Virus record (IMG/VR): IMGVR_UViG_3300045004_000250
Location: 1-41,933 of that record
DNA from: a virus
Length of the DNA stretch: 41,933 nucleotides
Reading direction: 5' to 3' (one strand)
Part shown: one piece after another, positions 1 to 41,933 of the stretch
How the letters are laid out: the number at the start of each line of letters is the position of its first letter
Numbering within the stretch: the stretch's first letter is position 1
Notes under the pieces: model-generated
The model's database searches: none
Told to the model about the DNA's origin: nothing
What the model saw: only the letters and a program-made list of their open reading frames with translations
Translations under genes and position numbers: made by a program

Positions 1-117
1 CCTATGCATCAAGCCCTGTTCGACCGCCTCGTAGGCAGCGCGCTCGTACAAGCCGCCGAGCTTGCGCCACATGCGGGAGCATCGGTTACTGGCAGCTTCT
101 TCGTCAAACACGGCCAC
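1..117 (-). CDS. Partial phage early protein, runs off the left edge
   Basis: The visible 39 codons begin at a GTG (117) preceded by AAGGAGG with a 6-base spacer and stay open to the window edge. The visible residues are charged and helical (MAVFDEEAASNR..., then RMWRKLGGLYERAAYEAVEQG). I do not recognise the family. It starts inside the end of the preceding small gene, so it is the next gene of the leftward early operon. A second GTG at 111 is an alternative start. The C-terminus and function cannot be judged from here. Confidence 0.6.
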   Translation of the reverse strand, partial: MAVFDEEAASNRCSRMWRKLGGLYERAAYEAVEQGLMHR

Positions 118-223
118 GGCTGGCCTCCTTCAGTCGGTTGAGGTGAAAGCGGAGGGATTCGGTGGGGGTGGGTGGGACGAGCCAGGGGTGGCGGTAGCCG
201 ATCGGGAGCGGGGGTTTGGTCAT
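104..223 (-). CDS. Small phage protein, 39 aa
   Basis: This ATG start (223) overlaps the TGA of the upstream gene as ATGA and is preceded by GGGAGG. The product begins MTKPPLPIGYRHPWLVPP and ends in a basic helix. It is proline-rich with no recognised domain. The perfect coupling at its start and its overlap with the ribosome binding site region of the next gene argue that it is real in spite of its size. The function is unknown. Confidence 0.5.
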   Translation of the reverse strand: MTKPPLPIGYRHPWLVPPTPTESLRFHLNRLKEASRGRV

Positions 224-420
224 CCAGCTACCTCCCGGTTGGCCCCACCGCGCTCCTCGGCGGGGCTAGGGGTATGCGGCACGATGGGAGCGGCCGGCGG
301 GAAACCAAGGACCACGCGGACACGGGGCCATTCCTCGCGGAAGCTGATGACGATCGCCACGAGCCCGACGATTCCGGCGGCGATCATGGCGCCGGTGCAG
401 AGGATGTGGGCGAGGGTCAC
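220..420 (-). CDS. Small single-pass membrane protein, 66 aa
   Basis: The GTG start at 420 overlaps the TGA of the upstream gene (GTGA). The N-terminus has one clear membrane segment (about residues 5-25, ILCTGAMIAAGIVGLVAIVI) followed by a short basic stretch and a proline-rich, probably cytoplasmic tail of about 35 residues. A longer frame exists upstream, but it would overlap the previous gene and has no ribosome binding site. The role is unknown. It belongs to the chain of coupled leftward early genes. Confidence 0.6.
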   Translation of the reverse strand: MTLAHILCTGAMIAAGIVGLVAIVISFREEWPRVRVVLGFPPAAPIVPHTPSPAEERGGANREVAG

Positions 421-728
421 GAGCGACCCTCCGCCTTGGCGATGGCGGCGCGGGCCAACTGGCGAACCTCCGCCGGCGTCGTTTCCCAGCGATCTGGAGC
501 ACCCCAAGCTGGTGCGCGCTCGATCTGCTCAAGGGCCGCAAGCAACTCAGGCGCGGCCATAGCGAGAGTCTTGTCCGCATCTGAAAAGCCGAACATGCGT
601 CCGACAGTCTTCTCGGGACCGTCACCGCGATAGTTGGTGCCAGCGGCGACTTCGACGCCGTGCGGGCTGTTGGCCGGAACAATCGTCGAGAATACGTACC
701 AAGGCCCCGGCGTGTGCTGCGCGCTCAC
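417..728 (-). CDS. Conserved phage protein with HTPGPW motif, 103 aa
   Basis: Starts at GTG 728, overlapping the TGA of the upstream gene (GTGA). The product begins MSAQHTPGPWYV; this N-terminal HTPGPW signature is common in small proteins of many phages and prophages, often followed as here by a C-terminal helix with an APELLAALE pattern. The biochemical role of that family is not known to me. It lies in the left early operon with overlaps at both ends. An upstream extension to 887 is a shadow frame of the neighbour. Confidence 0.7.
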   Translation of the reverse strand: MSAQHTPGPWYVFSTIVPANSPHGVEVAAGTNYRGDGPEKTVGRMFGFSDADKTLAMAAPELLAALEQIERAPAWGAPDRWETTPAEVRQLARAAIAKAEGRS

Positions 729-1045
729 AGCCCGCAGCCCTTCGCGATCCGAAAGCCCCGCGTCTGCTCGTAAGCCATGACATCGCGGGCGATCTGCGCG
801 TTGTGACGCGCCCATCCATCGCGGCTGATGCAGCCCTTGGGATAGAGATCGCTGGCGCGGTCCTCGTTGCCGTTGGAAAGCTTCCAAGCGGCTGCGGCGA
901 GGAACAGGTCTGCCTCACTATCCGCCAAGCCGAACTCTGCGATCAGCAGTTGAAGCGCCTTGTGGCGGGCAATGTCGGGCAGGGCGCGAAAATCGCTCAG
1001 GATTTTCGGCTCGGCGGGTGCGACGATCTTGGCGGGAGCGTTCAT
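725..1045 (-). CDS. Hypothetical phage early protein, 106 aa
   Basis: ATG at 1045 with GAGGAA about 9 bases upstream. The protein has an N-terminal AP/PA-rich segment followed by mostly helical sequence (DIARHKALQLLIAEFG, then AAAAWKLSNGN). No family is recognised. It is the first gene after a 72-base gap holding a strong hairpin, so its expression may differ from that of the genes upstream. Downstream it is coupled to the HTPGPW gene. Confidence 0.6.
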   Translation of the reverse strand: MNAPAKIVAPAEPKILSDFRALPDIARHKALQLLIAEFGLADSEADLFLAAAAWKLSNGNEDRASDLYPKGCISRDGWARHNAQIARDVMAYEQTRGFRIAKGCGL

Positions 1046-1077
1046 GAGAATGTTCCTCAGAAACCACGTTCATGCGG

Positions 1078-1100
1078 ACCGCGCGTCGCACTCGCGCGGT
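1078..1100. other. GC-rich hairpin in an intergenic gap
   Basis: ACCGCGCG (1078-1085) and CGCGCGGT (1093-1100) form a perfect 8-bp stem with a 7-base loop in the 72-base gap between two early genes. No T-tract follows on either strand, so it is not a standard intrinsic terminator; an mRNA stability or attenuation element is possible. Confidence 0.35.
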
Positions 1101-1117
1101 GGGCGGAAGGTGGCGCT

Positions 1118-1477
1118 TCAGTCGGAAGCGCGCTGCCAGCCTTCGGGCGATGGCTGGCGCTGGCGCTGGATCAGGTAGGCGCCGGGCTGGATTTCCTGCG
1201 GCGCATGGGTGTGGTGATCGCGAAGATGCTCCAGCGTCGCCGGATTGTTCTCGATCAGGAGGAAGTCGCGAAACATGTCCATGCCGCGAAACATCTTCAC
1301 GTCGGGACGCTCCATCACGATGTGGTGAGAGCCAGTTTCGCTGTGCGTGACGATGAAACTCCCATTCTCCGCCTTGACGGGTTTCTCCAAAGCTTCCGCC
1401 GGAATGGCTACGATCGGGATTAGGTAGCAGTCACCCTGCGGGATCGACTTGCGAGACATATCGAATTCAAAGTCCAT
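1118..1477 (-). CDS. Conserved phage protein (TGSHH/HHTHAP type), 119 aa, partner of the DUF6745-like gene
   Basis: ATG at 1477 is preceded by AAGGAGC with good spacing and overlaps the end of the HNH gene by 11 bases. Visible features are SIPQGDCYLIPIVAIP near the N-terminus, THSETGSHHIV in the middle, and DHHTHAPQEIQPGAYLI followed by QRQRQPSPEGW at the end. From memory, small proteins with a GDxxLxP start, a TGHxH motif and a C-terminal QREY-like stretch recur in actinobacterial and alphaproteobacterial genomes next to DUF6745 proteins, which is the case here. The His clusters could bind metal, but no activity is established. Confidence 0.65.
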   Translation of the reverse strand: MDFEFDMSRKSIPQGDCYLIPIVAIPAEALEKPVKAENGSFIVTHSETGSHHIVMERPDVKMFRGMDMFRDFLLIENNPATLEHLRDHHTHAPQEIQPGAYLIQRQRQPSPEGWQRASD

Positions 1478-1946
1478 TATCTTGCTCCTTGAAGTACGGG
1501 ATGTTTTCACGGTCCCACTTTTCCCGTGCTGCGATGGCCTTGTGTTTGTGTGGGCCGGTGTAGAGGTTATACTTTTTGCCGCCGAGATAGGCTTGAGCCG
1601 TCCAGTAGCCTCGGCGGCGATCGAAGCCGACACCGCGCAAGCCCGACCTCCCGACCGGGAACAGTCCGCTACCGGACGCGTGGCGCTGGTTCTCAGAATT
1701 GGTGCCAACGGTTAGATGGGCAGGATTGCAGCAGCGCTTGTTATTGCACTTGTGCATGACGTACTGCCCGGCAGGGACATCGCCATAAAAGTCCCGGTAA
1801 ACTGCGACGTATGCCCCTATGCTGGTCCGGCCAATATTAAAGCGGCCATATCCCGCCGGGAAAACGGCGCCGCGCCAAGGCCAGCACTTCCGAACATCAT
1901 CGATCGGAACATCGCGCCAGACGTCGGATAGTTTGTTCGGAAGCAT
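1467..1946 (-). CDS. HNH endonuclease with AP2-like domain
   Basis: A 159-residue protein with an HNH core at residues 61-86: H65, the CNNKRCC loop (residues 67-73), N74, P75 and H77-L78. This is the HNH_3-type found in phage and homing endonucleases. Residues about 103-150 (GLRGVGFDRRRGYWTAQAYL, then YTGPHKHKAIAAREKW) resemble the AP2 DNA-binding fold often fused to such nucleases. The ATG at 1946 has GAGGA upstream and lies one base after the DUF6745-like stop. It is probably a free-standing homing endonuclease inserted between the DUF6745-like gene and its usual partner. Confidence 0.85.
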   Translation of the reverse strand: MLPNKLSDVWRDVPIDDVRKCWPWRGAVFPAGYGRFNIGRTSIGAYVAVYRDFYGDVPAGQYVMHKCNNKRCCNPAHLTVGTNSENQRHASGSGLFPVGRSGLRGVGFDRRRGYWTAQAYLGGKKYNLYTGPHKHKAIAAREKWDRENIPYFKEQDNGL

Positions 1947-1947
1947 C

Positions 1948-3285
1948 TTACGTCCTCACGACAGAATTGCGCAGGATCGCGGCCGGAACGCCCCCATGAA
2001 GTTCACTCTGAGCTTCATCGACGGACGAAACATGGTTGGGGACGAGCAGCGCGAACCGCCGTCCGGTGCCGCACATCGCATCAAGCATGCGCTGTGGCCC
2101 GTTATCGGGCAGGTTGACCTCTACGAGCTTACCCCAGGCTGGGTCGCCGCTGTCGTCGAGCGTGACCGCACCCACCTCATCGAGGATATGGTGCCATCCG
2201 ATGATCTCGCAGGCGGCTGCGCGCTGGTCGAGATTTTCCCAGGTCAGGGCCTCGGCCGGTGTCGGCGGTCTATCGGTCACCCACGCGGCGGGTATCGACT
2301 GTCCATGCCATGTGTGAAGTGCATAGCCGTCCGCCCATTCAACGGACGGACCCGTCTCGCCGTGAAGTAGTCTGCTGTCATCCCAACGAACCCTGATCGG
2401 CTTTTCCGAGGCAATGACGATACCTTCGAACGGCCACCAGTATCCGCACTGTGAGGAAATGCCCTCCATGATGTCGAGGCGCCGAGCACTATCCTCGTCA
2501 TATCGAGCCCCAATCTTCTGGCCGAACCGGCAGAATGCCAGCCAATAGAGGTCGAAGGCACCCCAGAGATAGCCGCCTTCCCATAGACCCTCATTGTCGA
2601 GCTGGCTGTCGAGCTGGCTGTAGAGCTGGCTGCGGAGCTGGCTGTAGAGCTGGCTGTAGAGCTGGCTGTAGAGCTGGCTGCGGAGCTGGCTGTAGAGCTG
2701 GCTGTCGAGCTGGCTGCCGAGCTGGCTGTAGAGCTGGCTGTAGAGCTGGCTGTAGAGCTGGCTGTAGAGCTGGCTGTAGAGCTGGCTGCCGAGCTGGCTG
2801 TAGAGCTGGCTGCGGAGCTGGCTGTAGAGCTGGCTGTCGAGCTGGCTGCCGAGCTGGCTGTAGAGCTGGCTGTAGAGCTGGCTGTAGAGCTGGCTGCGGA
2901 GCTGGCTGCCGAGCTGGCTGTAGAGCTGGCTGCGGAGCTGGCTGTAGAGCTGGCTGTAGAGCTGGCTGTCGAGCTGGCTGTAGAGCTGGCTGTCGAGCTG
3001 GCTGCCGAGCTGGCTGTAGAGCTGGCTGCGGAGCTGGCTGTAGAGCTGGCTCAACCCCTTCTCGCCCATCTTGAATATCTTAATCGCCAGCATGCAAGCA
3101 GCAGGGCTATCGAAGATGAACAGCGCGGGTGCAGGCTTACCGATTAACGCATAGGCATCGTTCAGATGGCCTTGAAGCTTCTCGCGATTAATTCGCGAAC
3201 CGCCGCATGCGATGTCCAGATATTTCTGCCTGAATGCGGGAAGCTCGGCCTCCTGTTCCGGCGTGAGCTTCATGATCTTCGCCAT
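1948..3285 (-). CDS. DUF6745-like protein with 38-unit SQLx tetrapeptide repeat
   Basis: 445 residues from ATG 3285, chosen because GGAGG lies 5 bases upstream and because the more distal GTG at 3393 falls inside the PL promoter, upstream of the expected transcript start. Residues about 1-75 form a helical cap (LTPEQEAELPAFRQKYLDIA). About 150 residues are then built of S-Q-L-x units in which x is only Y, R, G or D. The C-terminal half (GYWWPFEGIVIASEKP, ETGPSVEWADGYALHTWHG, and a LDxxG segment) resembles the DUF6745 region. The biochemical function is unknown. It is the first gene of the left operon. Confidence 0.75.
   Translation of the reverse strand: MAKIMKLTPEQEAELPAFRQKYLDIACGGSRINREKLQGHLNDAYALIGKPAPALFIFDSPAACMLAIKIFKMGEKGLSQLYSQLRSQLYSQLGSQLDSQLYSQLDSQLYSQLYSQLRSQLYSQLGSQLRSQLYSQLYSQLYSQLGSQLDSQLYSQLRSQLYSQLGSQLYSQLYSQLYSQLYSQLYSQLGSQLDSQLYSQLRSQLYSQLYSQLYSQLRSQLYSQLDSQLDNEGLWEGGYLWGAFDLYWLAFCRFGQKIGARYDEDSARRLDIMEGISSQCGYWWPFEGIVIASEKPIRVRWDDSRLLHGETGPSVEWADGYALHTWHGQSIPAAWVTDRPPTPAEALTWENLDQRAAACEIIGWHHILDEVGAVTLDDSGDPAWGKLVEVNLPDNGPQRMLDAMCGTGRRFALLVPNHVSSVDEAQSELHGGVPAAILRNSVVRT
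2597..3051 (-). repeat. 12-bp in-frame tandem repeat array (about 38 copies)
   Basis: The plus-strand unit is GAGCTGGCTGNN with a variable dinucleotide/codon. Read on the minus strand each unit encodes x-S-Q-L, and x is encoded only by TAC, CGC, GGC or GAC (Y, R, G, D). I count 37 xSQL units plus an initial SQL. Units are otherwise almost identical at the DNA level, including synonymous positions, which implies recent slippage or recombination-driven expansion. Larger blocks such as Y-R-Y-G-D-Y also recur. Changes of whole units would alter length in frame. Confidence 0.95.
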
Positions 3286-3384
3286 CTCATCCTCCATTTC
3301 GGCCCGACGCTCATCCGAGGGGGCGTGGAGAGCGTCGGGCCATTGCTCCAAGCGGTCTGGGAGAGAGCGCTTGGGATGAGATCG

Positions 3385-3413
3385 ATAATGCACATGTGCA
3401 GTTATCGCGTCAA
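3385..3413 (-). promoter_or_regulatory. PL-like promoter of the left early operon
   Basis: On the minus strand, TTGACG (3408-3413) and CATTAT (3385-3390) are separated by 17 bases, and the palindromic operator TGCACATGTGCA occupies the spacer. Transcription would start near 3377 and read leftward into the DUF6745-like gene. A repressor on the operator would cover the promoter completely. Confidence 0.65.
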
Positions 3414-3434
3414 GGCATAAAATGCATATTTGCA
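3389..3434. promoter_or_regulatory. OL operators
   Basis: There are two sites. TGCACATGTGCA (3389-3400) is a perfect palindrome, and TGCATATTTGCA (3423-3434) is a weaker copy. The first, extended to TGCACATGTGCAGTTATC (3389-3406), is identical over 18 bases to the site in the cI-cro interval at 5687-5704. They are probable binding sites for the CI-like and Cro-like proteins. Confidence 0.7.
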
Positions 3435-3540
3435 GTTTCTATAGCGCCCTCAGCGAATCACCTGCTATAACCCCACACACGCCACAGCGCGGAGATGGGA
3501 GAATGGATGCACAGCCGATACGCAACCGCTAAGGTCCGGC

Positions 3541-3948
3541 ATGCCTCTGCTCATCTGCCTCGCCATCGCCCTTCATGACGTTGACGGCCCGATCCATTGC
3601 GCAGACGGCACGAAGCTGCGGCTGCAAGGGATTGGTGCGCTGGAGATCGATGGGACGTGTCGGCCGAACCAGCCCTGCGCGCCTGGCGATCCGTTCGAGC
3701 AGCGTCGGCGCATGGCGAAGCTTATGGGGGCCAAGATCGCGCGGGAGACGCGATCACCGAATGGCGGGCAGCTCTACTTCGCGGAACCCGTGCGGCTGAC
3801 CTATGAGCCGGTGGGCAAGAGCTACAAGCGTGTCACCGCTTGGGTGAAGCTACCAGACGGCCGCGATCTGTCGTGCTTGGCGATCCGTGCTGGTGTGGCA
3901 GCGCGGTGGGATCGGTACGATGGAGGCGGGCGGTTGAGGGGGTGTTAG
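3541..3948 (+). CDS. SNase-like (thermonuclease-fold) protein, possibly degenerate
   Basis: 135 residues with the order of a staphylococcal-nuclease fold: a DG..I..ADGTKLRLQGIGALE segment (residues 15-35), a paired-cysteine loop (C40, C46), YKRVTAWVKLPDGRDLSC (95-112) and a final AGVAARWDRY. R27, E35 and R97 align with the catalytic Arg/Glu/Arg of the family, but the usual Asp of the GID motif is Gly (G32) and the DGDT aspartate is missing, so calcium binding and catalysis are doubtful. The N-terminus is hydrophobic but too short for a clear signal peptide. It lies on the plus strand inside an otherwise leftward operon, convergent with the next gene over 4 bases. Confidence 0.65.
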   Translation: MPLLICLAIALHDVDGPIHCADGTKLRLQGIGALEIDGTCRPNQPCAPGDPFEQRRRMAKLMGAKIARETRSPNGGQLYFAEPVRLTYEPVGKSYKRVTAWVKLPDGRDLSCLAIRAGVAARWDRYDGGGRLRGC

Positions 3949-4277
3949 TTTCCAAGGAACCGCGATGCGATCGTCACGACGGTAAGAAAGCCGCTGGCAC
4001 CGAGAATCCAGTTGCGAAGATGCTGACCGATCCATTCCTTTGTAGGCAGAGCTTCGACCTTAGTCTTGATGGTCGCGACATCAACACGAAGATCCGACAC
4101 AGCCGCTTCCAAGCGCCCAGCGCGCGCATCGAGGCTATCCAGCCTTTTCTCAACGCTCGTCTGCCACGGATCCATGCCGCCTCCACCTCCGCGATCTCCG
4201 AACTTCAGGTCGCCCACCTCGCTTGACGGCTCGGCCGCCTCTACGCGGGCTCCATGAAATTGGATGACGTTGTTCAT
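3945..4277 (-). CDS. Coiled-coil protein with C-terminal membrane anchor, 110 aa
   Basis: Begins MNNVIQFHGARVEAAEP, followed by a glycine-rich hinge, a heptad-containing helix (about residues 38-78, VEKRLDSLDARAGRLEAAV) and one membrane segment near residues 90-107. The layout resembles XhlA-like and similar small phage membrane proteins, but the match is only architectural. Its ATG overlaps the TAA of the preceding gene by one base. The function is unknown. Confidence 0.65.
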   Translation of the reverse strand: MNNVIQFHGARVEAAEPSSEVGDLKFGDRGGGGGMDPWQTSVEKRLDSLDARAGRLEAAVSDLRVDVATIKTKVEALPTKEWIGQHLRNWILGASGFLTVVTIASRFLGN

Positions 4278-4549
4278 TATCTGAGCCCGACGAGAGATTT
4301 AATCAAGTCCTCGGCGCCGTTCCGCGCGAGAGCTGATACAAAGGACAGCGTACGGGAGGCGGCTCCATCAAATGCGAATTCGCTATCGATGAAATCGCAT
4401 TCTTTGAGCACCGGCGGAAGGCCGCCTTCATAGACCAGTCGACAATCGATGAAGGACTTTCCGACGAAATGGCCTCCGTCCAGTATGATCGTCTGATCAC
4501 GGACAATCTCGTTGCCCGCCCTCACACGATCCTCTTTCGTATCAGCCAT
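4277..4549 (-). CDS. Hypothetical phage protein with pentapeptide-like strand pattern, 90 aa
   Basis: ATG at 4549 follows a GGGGGA ribosome binding site. The sequence ILDGGHFVGKSFIDCRLVYEGG, then LKECDFIDSEFAFDGAASRTL, alternates hydrophobic and polar residues as in short beta-helix or pentapeptide-like proteins; related small proteins occur in other bacterial accessory regions. A C-terminal helix (SALARNGAEDLIKSLVG) follows. No activity is known to me. It is coupled to the coiled-coil membrane gene downstream. Confidence 0.55.
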   Translation of the reverse strand: MADTKEDRVRAGNEIVRDQTIILDGGHFVGKSFIDCRLVYEGGLPPVLKECDFIDSEFAFDGAASRTLSFVSALARNGAEDLIKSLVGLR

Positions 4550-4575
4550 ACTGCGTCCCCCGGTGATTCGATCGA

Positions 4576-4986
4576 TCATAACGCGGCGGCCGTAACGGTC
4601 CAATCGTCATCCACCCTCACTCCGGCGGGTGGGGGTTGGCGGCAAACTGCCCTTACTCGCTCAGCGAAACTCAATCCCCCATTGGCGGCAGCATAAGTGA
4701 CTGCACCGTCACAATCGCCGCGCGCAATAAAGGTGGAGACCATTGCCTCCGCCTCCCGCTCACGCTTTGTCGGACCGGCGGGAATGGATGGGGCGTAGGA
4801 CGGTCGTGGCATGTTTTGGATGCCGCCCATCGCGCCAATGTAGTCAACAGGCTTCGTGTCCACAGGCTGCTGTTGCTGAGTGTGGCAAAATGCCGTGCTC
4901 GCTACGAGAGTACAGTTGGTCGCGCTGGATTGAGCGAATGCCGGCGCCGGGGCCATTATGACCATAACAAGCGCATTGCGTAGCAT
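4576..4986 (-). CDS. Secreted or periplasmic hypothetical protein, 136 aa
   Basis: The ATG at 4986 has a strong GGGAGGAAGTT site upstream. The first 18 residues (MLRNALVMVIMAPAPAFA) form a Sec signal peptide with an AFA-Q cleavage site. The mature part is proline- and glutamine-rich, then holds a small helical domain with two cysteines (GDCDGAVTYAAANGG, then VRAVCRQ). I recognise no family. An exported protein beside the repressor gene of a prophage is a good candidate for a lysogenic-conversion gene, but this is inference from position only. Confidence 0.65.
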   Translation of the reverse strand: MLRNALVMVIMAPAPAFAQSSATNCTLVASTAFCHTQQQQPVDTKPVDYIGAMGGIQNMPRPSYAPSIPAGPTKREREAEAMVSTFIARGDCDGAVTYAAANGGLSFAERVRAVCRQPPPAGVRVDDDWTVTAAAL

Positions 4987-5115
4987 AACTTCCTCCCGTT
5001 CCAGCCCGGTTACGATTTACCGCTTCTTAACTTCTCCGAATCACGCTCCCATTCGGGGGAGATTGTGCAATGGCAGGCTGCTCACGAAACTGCGTCCCAT
5101 GCGATACTGGCTGCT

Positions 5116-5661
5116 CTATCCAGATTGAGATTTGTCGCGCTGCGAACGTTCGATTACGACGAGCGCGCGATCGAGCAGCCCCTGAAGCCGCTCCGGAGAT
5201 CGTTCGTACTCGTCATTCGATCCGACAGTTTGCAGCACTACGCCGAGTTCTTGAGCAACGGCTAGAATCGACGCTTCAGTCACTTGGGCAGCCGACAAGG
5301 CGGGTGCAAAGGCTCTGAGGATCGCAGCCAGCGTTTCGTCGCTGGGAATTGCGGCGCCTGGTTGAACCGGACCACTGTGCAGATAATCTATAATTGATGG
5401 AGCGCCAGCAGCTTCCGCCAGAAGGTGCAGGTTTTCGATCTTGAGTGTCGTTTTGGCATCCGGCCCCATCCCCCGCGTTATCGTGGTTGGGCTTATCGAT
5501 GCCGCCTTTGCCCAAGCGGCTGCGTTGTCGAACCTACGATTTGGAGATGAGAGGACGCGGTCCCTCCAACGGCTGATCGCTCTGATCGCGGTCCGCTTCG
5601 CTGCTGAGACTTTCTCGTTTTCCACATCATCAGAATAGCCGTTACGGGCCCAACGGCGCAT
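5116..5661 (-). CDS. CI-type prophage repressor (HTH, no S24 peptidase domain)
   Basis: Divergent from the Cro-like gene across an operator region, the diagnostic position of a lambdoid repressor. About 181 residues from ATG 5661; a GTG at 5625 is equally plausible because operator sequence ends only 3 bases before 5661. An XRE-like HTH lies in AAAWAKAASISPTTITRGM, followed by LKIENLHLLAEAAGAPSIID. The C-terminal part is helical (LAAILRAFAPAL, ITEA-type helices, ERLQGLLDRALVVIERSQ) and shows no Ser/Lys peptidase motif of LexA/CI, so RecA-stimulated self-cleavage is not expected. Confidence 0.8.
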   Translation of the reverse strand: MRRWARNGYSDDVENEKVSAAKRTAIRAISRWRDRVLSSPNRRFDNAAAWAKAASISPTTITRGMGPDAKTTLKIENLHLLAEAAGAPSIIDYLHSGPVQPGAAIPSDETLAAILRAFAPALSAAQVTEASILAVAQELGVVLQTVGSNDEYERSPERLQGLLDRALVVIERSQRDKSQSG

Positions 5662-5663
5662 GG

Positions 5664-5698
5664 GGCACATATGCATCTTGTCATGCTGCACATGTGCA
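5664..5698. promoter_or_regulatory. OR operators between the repressor and Cro-like genes
   Basis: GGCACATATGCA (5664-5675) and the perfect palindrome TGCACATGTGCA (5687-5698) lie 23 bases apart. The second is part of an 18-base segment found exactly at OL (3389-3406). The left site abuts the repressor start, and the right site fills the spacer of PR, so occupancy of the right site would block cro transcription. Confidence 0.75.
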
Positions 5699-5706
5699 GT
5701 TATCAT
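5678..5706 (+). promoter_or_regulatory. PR-like promoter of the right early operon
   Basis: TTGTCA (5678-5683) and TATCAT (5701-5706) are separated by exactly 17 bases holding the main operator. The expected transcript start is about 5712-5714, which coincides with the cro ATG (5714), so the mRNA should be leaderless or nearly so. Confidence 0.7.
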
Positions 5707-5713
5707 GGCGCTC

Positions 5714-5914
5714 ATGATCGACCCCCTAGACCCAACCACGCTGCAATCCGCGCGCGTAGCTGCCGGGCTTTCGAGGAGCGAATTGTCTGCTCTGTCGAAG
5801 GTTCACGAGACGACGATCATGCGCATCGAGAAAGGGGAGGTTGATCCTCGCCTTGACGGCACATGGGCTCCAATTGTGCGAGCGCTCCAGTCAACGCCTC
5901 GGGCAGCCGCATAG
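5714..5914 (+). CDS. Cro-like HTH regulator, 66 aa
   Basis: A small XRE-type helix-turn-helix protein: LQSARVAAGLSRSELSALS, then VHETTIMRIEKGEVDPR is a canonical HTH_3 pattern. Its position as first gene rightward of the OR region makes it the Cro counterpart of the CI-like protein. The start was placed at ATG 5714 because it lies at the expected start of the PR transcript; ATG 5705 is inside the -10 box and has no ribosome binding site. The next gene follows after two bases. Confidence 0.8.
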   Translation: MIDPLDPTTLQSARVAAGLSRSELSALSKVHETTIMRIEKGEVDPRLDGTWAPIVRALQSTPRAAA

Positions 5915-5916
5915 CC

Positions 5917-6120
5917 ATGCTCGGGGGCCTCAACATCATCTGGACGGAAGCCGACCGTCTCGCAGCGGCGGGATGCGCGATCATCCTGTGGCCGCTGGTC
6001 GTCTGGTTCGCCGTCAAATGGATGCTGACCCGCACGCACGAACTCGATCCCGAGGATCACGATGGTCTTTCAGATGAACAGCGTGAAGCGCTGCGGATCA
6101 TCAGGGGGGAGGGGGAATGA
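5917..6120 (+). CDS. Small membrane protein, 67 aa
   Basis: ATG 5917 follows the cro stop by two bases. One membrane segment (about residues 17-35, AGCAIILWPLVVWFAVKW) is followed by a charged tail (ELDPEDHDGLSDEQREALRI). It is the second gene of the right early operon and is coupled by ATGA to the next. No family is recognised. Confidence 0.6.
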   Translation: MLGGLNIIWTEADRLAAAGCAIILWPLVVWFAVKWMLTRTHELDPEDHDGLSDEQREALRIIRGEGE

Positions 6121-6320
6121 CGGTCGCTCCCGCCTTCAAGCTCAAGATGGGGCCCAAGCGGCCCTATATCCTCACCCAGGTCGGCCACGGCATCCTCGTC
6201 GAGCCACTCCAACATATCCCGCTTACCGAACTGCACCACCAGCCAGCACCCCGGCGAGATGACGACGGCGGTGAAGGCTCTGCTGCGGGCGGTTCGGTCC
6301 ATAATGGAGACAAGCTCTAA
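6117..6320 (+). CDS. Small hypothetical early protein, 67 aa
   Basis: The start overlaps the previous stop as ATGA. The N-terminal half is strand-like (FKLKMGPKRPYILTQVGHGI) and the C-terminal part is a disordered acidic, glycine-rich tail. It has no recognised domain; its presence in the tightly coupled early chain is the main support. Confidence 0.5.
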   Translation: MTVAPAFKLKMGPKRPYILTQVGHGILVEPLQHIPLTELHHQPAPRRDDDGGEGSAAGGSVHNGDKL

Positions 6321-6781
6321 TGACGCAACGCACAAAAGTCTGTCAGCGCGAGCCGATCCAGAAGGACAAGTTTCAGCGCGCCCTTGCTGCGGCTTGGGGG
6401 CGGGTATGGCCTGCTGTCGGCAAAGGCACGATGGCCGCTGCCATGGGGCTGGACAGCACCAAGACGATCGATCGTGCAGTGACGGCGAGCAATCTCCCCG
6501 AGGCGCACACGATCTTCAACAGCCTCTTCGCCGACCCGACCGCGCTCTATGAGGTTGCCGCGCTCTACGGTTTCAAGATGGTCCCGATGACTGTCGAGGC
6601 CGCGAACGACCTCAGCACGGCCGCTGGGACGATCGACGCCATGGCCGCGCTGATCCGCAGCCAGGACGACAGCCACCGCGATCACAACGAGACGCTCGCG
6701 ATTGCCGCGCTGCTGCGGCCGCATCTCGGGGCGCTGAACGCCATTGTTCGCCAAGCAGATGAGCTGCGCGGCGCCGCCTAA
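6320..6781 (+). CDS. Phage CII-like regulatory protein
   Basis: 153 residues, in the position of CII in lambdoid phages (second to fourth gene after cro, before replication). The segment GKGTMAAAMGLDSTKTIDRAV, then ASNLPEAHTIFNSLFADPTAL and YEVAALYGFKMVPM resembles the CII/CP76 regulator family, which uses an HTH and then a helix pair. The C-terminus is a long amphipathic helix that may oligomerise. It may activate establishment transcription of the repressor. The start ATG overlaps the previous TAA by one base. Confidence 0.6.
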   Translation: MTQRTKVCQREPIQKDKFQRALAAAWGRVWPAVGKGTMAAAMGLDSTKTIDRAVTASNLPEAHTIFNSLFADPTALYEVAALYGFKMVPMTVEAANDLSTAAGTIDAMAALIRSQDDSHRDHNETLAIAALLRPHLGALNAIVRQADELRGAA

Positions 6782-6799
6782 CCAACAGGAGGAATACCC

Positions 6800-7054
6800 A
6801 TGTACCATGAATTCCTTTTCGCACTCGCCGGGGCATCCGCCGCCGGGATCGGTATCCAGCTTCTCGTGCTCAATCCCGCTCGCCGCAGGATCGCGACGCT
6901 GGAGGCGCGCATTGCCCTGGCCGAGAAGCGCGCCGATGGCTGGTTCAAATCCTACAAGATCGCCATCGCACAGCGCGATGAAGCGCGGGCAAATGCGCAA
7001 CCCCGCGATCCCAAGACCGGCCGCATGCTGCCTAAGCTGAAGGCGGTGGCGTGA
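6800..7054 (+). CDS. Small membrane-anchored coiled-coil protein, 84 aa
   Basis: A strong AGGAGG site lies before ATG 6800. An N-terminal membrane segment (FALAGASAAGIGIQLLVL) is followed by a charged coiled coil (RRRIATLEARIALAEKRAD) and a basic tail. No function is recognised. The TGA overlaps the ATG of the next gene. Confidence 0.6.
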   Translation: MYHEFLFALAGASAAGIGIQLLVLNPARRRIATLEARIALAEKRADGWFKSYKIAIAQRDEARANAQPRDPKTGRMLPKLKAVA

Positions 7055-7287
7055 TGGAGACGCTCCGCCAAATCTTAATCGGCGTGAGCGTTTGCGGTCT
7101 GACTTCCGCAATGTTCATACTGATCCGCAATCAGTGGGTGTTCAAAACTCGCATGCGCATCTTGCACGCATCGCGCTGGGACGGCCGTCGTCACATCGAA
7201 TACGACAGCCTTCCCACCTACGACCAGATGATGTTGCAATTCTGGAACTGGAATGGCGACAGCTTCATCGGAAAGGGCGGCAAATGA
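7054..7287 (+). CDS. Small membrane protein, 77 aa
   Basis: Start overlaps the upstream stop (TGATG arrangement). It has an N-terminal membrane helix (about residues 7-25, ILIGVSVCGLTSAMFILI), then basic and aromatic sequence (YDQMMLQFWNWNGDSF). Unknown function; part of the coupled early chain. Confidence 0.55.
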   Translation: METLRQILIGVSVCGLTSAMFILIRNQWVFKTRMRILHASRWDGRRHIEYDSLPTYDQMMLQFWNWNGDSFIGKGGK

Positions 7288-7415
7288 TCGCTCGGTTCTG
7301 CGCCAAGTATCTCTCGCGCCGAGCCCGCAAAGCCCGACAGCAGCGCAAGGCTATCCGTGAAACCACGAACGCCATGCGGGCTCACCTGATCAAGGCGGGG
7401 AAGCTCCGGGCCTAA
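7284..7415 (+). CDS. Very small basic protein, 43 aa
   Basis: ATGA overlap with the gene upstream. The product begins MIARFCAKYLSRRARKARQQ and is strongly basic and helical, which suggests nucleic-acid or membrane-surface binding. Its real status rests on the exact coupling and ordinary codon use; no family is known to me. Confidence 0.45.
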   Translation: MIARFCAKYLSRRARKARQQRKAIRETTNAMRAHLIKAGKLRA

Positions 7416-7426
7416 CCCCATTCGCC

Positions 7427-7446
7427 GGGGTGTTGGGCGGCACCCC
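7427..7446 (+). other. Hairpin before the recombination genes
   Basis: GGGGTG (7427-7432) pairs with CACCCC (7441-7446) across an 8-base loop in the 84-base gap between the small early genes and the exonuclease gene. There is no T-tract, so if it terminates transcription it is weak or factor-dependent. Confidence 0.3.
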
Positions 7447-7499
7447 CGATGGAAGCGAGAGAGCCGCCCTTGTCCATCCAAGAACGAGGAACTTATACC

Positions 7500-8216
7500 G
7501 TGGAACACAAGGCAATGAAAGCCGACGAGCCGCCGGGCTACATCACCATCTTCGACACGCTCGAACAGGGCTCGGACGAATGGCTGGCGGCACGCTGCGG
7601 CTTGCTCACCGCTTCGGAAATGAAGCTGATCGTCACGCCGACGCTGAAGGTAGCCGACAACGACAAGACGCGGGCGCACGTTTACGAACTGCTTTTCCAG
7701 CGCCTGACGCGCTTCGTCGAGCCGCAATATATCTCCGACGCGATGCTGCGCGGCCAGGAGGATGAGATTTACGCTCGTGCCGCCTACGAGGAGCATTACG
7801 CCAAGGTCGATCAGGTCGGCTTCATCACCAACAACAAATGGGGCTTCACCATCGGCTATTCGCCCGATGGGCTGGTCGGCGACGACGGATTGATCGAGTG
7901 CAAGTCGCGCGCTGGCAAATACCAGGTCCAGACGATCGCCGAAGATGAAGTTCCCGCCGAATATATGATCCAGCTCCAGACGGGACTTCTCGTCTCAGAG
8001 CGCAAATGGATCGACTTCATCAGCTATCACGGCGGCCTGCCGGTTTTCGTCAAGCGGGTTGCGCCGGACCTGTTGATGCAAGAGGCCATCATCGCAGCCG
8101 CTACAGCCTTCGAGGCTAAGCTTTCCGAGAAGGAACGTCAGTACCGCGCCACCATCGCCGGCATGCTGAAGGTCATCGAGACCGAACGCCGCGAAGCCGA
8201 GGAGATGGTCATATGA
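7500..8216 (+). CDS. YqaJ-type viral recombinase exonuclease
   Basis: 238 residues from GTG 7500, which follows GAGGA with about an 8-base spacer; ATG 7449 and ATG 7515 are alternatives. It shows the signatures of the YqaJ/lambda-exonuclease family: a QGSDEWLAARCGLLTASE box near residues 23-41, a GQEDE segment with E87, and the catalytic PDG and ExK motifs (D123, E133, K135). Such enzymes degrade one strand of duplex ends during phage recombination, usually with an annealing protein. It is coupled to the DEDDh exonuclease and to a possible annealing or SSB partner. Confidence 0.9.
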   Translation: MEHKAMKADEPPGYITIFDTLEQGSDEWLAARCGLLTASEMKLIVTPTLKVADNDKTRAHVYELLFQRLTRFVEPQYISDAMLRGQEDEIYARAAYEEHYAKVDQVGFITNNKWGFTIGYSPDGLVGDDGLIECKSRAGKYQVQTIAEDEVPAEYMIQLQTGLLVSERKWIDFISYHGGLPVFVKRVAPDLLMQEAIIAAATAFEAKLSEKERQYRATIAGMLKVIETERREAEEMVI

Positions 8217-8917
8217 CGATCATCCGCGTCATCGATTTCGAGACAACCGGAACAGAGCCGCCGGAAGCTGAGGTCTGCGAGGTCGGTATTTGCGACCTGC
8301 ATTTACAGGATCGCGTTATCGGCGATCCGCGCGCGTGGCTTTGCGGTGTCAACGCGATGCCACCCGAGGTGCGTGCGGTCCATCATATCTCTCTAGCTGA
8401 TTGTGAAGGTGCGCCGCCATTTGACCCAGATGTGATGTTTGGGTTTGCAGATGAGCCACAGGCCATTGCGGCCCATAATGCCGAATTCGAGACCAAGTTC
8501 TTCTCTTGGCCGATCCCGGTCATCTGCACCTACAAGGCTGCGCTTCGCATCTGGCCGAACGCGCCGAGCCACAGCAACGGAGCGCTGCGCTATTGGCTGG
8601 AGGATCAGGGTAAGATCGCGCCCATCCATGAGCTGACGCAGCCGGCGCATCGTGCCGGTCCCGACGCTTACACGACCGCGCACATCCTGCTCGCCCTGGT
8701 CGACGCCGGGGCAACCGGCAAGGAAATGGTGGCGTGGACCAAGGAGCCGCGCCTGCTCCCGACATGCCCGATTGGCAAGTTCCGCGGCAAGCCATGGAGC
8801 GAGGTCGAAGGCGGCTTTCTGGGCTGGATGCTCCGCCAGGAAGGCATGGAAGCAGACCTCAAATGGAATGCGCAGCGCGAGATCACGCGCCGTTCCAACG
8901 CAATCAAAGGAAACTGA
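8213..8917 (+). CDS. DEDDh 3'-5' exonuclease, ExoX-like
   Basis: 234 residues with the DnaQ-type DEDDh fold. The Exo I motif is VIDFETTG (D8, E10). The Exo II region reads AHNAEFE, so E93 stands where Asp is usual, and Exo III is HRAGPD (H146, D151). The C-terminal part (PIGKFRGKPWSEVEGGFLGW, about residues 177-196) matches the small domain often appended to ExoX-like enzymes. It probably degrades 3' ends in repair or recombination. ATGA overlap with the YqaJ gene indicates joint translation. Confidence 0.85.
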   Translation: MTIIRVIDFETTGTEPPEAEVCEVGICDLHLQDRVIGDPRAWLCGVNAMPPEVRAVHHISLADCEGAPPFDPDVMFGFADEPQAIAAHNAEFETKFFSWPIPVICTYKAALRIWPNAPSHSNGALRYWLEDQGKIAPIHELTQPAHRAGPDAYTTAHILLALVDAGATGKEMVAWTKEPRLLPTCPIGKFRGKPWSEVEGGFLGWMLRQEGMEADLKWNAQREITRRSNAIKGN

Positions 8918-8919
8918 AC

Positions 8920-9741
8920 ATGAACGACATGGTAGATATGTCGCGCTTCATTGAAGCGAAAAGCGACCAACTCAACGCTGATGACCTGATCGGCCGCACG
9001 CTCGACATCACGATCACCCGCGTGACCGGTGATGGCGGCGATCAGCCTGTGTCCATCCATTTCGAGGGTGACGGCGGGAAGCCGTTCAAGCCTTGCAAGA
9101 CGATGCGCCGTGTCATGATGGCGGTGTGGGGCAAATATGCTTCCAAGGACTATCCGGGGCGCTCCTGTCGCCTCTACCGCGACGACAGCGTGACGTTCGG
9201 TGGACTGGCAACTGGCGGCATCCGCATCAGCCATATGAGCCATCTCGAAAAAGAAACCGTCGTCGTCGTCATGAAGACCAAGGGCAAGAAGGCCGGCATC
9301 AAGATCCTGCCTCTTGAGACAAAGGCGCCTGAGCCTCAGGTCGACAAGGCCGCGCAATGGGCAGCCGGCTTCTGCCGCGAACTGGCGGCTACCGACGATG
9401 CCGCCGCGCTGGAGGCCAAGCACGGCAAGACACTCGCCAAGCTGAAGGCTGAGCGCCCCGACCTGTGGAAGGATGTCGAGCACGTCCTGAACAGCGCCAA
9501 GGGCTTCGAGGCCGACGATCCTTTCGCGGAAGGTCCGGCCGACGAGCAACGCGGCGAGGCGAACGCCTTCGATGCTGACCAGATCATCGGGTTCATCAAC
9601 GCCAAGGTGACCGCGATGGACGTCAATAGTCTGGTGTCGAGCCATGCCGATACGATCGCCGGCCTCTCGGAAGATGATCGCGCCCGTGTCGCGGAAGCGC
9701 AGGCGGCAAGGATCGAGGAGATCAAGGGGGCGGCGCAATGA
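8920..9741 (+). CDS. Conserved phage recombination-cluster protein, 273 aa
   Basis: ATG 8920 lies two bases after the exonuclease stop, with AAAGGAAA upstream. The N-terminal about 115 residues are beta-rich (DLIGRTLDITITRV, RSCRLYRDDSVTFGGLATGG, IRISHMSHL), and related proteins occur next to exonucleases in other alphaproteobacterial prophages. The C-terminal half is helical and charged with LxxLK-type repeats. The neighbourhood suggests a role as single-strand-binding or annealing partner of the YqaJ exonuclease; the sequence alone does not prove it. Confidence 0.6.
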   Translation: MNDMVDMSRFIEAKSDQLNADDLIGRTLDITITRVTGDGGDQPVSIHFEGDGGKPFKPCKTMRRVMMAVWGKYASKDYPGRSCRLYRDDSVTFGGLATGGIRISHMSHLEKETVVVVMKTKGKKAGIKILPLETKAPEPQVDKAAQWAAGFCRELAATDDAAALEAKHGKTLAKLKAERPDLWKDVEHVLNSAKGFEADDPFAEGPADEQRGEANAFDADQIIGFINAKVTAMDVNSLVSSHADTIAGLSEDDRARVAEAQAARIEEIKGAAQ

Positions 9742-10367
9742 TGGCGCGCCCGCATTGTCTGAACCAAAAAGCTTGCTCGGCGAAAACGCCGGGTAAGCAC
9801 TGTGCGCGGTGTGCCGCGCAGTCGCCCGAAACGCGAGCGCGCAAATCTGCCGCTGCGAGGCAATTAATGAAGAACCCGGAAATACTCGCGCGTCGGCGAG
9901 CTACATTGGAGGCGAACCGATCCAATCCTGAGATTGAAATGCTCCGCAAGCGCAGGGCGGCCGAAGCATTCGCTCGCCCAGAGGTTCTGGAGCGCCACGC
10001 AAAGGCATGCGCCGAAGCAAAACGCCGCATGATGGAGGACCCCGCTTTTCGCGAAAAGATGCGGATCGCTGGATTGACTGTAGGTGCCTTCAACGCTTCG
10101 GCGATGGCTACGCCAGAAGCCCGCGCCAAGGCGGCGCTCTCCATTCGCGCTGCGCATCTATCATGGTGCCCGCCGGAGTTCTGGGATCTCAACAAGAAAC
10201 TGAAGCGCTGCGGTTTCTCGCTCTCCGAGCGTCAGGCGATGATTGCCTCCGAGGTGCGCCGCAACTCTCCCGAGGAGGTCGCCAAGCGAGAGGCCCGCCA
10301 AGTCATCCACCGCATCACCAGCGAAATGCACGCCAAACAGGCGCGTGAGAAAGCGCAGGCATACTGA
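9738..10367 (+). CDS. Basic protein with Cys4 cluster and NUMOD3-like helices, 209 aa
   Basis: The first 25 residues hold four cysteines (C7, C13, C22, C25) spaced like a small zinc ribbon. Then follow several basic helical repeats (ILARRRATLEANRS, IEMLRKRRAAEAFARPEV, DPAFREKMRIAG), similar to the NUMOD3-type helices that bind DNA in homing enzymes, but no nuclease domain follows. The C-terminal part (PPEFWDLNKKLKRCGFSLSE) is a separate helical unit. It probably binds DNA. The start overlaps the previous stop. Confidence 0.5.
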   Translation: MMARPHCLNQKACSAKTPGKHCARCAAQSPETRARKSAAARQLMKNPEILARRRATLEANRSNPEIEMLRKRRAAEAFARPEVLERHAKACAEAKRRMMEDPAFREKMRIAGLTVGAFNASAMATPEARAKAALSIRAAHLSWCPPEFWDLNKKLKRCGFSLSERQAMIASEVRRNSPEEVAKREARQVIHRITSEMHAKQAREKAQAY

Positions 10368-10630
10368 TGAGCAGCATCGGTCACAACCAGCCCAGTGACA
10401 GCATTGCGGCGCAGGAACTGCGCCTGTTCGTGGAGCGCGTCGAACGGCTCGAAGAAGAGAAGAGGGGCATCAACGACGACATCAAGGATGTGAAGGCCGA
10501 GATGAAGGGTCGCGGCTACGACATCGCGATCGTCAATCGGCTTCTCAAGATCCGCAAGATGAAACCGGGCGAGTGGGCGGAGCAGGATGCAGTCCTCGAA
10601 ACCTACATGGCCGCGCTGGGGATGATCTGA
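10367..10630 (+). CDS. DUF2312 / GapR-like nucleoid protein
   Basis: 87 residues that match the DUF2312 (GapR) family over most of their length: LRLFVERVERLEEEKRGIND, DIKDVKAEMKGRGYD, and the closing QDAVLETYMAALGM. GapR of alphaproteobacteria binds overtwisted AT-rich DNA ahead of replication forks and helps topoisomerases. This phage copy sits among recombination and replication genes. Whether it replaces or interferes with the host protein cannot be told. The ATG overlaps the previous TGA. Confidence 0.9.
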   Translation: MSSIGHNQPSDSIAAQELRLFVERVERLEEEKRGINDDIKDVKAEMKGRGYDIAIVNRLLKIRKMKPGEWAEQDAVLETYMAALGMI

Positions 10631-10845
10631 TGGGCTTCGGGGGGTATCGCCGGTTTCCCGGTCAGCAGCGCAATTTCGGATCGAAGCAGCCGAGCGTTTC
10701 GGATTCGACCGCTTCCATGAAGATGATGTTGTCCAGCGCTCGTTCACTGGACGGGATCACGGTCGAGCAGTTGACCCGCATGTACCGGGTGACGCCGCAG
10801 ATCGCCGAATATGAGCTGACCATCGCCCGGCAGAAGCGCGCATGA
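10630..10845 (+). CDS. Small HTH-like early protein, 71 aa
   Basis: Coupled start (TGATG). The N-terminal 25 residues are glycine-, aromatic- and glutamine-rich; the C-terminal half (SARSLDGITVEQLTRMYRVT, PQIAEYELTIARQ) has a helix-turn-helix-like spacing. Possibly a small DNA-binding protein. No family is recognised. Confidence 0.55.
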   Translation: MGFGGYRRFPGQQRNFGSKQPSVSDSTASMKMMLSSARSLDGITVEQLTRMYRVTPQIAEYELTIARQKRA

Positions 10846-11282
10846 ATGAGCTTCTGGCAATCCCGGAGGAACTGGAAGACGAGCCTTGGTTCATCGAACC
10901 GAAGGACCGCAATCCCGCGCCAGAACTGGATCGCCAGAAGACATTCCTCGCGATGCTCGCGCGTCTCGGGCCGGCCTGTGACGCCGTGGCAATACCGAAC
11001 GCAGGCAAATCGACGGATTGGGAGCGCGTGCAGCGATGGAAGGAGGGCGCCCGTGCCGGCGCGCTCGATCTCGTCGTGACATGGGCTCCGACCAGACCCG
11101 ACGATCGCGGGGTTTTCTTCCCTGAGTTCAAGGACGGCAAGAAGATGCCGACGCCTGCTCAACGCGACCGCCTGAACCGCTATTTCCGCATGGGCCACCG
11201 CTGCGGCGTCTATCGCAAGCCTGAGACGCTCATCGAACATCTCAGGGCCGCTGGAGCGCCAATCAGGAGCGCGCGGTCATGA
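10842..11282 (+). CDS. VRR-NUC domain nuclease
   Basis: 146 residues with the VRR-NUC (PD-D/ExK) pattern: IPNAGKS near residue 51, GARAGALDLVV (69-79, D76), FPEFKDGKKMPTPAQ with E95 and K97, and a final CGVYRKPETLIEHL. Free-standing VRR-NUC proteins are common in phage replication modules and may resolve branched DNA. The start overlaps the previous stop by ATGA, and the protein is followed by a second coupled gene. Confidence 0.85.
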   Translation: MNELLAIPEELEDEPWFIEPKDRNPAPELDRQKTFLAMLARLGPACDAVAIPNAGKSTDWERVQRWKEGARAGALDLVVTWAPTRPDDRGVFFPEFKDGKKMPTPAQRDRLNRYFRMGHRCGVYRKPETLIEHLRAAGAPIRSARS

Positions 11283-11536
11283 GCGCGAAGAATGTCCTGA
11301 TCGAGCGCCGTGACGCCGCCCTGGACCGCATGCACAGGCTGCCGCAGGGATGGACCCGCGATATTCTCATCATGACCGCTGAGATAGCCCAGCGCGTCGC
11401 AACCTTCCCAGCCAACAACGACGAAGAGCGCCAGGCCCTCGATACCGCGCAGATGCATGCGGCGATCGTTTGCGGACGGCTTCTGGAAGCCGCCCAGACC
11501 TGTGCGACGCTCGAAGGAATAGAGCCGAATGACTAG
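11279..11536 (+). CDS. Hypothetical early protein, 85 aa
   Basis: ATGA start coupling to the VRR-NUC gene. Entirely helical and charged (VLIERRDAALDRMHRLP, then QALDTAQMHAAIVCGRLLEA). No domain is recognised. The gene ends 8 bases inside the start of the replication ATPase, so it may serve mainly in translational coupling, but its codon use is normal. Confidence 0.55.
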   Translation: MSAKNVLIERRDAALDRMHRLPQGWTRDILIMTAEIAQRVATFPANNDEERQALDTAQMHAAIVCGRLLEAAQTCATLEGIEPND

Positions 11537-13079
11537 CCTGTGGGACGACATCGGCGAGGAGCTTGGATCGACAAACGTGACGCCGATCCGCGATGATATG
11601 CCTGAGTGGGCCCCATACGATGAGCATGTGGAGGCGCTGGCGCCCCTTCCCGGTCGACTTTCTTTCGCAGACATCAAGGGCAAGCGCGCGCCCTTGCGCC
11701 GCTTCATCATCGACGGATGGATCGTGCGTGGTAGCGCCGGTCTTTTGAGCGGCTTAGAGGGTGTCGGTAAATCACTTCTCGGTCAACAGATGGCGACCTG
11801 CGCCTCTGTCGGCGTCGCCTTTCTCGGCATGCCGATCGCGCATACCAATGCCGTTTATATTTCGTGCGAGGATGATCTTGAGGAACTCTGGCGTCGTCAG
11901 GAGGCGATCAACAGCGCTCTCGGCATCACGATGGAGGAGCTTGAAGGCAAGCTTGAGCTGATCTCGTGGAAGGGCGAGATAGGTAACGAATTGGCCACCT
12001 TCGATGCTGGCGGTCGCCTCATCGTGCAGAACCGATATCGGCAGCTTGAGACCTTCTGCGACGAGTTCAAGCCGGGGTTGGTGTTCCTGGACAATGCCGC
12101 ACACTTTTTCCCCGGCAACGAGAACGCGCGTCATGACGTTGCTGCGTTCCTCGGGTTGGTTGAGCAGCTATCGATCCGCATCGATGGGGCCGTGATCCTG
12201 CTCGCTCATCCGAACAAACAGTTCTCTCAAGGCAATACGGCCGGGAACGAATATAGCGGATCGACAGGGTGGAGCGCCCACGTCCGCAATCGCTTATTCC
12301 TCAACTACCGGGCAGAGGCCGACGACGGCACTCCGATTGACGACGACGACCGCACACTGCGCAAGTCGAAGGCCAACTACGGCAAGCGCGGCGAGGAGGT
12401 GCATTTCCGCTGGCACCAGTGGGCATTCCATGTCGAAGGAGAGGTTCACGACCAGTCTGCTGAGGCGCGCAAGAACGCTGAAGCAGCGAGTGACAACGAT
12501 ATTTTCCTGCGCTGTCTGGACCTTCGCAACAGCCAGAAGCGCGCCGTCTCCGAGAAGAAGAGAGGGGGAAATTATGCGCCGAAAGAGTTCGCCGAGATGG
12601 TGGAGAGCAAGGGTATCGGGCGGCCACGGTTGGAGCGCGCGATGGACCGTCTGTTCCGTATCGGAGCGATCGAGAGGGGGTATTTGTGGGTCTATAGCGG
12701 CGAAGGAAAGGCCGCTCATGGGCTGCGCCGAACCGAGAAATCTGCCACTCCGAACGGTTCCGAGCGGTTAAATTCGAACCGTTCGGACCGTTCGGAAGCC
12801 GTGGAAAATCAATCCGATAGGTTGATTGCTGGAACCGTTCGGGGTGAAAGCGGTGAAACCGAGCAAAATCAATCCGATAGGTTGTCCGAACGGTCTCCGA
12901 AAACATCCGAACGGTTTACTCTCCACACTCCCCCCCATACCCCCCCAGCGCGGGCGCACGCGCCTACGCGCGAGGGCGTCGCCCTCGGCTCGGCTCTGGC
13001 CCGCGAGGATTTAGAGGGCGACCCGCCGCAAGACGAGCGGGATGACGATTACACACCGATCGATTGGGGAGATGAGTGA
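11529..13079 (+). CDS. RepA-like AAA ATPase / replicative helicase with in-gene iterons
   Basis: 516 residues. The RecA-fold core (about residues 40-310) has Walker A SGLEGVGKS (74-82), ISCEDD (111-116), Walker B LVFLDNAAHF (D188) and AVILLAHPNK (221-230), as in the AAA_25/RSF1010 RepA hexameric helicases. Residues about 320-380 form a winged-helix-like region (YAPKEFAEMVESKGIGRPRL). The tail from about residue 400 is a disordered Ser/Arg/Asn-rich linker whose DNA carries iteron-like repeats, as the lambda O gene carries ori lambda. It is the likely replication initiator or helicase of the phage. Confidence 0.8.
   Translation: MTSLWDDIGEELGSTNVTPIRDDMPEWAPYDEHVEALAPLPGRLSFADIKGKRAPLRRFIIDGWIVRGSAGLLSGLEGVGKSLLGQQMATCASVGVAFLGMPIAHTNAVYISCEDDLEELWRRQEAINSALGITMEELEGKLELISWKGEIGNELATFDAGGRLIVQNRYRQLETFCDEFKPGLVFLDNAAHFFPGNENARHDVAAFLGLVEQLSIRIDGAVILLAHPNKQFSQGNTAGNEYSGSTGWSAHVRNRLFLNYRAEADDGTPIDDDDRTLRKSKANYGKRGEEVHFRWHQWAFHVEGEVHDQSAEARKNAEAASDNDIFLRCLDLRNSQKRAVSEKKRGGNYAPKEFAEMVESKGIGRPRLERAMDRLFRIGAIERGYLWVYSGEGKAAHGLRRTEKSATPNGSERLNSNRSDRSEAVENQSDRLIAGTVRGESGETEQNQSDRLSERSPKTSERFTLHTPPHTPPARAHAPTREGVALGSALAREDLEGDPPQDERDDDYTPIDWGDE
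12749..12916. other. Iteron cluster, candidate phage replication origin
   Basis: Seven copies of an 11-bp motif close to TCCGAACGGTT occur: direct at 12749-12759, 12759-12769, 12885-12895 and 12906-12916, inverted at 12777-12787, 12786-12796 and 12833-12843. In addition a 20-bp exact direct repeat (AAAATCAATCC then GATAGGTTG) is found at 12805-12824 and 12865-12884, exactly 60 bp apart. All lie in the coding region for the disordered tail of the ATPase, where the protein places little constraint on the DNA. Confidence 0.65.
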
Positions 13080-13080
13080 A

Positions 13081-13446
13081 ATGAAGTTAAAACATGAACA
13101 GCTTCGGCCGATCGCAGAGCAGGTCCAGCGCATCTACGAGCAGGTCAAAAAGCTGGAGAGACAGGAGGGCGCTGATCGCAAGGTTAACTTGCCAAGCCCG
13201 ATCGACCTGACCACGTCTCCGGCCATTCTGCCAACTCGCCTTCAGAGCGTGGATGATGCCGCGAGCGGGCTACGTTATGCGGTGTGGAATATAGGGCTGG
13301 CGGTTGCTGCCATTGGTGGGGCTGACGCCCTCGATCAGCTCTTTGCGCTTGTCGAAGAGCTTGAGCCGGACAGCGCGCGCCTGGCGGTGTGGCTCGATCA
13401 TCGTTGGAACGGTGTACCGACTGGCAACGGAGAGTGGGCCGCATGA
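13081..13446 (+). CDS. Hypothetical early protein, 121 aa
   Basis: ATG 13081 has GGGGAG 9 bases upstream; ATG 13072 is too close to that site. The N-terminus is a coiled-coil-like helix (HEQLRPIAEQVQRIYEQVKK), and the rest alternates helices with no known motif (RYAVWNIGLAVAAIGGADAL). It follows the replication ATPase immediately and may be a loader or accessory factor by position, but the sequence gives no direct support. Confidence 0.55.
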   Translation: MKLKHEQLRPIAEQVQRIYEQVKKLERQEGADRKVNLPSPIDLTTSPAILPTRLQSVDDAASGLRYAVWNIGLAVAAIGGADALDQLFALVEELEPDSARLAVWLDHRWNGVPTGNGEWAA

Positions 13447-13634
13447 CCACGCCCACCATCAACGACGCGCTTCGGGAGATCGGCCAGCTACCGGCATGGT
13501 ACGCCATCATCCCTCTCGTGCTTCCGCTCATCGCCCAACTGACGATTTGGTGCGGTGCTACAATATTCTGGTACGGCACCGCGCTCCTCCAGTGGCTGGC
13601 TGGCGCTGCGATGAAGCTGGGGAGGCGAGCATGA
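13443..13634 (+). CDS. Small membrane protein, 63 aa
   Basis: ATGA overlap with the upstream gene. After a short polar N-terminus it has one long or two short membrane segments (about residues 19-55, AIIPLVLPLIAQLTIWCGAT, then FWYGTALLQWLAGAA). Holin-like by size, but it is placed in the early operon and away from the endolysin, so a lysis role is doubtful. Confidence 0.55.
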   Translation: MTTPTINDALREIGQLPAWYAIIPLVLPLIAQLTIWCGATIFWYGTALLQWLAGAAMKLGRRA

Positions 13635-13708
13635 TCGCGGGCGAATGGCTCGTCCTCGGCGCGATCCTTGGGCTGTCGGTCAATATCTTGGTGAGGATTG
13701 TATCATGA
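13631..13708 (+). CDS. Micro-membrane peptide, 25 aa
   Basis: A 25-codon frame between two overlapping coupling sites: its ATG overlaps the previous TGA and its own TGA overlaps the next ATG. The product (MIAGEWLVLGAILGLSVNIL, then VRIVS) is almost entirely one membrane helix. Such tiny frames are easily missed; exact coupling on both sides is the main evidence. Confidence 0.45.
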   Translation: MIAGEWLVLGAILGLSVNILVRIVS

Positions 13709-14010
13709 CCGACACCCTGACGGCCTGCGCTCGGGCGATCTGCCGAGCAAACGCGCTGCACTCTCCGATCGGCCGCAATCTCGAAGCGGTCGAATGCCAG
13801 GTAGAAAATGGCTGGGACATGTGGCTACCGGAAGCCCGCGCCTGCCTCACCGCGCTCGCCGAGAATGTGAGCAAGGAGATGGTGAAGGCCATGCAGGCGA
13901 CATTCGCAAGGCATTGCGATCAACGTGGCAGTTTCGCTTCGATAATTCTGAACACGGACGCGGAGCTGATCGTCCGGAATATGATCCGCGCTGCCGTGGG
14001 AGAGAAGTAA
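13705..14010 (+). CDS. Hypothetical phage protein, 101 aa
   Basis: Begins MTDTLTACARAICRANALHS, with an N-terminal cysteine-containing helix; the middle reads GWDMWLPEARACLTALAE. Phages often carry related small proteins of the type with an acidic N-terminus, then a W-containing loop and a helical end. No activity is known. Coupled on both sides. Confidence 0.55.
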   Translation: MTDTLTACARAICRANALHSPIGRNLEAVECQVENGWDMWLPEARACLTALAENVSKEMVKAMQATFARHCDQRGSFASIILNTDAELIVRNMIRAAVGEK

Positions 14011-14231
14011 TGGGCGATCCTGATTTCCGACAGAGCGCCGAAGCTGAGCGAGCCGCCATCGTGGCTTGGTTGCGTGAGCGAGAGAAAGATGATCGAGCTC
14101 ATGCTCGGCGCTATCAACTCATGGGCATGAATATTGATCACTCTCGGGCTGAGAACCGAGCCTTTGGATACCAAGCCGCTGCCGACGCCATCGAGCGCGG
14201 AGATCATCTCAAGGGAGGGGTGAATGGCTAG
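14010..14231 (+). CDS. Hypothetical phage protein, 73 aa
   Basis: ATG overlaps the preceding TAA. The sequence is helical, charged, and has the pattern AIVAWLREREKDDR, then AFGYQAAADAIERGDH at the end, which recurs in many small phage proteins that follow one another near the end of early operons. No function is assigned to them. Confidence 0.55.
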   Translation: MGDPDFRQSAEAERAAIVAWLREREKDDRAHARRYQLMGMNIDHSRAENRAFGYQAAADAIERGDHLKGGVNG

Positions 14232-14409
14232 AGGCAGGCCGGCAACGCAGCGTGTCCGCATCCAGGCCCGCGCGGTCGAGATGACGGGCGCCGGACAGCG
14301 CATCAACAAATCGCGGATCGCGAGGGAGCTTCACGTGCCGCTCAGGACCGTGTTTCGAGCCCTGCAAGAAAAACCATCGCGGCGAATTATGTCATATGCA
14401 CAGGGTTGA
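14224..14409 (+). CDS. Small DNA-binding protein with resolvase-type HTH
   Basis: 61 residues. It begins with an AT-hook-like MARGRPATQR and has a helix-turn-helix at about residues 27-48 (RINKSRIARELHVPLRTVFR) similar to the C-terminal HTH of serine recombinases and Hin, without a catalytic domain. Being the last early gene just before the terminase genes, it is a candidate late-gene regulator or packaging-site binder; this is an inference from position. Confidence 0.6.
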   Translation: MARGRPATQRVRIQARAVEMTGAGQRINKSRIARELHVPLRTVFRALQEKPSRRIMSYAQG

Positions 14410-14434
14410 TCGCATAGTGTAATTGGTCTGCCCC

Positions 14435-14761
14435 ATGAGCGGGCAGGCATCACGTTCAGGTTTGAAAAAAAACCAATCGGCAGCGCCATCGGGGCGCGGC
14501 GGCGCTCGCCCCGGTTCAGGCCGCAAGCCCGGCAAGGTCACAGCGCCACTGCGCGAGATCGCCCGGCAGCACACCGAGAAGGCGGTACGAGCGCTTATCG
14601 ACATACTGGATGATGATGACGCCCCAGCGGCGGCCAGGGTGTCAGCCGCAAACTCCATCCTCGATCGCGGATACGGCAAGCCTTCGCAACCGATTGACGG
14701 CGATGGTGCAGGCGGCGCGATCATCCACCGCATCGAACTGGTCGGGATCGCGCCGAAATGA
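14435..14761 (+). CDS. Small terminase subunit-like protein
   Basis: 108 residues, directly upstream of and overlapping the large terminase gene. It has a GGARPGSGRKPG basic DNA-binding start (about residues 22-33), common in small phage terminases, followed by helices with ALIDILDDDDAPAAARVSAA. It would recognise the packaging site and recruit the large subunit. The chosen ATG has no strong ribosome binding site, so expression may depend on an upstream promoter that I could not identify. Confidence 0.7.
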   Translation: MSGQASRSGLKKNQSAAPSGRGGARPGSGRKPGKVTAPLREIARQHTEKAVRALIDILDDDDAPAAARVSAANSILDRGYGKPSQPIDGDGAGGAIIHRIELVGIAPK

Positions 14762-16083
14762 GCGTCGCCCAGATCAAGATTCCGGCAAAGCTGGTCCCGG
14801 TGTTCGAGGGCGACGCTGACGTTCGCGGCGCTTACGGCGGTCGTGGCTCTGCGAAAACCAGGACCTTCGCGAAGATGACGGCCGTTCGCGCCCACATGTG
14901 GGACATGATTGGGCGCGAGGGCATCATCCTGTGCGCTCGCCAGTTCATGAACTCGCTCGCCGACAGTTCACTGGAAGAGGTCAAAGCGGCCATCCGCGAT
15001 GAACCTTGGCTTGAGGCGCATTTCGAGATCGGCGAAACCTTCATCCGCACGAGAAGCGGCCGGATCAGCTATTCGTTTGTCGGCCTGGCCCGCAATTTGA
15101 ACAGCATCAAGTCGAAGTCGCGTATCCTGCTGGCGTGGGTGGAAGAAGCTGAGCCTGTCACGGAAGAGGCATGGGTCAAGCTCATCCCAACCTTGCGCGA
15201 GGAAGATAGCGAGCTTTGGATCACGTGGAATCCGGAGCGCAAGAAGTCGGCGACGAATAAGCGCTTTCGCAATGCCAACGACGACGACCCACGCGTCAAG
15301 ATCGTGGAGATGAACTGGCGGGACAATCCATGGTTCCCCGACATCCTGAACCGCGTTCGGCTGAAGGACCAGCGCGAGCGCCCCGAGCAATACCCCCACA
15401 TCTGGGAGGGCGAGTATCTCACGGTCGTGGAGGGCGCCTATTATGCCCAGCAGCTCATCGCGGCTCGCGCGGCCGATCGGATGCAGTTGATCTCCGCCGA
15501 TCCTCTGATGACGCTCTACGCCGTCTGGGACATCGGCGGCACCGGATCGAAGGCTGATGCGACGGCCATCTGGATCGTGCAGTATGTCGGCCAGTCAGTC
15601 TGGCTGCTCGATTATTACGAGGCGGTCGGGCAGCCGCTTGCCGCTCATGTCGAATGGCTGCGGGACAATGGCTACGACAAGGCCCGCTGCATCCTGCCGC
15701 ATGACGGCGCGAACCATGAGAAGGTCGCGCAGACGACCTACGAGGGGGCTTTGCGTGAGGCGGGCTTCCACACGGTGGTTATTCCCAATCAGGGCGCTGG
15801 TGCGGCCCTGAGGCGCATCCAGGCGGCGCGCCGGCTGTTCCCGCAGATGTATTTCGACATGGAGAAGTGCGCGGCCGGTATCGAGGCCATCAGCTTCTAC
15901 CATGAAAAGCGCGATGAGGAGCGCGGTATCGGACTTGGCCCCAATCACGATTGGTCGAGCCATGGCGCTGATGCGTTCGGGCTGATCGCGGTTGCACGGC
16001 CGATCATCCTCAACATTGCCGAGAACGACGATGATCCGCGCGAGATGTATCGCGATGATGGGAGAGATTACGGTGGCTACTGA
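14758..16083 (+). CDS. Large terminase subunit (TerL)
   Basis: 441 residues with the packaging motor ATPase and nuclease. Walker A is GGRGSAKT (27-34), Walker B is ILLAWVEEAE (123-132, with the paired acidic residues 129-130), followed by a coupling-like TWNPERKKSATN. The RNase H-like nuclease half starts near residue 255 with VWDIGGTGSKADAT (D258, D267) and ends with HGADAFGLIA (Asp near 420). It belongs to the PBSX/Terminase_3 type. The start overlaps terS by ATGA. Confidence 0.95.
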   Translation: MSVAQIKIPAKLVPVFEGDADVRGAYGGRGSAKTRTFAKMTAVRAHMWDMIGREGIILCARQFMNSLADSSLEEVKAAIRDEPWLEAHFEIGETFIRTRSGRISYSFVGLARNLNSIKSKSRILLAWVEEAEPVTEEAWVKLIPTLREEDSELWITWNPERKKSATNKRFRNANDDDPRVKIVEMNWRDNPWFPDILNRVRLKDQRERPEQYPHIWEGEYLTVVEGAYYAQQLIAARAADRMQLISADPLMTLYAVWDIGGTGSKADATAIWIVQYVGQSVWLLDYYEAVGQPLAAHVEWLRDNGYDKARCILPHDGANHEKVAQTTYEGALREAGFHTVVIPNQGAGAALRRIQAARRLFPQMYFDMEKCAAGIEAISFYHEKRDEERGIGLGPNHDWSSHGADAFGLIAVARPIILNIAENDDDPREMYRDDGRDYGGY

Positions 16084-16119
16084 TCTCTCGCCCCTCGATC
16101 GCCAGCATGGGAGGTTTTG

Positions 16120-16491
16120 ATGGAGGACTCACCAATGAAATCTTTCAAGGGCGACCACCCCGCTGGCATGGATTCTGCCCCAGAACCGCTGGCGGCATCG
16201 GCGCTTCACGGTCTTGAGCGTGATCCAGACCGCTTGTTTTCCACCGAGGAGCTGGCAATCCTGCGCAGTGTCCCGGCTAGCCGCATTGAGAAAGAGCGAC
16301 TGAAGGGCGACGGCCCTCCGTTCGTAAGGGACGGACATCTAGTACGCTACCGGCTCGGCGATTATCGTGCGTGGGTGGCGAACCTCGCGCGCTACACCTC
16401 TACCGCTGATGCTGCTGCGGGATTGTCGCAGCCCCCACTTTCAGCGCTGTATTTGTGCGACATAGAGTCGCTTCGTAGAGGCAGGGAATAG
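16120..16491 (+). CDS. AlpA/MerR-type HTH protein inside the packaging module
   Basis: 123 residues from ATG 16120, which follows GGGAGG. Residues about 40-85 (LFSTEELAILRSVPASRIEK, then DGPPFVRDGHLVRYRLGDYRAW) are a winged helix of the AlpA/excisionase family (HTH_17). The N-terminus is disordered. Proteins of this type are usually excisionases or transcription activators. Its place between terL and portal is unusual for an excisionase and hints at control of late genes. Confidence 0.7.
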   Translation: MEDSPMKSFKGDHPAGMDSAPEPLAASALHGLERDPDRLFSTEELAILRSVPASRIEKERLKGDGPPFVRDGHLVRYRLGDYRAWVANLARYTSTADAAAGLSQPPLSALYLCDIESLRRGRE

Positions 16492-16495
16492 GCGC

Positions 16496-16825
16496 ATGTC
16501 CGCCAAGGCCCAGCTTCAGCACCTCCGCGACCAGCTCAAGTTCGCAAAAGAGGGTGCCGACAACCTCGCCAAGCGCTCGGGCTATTACTGGTCCGATTGG
16601 CTGAAGGCTCCGAACGGGAAGTGCACGGCGTCGTTCGATCGTGAGGACAAGCGCTGGTCGCTCAGCTTCACATGGACGCCTCGCGAGGAGCTTGGCGAAC
16701 TGGCGAAGCGCATCGAGCACATGGATTACCTCATCTGCATCGCCATGAAGGAGTTCGCGGCGCTGAAGCTCGGTGCAGCCGTGCGGGATGAGGTTGAGCA
16801 GAAGAACAGGGTGGGGACTGCGTGA
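16496..16825 (+). CDS. Hypothetical protein, 109 aa
   Basis: Helical N-terminus (KAQLQHLRDQLKFAKEGADN), a central aromatic beta-like part (SGYYWSDWLKAPNGKCTASF, KRWSLSFTW) and a helical C-terminus. The gene lies between terL and portal, with only a short upstream gap and a one-base overlap downstream. No family is recognised. Confidence 0.55.
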   Translation: MSAKAQLQHLRDQLKFAKEGADNLAKRSGYYWSDWLKAPNGKCTASFDREDKRWSLSFTWTPREELGELAKRIEHMDYLICIAMKEFAALKLGAAVRDEVEQKNRVGTA

Positions 16826-17265
16826 TGCGCTGGGTCCGTCATCTCTTCAACCGAATCCGCGCTTGGCTGTTCGGCACTACTGAGGCACCGGAGATTGATC
16901 CACAGGTGGGATCGGCAATCGCGGAGCTGCTGAATGCCGGTGTCAAAGGGCGTGACTGGTTCCTGTGGGAATGCGAGCAGTTGCGTCAGGTCGGATATGT
17001 TTGGTGGCTCGACCCTTATCGCTACGAAGGAACGGAGTGGGCCTATCCCCTGCCTACGCTGATCCAGCGTTCTGCCAACTTTGAGGCGTCGCGTCACGCG
17101 GCCATCTCTAGATTTGGACAGGAGCGAGTTAACGCGGCTGTAACATGGGGCGCCGCGACCATGGACGGCCTGTTCGATCCATTCTCTCCCTACGCGCAAT
17201 CAGCCGACCCGATCGGGATGGTTGTGCGGGCGTGGCAACTCTCTCACCAGAACGGAAGCTGTTAG
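16825..17265 (+). CDS. Hypothetical protein, 146 aa
   Basis: ATG 16825 overlaps the preceding TGA. A hydrophobic, basic N-terminal helix (RWVRHLFNRIRAWLFG) resembles a membrane- or capsid-associating segment. The rest has several tryptophans (DWFLWECEQLRQVGYVWWLD). It ends directly at the portal start. No recognised domain. Confidence 0.55.
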   Translation: MRWVRHLFNRIRAWLFGTTEAPEIDPQVGSAIAELLNAGVKGRDWFLWECEQLRQVGYVWWLDPYRYEGTEWAYPLPTLIQRSANFEASRHAAISRFGQERVNAAVTWGAATMDGLFDPFSPYAQSADPIGMVVRAWQLSHQNGSC

Positions 17266-19338
17266 ATGGCTACAACCGCGCCCTCCGCCGATTATCAGGA
17301 TTACGGCGATCTGCCGGACGACTCCGCGCTCGACGTTCTGCAAATCCTCCAGATCGACAACCTGGCGGAGCATCTGCCCGGTGAGGTGGTGCAGAAGATC
17401 GGGCACGACTGTCTTGAGAACTTCAAGCTCGATTGGGACAGCCGCACCAATTCCAGCGATGGTGACGGCCAGAGCGGCGGTAAGAACAGCGGCCCCGAGA
17501 CGTGGGAGCAGAAGTACGACCGCTATCTCGATATGGCGATGCAGGTCCGCAAGACCAAGACTTTCCCATGGCCCGGCGCTGCCAACGTCAAGATTCCACT
17601 GCTGACCACGGCATGCATCCAGTTCAACGCGCGCTCCTACCCCGTCATCGTGGATGGCTCGAACGTGGTAAAGGGCAAGGTGCTTGGTCCCGACCCGGAA
17701 GGGCAGAAGCGCGCCCGCGCCGATCGCATGGCCCAGCACATGACATGGCAGCTCCTGTTCGACATGCCGGGCTGGGAGGAGGAGACGGATCGCCTCTTGC
17801 TGATGCTGCCGATCGTCGGCTGCGTGTTCCGCAAGACCTATTACGATCCGGTCAGCCGCAAGGTCTGTTCCCGGATGATCACGGCCAAGGACTTCGTGAT
17901 CAACTATTGGGCGACCAGCATCGAGGAGGCGCCCCGCTTCACGCAGATCATCCGGCTCTATCCGTTCGAGATCAAGGAGCGGATGCGGTCGGGTCTGTGG
18001 CGGGATATCCCGATCAACGTCCAGCAGACCGAACGCGACCAGTCGGATACCGCGCCGGTCGAGTTCCTGGAACAGCACTGCCGCATTGATCTTGATGAGG
18101 ACGGCTATCCCGAGCCCTATGTCGTCACGCTGCTGCGCGAGAACGGCAATGTCGTTCGCATCGTGCCGTGCTTCGATCAGGACGGTGTGCTGCTGGATGA
18201 TAGGGGCACCGTCATCCGGATCGAACCGAAGCGTTACTTCACCAAGTACGGCTTCGTCCCGTCGCCGGATGGCTCATTCTATGACATCGGGTTCGGCGCG
18301 TTGCTCGACGACATCGGCACCGCGATCAACACTATCACCAACCAGATGCTCGATGCTGGCGCGCTCCAGAACGCGCAGGGCGGCTTTGTCGGGTCTGGCG
18401 TCAACATGCGCTCGGGCGATCTCCGAATCCGCCTTGGCGAATGGAAGCGGGTCGATGTGACGGGTGGGACGCTGCGCGAGAACATCGTGCCGCTCAACCT
18501 TCCGGGGCCATCGAGCACTCTGTTCTCGCTCCTCGAATTGCTCATCGGCATGGGCAAGGAGATCACGTCGGTTCAGGACGTGCTCACTGGCGGCGGTGTG
18601 TCGGCCAATACCCCGGCGACCACTACACTTGCCCAGATTGAGCAGGCGACGAAGGTTCTGACGGCCATCCTGAAGCGCATCCATCGCTCCTTCGGTCAGG
18701 ATCTCCGCATTCAGCGCAGCCTCAACAAGGACTTTCTCGACGAGAGATCCTATTTCGCGCTCAACGACAATGAAGGCGTGATCGGCCGTGATGACTATGA
18801 GGAGGAGGGGGCCGACGTCGTTCCCGTCTCCGACCCGACGCAGGTCAATGATGCCCTCAAGGCCGTGCGAGCGCAGGCTCTTGCCGAGTTCAAGGGCGAC
18901 CCCCTGATCAATCAGGAAGTGCTACGCAGGCGCATCCTTGAAGCGCAAGGGCAGCCCAATATCGACGAGCTGCTCAAGGTGCCTCCGCCGCCGCCCGATC
19001 CCAAGGTGCTGATCGAGGGTATGAAGCAGGCCCTCCAGCGCATCAAGGTTACGACCGACGCGGACCGCCAGCGCAGTGACAGCATCCGCACGCTGATGGA
19101 GGCTGCCGAGAAGGCTTACGCGCTGGGCGCGTTGCAGGATGCGGCCCTGTTCATCGGCACAGCCCAGCAGCTCGCAATGGAAGCAATGCAACCGGAGGGA
19201 ATGAATGAACCAACTGACCAAGCCGGAGGCATGGGAGGCATGGAAGGGCCACCCGCTGACGAAGGAGTTCTTCCAGTTCCTGGCGGAGCGCCGGGAGAGC
19301 TTGATGCAGGCATGGGGATCGGGGGCACCCTCGGGTGA
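17266..19338 (+). CDS. Portal protein, P22 gp1-like
   Basis: 690 residues, close in size to the P22 portal (725). It forms the dodecameric channel at the capsid vertex. Recognisable sections are FPWPGAANVKIPLLTTACIQ near residue 103, the wing region around residues 220-330, the hydrophobic channel helix region near LLDDIGTAINTITNQMLDAG, and ELLIGMGKEITSVQDVLTGG near residues 423-442. The C-terminal 50 residues are Met/Gly/Pro-rich, and their DNA is shared with the start of the next gene. It begins right after the upstream stop. Confidence 0.9.
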   Translation: MATTAPSADYQDYGDLPDDSALDVLQILQIDNLAEHLPGEVVQKIGHDCLENFKLDWDSRTNSSDGDGQSGGKNSGPETWEQKYDRYLDMAMQVRKTKTFPWPGAANVKIPLLTTACIQFNARSYPVIVDGSNVVKGKVLGPDPEGQKRARADRMAQHMTWQLLFDMPGWEEETDRLLLMLPIVGCVFRKTYYDPVSRKVCSRMITAKDFVINYWATSIEEAPRFTQIIRLYPFEIKERMRSGLWRDIPINVQQTERDQSDTAPVEFLEQHCRIDLDEDGYPEPYVVTLLRENGNVVRIVPCFDQDGVLLDDRGTVIRIEPKRYFTKYGFVPSPDGSFYDIGFGALLDDIGTAINTITNQMLDAGALQNAQGGFVGSGVNMRSGDLRIRLGEWKRVDVTGGTLRENIVPLNLPGPSSTLFSLLELLIGMGKEITSVQDVLTGGGVSANTPATTTLAQIEQATKVLTAILKRIHRSFGQDLRIQRSLNKDFLDERSYFALNDNEGVIGRDDYEEEGADVVPVSDPTQVNDALKAVRAQALAEFKGDPLINQEVLRRRILEAQGQPNIDELLKVPPPPPDPKVLIEGMKQALQRIKVTTDADRQRSDSIRTLMEAAEKAYALGALQDAALFIGTAQQLAMEAMQPEGMNEPTDQAGGMGGMEGPPADEGVLPVPGGAPGELDAGMGIGGTLG

Positions 19339-19459
19339 GGATGAGCGCGTGCAGGCGTTCACCCTGCACCAGATCGGCCAGTTGAAGGCCAGGGATATTC
19401 GGACATTTTACGGGATCGAGGACGATGGCGACGCAGATCAAGGTGGAACACTCGCTTAA
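19205..19459 (+). CDS. Small conserved phage protein overlapping portal in another frame, 84 aa
   Basis: ATG 19205 has GGAGGGA upstream and its first 134 bases lie out of frame inside the portal gene. The product (MNQLTKPEAWEAWKGHPLTK, then EFFQFLAERRESLMQAWGSG and QIGQLKARDIRTFYG) resembles a family of small proteins that follow portal genes in other podoviruses, with EAWxxHPxT near the N-terminus. The function is unknown. It overlaps the GroES-like gene by 35 bases as well, so it is squeezed between two neighbours. Confidence 0.7.
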   Translation: MNQLTKPEAWEAWKGHPLTKEFFQFLAERRESLMQAWGSGAPSGEDERVQAFTLHQIGQLKARDIRTFYGIEDDGDADQGGTLA

Positions 19460-19781
19460 TGGCTCGGGCGTCGATCCGCTCGACCATCGCGTGATCATCC
19501 TGCCCGATCAGGCCCCCGAGAAGATCGGCAGCCTGTTTCTCCCACCTTCCGAGCGGGACAAGAAGAAATACGCGATGCAGACGGCAACGATCGTCGCGGT
19601 GGGGTCCATGGCATGGGCTGAGGCGCGGCATGACGCAGAACGCTTCGGGATGCCATTCCGCGCTCCTGCGCCCGGCGATCGGGTACGCGTGGGCAAATAT
19701 GCCGGCGATAGTTTCGATGGCGCTGACGGCCAGCTCTACACGCTCCTCAATGACGAGGACGTGATCGGGTTTCTGGTCTGA
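19425..19781 (+). CDS. GroES-like co-chaperonin of the phage
   Basis: 118 residues with the GroES fold signature. HRVIILPDQAPEKIGSLFLP (21-40) gives the first strand and the mobile loop, in which SLFL can play the role of the GroEL-contacting IVL tripeptide. TATIVAVG (53-60), PGDRVRVGKYAG (83-94) and the closing NDEDVIGFLV complete the barrel. An insertion of about 15 residues follows TIVAVG. It lies between portal and scaffold, so a role in capsid folding with the host GroEL, as for T4 gp31, is likely. Confidence 0.85.
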   Translation: MATQIKVEHSLNGSGVDPLDHRVIILPDQAPEKIGSLFLPPSERDKKKYAMQTATIVAVGSMAWAEARHDAERFGMPFRAPAPGDRVRVGKYAGDSFDGADGQLYTLLNDEDVIGFLV

Positions 19782-19819
19782 GTTCGAGTGCAAGTAGCGT
19801 AGCGTAAGGAGTGAGTAGC

Positions 19820-20641
19820 ATGGCGACACAGCTCGCACAGCCGCAGGGGGAAGGCGGCGTTGAAGCTCCCCCGAATGAAGGTGGCGGCGCTGTTGCCGAT
19901 GCCGTCAATTTCGAGGCCGAAGCCCGCAAGATGGGCTGGGTACCCAAGGACGAGTTCAAGGGCGATCCCGAAAAGCATATCGACGCGGAGACGTTCTTCA
20001 ATCGCTCGCAGGAGCTGATGCCGATCCTCAAGGCGGCAAACAAGCAGCTCCGCGAGAAGATGGACCGCATGGACCGCGAGTTCAAAAAGGCGTCGGCCTT
20101 CTTCTCGCAGTCCGAGCAGCGGGCTTATGAGCGAGCCCGCGCCGAGATACGCGCCGAGATGGAGCAGGCCGTGCAGGATGGGGACATCGAGGCCCACCGC
20201 GCGGCGGAAAAGAAACTCGATGGTCTGGAGAAGCCCGGCACCGTCGCGGCTTCCGACGAAGGCCAGCGTGCGGAGGAGTTCGCCGACTGGATGGCGGACA
20301 ATCGCTGGTACACCAACGACGCCTTCCGTGCCTATGCCGATGCGCAGGCCGACAAGATCGCGCGCGACAAGAAGGGCTTTCTAGACCGATCCGATCTCGA
20401 CCAGATTTCCAAGCTGGTGAGGGACAAGTTCGCCGACAAATTCCCGGAGGAGTTCGGCGTCGAGAAGCAGCGCGCCGCGCCGCGCAGCCCCGTCGATGGT
20501 GGCGGCACCGCACCGGCCCGGCGGTCGGGCAAGTCATTCAACGACCTCCCGGCGGATGCGCAGCGCATCTGCGACAAGTGGATTGCCAACGGCATCATCA
20601 AGGACCGCGCGCAATATGTCGCGGCGTACAAGTGGGATTGA
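19820..20641 (+). CDS. Scaffold-like protein
   Basis: 273 residues; ATG 19820 has AAGGAG 8 bases upstream. Highly charged and helical, with GWVPKDEFKGDPEKHIDAET near residue 33, then long coiled-coil stretches (REKMDRMDREFKKASAFF, YERARAEIRAEMEQAVQDGD). The GWVPKDEWKGDP motif is typical of proteins annotated as scaffold in podoviruses. It stands between portal and capsid genes, as a scaffold should. The C-terminus (SFNDLPADAQRICDKWIANG) may contact the coat protein. Confidence 0.75.
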   Translation: MATQLAQPQGEGGVEAPPNEGGGAVADAVNFEAEARKMGWVPKDEFKGDPEKHIDAETFFNRSQELMPILKAANKQLREKMDRMDREFKKASAFFSQSEQRAYERARAEIRAEMEQAVQDGDIEAHRAAEKKLDGLEKPGTVAASDEGQRAEEFADWMADNRWYTNDAFRAYADAQADKIARDKKGFLDRSDLDQISKLVRDKFADKFPEEFGVEKQRAAPRSPVDGGGTAPARRSGKSFNDLPADAQRICDKWIANGIIKDRAQYVAAYKWD

Positions 20642-20645
20642 TACG

Positions 20646-21134
20646 ATGAACGCACCACGCAGAAGGGGGCGCCCGCCGGCTGCCCAGATCGACGCCAGGC
20701 AGCCCGTTGAGAGCGGGGAGGCGCCCGAAGCCACCGGCACGCCAACCCGTCGCCGCAAGCGCGGGTCGGTCGGCGGAATGTCGCTCAAGCTCGCCGCGAA
20801 GGCGCGGCCGGGCTACCAGCGCCGCTGGTTCAACGACGACAACAACCGTATTGCGGAAGCTCAGGAACTGGCGTATGATTTCGTCACGGACCCGAGCATT
20901 CAGTCATCCGGCTCGGACTCTCGCATATCCCGCCTGGTAGGCACAAAGGCGAACGGCGAGCCTCTCCGCGCATTCCTGATGGAAACCCCGCTCGAAGAAT
21001 ATGAGCATGGGCAGGCCGAGAAGGAAGCGTTCAATCGCAGGGTCGACGAAGCAATCACGACTGGAAGCGATTTCACGGGCCAGATGCCTCAATCCGAGAC
21101 GTATGGCCGAGGATCGATCGAGCGTGATCGCTGA
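20646..21134 (+). CDS. Basic virion-region protein with AT-hook-like N-terminus, 162 aa
   Basis: Begins MNAPRRRGRPPAAQ, an AT-hook-like run, and has a second basic patch TRRRKRGSVGG. The middle part (ARPGYQRRWFNDDNNRIAEA) and the C-terminal acidic helix (EEYEHGQAEKEAFNRRVDEA) recur in phages with the same gene order between scaffold and decoration protein. Unknown role; perhaps a minor capsid or DNA-contacting protein. Confidence 0.6.
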   Translation: MNAPRRRGRPPAAQIDARQPVESGEAPEATGTPTRRRKRGSVGGMSLKLAAKARPGYQRRWFNDDNNRIAEAQELAYDFVTDPSIQSSGSDSRISRLVGTKANGEPLRAFLMETPLEEYEHGQAEKEAFNRRVDEAITTGSDFTGQMPQSETYGRGSIERDR

Positions 21135-21148
21135 CGGCTGACCTTCAT

Positions 21149-21184
21149 AGGCACCTGATGCGTCTCGCAGCGCAAAGGGTGCCT
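21149..21184 (+). promoter_or_regulatory. SD-occluding hairpin before the decoration gene
   Basis: AGGCACC (21149-21155) pairs with GGTGCCT (21178-21184), and inside it TGCG (21159-21162) pairs with CGCA (21171-21174). The probable ribosome binding site AAGGG (21175-21179) sits partly in the closing arm, just before ATG 21187. Translation may be controlled by opening of this structure, or it may be an RNase processing site. Confidence 0.5.
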
Positions 21185-21186
21185 AG

Positions 21187-21786
21187 ATGGCTAATCCGAC
21201 CACTCCCTTCGGGCTTGTGCCCGTACAGACGCTGCTTAGTGGCCCTTTCTCGGGCGCGGTGCAGGCGTTCTCCGTCGCGGCCGGTAACGGTACCGCGATT
21301 TTCGTAGGCGATCTCGTCACGCAGGCGGGAACCTCCCAGATCATCGATGGCGTCGTCTATCAGGACGTTGTCCAGGGCGCGACCGGCGATGTGTTCACCG
21401 GCGTCGTTGTCGGCGTTCTGCCTGTCAGCCGCGACAGCCTGATCTATCGCGCGGCTTCCACGCAGCGGGTCTTACTGGTCAACATCGACCCCAATGCAGA
21501 GTTCCTCATCCGCCAGTCGGCGGGTGGTACTCCGCTTACGGCCAACGATATCGGCCTCAACGCCAATGTCGTGGTGGGCTCGGGAAGCACCGTCACCGGT
21601 CTTTCCGGCATGTCGCTGGACAACTCCACCGAAGCCGGCACCAACACGCTGGACCTCAAGATCGTCGGGATGCCCTCCGGCCCCGGCAACGATCCGGGTT
21701 CGAGCGTCTCCAGCGGCGCTGACGGCAGCACCTTCTACGTGCGCATCAACCGTCACCGTTATGTCAACCAGGTCGCGGGGAGCTAA
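21187..21786 (+). CDS. Capsid decoration / head structural protein
   Basis: 199 residues, Gly/Ser/Thr/Val-rich and predicted to be mainly beta. FGLVPVQTLLSGPFSGAVQA near the N-terminus, then AIFVGDLVTQAG and VFTGVVVGVLPVSRDSL follow the pattern of a common phage structural family that precedes or follows the major capsid gene. The C-terminus (TFYVRINRHRYVNQVAG) is also typical. It is followed by the capsid gene after 5 bases. Confidence 0.75.
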   Translation: MANPTTPFGLVPVQTLLSGPFSGAVQAFSVAAGNGTAIFVGDLVTQAGTSQIIDGVVYQDVVQGATGDVFTGVVVGVLPVSRDSLIYRAASTQRVLLVNIDPNAEFLIRQSAGGTPLTANDIGLNANVVVGSGSTVTGLSGMSLDNSTEAGTNTLDLKIVGMPSGPGNDPGSSVSSGADGSTFYVRINRHRYVNQVAGS

Positions 21787-21791
21787 TCGCC

Positions 21792-22700
21792 ATGTCCACC
21801 ATTTCGACCGGCAGTATCGCAAAGCTCCTCTGGCCCGGCCTCAATGCGGTCTGGGGGATGAACTACAGCGAGCATCCAACCGAATATACCGACCTCGTCG
21901 ATGTCTATTCGTCGGACATGAACTACGAGGAAGATCAGGGCATGTCGGGCTTCGGCCTTGCCCCTGTGAAGCCTCAGGGCACGCCGACCGTCTATGACTC
22001 GATGCAGCAGACCTACACCACGCGCTATATGCACATCGCATATTCGCTGGGCTTCATCATCACGCATGAGGCGCTGGTCGATAACCTGTACGAGAAGATC
22101 GGCACCGGCCGCACTTCGTCGCTCGCCTTCTCGGCGCGCCAGACCAAGGAGAATGTGGTCGCCAACATCTACAACCGCGCGACCAACGGCTCCTATGTCG
22201 GCGGCGATGGTGTGTCGCTGCTGTCGGCGTCGCACCCGACGCAGGCAGGCAACCAGTCGAACATTCTTGGCACCCCGGCGGACCTGTCGGAAGCCTCGCT
22301 TGAGGACATTCTGATCCAGATCATGGGTGCGCAGAACGAGCGTGGCCTTCTGATCGGGCTCATCGGCCAGTCGCTGCACATTCCGCGGCAGTTGGTGTTC
22401 GAGGCCGAGCGTATCCTGAAGTCGACGCTTCAGAATGACACCGGCAACAACGCCATCAATGCGATGCGCGCGATGGGCATGCTGCCGAAGGGCATCAAGC
22501 CGAACCACTACTTCACCGACCCGGATGCCTGGTTCGTCCGCACCGATGCGCCGCAGGCGCTCAAGCTGTTCCAGCGCGAGCGGGCTACCTTCACGCAGGA
22601 CGGCGACTTCGACACCGACAACCTGAAGTACAAGTTCTACGAGCGCTATTCGGCAGGCTGGAGCGACTGGCGCGGCCTGTACGGCTCGCAGGGCGCCTGA
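21792..22700 (+). CDS. Major capsid protein
   Basis: 302 residues, ATG preceded by GGGGAG. The order IAKLLWPGLNAVWGMNYSEH, then TTRYMHIAYSLGFIITHEAL, IGQSLHIPRQLVFEAERIL and the final KFYERYSAGWSDWRGLYG resembles capsid proteins of the Mu gpT / HK97-fold type and is much shorter than the 430-residue P22 coat. No prohead protease gene was seen nearby, which fits assembly around a separate scaffold. A strong hairpin follows the stop. Confidence 0.85.
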   Translation: MSTISTGSIAKLLWPGLNAVWGMNYSEHPTEYTDLVDVYSSDMNYEEDQGMSGFGLAPVKPQGTPTVYDSMQQTYTTRYMHIAYSLGFIITHEALVDNLYEKIGTGRTSSLAFSARQTKENVVANIYNRATNGSYVGGDGVSLLSASHPTQAGNQSNILGTPADLSEASLEDILIQIMGAQNERGLLIGLIGQSLHIPRQLVFEAERILKSTLQNDTGNNAINAMRAMGMLPKGIKPNHYFTDPDAWFVRTDAPQALKLFQRERATFTQDGDFDTDNLKYKFYERYSAGWSDWRGLYGSQGA

Positions 22701-22710
22701 GGTTCCCCCG

Positions 22711-22739
22711 GTGGGGCGGCTTCCTCCTGGCCGCCCCAC
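22711..22739 (+). terminator. Strong hairpin after the capsid gene
   Basis: GTGGGGCGGC (22711-22720) and GCCGCCCCAC (22730-22739) form a perfect 10-bp GC-rich stem with a 9-base loop, 10 bases after the capsid stop. No T-tract follows, so it may be a partial terminator or a 3' stabiliser that keeps capsid mRNA abundant. Confidence 0.6.
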
Positions 22740-22745
22740 AACCAT

Positions 22746-22788
22746 TCTCCGGACGCTGGCGACAGCGTTCCTATGAACGTCTCGGAGA
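22746..22788 (+). promoter_or_regulatory. SD-occluding stem with alternative inner hairpins
   Basis: TCTCCG (22746-22751) pairs with CGGAGA (22783-22788), which contains the GGAG ribosome binding site of the gene at 22795. Inside are two mutually exclusive hairpins: ACGCTG-GCGA-CAGCGT (22753-22768), with a GNRA tetraloop, and CGTTC-CTAT-GAACG (22766-22779). The overlap suggests a switch-like or processed leader. Confidence 0.45.
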
Positions 22789-22794
22789 TTTGAT

Positions 22795-23496
22795 ATGGCC
22801 TCTCCCACCCGCTTTCCGATCGGCGTCACCAACGCTTATCCCGGCTCGAACACCGGCATGTATGGATTGCCTGACCCGACGAGCTGGCACAGCTATTTCG
22901 ACGACTTCGACTACTTCTCGGCGTCTAACTGGGTCATTACGACTGTCGAAACCGGCACCGGCAACGCCACCGAAGCGCTGACCGATGCGGACGGCGGCGT
23001 TCTGCTGATCACCAATGACGATGCGGACGACGACAGCGACTTTTTCAACAAGGTGGGCGAAAGCTTCCTGATGGAGGCGGGCAAGCCGGCCGTTTTCAAG
23101 TGCCGCTTCAAGGTATCCGACGCCACCGAATCCGCGCTGGTGTTCGGGCTTCAGGTGACGGATACCACGCCTCTGGATGCAACGGACGGCATCTACTTCA
23201 CCAAGGCTGATGGATCGACTACGGTGACGGCGGTCTGCCGCAAGAACGCGACGACGGGCTCCACCTCGCTCAATGCCGCGACGCTGGCGAGCGACACCTA
23301 CATCGTGCTGGGCTGGTACTATGACGGGAAGTCGTCGGTACAGGTGTTCGTCAACGACGAGCAGATCGGCACGCTGGACGGAAGCTCGTCCTATCTCCCC
23401 GACACCGAACTGACGATCAGTTTCGGGATCGAGAACGGCTCGGCCGGCGCCAAGACCATGAGCGTCGATTATATCCTCGCGGCAAAGCGCCGCTGA
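22795..23496 (+). CDS. Virion structural protein, jelly-roll-like, 233 aa
   Basis: Beta-rich protein, with FPIGVTNAYPGSNTGMYGLP at the N-terminus, then a concanavalin-like sandwich pattern (FKCRFKVSDATESALVFGLQ, TYIVLGWYYDGKSSVQVFVN) and a last strand that ends MSVDYILAAKRR. It follows the capsid gene. A head-decoration or fibre role, possibly sugar-binding, is likely by fold pattern and place, but not proven. ATG 22795 follows GGAG. Confidence 0.65.
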   Translation: MASPTRFPIGVTNAYPGSNTGMYGLPDPTSWHSYFDDFDYFSASNWVITTVETGTGNATEALTDADGGVLLITNDDADDDSDFFNKVGESFLMEAGKPAVFKCRFKVSDATESALVFGLQVTDTTPLDATDGIYFTKADGSTTVTAVCRKNATTGSTSLNAATLASDTYIVLGWYYDGKSSVQVFVNDEQIGTLDGSSSYLPDTELTISFGIENGSAGAKTMSVDYILAAKRR

Positions 23497-23513
23497 TCTG
23501 GAGGGATACCCCC

Positions 23514-23642
23514 ATGACTGTTGCAAAGAAGGACGACGCCAAGGCGCTCACAACCGATCAGCGGCTCGATGCTGTCATCGCGCTTCTGGAGCGCAACGGC
23601 ATGTCGATCCCCAAGGAACTCAAGCCCGCGAAGCAGAGCTGA
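23514..23642 (+). CDS. Small virion-region protein, 42 aa
   Basis: ATG 23514 is preceded by GGAGGG. The product (MTVAKKDDAKALTTDQRLDA, then VIALLERNGMSIPKELKP) is charged and helical. Short charged helical proteins occur in this place in related phages. It is a genuine candidate that a length filter would miss, in a gap that would otherwise be 170 bases long. Confidence 0.6.
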   Translation: MTVAKKDDAKALTTDQRLDAVIALLERNGMSIPKELKPAKQS

Positions 23643-23669
23643 GAGGGGCCCAAGGAAAGGTGAAGTGAT

Positions 23670-24068
23670 ATGGCAGATGCCGTCACTACCCAGAAGATCA
23701 TCGACGGCGAACGCAATGCGGTGCTGTCCTTCACCAACCTGAGCGACGGCACCGGAGAAACCGGCGTGCTCAAGGTCGATGTCTCGGCGCTCAATCCCAA
23801 CCAGTTCGGGCAGCCCTGCACGAGCGTCGCCATCAAGGCGGTGCGCTATGATATTTTCGGCATGTCGGTTTCGATCATCTGGGATGCGACCGCCGACGTG
23901 ACCGCGCTGATCCTTTCCGGCTTCGGCAAGCAGGATTACAAGAAGGTCGGCTTCATCCCGAACAATGCCGGTGCGGGCAAGACGGGAGACATCCTGTTCA
24001 CGACAAACGGCGCGTCGGCTGGCGATACCTATTCGATCGAACTGCACCTGATCAAGAAGTACGGGTGA
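23670..24068 (+). CDS. Conserved phage structural protein, 132 aa
   Basis: Beta-rich: TTQKIIDGERNAVLSFTNLS at the N-terminus, AIKAVRYDIFGMSVSIIWDA in the middle and GDTYSIELHLIKKYG at the end. Proteins of this pattern occur between capsid and tail-adaptor genes in many podoviruses and are found in virions; the exact role is unknown to me. The ATG has AAGGTGAAG upstream. Confidence 0.65.
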   Translation: MADAVTTQKIIDGERNAVLSFTNLSDGTGETGVLKVDVSALNPNQFGQPCTSVAIKAVRYDIFGMSVSIIWDATADVTALILSGFGKQDYKKVGFIPNNAGAGKTGDILFTTNGASAGDTYSIELHLIKKYG

Positions 24069-24072
24069 CGCC

Positions 24073-24312
24073 ATGACGATGTATCGTCCGGGGCCGAATT
24101 TCATCTGCGAATTCAGCGGGTTCAAGACCAAGCTTGAGGACGGTGTATTCAATTGGGATGGGGCGTTCGTTCGCAAGGGCTTTGAGGATCGGCGCAACCC
24201 GCAGGACTTCGTGAGAGGCGTTCCAGACCGTTCCGATCTTCCGGTGGCGCGCCCCGAAACTCCGGACACCTTCATTGATCCGCTGGCCCCGGTAACGCCG
24301 GAGGATCTGTGA
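24073..24312 (+). CDS. Conserved phage protein (PGPNFICEFSGF type), 79 aa
   Basis: Begins MTMYRPGPNFICEFSGFKTK, then WDGAFVRKGFEDRRNPQDFV and RPETPDTFIDPL. This compact, proline-rich and strand-rich sequence is conserved beside tail genes of podoviruses, where the motifs PGPN, RHPQDF and RPE recur. Function unknown. The stop overlaps the next ATG. Confidence 0.65.
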   Translation: MTMYRPGPNFICEFSGFKTKLEDGVFNWDGAFVRKGFEDRRNPQDFVRGVPDRSDLPVARPETPDTFIDPLAPVTPEDL

Positions 24313-24485
24313 TGCAGGGGCGTGTGTCGGGGGCTGTCGAAGGCGATGATTATGTCTGGCGGCAGTTCGGCGAGGTCATCGCACGGAAGCCTCTTTCGGA
24401 TGTCGCGGGATCGCAGCGCTTCGAGAAGGCACTGAAGCGGAACAAGCGGTGGGAGCGGCCGGATGGCACTGTCGGGGACGAATGA
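24312..24485 (+). CDS. Small hypothetical protein, 57 aa
   Basis: A 57-codon frame with start coupled to the previous gene (TGATG); it overlaps the gp4-like gene by 23 bases in another frame. Product MQGRVSGAVEGDDYVWRQFG, then a basic helix (SQRFEKALKRNKRWERPDG). The ribosome binding site of the gp4-like gene lies inside it. No family is recognised. Confidence 0.55.
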   Translation: MQGRVSGAVEGDDYVWRQFGEVIARKPLSDVAGSQRFEKALKRNKRWERPDGTVGDE

Positions 24486-25173
24486 ATATTCGCTGGTAGG
24501 CAACCAGCTTGTCGAGCTTGCATTTAACAAGCTCGGCGTCGGCTCAGAGGGCGAGCCTCTCACCGCGCGAATGTATCAGGACGGATTTTTCGCGCTGAAC
24601 CTGCTGGTCAAGACATGGTCGGCGATGGACCACCTCTGGAAACGCGACGATGCAACACTGGCCCTGGTCGCAGGGCAGGCGGAGTATCTCCTGCCCAACA
24701 AGCCGTTGAGGCTGGGGGAGGTGCGTCGCAAGACGATTCTGAGCGGCTATGAGGTTCCCCTGACGCAGTGGAGCCGCCAGCAATACCTCGACCAGCCCAA
24801 CAAGAGCACCGCGCCATCCACGCCGGTCAATTTCTATTACGACCCCAAGCGCACGGAAGGCTATCTGTACCTCTGGCCCGCCCCGTCGGCACAGGTGGCC
24901 GACCTGATCACAATCAGGTACGATTACATCACGCGGCTCGACGACATGCTGGTCAGCAACGACGAGGCGGACGTGCCATCCGAATGGCTGGAGGCGCTGG
25001 TCTACAACCTCGCCGTTCGTCTGATGCCGCAATATCCGGTCAATGACAGCAATCTCTCCGGGCTCATCATTCAAATGGCCGAGAAACTGTTCGCCGATCT
25101 CAAGGGCTGGGACAATGAGCCCGTCAGCTTCTATATGCAGCCCGATTACATGGGCATGCGTGGGATGAGCTGA
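24463..25173 (+). CDS. P22 gp4-like tail accessory (head-completion) factor
   Basis: 236 residues, with the P22_Tail-4 pattern: VGNQLVELAFNKLGVGSEGE near the N-terminus, MYQDGFFALNLLVKTWSAMD, then PVNFYYDPKRTEGYLYLWPA, and a helical end (YNLAVRLMPQYPVNDSNLSG). The P22 protein (166 residues) binds beneath the portal and lets the tail assemble; it is also a peptidoglycan hydrolase, which I cannot confirm here. The stop overlaps the next gene. Confidence 0.85.
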   Translation: MALSGTNEYSLVGNQLVELAFNKLGVGSEGEPLTARMYQDGFFALNLLVKTWSAMDHLWKRDDATLALVAGQAEYLLPNKPLRLGEVRRKTILSGYEVPLTQWSRQQYLDQPNKSTAPSTPVNFYYDPKRTEGYLYLWPAPSAQVADLITIRYDYITRLDDMLVSNDEADVPSEWLEALVYNLAVRLMPQYPVNDSNLSGLIIQMAEKLFADLKGWDNEPVSFYMQPDYMGMRGMS

Positions 25174-26537
25174 TGGTTCTCCCAGCCCTCAAGCCAGCCC
25201 TCCAATATAGCGAAGGGCGCTCGAAACCATGGTCGGGCGCTAAGCTGATCAACTATTTCTCGGAACGCGCGGACGGCGACAAGGTCAAAGACTTCGCCGT
25301 GATGCTGGTTCCGGGTCTGGAGCGCTTTGTCCAGATCAGCGCAACGGACAAGCTGCGTGGCATCCACCAGATGGGATCGACGCTCTACGCGGTTGTCGGT
25401 GAGAACCTATATGCGATCGCACGCACCGGCTCCTACTCGATCATTGGCACGATCCCCGGCGCCGATCGCGTTCGGATGCAGGATAATGGGTCGCAACTGG
25501 CAATCTGCGCTGCGCCCTACGGGTTCGTCCTTTCGGACGGGGTGATCGTCTCTCCGACCGATCTCCCTCAGGTGTCCGATGTCGCCTATATCGACAGCTA
25601 TTTCGTCTGGACGATCTGCGACAGCGATCAGGCGATCTATTCCGCTTTGGGTGATGGGACGAGCTATGACTTGCTCGATATCTTCTCTGCTGAGGGATCG
25701 CCGGACGGGCTGAAGGGACTGATCAACGATCACCGCGAGCTACTGATGTGCGGGGACGTTACGATCGAGGTGTTCTATAACGCAGGCGGGGCGGATGATG
25801 CCTTCCAGCGTCAGGGCAACGCCTTCATCGAGCGCGGCGTCTTTTCGCGCGATACCGTCGTCAAGATCGACAACGGCGTTCACTTCTTCGGCAACGACCG
25901 TATCGTCTATCGTCTGGATGGCTATAGCCCGATCCGCATCTCGACGCATGCCATCGAATATCATCTTGCACGGGTGTCGGATGCCTGGGCCTTCACCTAC
26001 ACCCAGGAGGGGCACAAGTTCTACGTCCTGTGCACCGATCAGGGGACATGGGCCTACGATATGGCAACGGGAGCATGGCACGAGCGCCGCTCCTATCAGA
26101 TGACCAACTATCGGGCCGGATTCGCGGTGATCGCGTGGGGCGAACCTCTTCTGGGCGCCAATGATAATGGCACGCTGTGGAGGCCGAACCTCGAACTCTA
26201 TACGGAGGACGGGGAGCCGATCGTCTCCTCCGTCGACTTGCCGACAATCGAACGCGATCGGCAGTTGCTGACCATGTATGCTTTCGAGTTGTACTGTGAG
26301 ACGGGCGTGGGGTTGGTGAGCGGGCAGGGCTCAGATCCCAAGGTCGTGATGATCTATTCCGATGACGGCGGCCGCACCTGGTCGAACGAGATGCAGCGCT
26401 CGCTCGGGACCATCGGCACCTATCGACACCGCGCCCTGTGGCGCTCGCTGGGGCAGTTCCGACAGAGGCAGATCAGGTTGATGATCAGCGATCCGGTGAG
26501 GCGCCTCACCATGAGCTACAACGCAGACGTGCGCTGA
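25173..26537 (+). CDS. P22 gp10-like packaged-DNA stabilisation protein
   Basis: 454 residues (P22 gp10 has 472). The order ALKPALQYSEGRSKPWSGAK, LVPGLERFV, IHQMGSTLYAVVGENLYAIA, PDGLKGLINDHRELLMCGDV and GVHFFGNDRIVYRLDGYSPI is that of the gp10 beta-propeller family. It forms the hexameric ring beneath gp4 and receives the tailspikes and the needle. TGATG coupling at both ends. Confidence 0.9.
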   Translation: MVLPALKPALQYSEGRSKPWSGAKLINYFSERADGDKVKDFAVMLVPGLERFVQISATDKLRGIHQMGSTLYAVVGENLYAIARTGSYSIIGTIPGADRVRMQDNGSQLAICAAPYGFVLSDGVIVSPTDLPQVSDVAYIDSYFVWTICDSDQAIYSALGDGTSYDLLDIFSAEGSPDGLKGLINDHRELLMCGDVTIEVFYNAGGADDAFQRQGNAFIERGVFSRDTVVKIDNGVHFFGNDRIVYRLDGYSPIRISTHAIEYHLARVSDAWAFTYTQEGHKFYVLCTDQGTWAYDMATGAWHERRSYQMTNYRAGFAVIAWGEPLLGANDNGTLWRPNLELYTEDGEPIVSSVDLPTIERDRQLLTMYAFELYCETGVGLVSGQGSDPKVVMIYSDDGGRTWSNEMQRSLGTIGTYRHRALWRSLGQFRQRQIRLMISDPVRRLTMSYNADVR

Positions 26538-27193
26538 TGAAGTTCGCGATCAACCCACCGAACACGCCGATGGTGGACAATCGAGGCTTTCCGCGCCCTG
26601 AATGGTATCGCTACCTCGTCCAGCAGCGCAAGCAGGGCGACGACATCACCGATAGCGACGTGCTGACGCTCGGACCGGCGCAAGAAGTTTATCCCAACTC
26701 CCGCGCCTTGTCGGTGGAAGCTGGTGAATTGACGCGCACGACGGACGACACTGATGTGACGCTGGGGCTCGCTGATACGCCGGTCACGCCGGACAGCTAC
26801 GGCACCCCGACACGCATTCTCGTGCTCGCGATCGACGCGAAAGGCCGCATCACATCAGCGCAAGAGATCAAGATCGACGTGTCCGACGTGGACGGCATCC
26901 TTGTGGCGGAGCACGGGGGAACCGGACTTGATAGCTATACGGTGGGCGATCTCCTGGTGGCAGATACTCCCACATCGCTCGTGCAGTTGCCCGATGTCGC
27001 GACGGGTAACGTTCTTCTCTCGGGCGGGGTTGCGACATCGCCGCTGTGGGGGAAGGTCGATCTCACCGCGCATGTCGATGGAATATTGCCCGTCGCCAAC
27101 GGAGGAACGGGAATGGCGAGCGGCGGTTTCTCCGGCACAGGCGCGTACACTAACTTCACCTTCGCCAATGGGATTTGCACGTCGGCAAGCTGA
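26537..27193 (+). CDS. Tail needle or fibre-like protein with GGTG motifs, 218 aa
   Basis: Short N-terminal part (INPPNTPMVDNRGFPRPEWY), then beta-rich, repetitive sequence with EHGGTGLDSYTVGDLL and NGGTGMASGGFSGTG, the GGTG repeats that are typical of tail fibres. In P22 the gene after gp10 is the needle gp26. This one has no long coiled coil and so is probably a short fibre or plug rather than a true needle. Confidence 0.6.
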   Translation: MKFAINPPNTPMVDNRGFPRPEWYRYLVQQRKQGDDITDSDVLTLGPAQEVYPNSRALSVEAGELTRTTDDTDVTLGLADTPVTPDSYGTPTRILVLAIDAKGRITSAQEIKIDVSDVDGILVAEHGGTGLDSYTVGDLLVADTPTSLVQLPDVATGNVLLSGGVATSPLWGKVDLTAHVDGILPVANGGTGMASGGFSGTGAYTNFTFANGICTSAS

Positions 27194-27229
27194 TGTGCTA
27201 AATATCAGGCGTGGGCGCGTTCTCGCGCA

Positions 27230-27249
27230 GGCGGTATGATCGAACCGCC
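27230..27249 (+). other. Hairpin upstream of the hydroxylase gene
   Basis: GGCGGT (27230-27235) and ACCGCC (27244-27249) pair perfectly across 8 bases, between the fibre gene and the SD hairpin of the hydroxylase. There is no T-tract; it may be a weak terminator or processing site. Confidence 0.4.
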
Positions 27250-27251
27250 GT

Positions 27252-27287
27252 CCTCTAGGCAAATGATCTCCAGAAATTTGCCAGAGG
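27252..27287 (+). promoter_or_regulatory. SD-occluding hairpin before the hydroxylase gene
   Basis: CCTCT (27252-27256) pairs with AGAGG (27283-27287), and GCAAAT (27259-27264) with ATTTGC (27276-27281), which gives an 11-bp interrupted stem. AGAGG is the only plausible ribosome binding site for ATG 27292 and would be hidden completely. This points to control of translation of the modification genes. Confidence 0.55.
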
Positions 27288-27291
27288 CTCG

Positions 27292-27840
27292 ATGCGCCAC
27301 TTCCTCAAGATCGCTGAAGGTATCGACGTGATTCCCGCGCTCAATGCGTTGGCCGTCAACCCGCATCTGTGGAACGCGCACGACCTCCGCACCACGCACG
27401 AACGGAGCCCTCACAAACAGGTCGATGACATCTGGCTCTGGTTCAATCGCCTTCCTGAGAATGAGGCAGAGATCGTCGATGATCTGGAGGCAGTTCCCTA
27501 TCCTGCATGGCAGCAACTACCGCAGTTTCGGGGCATCGTCCTCGATATCATGCGTAGGGTGGAGGGAACGCGTCTGGGGCGTGCTCTGATCACGCGTCTT
27601 GCGCCGGGAGGTGTCATCCCCGCGCACATCGATGAGGGGGCGCCCGCCACCTACTACACCCGTTATCAACTCGCGTTGCAGTGCCTTCCCGGCTGCAACT
27701 TCCAGATTGGAGAGGAGGTGATCAACTTCCGCATGGGCGAGGTGTGGCAGGTCGACAACCGGACCGAGCACAGCGTGGTGAACAATAGCGCGGACGACCG
27801 CATCGTGTTGATCGTGGATGTGCGGGGGCCTGCATGCTGA
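27292..27840 (+). CDS. Aspartyl/asparaginyl beta-hydroxylase-like dioxygenase
   Basis: 182 residues. It matches the Asp/Asn hydroxylase family of Fe(II)/2-oxoglutarate enzymes: VIPAHIDEG with the metal ligands H112 and D114, then MGEVWQVDNRTEHSVVNN with the distal H160, and ADDRIVLIVDV with R170 for the 2-oxoglutarate carboxylate. All key residues are present, so it should be active. It overlaps the GNAT gene and stands between fibre and ejection genes. Its substrate may be a virion or host protein; unknown. Confidence 0.85.
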   Translation: MRHFLKIAEGIDVIPALNALAVNPHLWNAHDLRTTHERSPHKQVDDIWLWFNRLPENEAEIVDDLEAVPYPAWQQLPQFRGIVLDIMRRVEGTRLGRALITRLAPGGVIPAHIDEGAPATYYTRYQLALQCLPGCNFQIGEEVINFRMGEVWQVDNRTEHSVVNNSADDRIVLIVDVRGPAC

Positions 27841-28289
27841 CCGCGCAGGTGGAAAGCTGGAATCCCTTCATCGAGGAGGTGCAGCCGCTTCTTCCCAAGC
27901 ATTGGGAGGAACTGGCGCTGAATCGGGACAAGGTGCCGCTCGATCCTCAGTACCACGTCTACGACCAGCGCGACCAAGCCGGGCAGGTCATGGTGGTGAC
28001 GCTGCGCGAAGCAGGTGTGATCAAGGGCTATTTCATCGGCTTCGTTGCGCCGGGGCTGCACTATCAGAGCTGCCTGACGCTCACGATGGACATCTTCTGG
28101 ACGCATCCAGACATCCGCGGCGGGACGGCCGGCCTGCGGCTGTTCAAGGCCGTGGAGAGGGAGGCGAAGCGCAGGGGAGTGCAGCGCATCTTCCACGGCT
28201 CCAAGTTGCACAAGGACAGCGGGCGCCTTTTTGAAGCGATGGGCTACGCGCCTGTCGAGACCTATTACTCCAAATGGATCGGGGACTGA
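27834..28289 (+). CDS. GNAT-family N-acetyltransferase
   Basis: 151 residues. The GNAT core is seen in QVMVVTLREAGVIKGYFIGF, then TMDIFWTHPDIRGGTAGLRL (the acetyl-CoA binding loop RGGTAG, about residues 95-100) and HKDSGRLFEAMGYAPVETYY near the C-terminus. It overlaps the hydroxylase gene by 7 bases. GNAT genes with this pattern occur in the tail region of other phages. The acetyl acceptor is unknown. Confidence 0.8.
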   Translation: MLTAQVESWNPFIEEVQPLLPKHWEELALNRDKVPLDPQYHVYDQRDQAGQVMVVTLREAGVIKGYFIGFVAPGLHYQSCLTLTMDIFWTHPDIRGGTAGLRLFKAVEREAKRRGVQRIFHGSKLHKDSGRLFEAMGYAPVETYYSKWIGD

Positions 28290-28290
28290 T

Positions 28291-29082
28291 ATGGTCGGTG
28301 TAGCCATCGGGGGCGCGGCCCTCATCGGAGGCGCGGCGACGGTGGCGGCGGGCTCCAAGGCTGCCAAGGCTGCCAAAAAAGGAGCGCAGGCAGCAGCCGA
28401 CGCACAGGAGCGCGCCGCGCAGCTTCAGGTCGAAGAGGCCCGTCGCCAATACGACACGACGCGAGCCGACTACGCGCCATATCGGAACGTCGGCTATGGC
28501 GCGCTTGGCAAACTGGCTGGCATGTACGGGGTTCGCGCTGTTGACGCGAATGGAAAGCCCATACCGGGCGCCGCTGCCAATACCAACGGCTATGGAGCGT
28601 CCGACTTCGAGACATCGCCTGGCTACCAGTTCCGTCTAGACGAAGGCCAAAAAGCCATCGAGCGTTCGGCGGCTGCGCGCGGGATGCTCGGTTCCGGGGG
28701 GACCCTGAAGGCGCTCACCCGATACGCACAAGGCGTCGCGTCGGATGAATATAACAACTACGCCAACCGCTTGGCCGCCCTTGCTGGCGTGGGCCAGAGC
28801 GCGACCGGATCGACGGCCAACGCCGGTCAAGCGGCATCGAACGCGATCGGTAATGCCTATGGAGCGATGGGGCAGGCGCAGGGCAACGCCGCGATTGCCG
28901 CCGGAAATGCTCGCGCGTCGAGCTACGCCAATTTGGGCTCCGCGATCAACAGTGGCGTCAACAATCTGGCGAGCTTGTACCTGTATCAGCAGGGTGGGGG
29001 CTTCGGGGGTGGTTTCGGTGGAGCGACCACATCGGCCGGTACGCCGCCGATCTATGGCGGCAATCTCGGAGGCATCTACTGA
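28291..29082 (+). CDS. DNA ejection protein, gp7/p32-like
   Basis: 263 residues from ATG 28291. An N-terminal hydrophobic Gly/Ala segment (IGGAALIGGAATVAAGSKAA) and then helical, Ala-rich sequence with YRNVGYGALGKLAGMYG and FETSPGYQFRLDEGQKAIER, a pattern typical of podovirus ejection proteins (P22 gp7 group, DNA transfer protein). A Gly-rich tail ends GGFGGGFGGATTSAGTPPIY. It would leave the virion with the DNA and help to cross the envelope. Confidence 0.75.
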   Translation: MVGVAIGGAALIGGAATVAAGSKAAKAAKKGAQAAADAQERAAQLQVEEARRQYDTTRADYAPYRNVGYGALGKLAGMYGVRAVDANGKPIPGAAANTNGYGASDFETSPGYQFRLDEGQKAIERSAAARGMLGSGGTLKALTRYAQGVASDEYNNYANRLAALAGVGQSATGSTANAGQAASNAIGNAYGAMGQAQGNAAIAAGNARASSYANLGSAINSGVNNLASLYLYQQGGGFGGGFGGATTSAGTPPIYGGNLGGIY

Positions 29083-29768
29083 TGGCAAGCAACCCCTTCG
29101 GCATCACTCAGGTGGATGTGCCTAGCATGCTTTCACTCTATGAGGGTGTGAAGCGCTCCCGTCTGGAGGATTTGTACCGCCAGAAGATGTTCGAGCGGCA
29201 GGAGCGCACAGACGCGCGCGAGGAGCAGGACTATCAACGGCAGACACAGGCACGAGAGGCAATCCAGCGCGGCGCAAAGCCCGATGAAGTGATCGCGCTA
29301 GATCCAAAGCTCGGGTTCGACTACGCATCACATGCAGCAACGCTGGAAAAATCCAAGCGTGAAGAGATCGCGCGCCGCGCCGACGACGTAGGAAGCGCGG
29401 CCCTGTATCTTTCGGAGCTGACCCCAGATCAGATGGCAGCGCAATGGGACGGCGTGCTCGATAGACTGATCGAGCGCGGTTACACCGATCTGGAGGCCTA
29501 TAAGGGCAAGCCCAATCGCGCGGCGTTGGGGCCGATCATCGCTGCCTCCCAGGAGGCGGTCAAAGCCTATCTCGCTGGACAGCAGAAAGATGACGAGATG
29601 GCCCTTCGTGAGCGTCAGATCGGTATCTCGCAGGGCAATCTTGATCTTGCCCGGCAGCGCGAGGCGCGGGTCACGAAATGGGGACCGCAGCCCCTCATCG
29701 GCATGATCGGCGCGGGATCAATACCGGGCGGTCGCGGCCAGAACGACACCAGCGATTTGGATTACTGA
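29082..29768 (+). CDS. Internal virion protein, 228 aa
   Basis: Start overlaps the previous stop (TGATG). FGITQVDVPSMLSLYEGVKR at the N-terminus, then long charged helices (MFERQERTDAREEQDYQRQ, QAREAIQRGAKPDEVIALDP). The position between gp7-like and the large ejection protein corresponds to gp20 of P22. The similarity is one of place and composition. Confidence 0.65.
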   Translation: MASNPFGITQVDVPSMLSLYEGVKRSRLEDLYRQKMFERQERTDAREEQDYQRQTQAREAIQRGAKPDEVIALDPKLGFDYASHAATLEKSKREEIARRADDVGSAALYLSELTPDQMAAQWDGVLDRLIERGYTDLEAYKGKPNRAALGPIIAASQEAVKAYLAGQQKDDEMALRERQIGISQGNLDLARQREARVTKWGPQPLIGMIGAGSIPGGRGQNDTSDLDY

Positions 29769-29770
29769 CG

Positions 29771-32221
29771 ATGGCACAGCCTAAGCCTTCAGAAGTTGCG
29801 ATGACTCCTCGTATCGCCAAGCTGATCGAGCTTGAGACGAGTGGTCGCATCAAGCCGGAACACCTTCAGGAATTGAATGCCTATCGTGCTCAGGGCATTG
29901 CACCGCCACGCCCAAAAGGAGCGCCAACGGCTGACATCAATCGCCTGTTCGATAATGACGAGGTGCTGCGTCAGATCGGGATGGCGCGCGAACTGGTTAA
30001 TCGGCGTCTCGCAGGCGGCGCGAACGTTCTTTGGTCGGGCGTGCCGAATACGGAATCGCGTGATCTTGCGGGCACACTGTCGACGATCGGCTCCAACATA
30101 ACGACGGGCAGGCTCGCCCAGCTCAAAGAATCGTCCCCGACGGGTGCATCCGGGTTTGGCAGTCTCACCGAGAAGGAGGGGCAGCTTCTTCGCGACGCGA
30201 TTGCTGCGATCGATCAGGGTCAGTCGGACGAAAAGCTTCTCGACAGCCTGAATACGATCGAGCGCCGCTATAAGAGGCTCTCCGGGGCGATGCGAGGCAT
30301 CAACCCCGATGAGGCTGAAAATCTGCCCACCATCAGCCCGTCGCCACCGCCCATGGGAGGTAAACGCAGTGAAGCTGTTCCGCCCGTTCCCGGCGTGTCA
30401 GGCGGGAACGGTCCCAATCCACCTGATGGAGGATCGCCGCTATCCCCTAATCAGCTAACCCTTGCGCAAGGCGGCGCTGCAACCGATGTCAGCGCGTCCA
30501 CGCGGGCGATGGAAGGTAAGATTGCCTCGCTTGTGGCGAGTGGCGCGTCGGCCGACGATGTCCGCGAGTACATCCGGTCGGCGGGGATCGATCCCGCTAC
30601 CGTTGCCGGCATCGACGAAGCGGTGAAGTTCCGGGCGGACAATCCTGCATATAAGGGAAGCTTCAGCGTCCAGTTGAGCAAGGCCGTCCCCATGTCGTCC
30701 ACAGAAAAGGCCATCAACTCACTGGCCCAATCGCCTGTGGGCGCGTTCGCCGTTGGTGCAGGAAATGCGGTTACCGGTGGCTATCTCGATGAATTGACCC
30801 CGGATCCAGCATTGTCGCAGGCCGGCAAGGAGTTGTTGCGTCGTGAAAACCCGGCGGCCGACTTCGCAGGTAACGTTGCCGGCGGAACCGCGATGGGGCT
30901 GGGCGGCGAGCTGGCTCTAGCGCGACTTGGAGTCAGGGGCGCTCAGGGCGTCCTAGCTCCGCGCGCATTGGCAGCAGATGCCGGCTATGGCGCGTTGTAC
31001 GGTTCCGGCGAAAGCAATGACGACCGGCTGTCTGGTGCCGGGCTGGGCGCGCTTGGCGGCGCCGGTGGGGGCGTCGCCGGGCGCTTCCTGACCAACTCGG
31101 TCGGTCGCGCAATCTCTCCCACTGGGGGAGCATTGCGCGAGCTTTATGAAGCCGGTGTGAGGCCGACTCTGGGACAGCGGTTCGTCAATTCTGGGTTGGT
31201 GGGCAATGCCGTGAATGCGACCGAGGAAGCCCTTCAGAGCATCCCCTTGGCAGGAGCAGCAGTACGCGGGGCACGAGGAAAGGCGCGCGAGCAATTCGAG
31301 CGAGGTGCCTTCAACTCTGCATTGACCGAGATCGGGGACAAGCTGCCTGATGAGATGGCGCTCGGAACCGAACCTCATGCTTATATGCAGCGCGCTTTCT
31401 CGGATGCCTATGACAAGGCGCGGTCAGGAATGTCCTTTGTACCCGATGCGCAATACCAGGCAGATCGCGCGGCGTTTGCCCAGGAGCTTGGCAAGGGCGT
31501 GCTCAGTGCGGATCAGGTCGAGAAGGTCACGCGCATTCTGGATAATGTCGTGACTTCGCGCCTTCAGGCCGGTCAAGGGTCTTTGACAGGCGACGCCTAT
31601 AAGGTCGCAGCATCGGAACTAGGGAAGGCATCGAAGAAGCTATCGGCCGCAGAGCCCTTGGTTGCGGACGCGCTCAGCGAATACATGAACATATTTGATG
31701 ATGCGGCACGCCGCAGCAGCTCGCCTGAGGCTGTGGCATTGTTGGATGCAGCCGACAAGGGGTACGCGAAGGCTGTTCGCATCGAACAGGCTGCGGCGGC
31801 ACGAGGAGCAAATCAGGAGGCGGGGCGATTCACGCCGAGCCAGTTTGATCGCGCCGTTCAGCAGGCAAGCGGGGGCGTGCGCAGCAGGGCCTATCTTCGC
31901 GGCGATGCGCTGATGAGCGACTATGCAGAAGCCGGTAAGGCTCTGTCTGACCGCTTGCCAGACAGCGGCACCCCGACACGCCTGATGACGGGTGCGCTCT
32001 TGGGTGCTGGAACGATAAAGATGGGGCCTGCCTTCGCCGTTCCTGTCGCGGCCACGATGCCCTACATGCCCGTCGCGCGAGACTTGGCGACGAGTTTCCT
32101 CGCACCTCGTTCATCGAAGAGATTGAGGACGCTGGGAGAGCTGTTCAAGCAGAATGCCGATGTCGGCGGCGCTGCGGGCGTGCCCGCGCTGCTAGGTCTT
32201 ACGGTGCCGCCTGGAGACTAG
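29771..32221 (+). CDS. Large ejection protein (P22 gp16 position), 816 aa
   Basis: ATG 29771 was chosen over an upstream frame start that lies inside the previous gene. Helical and disordered N-terminal part (about 1-280, LIELETSGRIKPEHLQELNA), a Gly/Ala-rich central region (about 330-460, VTGGYLDELTPDPALSQAGK, then GGGVAGRFL) that may interact with membrane, and a helical C-terminal half. Proteins of this build are common third ejection proteins in podoviruses; P22 gp16 has 609 residues. No lytic domain was seen. The stop ends the rightward virion operon. Confidence 0.7.
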   Translation: MAQPKPSEVAMTPRIAKLIELETSGRIKPEHLQELNAYRAQGIAPPRPKGAPTADINRLFDNDEVLRQIGMARELVNRRLAGGANVLWSGVPNTESRDLAGTLSTIGSNITTGRLAQLKESSPTGASGFGSLTEKEGQLLRDAIAAIDQGQSDEKLLDSLNTIERRYKRLSGAMRGINPDEAENLPTISPSPPPMGGKRSEAVPPVPGVSGGNGPNPPDGGSPLSPNQLTLAQGGAATDVSASTRAMEGKIASLVASGASADDVREYIRSAGIDPATVAGIDEAVKFRADNPAYKGSFSVQLSKAVPMSSTEKAINSLAQSPVGAFAVGAGNAVTGGYLDELTPDPALSQAGKELLRRENPAADFAGNVAGGTAMGLGGELALARLGVRGAQGVLAPRALAADAGYGALYGSGESNDDRLSGAGLGALGGAGGGVAGRFLTNSVGRAISPTGGALRELYEAGVRPTLGQRFVNSGLVGNAVNATEEALQSIPLAGAAVRGARGKAREQFERGAFNSALTEIGDKLPDEMALGTEPHAYMQRAFSDAYDKARSGMSFVPDAQYQADRAAFAQELGKGVLSADQVEKVTRILDNVVTSRLQAGQGSLTGDAYKVAASELGKASKKLSAAEPLVADALSEYMNIFDDAARRSSSPEAVALLDAADKGYAKAVRIEQAAAARGANQEAGRFTPSQFDRAVQQASGGVRSRAYLRGDALMSDYAEAGKALSDRLPDSGTPTRLMTGALLGAGTIKMGPAFAVPVAATMPYMPVARDLATSFLAPRSSKRLRTLGELFKQNADVGGAAGVPALLGLTVPPGD

Positions 32222-32288
32222 CCAGCGGGCGATGCCTACGCCCAACGCGCGACCGAACGCGGCTCCGATAATGCTCAGCATTGAGGGT

Positions 32289-32621
32289 TTATAGGGGTTC
32301 CTTGTGTTTTAGGCCAGCTTCTCTTTTTTTGACGAAAGCGCGGAAACTCTGGATGTCGTCGAACTTCCTGATTGGAAGCCATATGGATTGGCCATCCAGG
32401 TCTGAGGGCTCGTAGTAGCGCCATGTGCGGCCAGTCGCGGTATCGAGGATCATCATTCGCTGGTAGCCAGTCCTTTCAATCAAGACAAAGCGCTGCTTCT
32501 CGGATGGCGCTGCTGGCGGTTGAATCGCTGAGTTGAGAATGGTGACGGTAGTCAATGCTGCAATGCAGCATGTGATGGTGAATGCGCAAATACTCAACAG
32601 TGCCTTGCTAAGCTTGTCCAT
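32289..32621 (-). CDS. Small membrane protein in the sieA position, 110 aa
   Basis: ATG 32621 has GGGAGGGG upstream. One N-terminal membrane segment (about residues 8-31, LLSICAFTITCCIAALTTVT) is followed by a soluble domain (RFVLIERTGYQRMMILDTAT, then YYEPSDLDGQSIWLPIRKF). It is transcribed leftward after the Mnt-like gene, where P22 carries sieA, a superinfection exclusion gene. No sequence similarity to SieA is visible, so the assignment rests on synteny and membrane topology. Confidence 0.65.
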   Translation of the reverse strand: MDKLSKALLSICAFTITCCIAALTTVTILNSAIQPPAAPSEKQRFVLIERTGYQRMMILDTATGRTWRYYEPSDLDGQSIWLPIRKFDDIQSFRAFVKKREAGLKHKEPL

Positions 32622-32644
32622 CCACCCCTCCCGTTTCGGGGATG

Positions 32645-33004
32645 CTACGATTCTTTCAGGCCCTTTTCAACAAGGCGGCGAGCAAGAGCCTCCCGCTCCG
32701 CCTTGTTCGGCACGGGGTAGAAGACCACGCGGCCATCATCGACTTCTACGCGCCAGGGATTGGCTGCGAGGGCGAGCCCATCGTTCACGGCAGCGATAAA
32801 GCTCTTATCCCTAGTATCCTCTGATATCATCTCCAGAAACATCGCGATTTCGTGGAGATTGACGCTCGGGTGCGGGAATTCTCGCTCCAAAACGGATAGG
32901 ATCAGCGCGTTCAGGCTCTGGTTCGCCTGTTGTGCAGCGAACTGCACGCGCTCTTTCAGGTCAGCCGGAAGGCGAAGCTTCATTTGCGGGTCTTCGCGAG
33001 ACAT
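32645..33004 (-). CDS. Mnt-like ribbon-helix-helix repressor
   Basis: 119 residues from ATG 33004, preceded by TTTGGAG. The N-terminus is an Arc/MetJ-type RHH: strand QMKLRLP (about residues 7-13), then ADLKERVQFAAQQANQSLNA and LILSVLERE. The C-terminal part (about 50-119) is longer than in P22 Mnt (82 residues) and ends in helices (NKAEREALARRLVEKGL) that may form the tetramer. It is divergent from the Arc-like gene across three operators. It is expected to repress the antirepressor in the lysogen. Confidence 0.85.
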   Translation of the reverse strand: MSREDPQMKLRLPADLKERVQFAAQQANQSLNALILSVLEREFPHPSVNLHEIAMFLEMISEDTRDKSFIAAVNDGLALAANPWRVEVDDGRVVFYPVPNKAEREALARRLVEKGLKES

Positions 33005-33033
33005 GGCGACTCCAAATTTTCTTATCCTATGGA

Positions 33034-33092
33034 CCACGGTGGGGTTGACTTCAAGGAACCACGGTGGTGTAACTGCTTCGGAACCACCGTGG
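33034..33092. promoter_or_regulatory. Three immI operators at 25-bp spacing
   Basis: CCACGGTGG at 33034-33042 and 33059-33067, and CCACCGTGG at 33084-33092. The third is the most symmetrical, AACCAC-C-GTGGTT. Start-to-start spacing is exactly 25 in both intervals. Site 2 fills the spacer of the rightward promoter, site 1 lies just before its -35 box and site 3 around the transcript start. Probable targets of the Mnt-like and Arc-like proteins. Confidence 0.8.
33045..33073 (+). promoter_or_regulatory. Promoter of the Arc-like and antirepressor genes
   Basis: TTGACT (33045-33050) and TGTAAC (33068-33073) with a 17-base spacer that contains operator 2. Start of transcription is expected near 33080, within operator 3's left edge, and 30 bases before the GTG of the Arc-like gene. 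Confidence 0.6.
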
Positions 33093-33110
33093 TTCTGGAA
33101 GGAGGTTTAA

Positions 33111-33272
33111 GTGACATCGCAGATCGCGCCCTTTGGATTGCGAATGCCGGATCGGCTTAAGGAGCAGGTTCAGCAGCTCGCGCGCGCGGAGGACCGTTCG
33201 ATGAACAGCTTCATCGTGCGGACCCTGAAAACTGTCGTCGAAGAGAAAACGGCGTCCGAGCCCACGGTGTAG
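33111..33272 (+). CDS. Arc-like ribbon-helix-helix repressor, 53 aa
   Basis: Starts at GTG 33111 after the strong site GGAGG. The product begins MTSQIAPFGLRMPDRLKEQV and has the Arc order: strand FGLRMP (compare FNLRWP of P22 Arc), helix A (DRLKEQVQQLARAED), turn RSMNS, and helix B (FIVRTLKTVVEEK). It has 53 residues, the same length as P22 Arc. In P22, Arc limits its own and ant transcription after infection; the same role is likely. It was too short for a 60-residue filter. Confidence 0.85.
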   Translation: MTSQIAPFGLRMPDRLKEQVQQLARAEDRSMNSFIVRTLKTVVEEKTASEPTV

Positions 33273-33287
33273 GAACCGGCCCGGACG

Positions 33288-33304
33288 CCTTTCACATCGA
33301 AAGG
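33288..33304 (+). promoter_or_regulatory. Hairpin at the ribosome binding site of the antirepressor gene
   Basis: CCTTTC (33288-33293) and GAAAGG (33299-33304) pair perfectly with a 5-base loop. The 3' arm contains the AAAGG that serves ATG 33312, so initiation should be damped. In P22 the ant mRNA is controlled at the same step, by the sar RNA. Confidence 0.45.
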
Positions 33305-33311
33305 ATCGAAT

Positions 33312-34160
33312 ATGAACGCAGCAACACATAAGTCATTTCGCGAGCAGACACCAGCGATTGTCGTCAACAACGTGTCGATGCTGCCTATCGAGGTGAATGG
33401 TGAGCGCGTCGTCACCCTCGCCATGATCGATAGGGTCCACGGACGGTCAGATGGCACTGCCAGACGAAACTTCAACGCGAACCGCTCTCGGCTCGTTGCC
33501 GGAGAGGATTTCTCAAAAATAAGCGCGGACGAATTTCGTACGCGCTTCCCAGGGCAATTGTCTGGACGCGTGACCGAGGATGTCACGGTCCTAACCGAGT
33601 CCGGCTACCTCATGTTGGTGAAGAGCTTCACCGATGATCTTGCCTGGGCGGTCCAGCGCAGCCTTGTGCGAACATATTTTGCGAAGCCGGCGAACAACGA
33701 CCCACAACCGCTTCATGTCGCCGAATCCCGAGAGTTCCGCCTTGCGATGAATCTCAACCTCAAGATGGCGAAGATGGCGGGGCTCGTCGGCAATCAGGCT
33801 CTCATCTCTGCCAATAACGCGACAGCCAAGCTGACAGGCGTTAACGCCCTTAAGCTTCTGGGTGTATCGCATATGGATGCGCCGCAGAACGAAGCGCTGC
33901 TGATACCTACGGAGATCGGCAGGCGTACCGGCCTGGGGTCGGGACGGGTGGTTAACGCGCGGCTATGCCTCTTGGGTCTGCAATGGCAATTCCGGGACGC
34001 CAAGGGTCACGTTTATTATGAGCCCACGGATGCAGGGATCAAAGCCGGCGCGGTGATGCAGGACACCAGCAAAAAGAACGGAGACGGCACGCCCATTCGC
34101 CAGCTGAAATGGGCGAGTTCGATCATCGAATACCTCAAGGGCAGGGAGGGCACGGCATGA
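33312..34160 (+). CDS. ORF6N-domain antirepressor (Ant-like)
   Basis: 282 residues. The ORF6N domain covers about residues 12-125: VSMLPIEVNGERVVTLAMID, then RNFNANRSRLVAGEDFSKIS and VLTESGYLMLVKSFTDDLAW with QRSLVRTYF. The C-terminal half (about 150-282; KLLGVSHMDAPQNEALLIPT, then LGLQWQFRDAKGHVYYEPTD) is of the type found in phage antirepressors. It lies downstream of the Arc-like gene in the P22 immI order and should inactivate the CI-like repressor when made. Confidence 0.85.
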   Translation: MNAATHKSFREQTPAIVVNNVSMLPIEVNGERVVTLAMIDRVHGRSDGTARRNFNANRSRLVAGEDFSKISADEFRTRFPGQLSGRVTEDVTVLTESGYLMLVKSFTDDLAWAVQRSLVRTYFAKPANNDPQPLHVAESREFRLAMNLNLKMAKMAGLVGNQALISANNATAKLTGVNALKLLGVSHMDAPQNEALLIPTEIGRRTGLGSGRVVNARLCLLGLQWQFRDAKGHVYYEPTDAGIKAGAVMQDTSKKNGDGTPIRQLKWASSIIEYLKGREGTA

Positions 34161-34426
34161 CGGACCCCACGGAACTTCATCCGCCGTTGTCGCCGATCAA
34201 AATTACGCGGCATCCTGACGATGGCGACACATACCTGCTCAACATCCCGGCATGCATTCGTATTGCGAGGGAAGGCGAGACGGAAAAGTCGCGCCTTCTG
34301 TATCGAACGTATGTGGCCGAATACCGAGCTTTAGCCGGGAGCCCTCTCACCCACGAAGAGCGTGAAACGACTGCATGGTGGGCGGCCGCAACGAAGATGG
34401 GCTGGCGCTTCAAGCCGCTCGTCTGA
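34157..34426 (+). CDS. Hypothetical protein downstream of the antirepressor, 89 aa
   Basis: ATGA overlap with the antirepressor gene. The product has HPDDGDTYLLNIPACIRIAR, then EKSRLLYRTYVAEYRALAGS and a helical end with two tryptophans (TAWWAAATKMGWRF). No family is recognised. Co-translation suggests a role in the immunity switch, but no more can be said. Confidence 0.55.
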   Translation: MTDPTELHPPLSPIKITRHPDDGDTYLLNIPACIRIAREGETEKSRLLYRTYVAEYRALAGSPLTHEERETTAWWAAATKMGWRFKPLV

Positions 34427-34477
34427 ACAAGCGAACGGCGCGGAGTCTAGCACACCCCGCGCCGCTCTTGACCTCAA

Positions 34478-34494
34478 CACCTTCATCGGAGGTG
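34478..34494 (+). promoter_or_regulatory. Short hairpin covering an SD
   Basis: CACCT (34478-34482) pairs with AGGTG (34490-34494) across 7 bases and covers the GGAGGTG ribosome binding site of ATG 34498. Complements of an SD are short, so this one could be chance; it is listed because the same arrangement is stronger at other genes here. Confidence 0.3.
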
Positions 34495-34497
34495 AAT

Positions 34498-34704
34498 ATG
34501 GCTGCCGTTATCATACCATTCCCGACCAAGGGTACCAACAGGGAAGAATCGCAGAGGGAGAACAGCATTGCCCTCTATCGTGCTGACATCGAGCGCTACC
34601 GCATGGCGATCGCCATCGACACCGATCTTTTGAGGGCATGTGAGAGCAGATTGGCGCAACTGCTTGCCGAGGATGCCAAAATAACGAGAGGAATGGGCGG
34701 GTAG
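34498..34704 (+). CDS. Small hypothetical protein, 68 aa
   Basis: ATG 34498 with GGAGG 5 bases upstream, chosen over a longer upstream frame. The product (MAAVIIPFPTKGTNREESQR, then IALYRADIERYRMAIAIDTD and a helical end) begins with a short strand and continues as a coiled coil. No known family. It is the last gene before an intrinsic terminator. Confidence 0.6.
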   Translation: MAAVIIPFPTKGTNREESQRENSIALYRADIERYRMAIAIDTDLLRACESRLAQLLAEDAKITRGMGG

Positions 34705-34741
34705 GGATGCGGGCGCTTCCGCCTGATATTCCATGCGCATG

Positions 34742-34774
34742 AGGGCGGTTCTTCGGAGCCGCCCTTTCTCTTTT
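34742..34774 (+). terminator. Intrinsic terminator with UUCG tetraloop
   Basis: AGGGCGGTTC-TTCG-GAGCCGCCCT (34742-34765) is a 10-bp stem with one G-U pair, capped by a C(UUCG)G tetraloop, and is followed by TTCTCTTTT (34766-34774). It ends the immI-like operon before the tailspike gene. Confidence 0.9.
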
Positions 34775-34849
34775 CACAACGCGCCCTCTGTGCTAGAAAT
34801 CCCCCCGACAGCGCCAAGTGCGTCCAGCGGGTTGTGGGCCGCGTCACTC

Positions 34850-34885
34850 AGGAAACCACTTTAGCTCCCCAGCTAGAGGTTTCCT
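34850..34885 (+). promoter_or_regulatory. SD-occluding hairpin before the tailspike gene
   Basis: AGGAAACC (34850-34857) pairs with GGTTTCCT (34878-34885), and inside it TAGCT (34862-34866) pairs with AGCTA (34871-34875) around a CCCC loop. The only SD-like run, AGAGG (34875-34879), lies in the 3' side just before the TTG start at 34889. This combination should keep tailspike translation low unless the stem is opened. Confidence 0.6.
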
Positions 34886-34888
34886 GCA

Positions 34889-37414
34889 TTGACGACCCCG
34901 ACGCTTTTCGACACCGGCATATTCTCGGTCACTGGTCTACAGAGCGAACTCCTGATCGGAGCGAAGCTCTATTGGTACGTCGCGGGAACATCCATCCCGG
35001 CGACGACCTACGCAGATCCCGGGCTGACCGTCGCCAACCCAAATCCCGTAATAGCCGACGCCACTGGTCGCTTTCGGGAGATATGGCTTGGTGATGGGCC
35101 TTTCAAATATATCCTTGTCGCTCCGAATGGGGATTTGGGATCGCCTCTCGTTTCCGTTGACGACTTCACTCCGTCCGGCTCGCAAATAGACGGCGCCATC
35201 ACCGGACTGCTTGCGGATTTAGCCACCCCCACCGGCTCCTCCCTGATCGGCTTTATCCAGTCCGGAACCGGCGCCGTCGCGCGAACGGTGCAAGACAAGT
35301 TGCGCGATACGATCAGCGTCAAGGATTACGGCGCAGTTGGCGATGGTATCACCAACGACACCACCGCGATCCAGAACGCAATCAACGCGGCAGCGGGACG
35401 CGCGAAGGTTGTCTTTCCGGCGGGGACATATCTGGTCACCGCCAGTGCCAACGCGATGCCTTTCCCCTGGTTTGGCGGCATCGTCGTTCCGAGCAACTCC
35501 TATCTCTCGTTTGCGAAGGGGGCCGTCATTCAGGTCGCTTCGAACGCGCTGACCAAATATTTCTGCTTCAGCCTCTACGCCGTGCAGAACGTCGTGATCG
35601 AAGGCGCGACGATCATCGGGGATCGGACGACCCACACCTATTACAACTGGTTCAACACCCTCTCTGACCTGAACGCCAACAACTACCGCACCAAGGATAA
35701 TTACAACCCTGATCCGCCGGTCTGGCCTGATGGGTCGGTGGCCTATGTGAACGCCGACATATCGGCGAACAACGGAACCTATACGCGCCAGTCTGGCGTC
35801 TGGGTGCGGACATCTCCCACGGTTATTGCGTATGTCACCCATGAGTTCGGCATGGGGATCAACGTCTACAATTCCCAGAACGTCTGGATCGACAAATGCT
35901 CGGTCTCGAACTTCACCGGGGATTCGATATTCATTGGCGACAGTAATGTCGGGCCATCGCCTTCGAATGGCGCGGCTACCCGCTCGATATTCGTGACGGG
36001 CTGCAATCTGGAAGGTTCTCGCCGTCAGGGGATTTCGCTTGTTGGCGGCGGCGTCGTTGGGATCTCCAACAACAATTTCAAGAATATCGGCATCCGCCTG
36101 AACTTCCAGGATGGCACCGCCCCTCGGGCAGGGATCGATGTCGAATATGGGCTGCCGTACAAGTCGTCACTGGTCAACATCGTTGGAAACAACTTCACCA
36201 ACTGCGTCGGCTTCTCGGTCAGCCAGTATGACGGCAACAACGTGTCCATCGTCGGAAACACGATGGACACCCAGATATCCTATGGGTTCGGCGTCAATAC
36301 GACGATCAGCGGCAATTCGATTAACCTGCAAGCCGGTACGGCAACGGGGACAGCCATCATCGGTAATGGCCCGAGAACGCCGATCGCATTCACCTACACC
36401 CAGTCCGGCACGACGATGACCATCACGACGGCATCGCCTCATACGTCGAACAGCGGCGATGTTCGGTATTTCGAATTCTATGACGCCAACGGGATGGTCG
36501 TCTATAGTGGTGAATTCGTGGTTTCGGTCGTATCGGCCACGGTGCTGACGATCAATACACCCAACTACACGTCGGCCTCAGGTTCGGGCTCGCTGGCTTA
36601 CCCTATCAACAATATCGCGATCACCGGCAATACGGTCGTCGGAGGAGCGCTGAGCGTTTCTGGCTATGGTGTGACCGTATCTGGCAACCTTGTCTTTAAC
36701 GCTCCCAATCAGGCGATATTCTTGAATGCCAGTTGTAGAGATGTGGTGGTCAACGCCAACCACATTAACGGCGCCACCATCGGCGTGGCATCGGCTGCCG
36801 GCCATTCGAACGTTACCATTTCGAACAACATCATCAAGAATTGCAGAACCCAAGCCATTGGCGCAACCGGAGCAAACACGGTTGTAAAAGGCAATTCGAT
36901 CACCCGCTGCGCCGCCGGTATCGTTGCCAGTGCAGGCAATGGCAGCATCAGCGGCAATTTCATCAATCTCAGCGATTATCCGGTAGGGCCGAACAGCGCG
37001 ATCAGCACGGCAGGTGCGTCGACAGTTTATGAGGTATCGGAAAATACGATCCTCAATCATCCGAACGGCTACTGCATCAGCGTCGTCGCCCCGACGAAGA
37101 TCATCCGCAACAAGCTCCTCGGGTGGACTGGTGGCGGGGGGATTCTGGTCTCAGGTGCTGCTTCCGATGGCTCATCCGCCATCGGTAATATCATCGAGTC
37201 CAATCGGGCCACCACGGGTACGAGTATCGGCCTCACGGTCAGCGCCAACACCAAGTTCCGTGCCATCGAAAATGTGATCTACGGGGCGAATGCGGCGCTG
37301 TTCCGCTCAATCGACACGGCGGCCTCCACCAACAGCCGCATCACCAACAACGTCTACGACGGGACGATCAACAACAATGGGTCGGACACGCTGACCACGA
37401 ACGTGGCTTACTGA
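34889..37414 (+). CDS. Tailspike protein with pectate-lyase-like beta-helix
   Basis: 841 residues from TTG 34889. Residues 1-100 (LFDTGIFSVTGLQSELLIGA, then TYADPGLTVANPNPVIADAT) are a virion-attachment domain common to podovirus spikes. VKDYGAVGDGITNDTTAIQN (144-163) opens the right-handed parallel beta-helix, and repeated VxISNNxIxN-type rungs run to about residue 760 (for example VTISNNIIKN, GNTVVGGALSVSG). A trimeric enzyme that binds and probably cleaves a surface polysaccharide is expected. No autocleavage motif was recognised. Confidence 0.9.
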   Translation: MTTPTLFDTGIFSVTGLQSELLIGAKLYWYVAGTSIPATTYADPGLTVANPNPVIADATGRFREIWLGDGPFKYILVAPNGDLGSPLVSVDDFTPSGSQIDGAITGLLADLATPTGSSLIGFIQSGTGAVARTVQDKLRDTISVKDYGAVGDGITNDTTAIQNAINAAAGRAKVVFPAGTYLVTASANAMPFPWFGGIVVPSNSYLSFAKGAVIQVASNALTKYFCFSLYAVQNVVIEGATIIGDRTTHTYYNWFNTLSDLNANNYRTKDNYNPDPPVWPDGSVAYVNADISANNGTYTRQSGVWVRTSPTVIAYVTHEFGMGINVYNSQNVWIDKCSVSNFTGDSIFIGDSNVGPSPSNGAATRSIFVTGCNLEGSRRQGISLVGGGVVGISNNNFKNIGIRLNFQDGTAPRAGIDVEYGLPYKSSLVNIVGNNFTNCVGFSVSQYDGNNVSIVGNTMDTQISYGFGVNTTISGNSINLQAGTATGTAIIGNGPRTPIAFTYTQSGTTMTITTASPHTSNSGDVRYFEFYDANGMVVYSGEFVVSVVSATVLTINTPNYTSASGSGSLAYPINNIAITGNTVVGGALSVSGYGVTVSGNLVFNAPNQAIFLNASCRDVVVNANHINGATIGVASAAGHSNVTISNNIIKNCRTQAIGATGANTVVKGNSITRCAAGIVASAGNGSISGNFINLSDYPVGPNSAISTAGASTVYEVSENTILNHPNGYCISVVAPTKIIRNKLLGWTGGGGILVSGAASDGSSAIGNIIESNRATTGTSIGLTVSANTKFRAIENVIYGANAALFRSIDTAASTNSRITNNVYDGTINNNGSDTLTTNVAY

Positions 37415-37722
37415 TGAAAGGCGGGGCATTGCACGACATCGATTATCTCGGCGCGCAGGGCGGCAGTCTCGCGCTCGCCTTCGCGGCTGGTTGTGCGGCA
37501 TGCTGGGCCTTCATCAAAGCTTTCGTGACGGGACCTATCAGCAAGTCCTATGAGAAGCGGATCGCGGCTCTTGAGGAGCAGAACGACCGTTGCGAGGCGC
37601 GCACGCTCCAGCTTGAAACGCTGCTGTTCTTCCACGGCCCCGGCAACCTCCGTCAGGCGATGCAGACGGCGCTTTCCGAGGAGCGGATCGAGCGGATCAG
37701 GAAGGAAGGGGCGGGGGAATGA
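37414..37722 (+). CDS. Small membrane protein of the lysis cassette, 102 aa
   Basis: The ATG overlaps the tailspike TGA. One membrane segment (about residues 16-36, SLALAFAAGCAACWAFIKAF) is followed by a basic turn and a coiled coil (SYEKRIAALEEQNDRCEART). This topology fits a holin accessory or inner-membrane spanin-like protein; it stands directly before the endolysin. I cannot decide between these options. Confidence 0.6.
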   Translation: MKGGALHDIDYLGAQGGSLALAFAAGCAACWAFIKAFVTGPISKSYEKRIAALEEQNDRCEARTLQLETLLFFHGPGNLRQAMQTALSEERIERIRKEGAGE

Positions 37723-38147
37723 GCGCGCTGGGCCCCGTCAAATATCTGACCATCCACTGCGCTGCGACACCGGAAGGCCGCCATGTCTCCGCTGATCAGA
37801 TCACGGCATGGGACAAGGCCAAGTTCGGCCAGACCAGTTACCATTGGGTGATCGAACTGGACGGCTCGATGCATCGCACGCTGCGCGATGACCAACTTGG
37901 CGCGCATGTCGGCGGCCACAACAGCGGCAATATCGGCATCTGCTACGTCGGTGGCATGGACAAGGCGATGAAGGCGCCGAAGGACACTCGTACGGATGCC
38001 CAGAAGAAGTCCCTGCTGACGCTGATCCGCACCTACAAGGGCCGCTATCCCGGCATCATCATTCGAGGGCACCGCGATTGGCCCAAGGTCAACAAGGCCT
38101 GTCCCAGCTTTGATGTGGCGGCGTGGCTCAAGGAGGTGGGGGAGTGA
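37719..38147 (+). CDS. Endolysin: N-acetylmuramoyl-L-alanine amidase, T7 lysozyme type
   Basis: 142 residues of the Amidase_2/T7 gp3.5 family. The zinc ligands are H13 (YLTIHCAAT), H118 (IRGHRDWP) and C128 (NKACPSF). Y41 (SYHWVIE) and K126 match the catalytic Tyr and Lys. GAHVGGHNSGNIGICYVGG (61-79) is the family core. No signal peptide or cell-wall-binding domain, so a holin is needed. The start overlaps the previous TGA, and the next gene starts at GTG inside its stop. Confidence 0.95.
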   Translation: MSALGPVKYLTIHCAATPEGRHVSADQITAWDKAKFGQTSYHWVIELDGSMHRTLRDDQLGAHVGGHNSGNIGICYVGGMDKAMKAPKDTRTDAQKKSLLTLIRTYKGRYPGIIIRGHRDWPKVNKACPSFDVAAWLKEVGE

Positions 38148-38500
38148 CCGACTTCGGAGCCCGCATCGGCCGCGTCCGCATGAAGGGTGGCGCCGATCTC
38201 CATATCCTCAAGACCACGCTACCGACCGAACCGGCAGGGATTGAGGCGCGTGCCGTCAATCATCTGCGCAAGATCGCATCATGGTCCAATGATCAGGCTC
38301 CCCTCGATGGGTACATGCTTATTGGCATGTTTGGCGATGGCACGACATCGGTGGCTTTCAGCCTTCCTGACCGCCTCACTCCTACGCTGGCGGCGGCATG
38401 GCTCACTGAGATTATCCGTCGCGACCTGATCACCGAGCGGGAAGCCGAGCGCGTTTTCGACAACATGTTCCAATGGGTGGAAGGGGGCAGCGCATCATGA
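38144..38500 (+). CDS. Hypothetical phage protein, 118 aa
   Basis: GTG 38144 overlaps the amidase TGA and has GGTGGGGGA upstream. The product (DFGARIGRVRMKGGADLHIL, then AVNHLRKIASWSNDQAPLDG) is followed by YMLIGMFGDGTTSVAFSLPD. Small proteins with a conserved GYMLIGMFGDG-like centre occur near phage lysis or tail genes and may have a regulatory role. Unknown to me. Confidence 0.6.
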   Translation: MTDFGARIGRVRMKGGADLHILKTTLPTEPAGIEARAVNHLRKIASWSNDQAPLDGYMLIGMFGDGTTSVAFSLPDRLTPTLAAAWLTEIIRRDLITEREAERVFDNMFQWVEGGSAS

Positions 38501-38733
38501 CTACCGACGCCCGCGAGGCCCTGATCGCCTATGTCGCCACGCTTCTGGCAATCGTCCTCCTGACGATAGGCGCGGTCATCATCTGTATGAGCTTTGACGG
38601 AACAGCCGAGCAGCTCGCCAAGGTCATCGCCGCGCTGGCGTTCATCGGGGCCGCCACGACCGGCCTTATCGGCGTGATCGGCACGTTCCGCCCCAAAGGT
38701 CCTCAGAACCCACCTCAGGAGCCCAAACCATGA
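38497..38733 (+). CDS. Holin-like protein, two membrane segments, 78 aa
   Basis: Two membrane helices (about residues 9-30, LIAYVATLLAIVLLTIGAVI, and 43-65, VIAALAFIGAATTGLIGVIG), separated by a short polar loop and followed by a proline-rich charged tail. Size, topology and location near the endolysin fit a class II holin. ATGA overlap with the gene upstream. Confidence 0.65.
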   Translation: MTTDAREALIAYVATLLAIVLLTIGAVIICMSFDGTAEQLAKVIAALAFIGAATTGLIGVIGTFRPKGPQNPPQEPKP

Positions 38734-38990
38734 AACGCCTATATTTGCCAGCCCTGCTGCTTCTAGCCGCCTGCACCACCACGCAGACCGGCCAGACCCT
38801 ATTAGGGGCAAACGCGCTCTACACGGCCGCCAGCGAGGCTGGGGAGGCTGCCGTCAAGGCTGGTACGCTCGACAAGGCCAGGTTCAAGGATCTGGACAAC
38901 GAGGCCTATGCCGCGCTCGTCGCTTTCCGGGAAGGGCGCATCACGATCGAGCAGTTCCGCGAAGCCCTGAAGCCCTTGGAGGCCAACTGA
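38730..38990 (+). CDS. Small lipoprotein (possible outer-membrane spanin-like), 86 aa
   Basis: A signal peptide with lipobox LAAC (C15) after MKRLYLPALLLL. The mature part is helical (YTAASEAGEAAVKAGTLDKA, then EGRITIEQFREALKPLEAN). Small lipoproteins in this place can act as o-spanins or in superinfection exclusion. It is not nested in another gene as many Rz1 genes are. The ATG overlaps the previous TGA. Confidence 0.65.
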   Translation: MKRLYLPALLLLAACTTTQTGQTLLGANALYTAASEAGEAAVKAGTLDKARFKDLDNEAYAALVAFREGRITIEQFREALKPLEAN

Positions 38991-39172
38991 TGCCTATCGC
39001 CGTCATCATCGCCGCGATCAACGCGGTGGGGACCGCCATCCCGGAGTTCCTCAAGCTCGTTGATCTGGTGAAGGAGGGGCTGTCCACCGACGATCAGGCC
39101 GTGGTCGATGAAGCGCTCGCCAAGGCTACCGCGATGGCGGATCAGCAGCATCGCGAAGCCCAGTCGCTCTAG
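38990..39172 (+). CDS. Small amphipathic protein, 60 aa
   Basis: TGATG coupling to the lipoprotein gene. It has one hydrophobic N-terminal segment (IAVIIAAINAVGTAIPEFLK) and an acidic helical end. Such small proteins commonly lie beside lipoprotein genes in alphaproteobacterial prophages. Function unknown. It is the last gene of the rightward late operon. Confidence 0.6.
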   Translation: MPIAVIIAAINAVGTAIPEFLKLVDLVKEGLSTDDQAVVDEALAKATAMADQQHREAQSL

Positions 39173-39278
39173 CCACCATAGCCTCGTATATCTTCTCGAC
39201 GGCCGGGCTGTCCTTACGCTTGGAGGCAGCGCGCGAGACGTGGAAGAATGTGGCGATGAGGCGTTCCTTGGTGGGGGT
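39126..39278 (-). other. Open frame directly after an amber stop, without start codon
   Basis: Reading on in frame past the TAG of the neighbouring 321-residue gene gives 50 more sense codons (TPTKERLIATFFHVSRAASK, then RKDSPAVEKIYEAM) with strong G/C preference in third positions, like real genes of this window. No ATG, GTG or TTG lies near its beginning. It may be an extension made by readthrough or the remnant of a longer gene cut by a nonsense mutation. Confidence 0.4.
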
Positions 39279-40244
39279 CTATGCGGTTACTTCATATCGC
39301 TTAGTAACCTTGCCCTCGCGAGAGCCGAACGCGACAATGGTGTCCGTCACCCATATCTGTCGATCGGGAAGGCGGCGAATATGGCCGCTGCGTAAGTGCT
39401 CTCTAACCTTGTAACCGCCCGTGAACGTCCATGCATCGTGGGGGCGTCCAATTGCTACATCGCCGATCTTCAGCGTGTAGAATCGGTCGATTGGCAGCTT
39501 GTCCGCCTTTGCTCGGGCGGCATTGAGCTTCAGGGGCGGGGGCGTTTCAACCTGTCGAACATTCCGGCACGCGAGAACCTGCAAAAACTCAAATGCGATG
39601 CGGACCTCCTCGGCAGTATCTCGCGTGAAAGCCCTATCCGCCTCCTCTGGACCTACCTGTAGAACGGTCCTTTCCCATATCTGGTTCAGCACAGGGACGC
39701 GTGAAAACCCGAATGTCGAATGGGCATTATGGGCCCACGCTTCGCCGGGATACGTGGCGTTGCCGATCGGGCCGGTTGGCACATCATAACGAATATAGGC
39801 AGCAGATGCTTGCGGCATCCATGATCGTGTCGCGTCGCGCCAAGCGAAGATGTAAACGAAGAAGCCCTCGGGGTCAGAGGGCGCGTTAATAATCTCATAC
39901 CGATCGCCTCGAAGGAGCATCGTTGCTTCCTGACAGAGGATGTGCCTGCGGGTGCTTTTCTCACCTGCGTGGGCGTCAGATGACTGCGGGTACGGGACTT
40001 CCAACGACAAAAGCGGGAATGGCATCCGCTGCGGATATACACCCTCCCGCAGGCCCTTACCGGCAGAGAAGTATAGGCCCGCCGGAGGTAGCAGAAACTT
40101 CACCGAACGCTGGATCATGCCGCGCCAAGCGCGCAGGGTCTCCGCATCCGACGCCATGCCTTGCCGCCGCAGATTTTTCACCATTGCTGGGATGGCATCA
40201 ACCACGTGGGCGGAATAATTCGGCCCCTCAACAGCACTCCTCAT
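39279..40244 (-). CDS. Hypothetical prophage protein, 321 aa
   Basis: Start ATG 40244 overlaps the upstream TGA. The N-terminal half has RRQGMASDAETLRAWRGMIQ and LLPPAGLYFSAGKG; the central part contains FFVYIFAWRDATRSWMPQAS; the C-terminal part ends GYKVREHLRSGHIRRLPDRQ, then IWVTDTIVAFGSREG. The RxGHxRR...IWV pattern near the C-terminus is shared by many uncharacterised phage and prophage proteins. It lies at the attachment-site end in leftward orientation, typical of accessory cargo. Confidence 0.65.
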   Translation of the reverse strand: MRSAVEGPNYSAHVVDAIPAMVKNLRRQGMASDAETLRAWRGMIQRSVKFLLPPAGLYFSAGKGLREGVYPQRMPFPLLSLEVPYPQSSDAHAGEKSTRRHILCQEATMLLRGDRYEIINAPSDPEGFFVYIFAWRDATRSWMPQASAAYIRYDVPTGPIGNATYPGEAWAHNAHSTFGFSRVPVLNQIWERTVLQVGPEEADRAFTRDTAEEVRIAFEFLQVLACRNVRQVETPPPLKLNAARAKADKLPIDRFYTLKIGDVAIGRPHDAWTFTGGYKVREHLRSGHIRRLPDRQIWVTDTIVAFGSREGKVTKRYEVTA

Positions 40245-40507
40245 GCGCCGCCCTCAATTATCGCTGTTCCGACCATTACGCCCCAAGATTGGGCTGCGGT
40301 CAGCCCGTCAGGATTCAAGTCGTGAAGCTCCGCTTCTGCCGCGATCATTGCAGCAGTTGGCTCCCTCATATTCTGGAGCATCACCTCAACCTCTGGCCGC
40401 CAGTCCCGCCAATACTTTTCGACCTGCTTGTCGAGCCCTCGCGGCCCCCACTGGCCGCTCTGCGCGAGTTGGAACCGGCAGAGGGTGCGGGCAAGTCTCT
40501 CAATCAT
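40241..40507 (-). CDS. Hypothetical prophage protein, 88 aa
   Basis: Helical protein. MREPTAAMIAAEAEL near residue 47 is a common motif in small phage proteins (REPTxAMxxA), which often end with a W-containing helix as here (AAQSWGVMVGTAIIEG). Role unknown. Coupled by ATGA to the 321-residue gene. Confidence 0.65.
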   Translation of the reverse strand: MIERLARTLCRFQLAQSGQWGPRGLDKQVEKYWRDWRPEVEVMLQNMREPTAAMIAAEAELHDLNPDGLTAAQSWGVMVGTAIIEGGA

Positions 40508-40593
40508 AGCTGTGCCGTCCTATGCGCCGAGATGTTCCGCGCGAACGAAACGACAACGCGCGTATCGCGTGGTCGTGAACTCGCGGTAATCAC
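40504..40593 (-). CDS. Possible micro-ORF at the attachment-site end, 29 aa
   Basis: GTG 40593 to a TGA that overlaps the ATG of the next gene. The product (MITASSRPRDTRVVVSFARN, then ISAHRTAQL) is basic. It lacks a strong ribosome binding site, and the coupling overlap is the only positive sign. Confidence 0.25.
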   Translation of the reverse strand: MITASSRPRDTRVVVSFARNISAHRTAQL

Positions 40594-40648
40594 TGGCTTT
40601 CGGCTAATTTCCGAGGCTGGCGCGGCGGCCCCAATGTTCTCGCATAGG

Positions 40649-40690
40649 GGTTTTCAAGACCGCTGCCTTAAACCACTCGGCCACCTCTCC
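40649..40690 (-). tRNA. tRNA-Ser(UGA), 5' half only, cut at the prophage attachment site
   Basis: Read leftward from 40690: acceptor GGAGAGG, a D-arm with GGCCGAGTGGTTTAAGGC, then the anticodon arm GCGGTCTTGAAAACC with anticodon TGA. After this the sequence departs from any tRNA-Ser: the 3' side of the anticodon stem is mispaired (ACCCC), and no variable arm, TTCGAAT loop or acceptor complement follows. The shared core is probably near GGTTTTCAAGACC (40649-40661). Everything to the left is prophage, and the right side is host. Confidence 0.7.
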
Positions 40691-40814
40691 GTCGGGCCAG
40701 CCCGAGGGATGTCCGCCCTTATCGCCGCTGCGGCCTTTCGTGCAAGTCGCGCGATCAAAGCATTTCACCCCCGGTCCAAGCTGTGGCAAGCAGGCTGCGG
40801 ACAAAGGGGTTGGA

Positions 40815-41933
40815 ATGCGAAGTTCGGTGTTGCGTGGGGCGGTTGCCGCCTTGGCTTTGATGGCGGCGGTGGCCGGGGCGATGCCGGCGGTCGCGCAGCC
40901 GGTGCTGGAAGAGGGGCAGGCGCCCGACGATGCGGCGCGGCTGACCGACGCCCCCGCCGCCGCGGTTCCGACCGAGGACAGCCGGATGCGCGCCTTCATC
41001 GCCACGCTGCGTCCGCGCGCGCTGGCGATGGGGATTTCGCCGACCCTGTTCGACGCGACCCTGCCAACGCTCAGCTTCAACGCGCGGGTGGTTCGGCTCG
41101 ATCGCGGTCAGCCCGGCGCGACGCCCGGCAGCACCGCCGCGCCACCACCCTTCGCGCCCTATCTCGCCAGCCATGTCGACCGGGTCCGGATCAACATGGG
41201 CCGTTCGCGCTACGGCTCGCTCCGCCCGCTGCTGCTGCGGATCGAGCAGGAGACGGGGGTTCCCGAGCAGATCATGCTCGCCATCTACGGGCACGAGACC
41301 GGCTACGGCACCTTCACCGGCAATTTCGACCTGCTCAACGCGCTCGGCACGCTGGCCTATGAGGGCCGCCGGCGCGAGCTGTTCGCCGACGAGTTCCTCA
41401 AGACGCTGCTGCTGATGAACCGGGGCGTGCCCCGCAGCCAGCTCAAGGGAAGCTGGGCGGGCGCCACCGGCTATCCGCAGTTCCTGCCGAGCGTCTACCT
41501 CCGCCTCGCCATCGACGGCGACAATGACGGCAAGGCCGACATCTGGCGCAGCGAGCCCGACGCGCTCGCCTCGATCGGCAATTATCTGCGCGACGCGGGC
41601 TGGAAGAAGGGCGTCCCCTGGGGCGTGGCGGTGCGTGTTCCCGAGGGGATCGACCGGGCGGCGATCCGTTCGCCCCTGTCCTCGCCGCGCTGCCCGCGCG
41701 TGTTCGCCCGGCAGAGCCGCTGGCTGACCATCGCCGAATGGCGCGACAAGGGACTGATGATGCTGAGCGGCCGGGTGCCCGCCGAGGACGAGCTGGCGAC
41801 GCTGATCGAGCCCGACGGCAACGGCAATACCGGCTATCTGCTGACCACCAACTACCGCTCGATCCTCGATTATAACTGCTCCAATTTCTACGCGCTCTCG
41901 GTCGGCCTGCTCGGCGACGCGATCGTCGAATGA
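40815..41933 (+). CDS. Lytic murein transglycosylase, MltB/SLT_2 family (host gene)
   Basis: 372 residues from ATG 40815, with a Sec signal peptide (residues 1-27, cut at AVA-Q); the upstream extension of the frame has no signal. The SLT_2 domain holds the catalytic Glu in YGHETGYG (E161), then NFDLLNALGTLAYEGRRREL, LKGSWAGATGYPQFLPSVY and a C-terminal NYLRDAGWKKGVPWG. It cleaves peptidoglycan glycan strands to 1,6-anhydro ends in the periplasm. As a housekeeping gene beside tRNA-Ser it marks the chromosome flank of the prophage. Confidence 0.95.
   Translation: MRSSVLRGAVAALALMAAVAGAMPAVAQPVLEEGQAPDDAARLTDAPAAAVPTEDSRMRAFIATLRPRALAMGISPTLFDATLPTLSFNARVVRLDRGQPGATPGSTAAPPPFAPYLASHVDRVRINMGRSRYGSLRPLLLRIEQETGVPEQIMLAIYGHETGYGTFTGNFDLLNALGTLAYEGRRRELFADEFLKTLLLMNRGVPRSQLKGSWAGATGYPQFLPSVYLRLAIDGDNDGKADIWRSEPDALASIGNYLRDAGWKKGVPWGVAVRVPEGIDRAAIRSPLSSPRCPRVFARQSRWLTIAEWRDKGLMMLSGRVPAEDELATLIEPDGNGNTGYLLTTNYRSILDYNCSNFYALSVGLLGDAIVE

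Follow-up and report, generated by a model that had tools for sequence, protein, structure and literature searches.

The window, as we call the whole stretch of DNA analysed, comprises the 41,933 nucleotides of the IMG/VR virus record IMGVR_UViG_3300045004_000250 and carries a compact regulatory cassette between the genes for an ejection protein and a tailspike. The ejection protein gene (29768..32221, plus strand) occupies a gene 16-like position 5' of the cassette and matches phrog_2534 (4e-6), which is annotated as 'released from the phage upon host infection'. Beyond it lie two genes on the minus strand, one for a small membrane protein of 110 residues (32289..32621) and, after a gap of 23 bp, one for a Mnt-type RHH repressor of 119 residues beginning MSREDPQMKLR (32645..33004), the two probably being co-transcribed. 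The plus strand then encodes an Arc-type RHH protein of 53 residues (33111..33272), with a GTG start after AAGGAGG, an ORF6N-type antirepressor of 282 residues (33312..34160), and two small orphan ORFs of 89 residues (34157..34426, overlapping the antirepressor stop) and 68 residues (34498..34704). A terminator-like hairpin with an 11-pair stem and a T-rich tail (34741..34766, plus strand) stands at the end of the cassette, such sites being no more numerous in the scan than in shuffles, and the tailspike gene follows at 34889..37414 on the plus strand (phrog_2234 tail spike, 3e-46; Beta_helix).

The initial annotation had described this gene order, with its RHH and ORF6N assignments, from the letters of the DNA, and both are upheld: all the ORFs are present, and Pfam assigns the Arc domain to the Mnt-type (8.6e-6) and Arc-type (1.4e-8) proteins, each above the gathering cut-off, and ORF6N to the presumed antirepressor (2e-13). 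All cassette frames are intact and the ribosome site is good. Neither the membrane protein, in which a single N-terminal hydrophobic stretch can be read, nor the two orphan ORFs gave a significant family match in Pfam, PHROG and further family searches.

The virion genes of the window, which resemble those of P22 only remotely, include Terminase_3, an SU10-type portal and adaptor, the head closure protein Hc3 and the DNA ejection protein; of these, only Hc3 (phrog_578, 2e-105) and the ejection protein family fit a tail machine like that of P22. At the right end, the 5' half of a tRNA-Ser gene (40647-40690, minus strand), ending at the anticodon, adjoins a host-like lytic transglycosylase gene (40740-41933; SLT_2, 3e-82) with 73% DNA identity to Sphingomonas parapaucimobilis over 701 bp. 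This is probably the provirus–host junction, with the attachment site in tRNA-Ser, and the flanking gene, being closest to Sphingomonas, supports the alphaproteobacterial host given in the initial annotation and points to a sphingomonad-like bacterium. The record looks like a provirus, yet no integrase was found among the ORFs scanned in the window (1-41933), and its gene may lie beyond the left end of the record; a temperate life cycle is suggested by the host junction together with the cassette and a gene for a repressor-like protein. Elsewhere, the minus strand at 1948-3393 encodes a protein in which a DUF6745 domain comes after numerous tandem repeats of SQLYSQLxSQL.

Two relatives display other states of the same junction. 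In L099, whose ejection protein is 44% identical to that of the window over 800 residues, the tailspike starts 240 bp after the ejection gene and the cassette is absent, leaving an empty site. L024 (IMG/VR 3300017694_000007) has a cassette at the same genomic place, with a 120-residue Mnt-like protein 56% identical to that of the window, three operators and a 51-residue Arc-like protein; unlike the window, it has an antirepressor of another type and no membrane-protein gene was seen beside mnt. P22-like phages carry in the late operon, where gene 16 meets the tailspike gene, a variable, separately transcribed insertion, often with ant, that has been termed the 'ant moron' (PMC2629481).

Between the divergent RHH genes lie the three operators that the initial annotation had pointed out. 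Cores of the form CCACSGTGG occur at 33034, 33059 and 33084, spaced by 25 bp, and are the sole three in the window, against 0.39 expected and with none of 100 shuffles reaching 3. Two of them are perfect over 11 bp, while operator 1 (33034..33042, core CCACGGTGG) has an imperfect outer base, reading ACCACGGTGGG. Operator 2 (33059..33067, core CCACGGTGG) falls where P22 has Oarc, inside the 17-bp spacer of a predicted arc-ant promoter (33045..33073, plus strand) composed of a -35 TTGACT (33045-33050) and a -10 TGTAAC (33068-33073) that is weak, at four of six positions, and absent from the output of a generic promoter scan. Operator 3 (33084..33092, core CCACCGTGG) lies at about +5, where P22 has Omnt. 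A leftward promoter for the mnt-like gene may be read on the minus strand at 33024..33054, with a -35 TTGAAG (33054-33049) and a weak -10 near 33031-33024, and operator 1 would fall in its spacer. The back-to-back arrangement of -35 elements, TTGACNNCAA, recurs across loci, and the NNCAA that follows TTGAC would serve the opposite promoter as its -35.

A reading of the operators as a LexA box was rejected, as the GAAC-N7-GTTC element is inverted, unlike the direct repeat of the alphaproteobacterial LexA box. Downstream, a stable hairpin (33251-33290, z -2.2) extends over the stop codon of arc and the gap before ant, near the position of the sar antisense RNA in P22; the promoter scan gave no clear leftward promoter for such an RNA.

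P22 itself was represented by X01916 (L007), in which mnt, arc, ant and both promoters are annotated, and by the complete genome. The 9-bp core of the X01916 site GGTCCACGGTGGACC, the established Mnt operator of P22, is identical to that of the window. With the core nearest arc as reference, the elements at -39 and -16 are TTGACA and TATATT in P22 and TTGACT and TGTAAC in the window, and arc starts after 29 nt in P22 (as annotated) and 27 nt in the window. P22 Mnt (1mnt, 8.7e-4) is also the sole solved structure matched by the Mnt-like protein, over its first 47 residues only, and no close relative was found among named phages at E 0.01. The Arc-like protein matches AmrZ, Mnt and Arc in the PDB. 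The DNA-reading head of the Mnt-like protein and its operator look homologous to those of P22.

How widely this arrangement occurs was surveyed from the operators alone, by searching IMG/VR and the GTDB genomes for two copies of ACCACSGTGGT separated by 12-15 nt, with no protein used in the search. This returned 87 stretches (46 from IMG/VR, 41 from GTDB genomes), and the absence of any match to a reversed control pattern in IMG/VR led us to reject a chance origin. An Arc/Mnt-type RHH gene, detected with a home-made HMM and with its start no more than about 100 bp from the operators, was present in 73 of the 87. Of the 14 stretches without one, 11 lie within open frames and have a spacing of 24 nt, which is divisible by three; these are probably repeats in coding sequence rather than modules, and L065, L071 and L091 are the others. 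A second pattern, one operator with TTGACNNCAA, yielded 11 further loci in IMG/VR, every one with an RHH gene on the predicted side. The hosts of the RHH-bearing genome matches include Rhizobium, Shinella, Methylobacterium, Bombella, Cupriavidus, Pseudomonas, Stenotrophomonas and Halomonas.

The orientation of the promoter is strongly conserved. Among 66 non-redundant loci with at least two operators, the window counted, TTGAC stands exactly 2 nt past an operator core in 57 and is directed away from mnt, towards the Arc/antirepressor side; in none of the 66 does it occur in the direction of mnt. The next operator sits in the spacer of that promoter and, in three-operator loci, the third is often near the start point. 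Genes of the antirepressor superfamily were found in 49 of 79 loci and always on the TTGAC/Arc side (L024 is counted there, its two RHH labels having been interchanged in automatic labelling). The searches from the operators alone thus show the operator to be a marker of RHH modules, and its combination with this promoter is found in dozens of unrelated prophages. Pfam types among the 51 antirepressors scanned, in counts that overlap as one protein may hold two, were pRha (17), ANT (10), Bro-N (9), P22_AR_N (7), ORF6N (7), KilA-N (6) and AntA (5). The gene behind mnt is not conserved across loci, in contrast to the antirepressor side.

Several groups of loci depart from this plan. In Pseudomonas, L012, L045, L068, L090 and similar loci combine a Mnt-type repressor and the same operator array with a small excisionase-like gene and a filamentous-phage-like gene and have no antirepressor there; in these cases filamentous prophages appear to be under the control of the Mnt-type operator. 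Rhizobial elements (L050, L070, L078, L079, L085, L087, L096) have a Mnt-type gene and two to three operators followed by a phage-type integrase gene, and belong to the loci without an antirepressor. The Mnt/Arc modules of L103 (Acinetobacter phage qsb1, with a BRO-type antirepressor), L111 and L112 carry asymmetric operator-like elements, TATAACGGTG, which are perhaps a diverged half-site.

The surveyed proteins can be read against their operators. Mnt-type proteins have Q-K-R at the DNA-reading (beta-strand) positions in 67 of 69 loci, where the core is flanked by A..T, whereas P22 Mnt has H-N-R with a T..A flank and ST104-type Mnt has Q-N-R with an A..T flank. This pattern fits a selection of the flanking base of the operator by residue 6, on the basis of few independent changes. 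A divergent short RHH protein of the Arc-like kind occurs in 44 of the 69 non-redundant loci, and in 20 of these 44 its readout is Q-K-R, the same as that of its Mnt partner; the window protein, with P-G-R, differs from P22 Arc as well as from the Mnt-like proteins. In related modules the Arc-like proteins range from 39 to 74 residues, mostly 50-60, so that while the length of 53 residues noted in the initial annotation is correct, it was rejected as evidence of kinship with P22.

ORF6N proteins are called antirepressors by annotation, and few have been tested. In the window protein the ORF6N domain scores 50.9 bits against a curated cut-off of 27.8, with no match to P22_AR_N in Pfam, and PHROG assigns the protein to anti-repressor families (6e-32). 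Alignment reveals an ORF6N N-terminal domain followed by a C-terminal domain that recurs behind other antirepressor N-terminal types; a single-sequence search of IMG/VR gave no close relatives. Structure prediction had been proposed as a check in the initial annotation. The two RHH helices are visible in the AlphaFold model of the Mnt-like protein, which has low overall confidence (pLDDT 66); the AlphaFold2 model of the ORF6N protein has a pLDDT of 82, and a fold search with this protein gave no match at E<=0.001. The ORF6N protein would inactivate the prophage repressor, and its presumed target is the repressor-like (CI-like) protein encoded at 5116-5739, which has a weak repressor-type PHROG match (3e-3) and no S24 peptidase match in Pfam. 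As a repressor lacking the S24 peptidase domain would escape SOS cleavage, an antirepressor would be needed for induction.

We consider it likely that the cassette is an immI-type antirepressor control cassette, or ant moron, carried by a podovirus-like prophage, with the Mnt-like protein keeping the promoter of the antirepressor silent and the ORF6N protein disabling the main repressor. In a lysogen, the Mnt-type protein would occupy the CCACSGTGG operators; with both operator 2, within the spacer of the promoter, and operator 3, at its start point, filled, RNA polymerase would be excluded from the arc-ant promoter and no ORF6N antirepressor would be made, while operator 1 in the mnt promoter would provide autoregulation. 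Where the Mnt-like protein is absent or titrated, on infection, superinfection or induction, the arc-like and antirepressor genes would be transcribed, and inactivation of the main CI-like repressor would lead to lytic growth. The Arc-like protein may then end the burst of antirepressor after infection.

Other roles can be envisaged. The Mnt/Arc pair could control an ORF6N protein that, instead of being an antirepressor, binds DNA and acts directly on phage or host promoters in a host take-over. In keeping with this, the protein is predicted to have two mixed alpha/beta domains such as occur in nucleic-acid-binding proteins, and the fold search gave no antirepressor structure, but PHROG places the protein in anti-repressor families and six other such families, P22_AR_N included, hold the equivalent position in other modules, and we regard a take-over function as unlikely. 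RHH proteins are common as antitoxins, and the leftward pair of mnt-like and membrane-protein genes, with its 23-bp gap, could form a toxin–antitoxin or exclusion unit, the RHH protein acting as an antitoxin-like autoregulator for the membrane protein while the rightward genes make up a unit of their own; this is very improbable given that the conserved -35 beside the operators never faces the mnt side and that it is the antirepressor side, not the gene behind mnt, that is conserved. Least probable of all is a decayed cassette that retains operators and repressors with an antirepressor matching no repressor of this phage, which the altered outer base of operator 1, the rapid flux and occasional degradation of ant morons (PMC2629481) and the proposed remnant status of the lone mnt of phage L (PMC8022706) might suggest; against it, the frames are all intact, the ribosome site is good, two operators are perfect over 11 bp and the spacing of the promoter is conserved.

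Decades of work have treated P22 immI as an oddity confined to a few phages of enterobacteria. Prophages of sphingomonads, rhizobia, and beta- and gammaproteobacteria conserve the Mnt operator core and the way it fits the promoter, with the antirepressor freely exchanged. It is possible, and we put it forward tentatively, that CCACSGTGG - TTGAC - CCACSGTGG is a portable 'socket' of proteobacterial prophages, read by Mnt-type repressors, into which no fewer than seven families of antirepressor have been fitted and, where the prophage is filamentous, an excisionase-like gene, and that the Mnt-like and Arc-like proteins of many modules share a single set of operators as a two-repressor switch, as opposed to the two separate operators of P22. 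We found no report of this wider operator–promoter signature in the open literature, subscription journals being outside its scope, and among the papers listed for the operator string all were unrelated. The operator pair with TTGAC offers a sequence signature for antirepressor cassettes missed by annotation, and the loci are natural protein–operator pairs for the classical problem of Arc/Mnt recognition, namely residue 6 against the flanking base. They also offer a way to see, and to test, how modules for prophage induction are mixed.

Among known systems, the Pf filamentous prophages of Pseudomonas have an Arc-family RHH gene adjoining an excisionase gene (PMC7549136). The related loci L012, L045 and L068 carry an operator array of the window type; unlike the window, the Pf prophages are filamentous, lack an adjoining antirepressor and have no operator described in that paper. 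As with the ant morons (PMC2629481), the window insertion lies at the ejection-gene/tailspike junction, is missing in L099 and has another version in L024, although the host lineage and virion genes, with an SU10-type portal, are far from Lederbergvirus. Neither portal nor coat is of the P22 type, the portal matching SU10_portal and the coat Phage_capsid_4.

The P22-type immI layout proposed in the initial annotation is supported, and the parallel goes further than could be seen there. The complete P22 genome has the order 16 - sieA - ORF59 - mnt - arc - ant - 9, and the window shares its gene order and directions, the place between gene 16 and the tailspike, a Mnt-type RHH repressor transcribed away from arc-ant and a small Arc-type RHH gene directly before the antirepressor gene. 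It also shares the operator core CCACGGTGG, the -35/17/-10/10/operator spacing and the presence of a Mnt operator core, that of operator 3, at the arc-ant start point. In contrast to the single Omnt and single Oarc of P22, the window has three Mnt-type operators, the second of which takes the promoter spacer with no P22-type Arc operator, and it has two extra small genes. The membrane protein sits where P22 has sieA and is not SieA, so that the parallel drawn with that gene is positional only. The suspicion that the module was assembled from other parts holds for this protein, for the antirepressor (ORF6N in place of P22_AR) and for the unrelated tail of the Mnt-like protein, longer as had been stated (119 residues vs 83 in P22), but not for the DNA-reading head of Mnt and its operator. 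Since the cassette has neither the Arc operator of P22 nor an antirepressor of the P22_AR family, we prefer to think of the cassette as a variant of the P22 immI/ant-moron type rather than a strict member.
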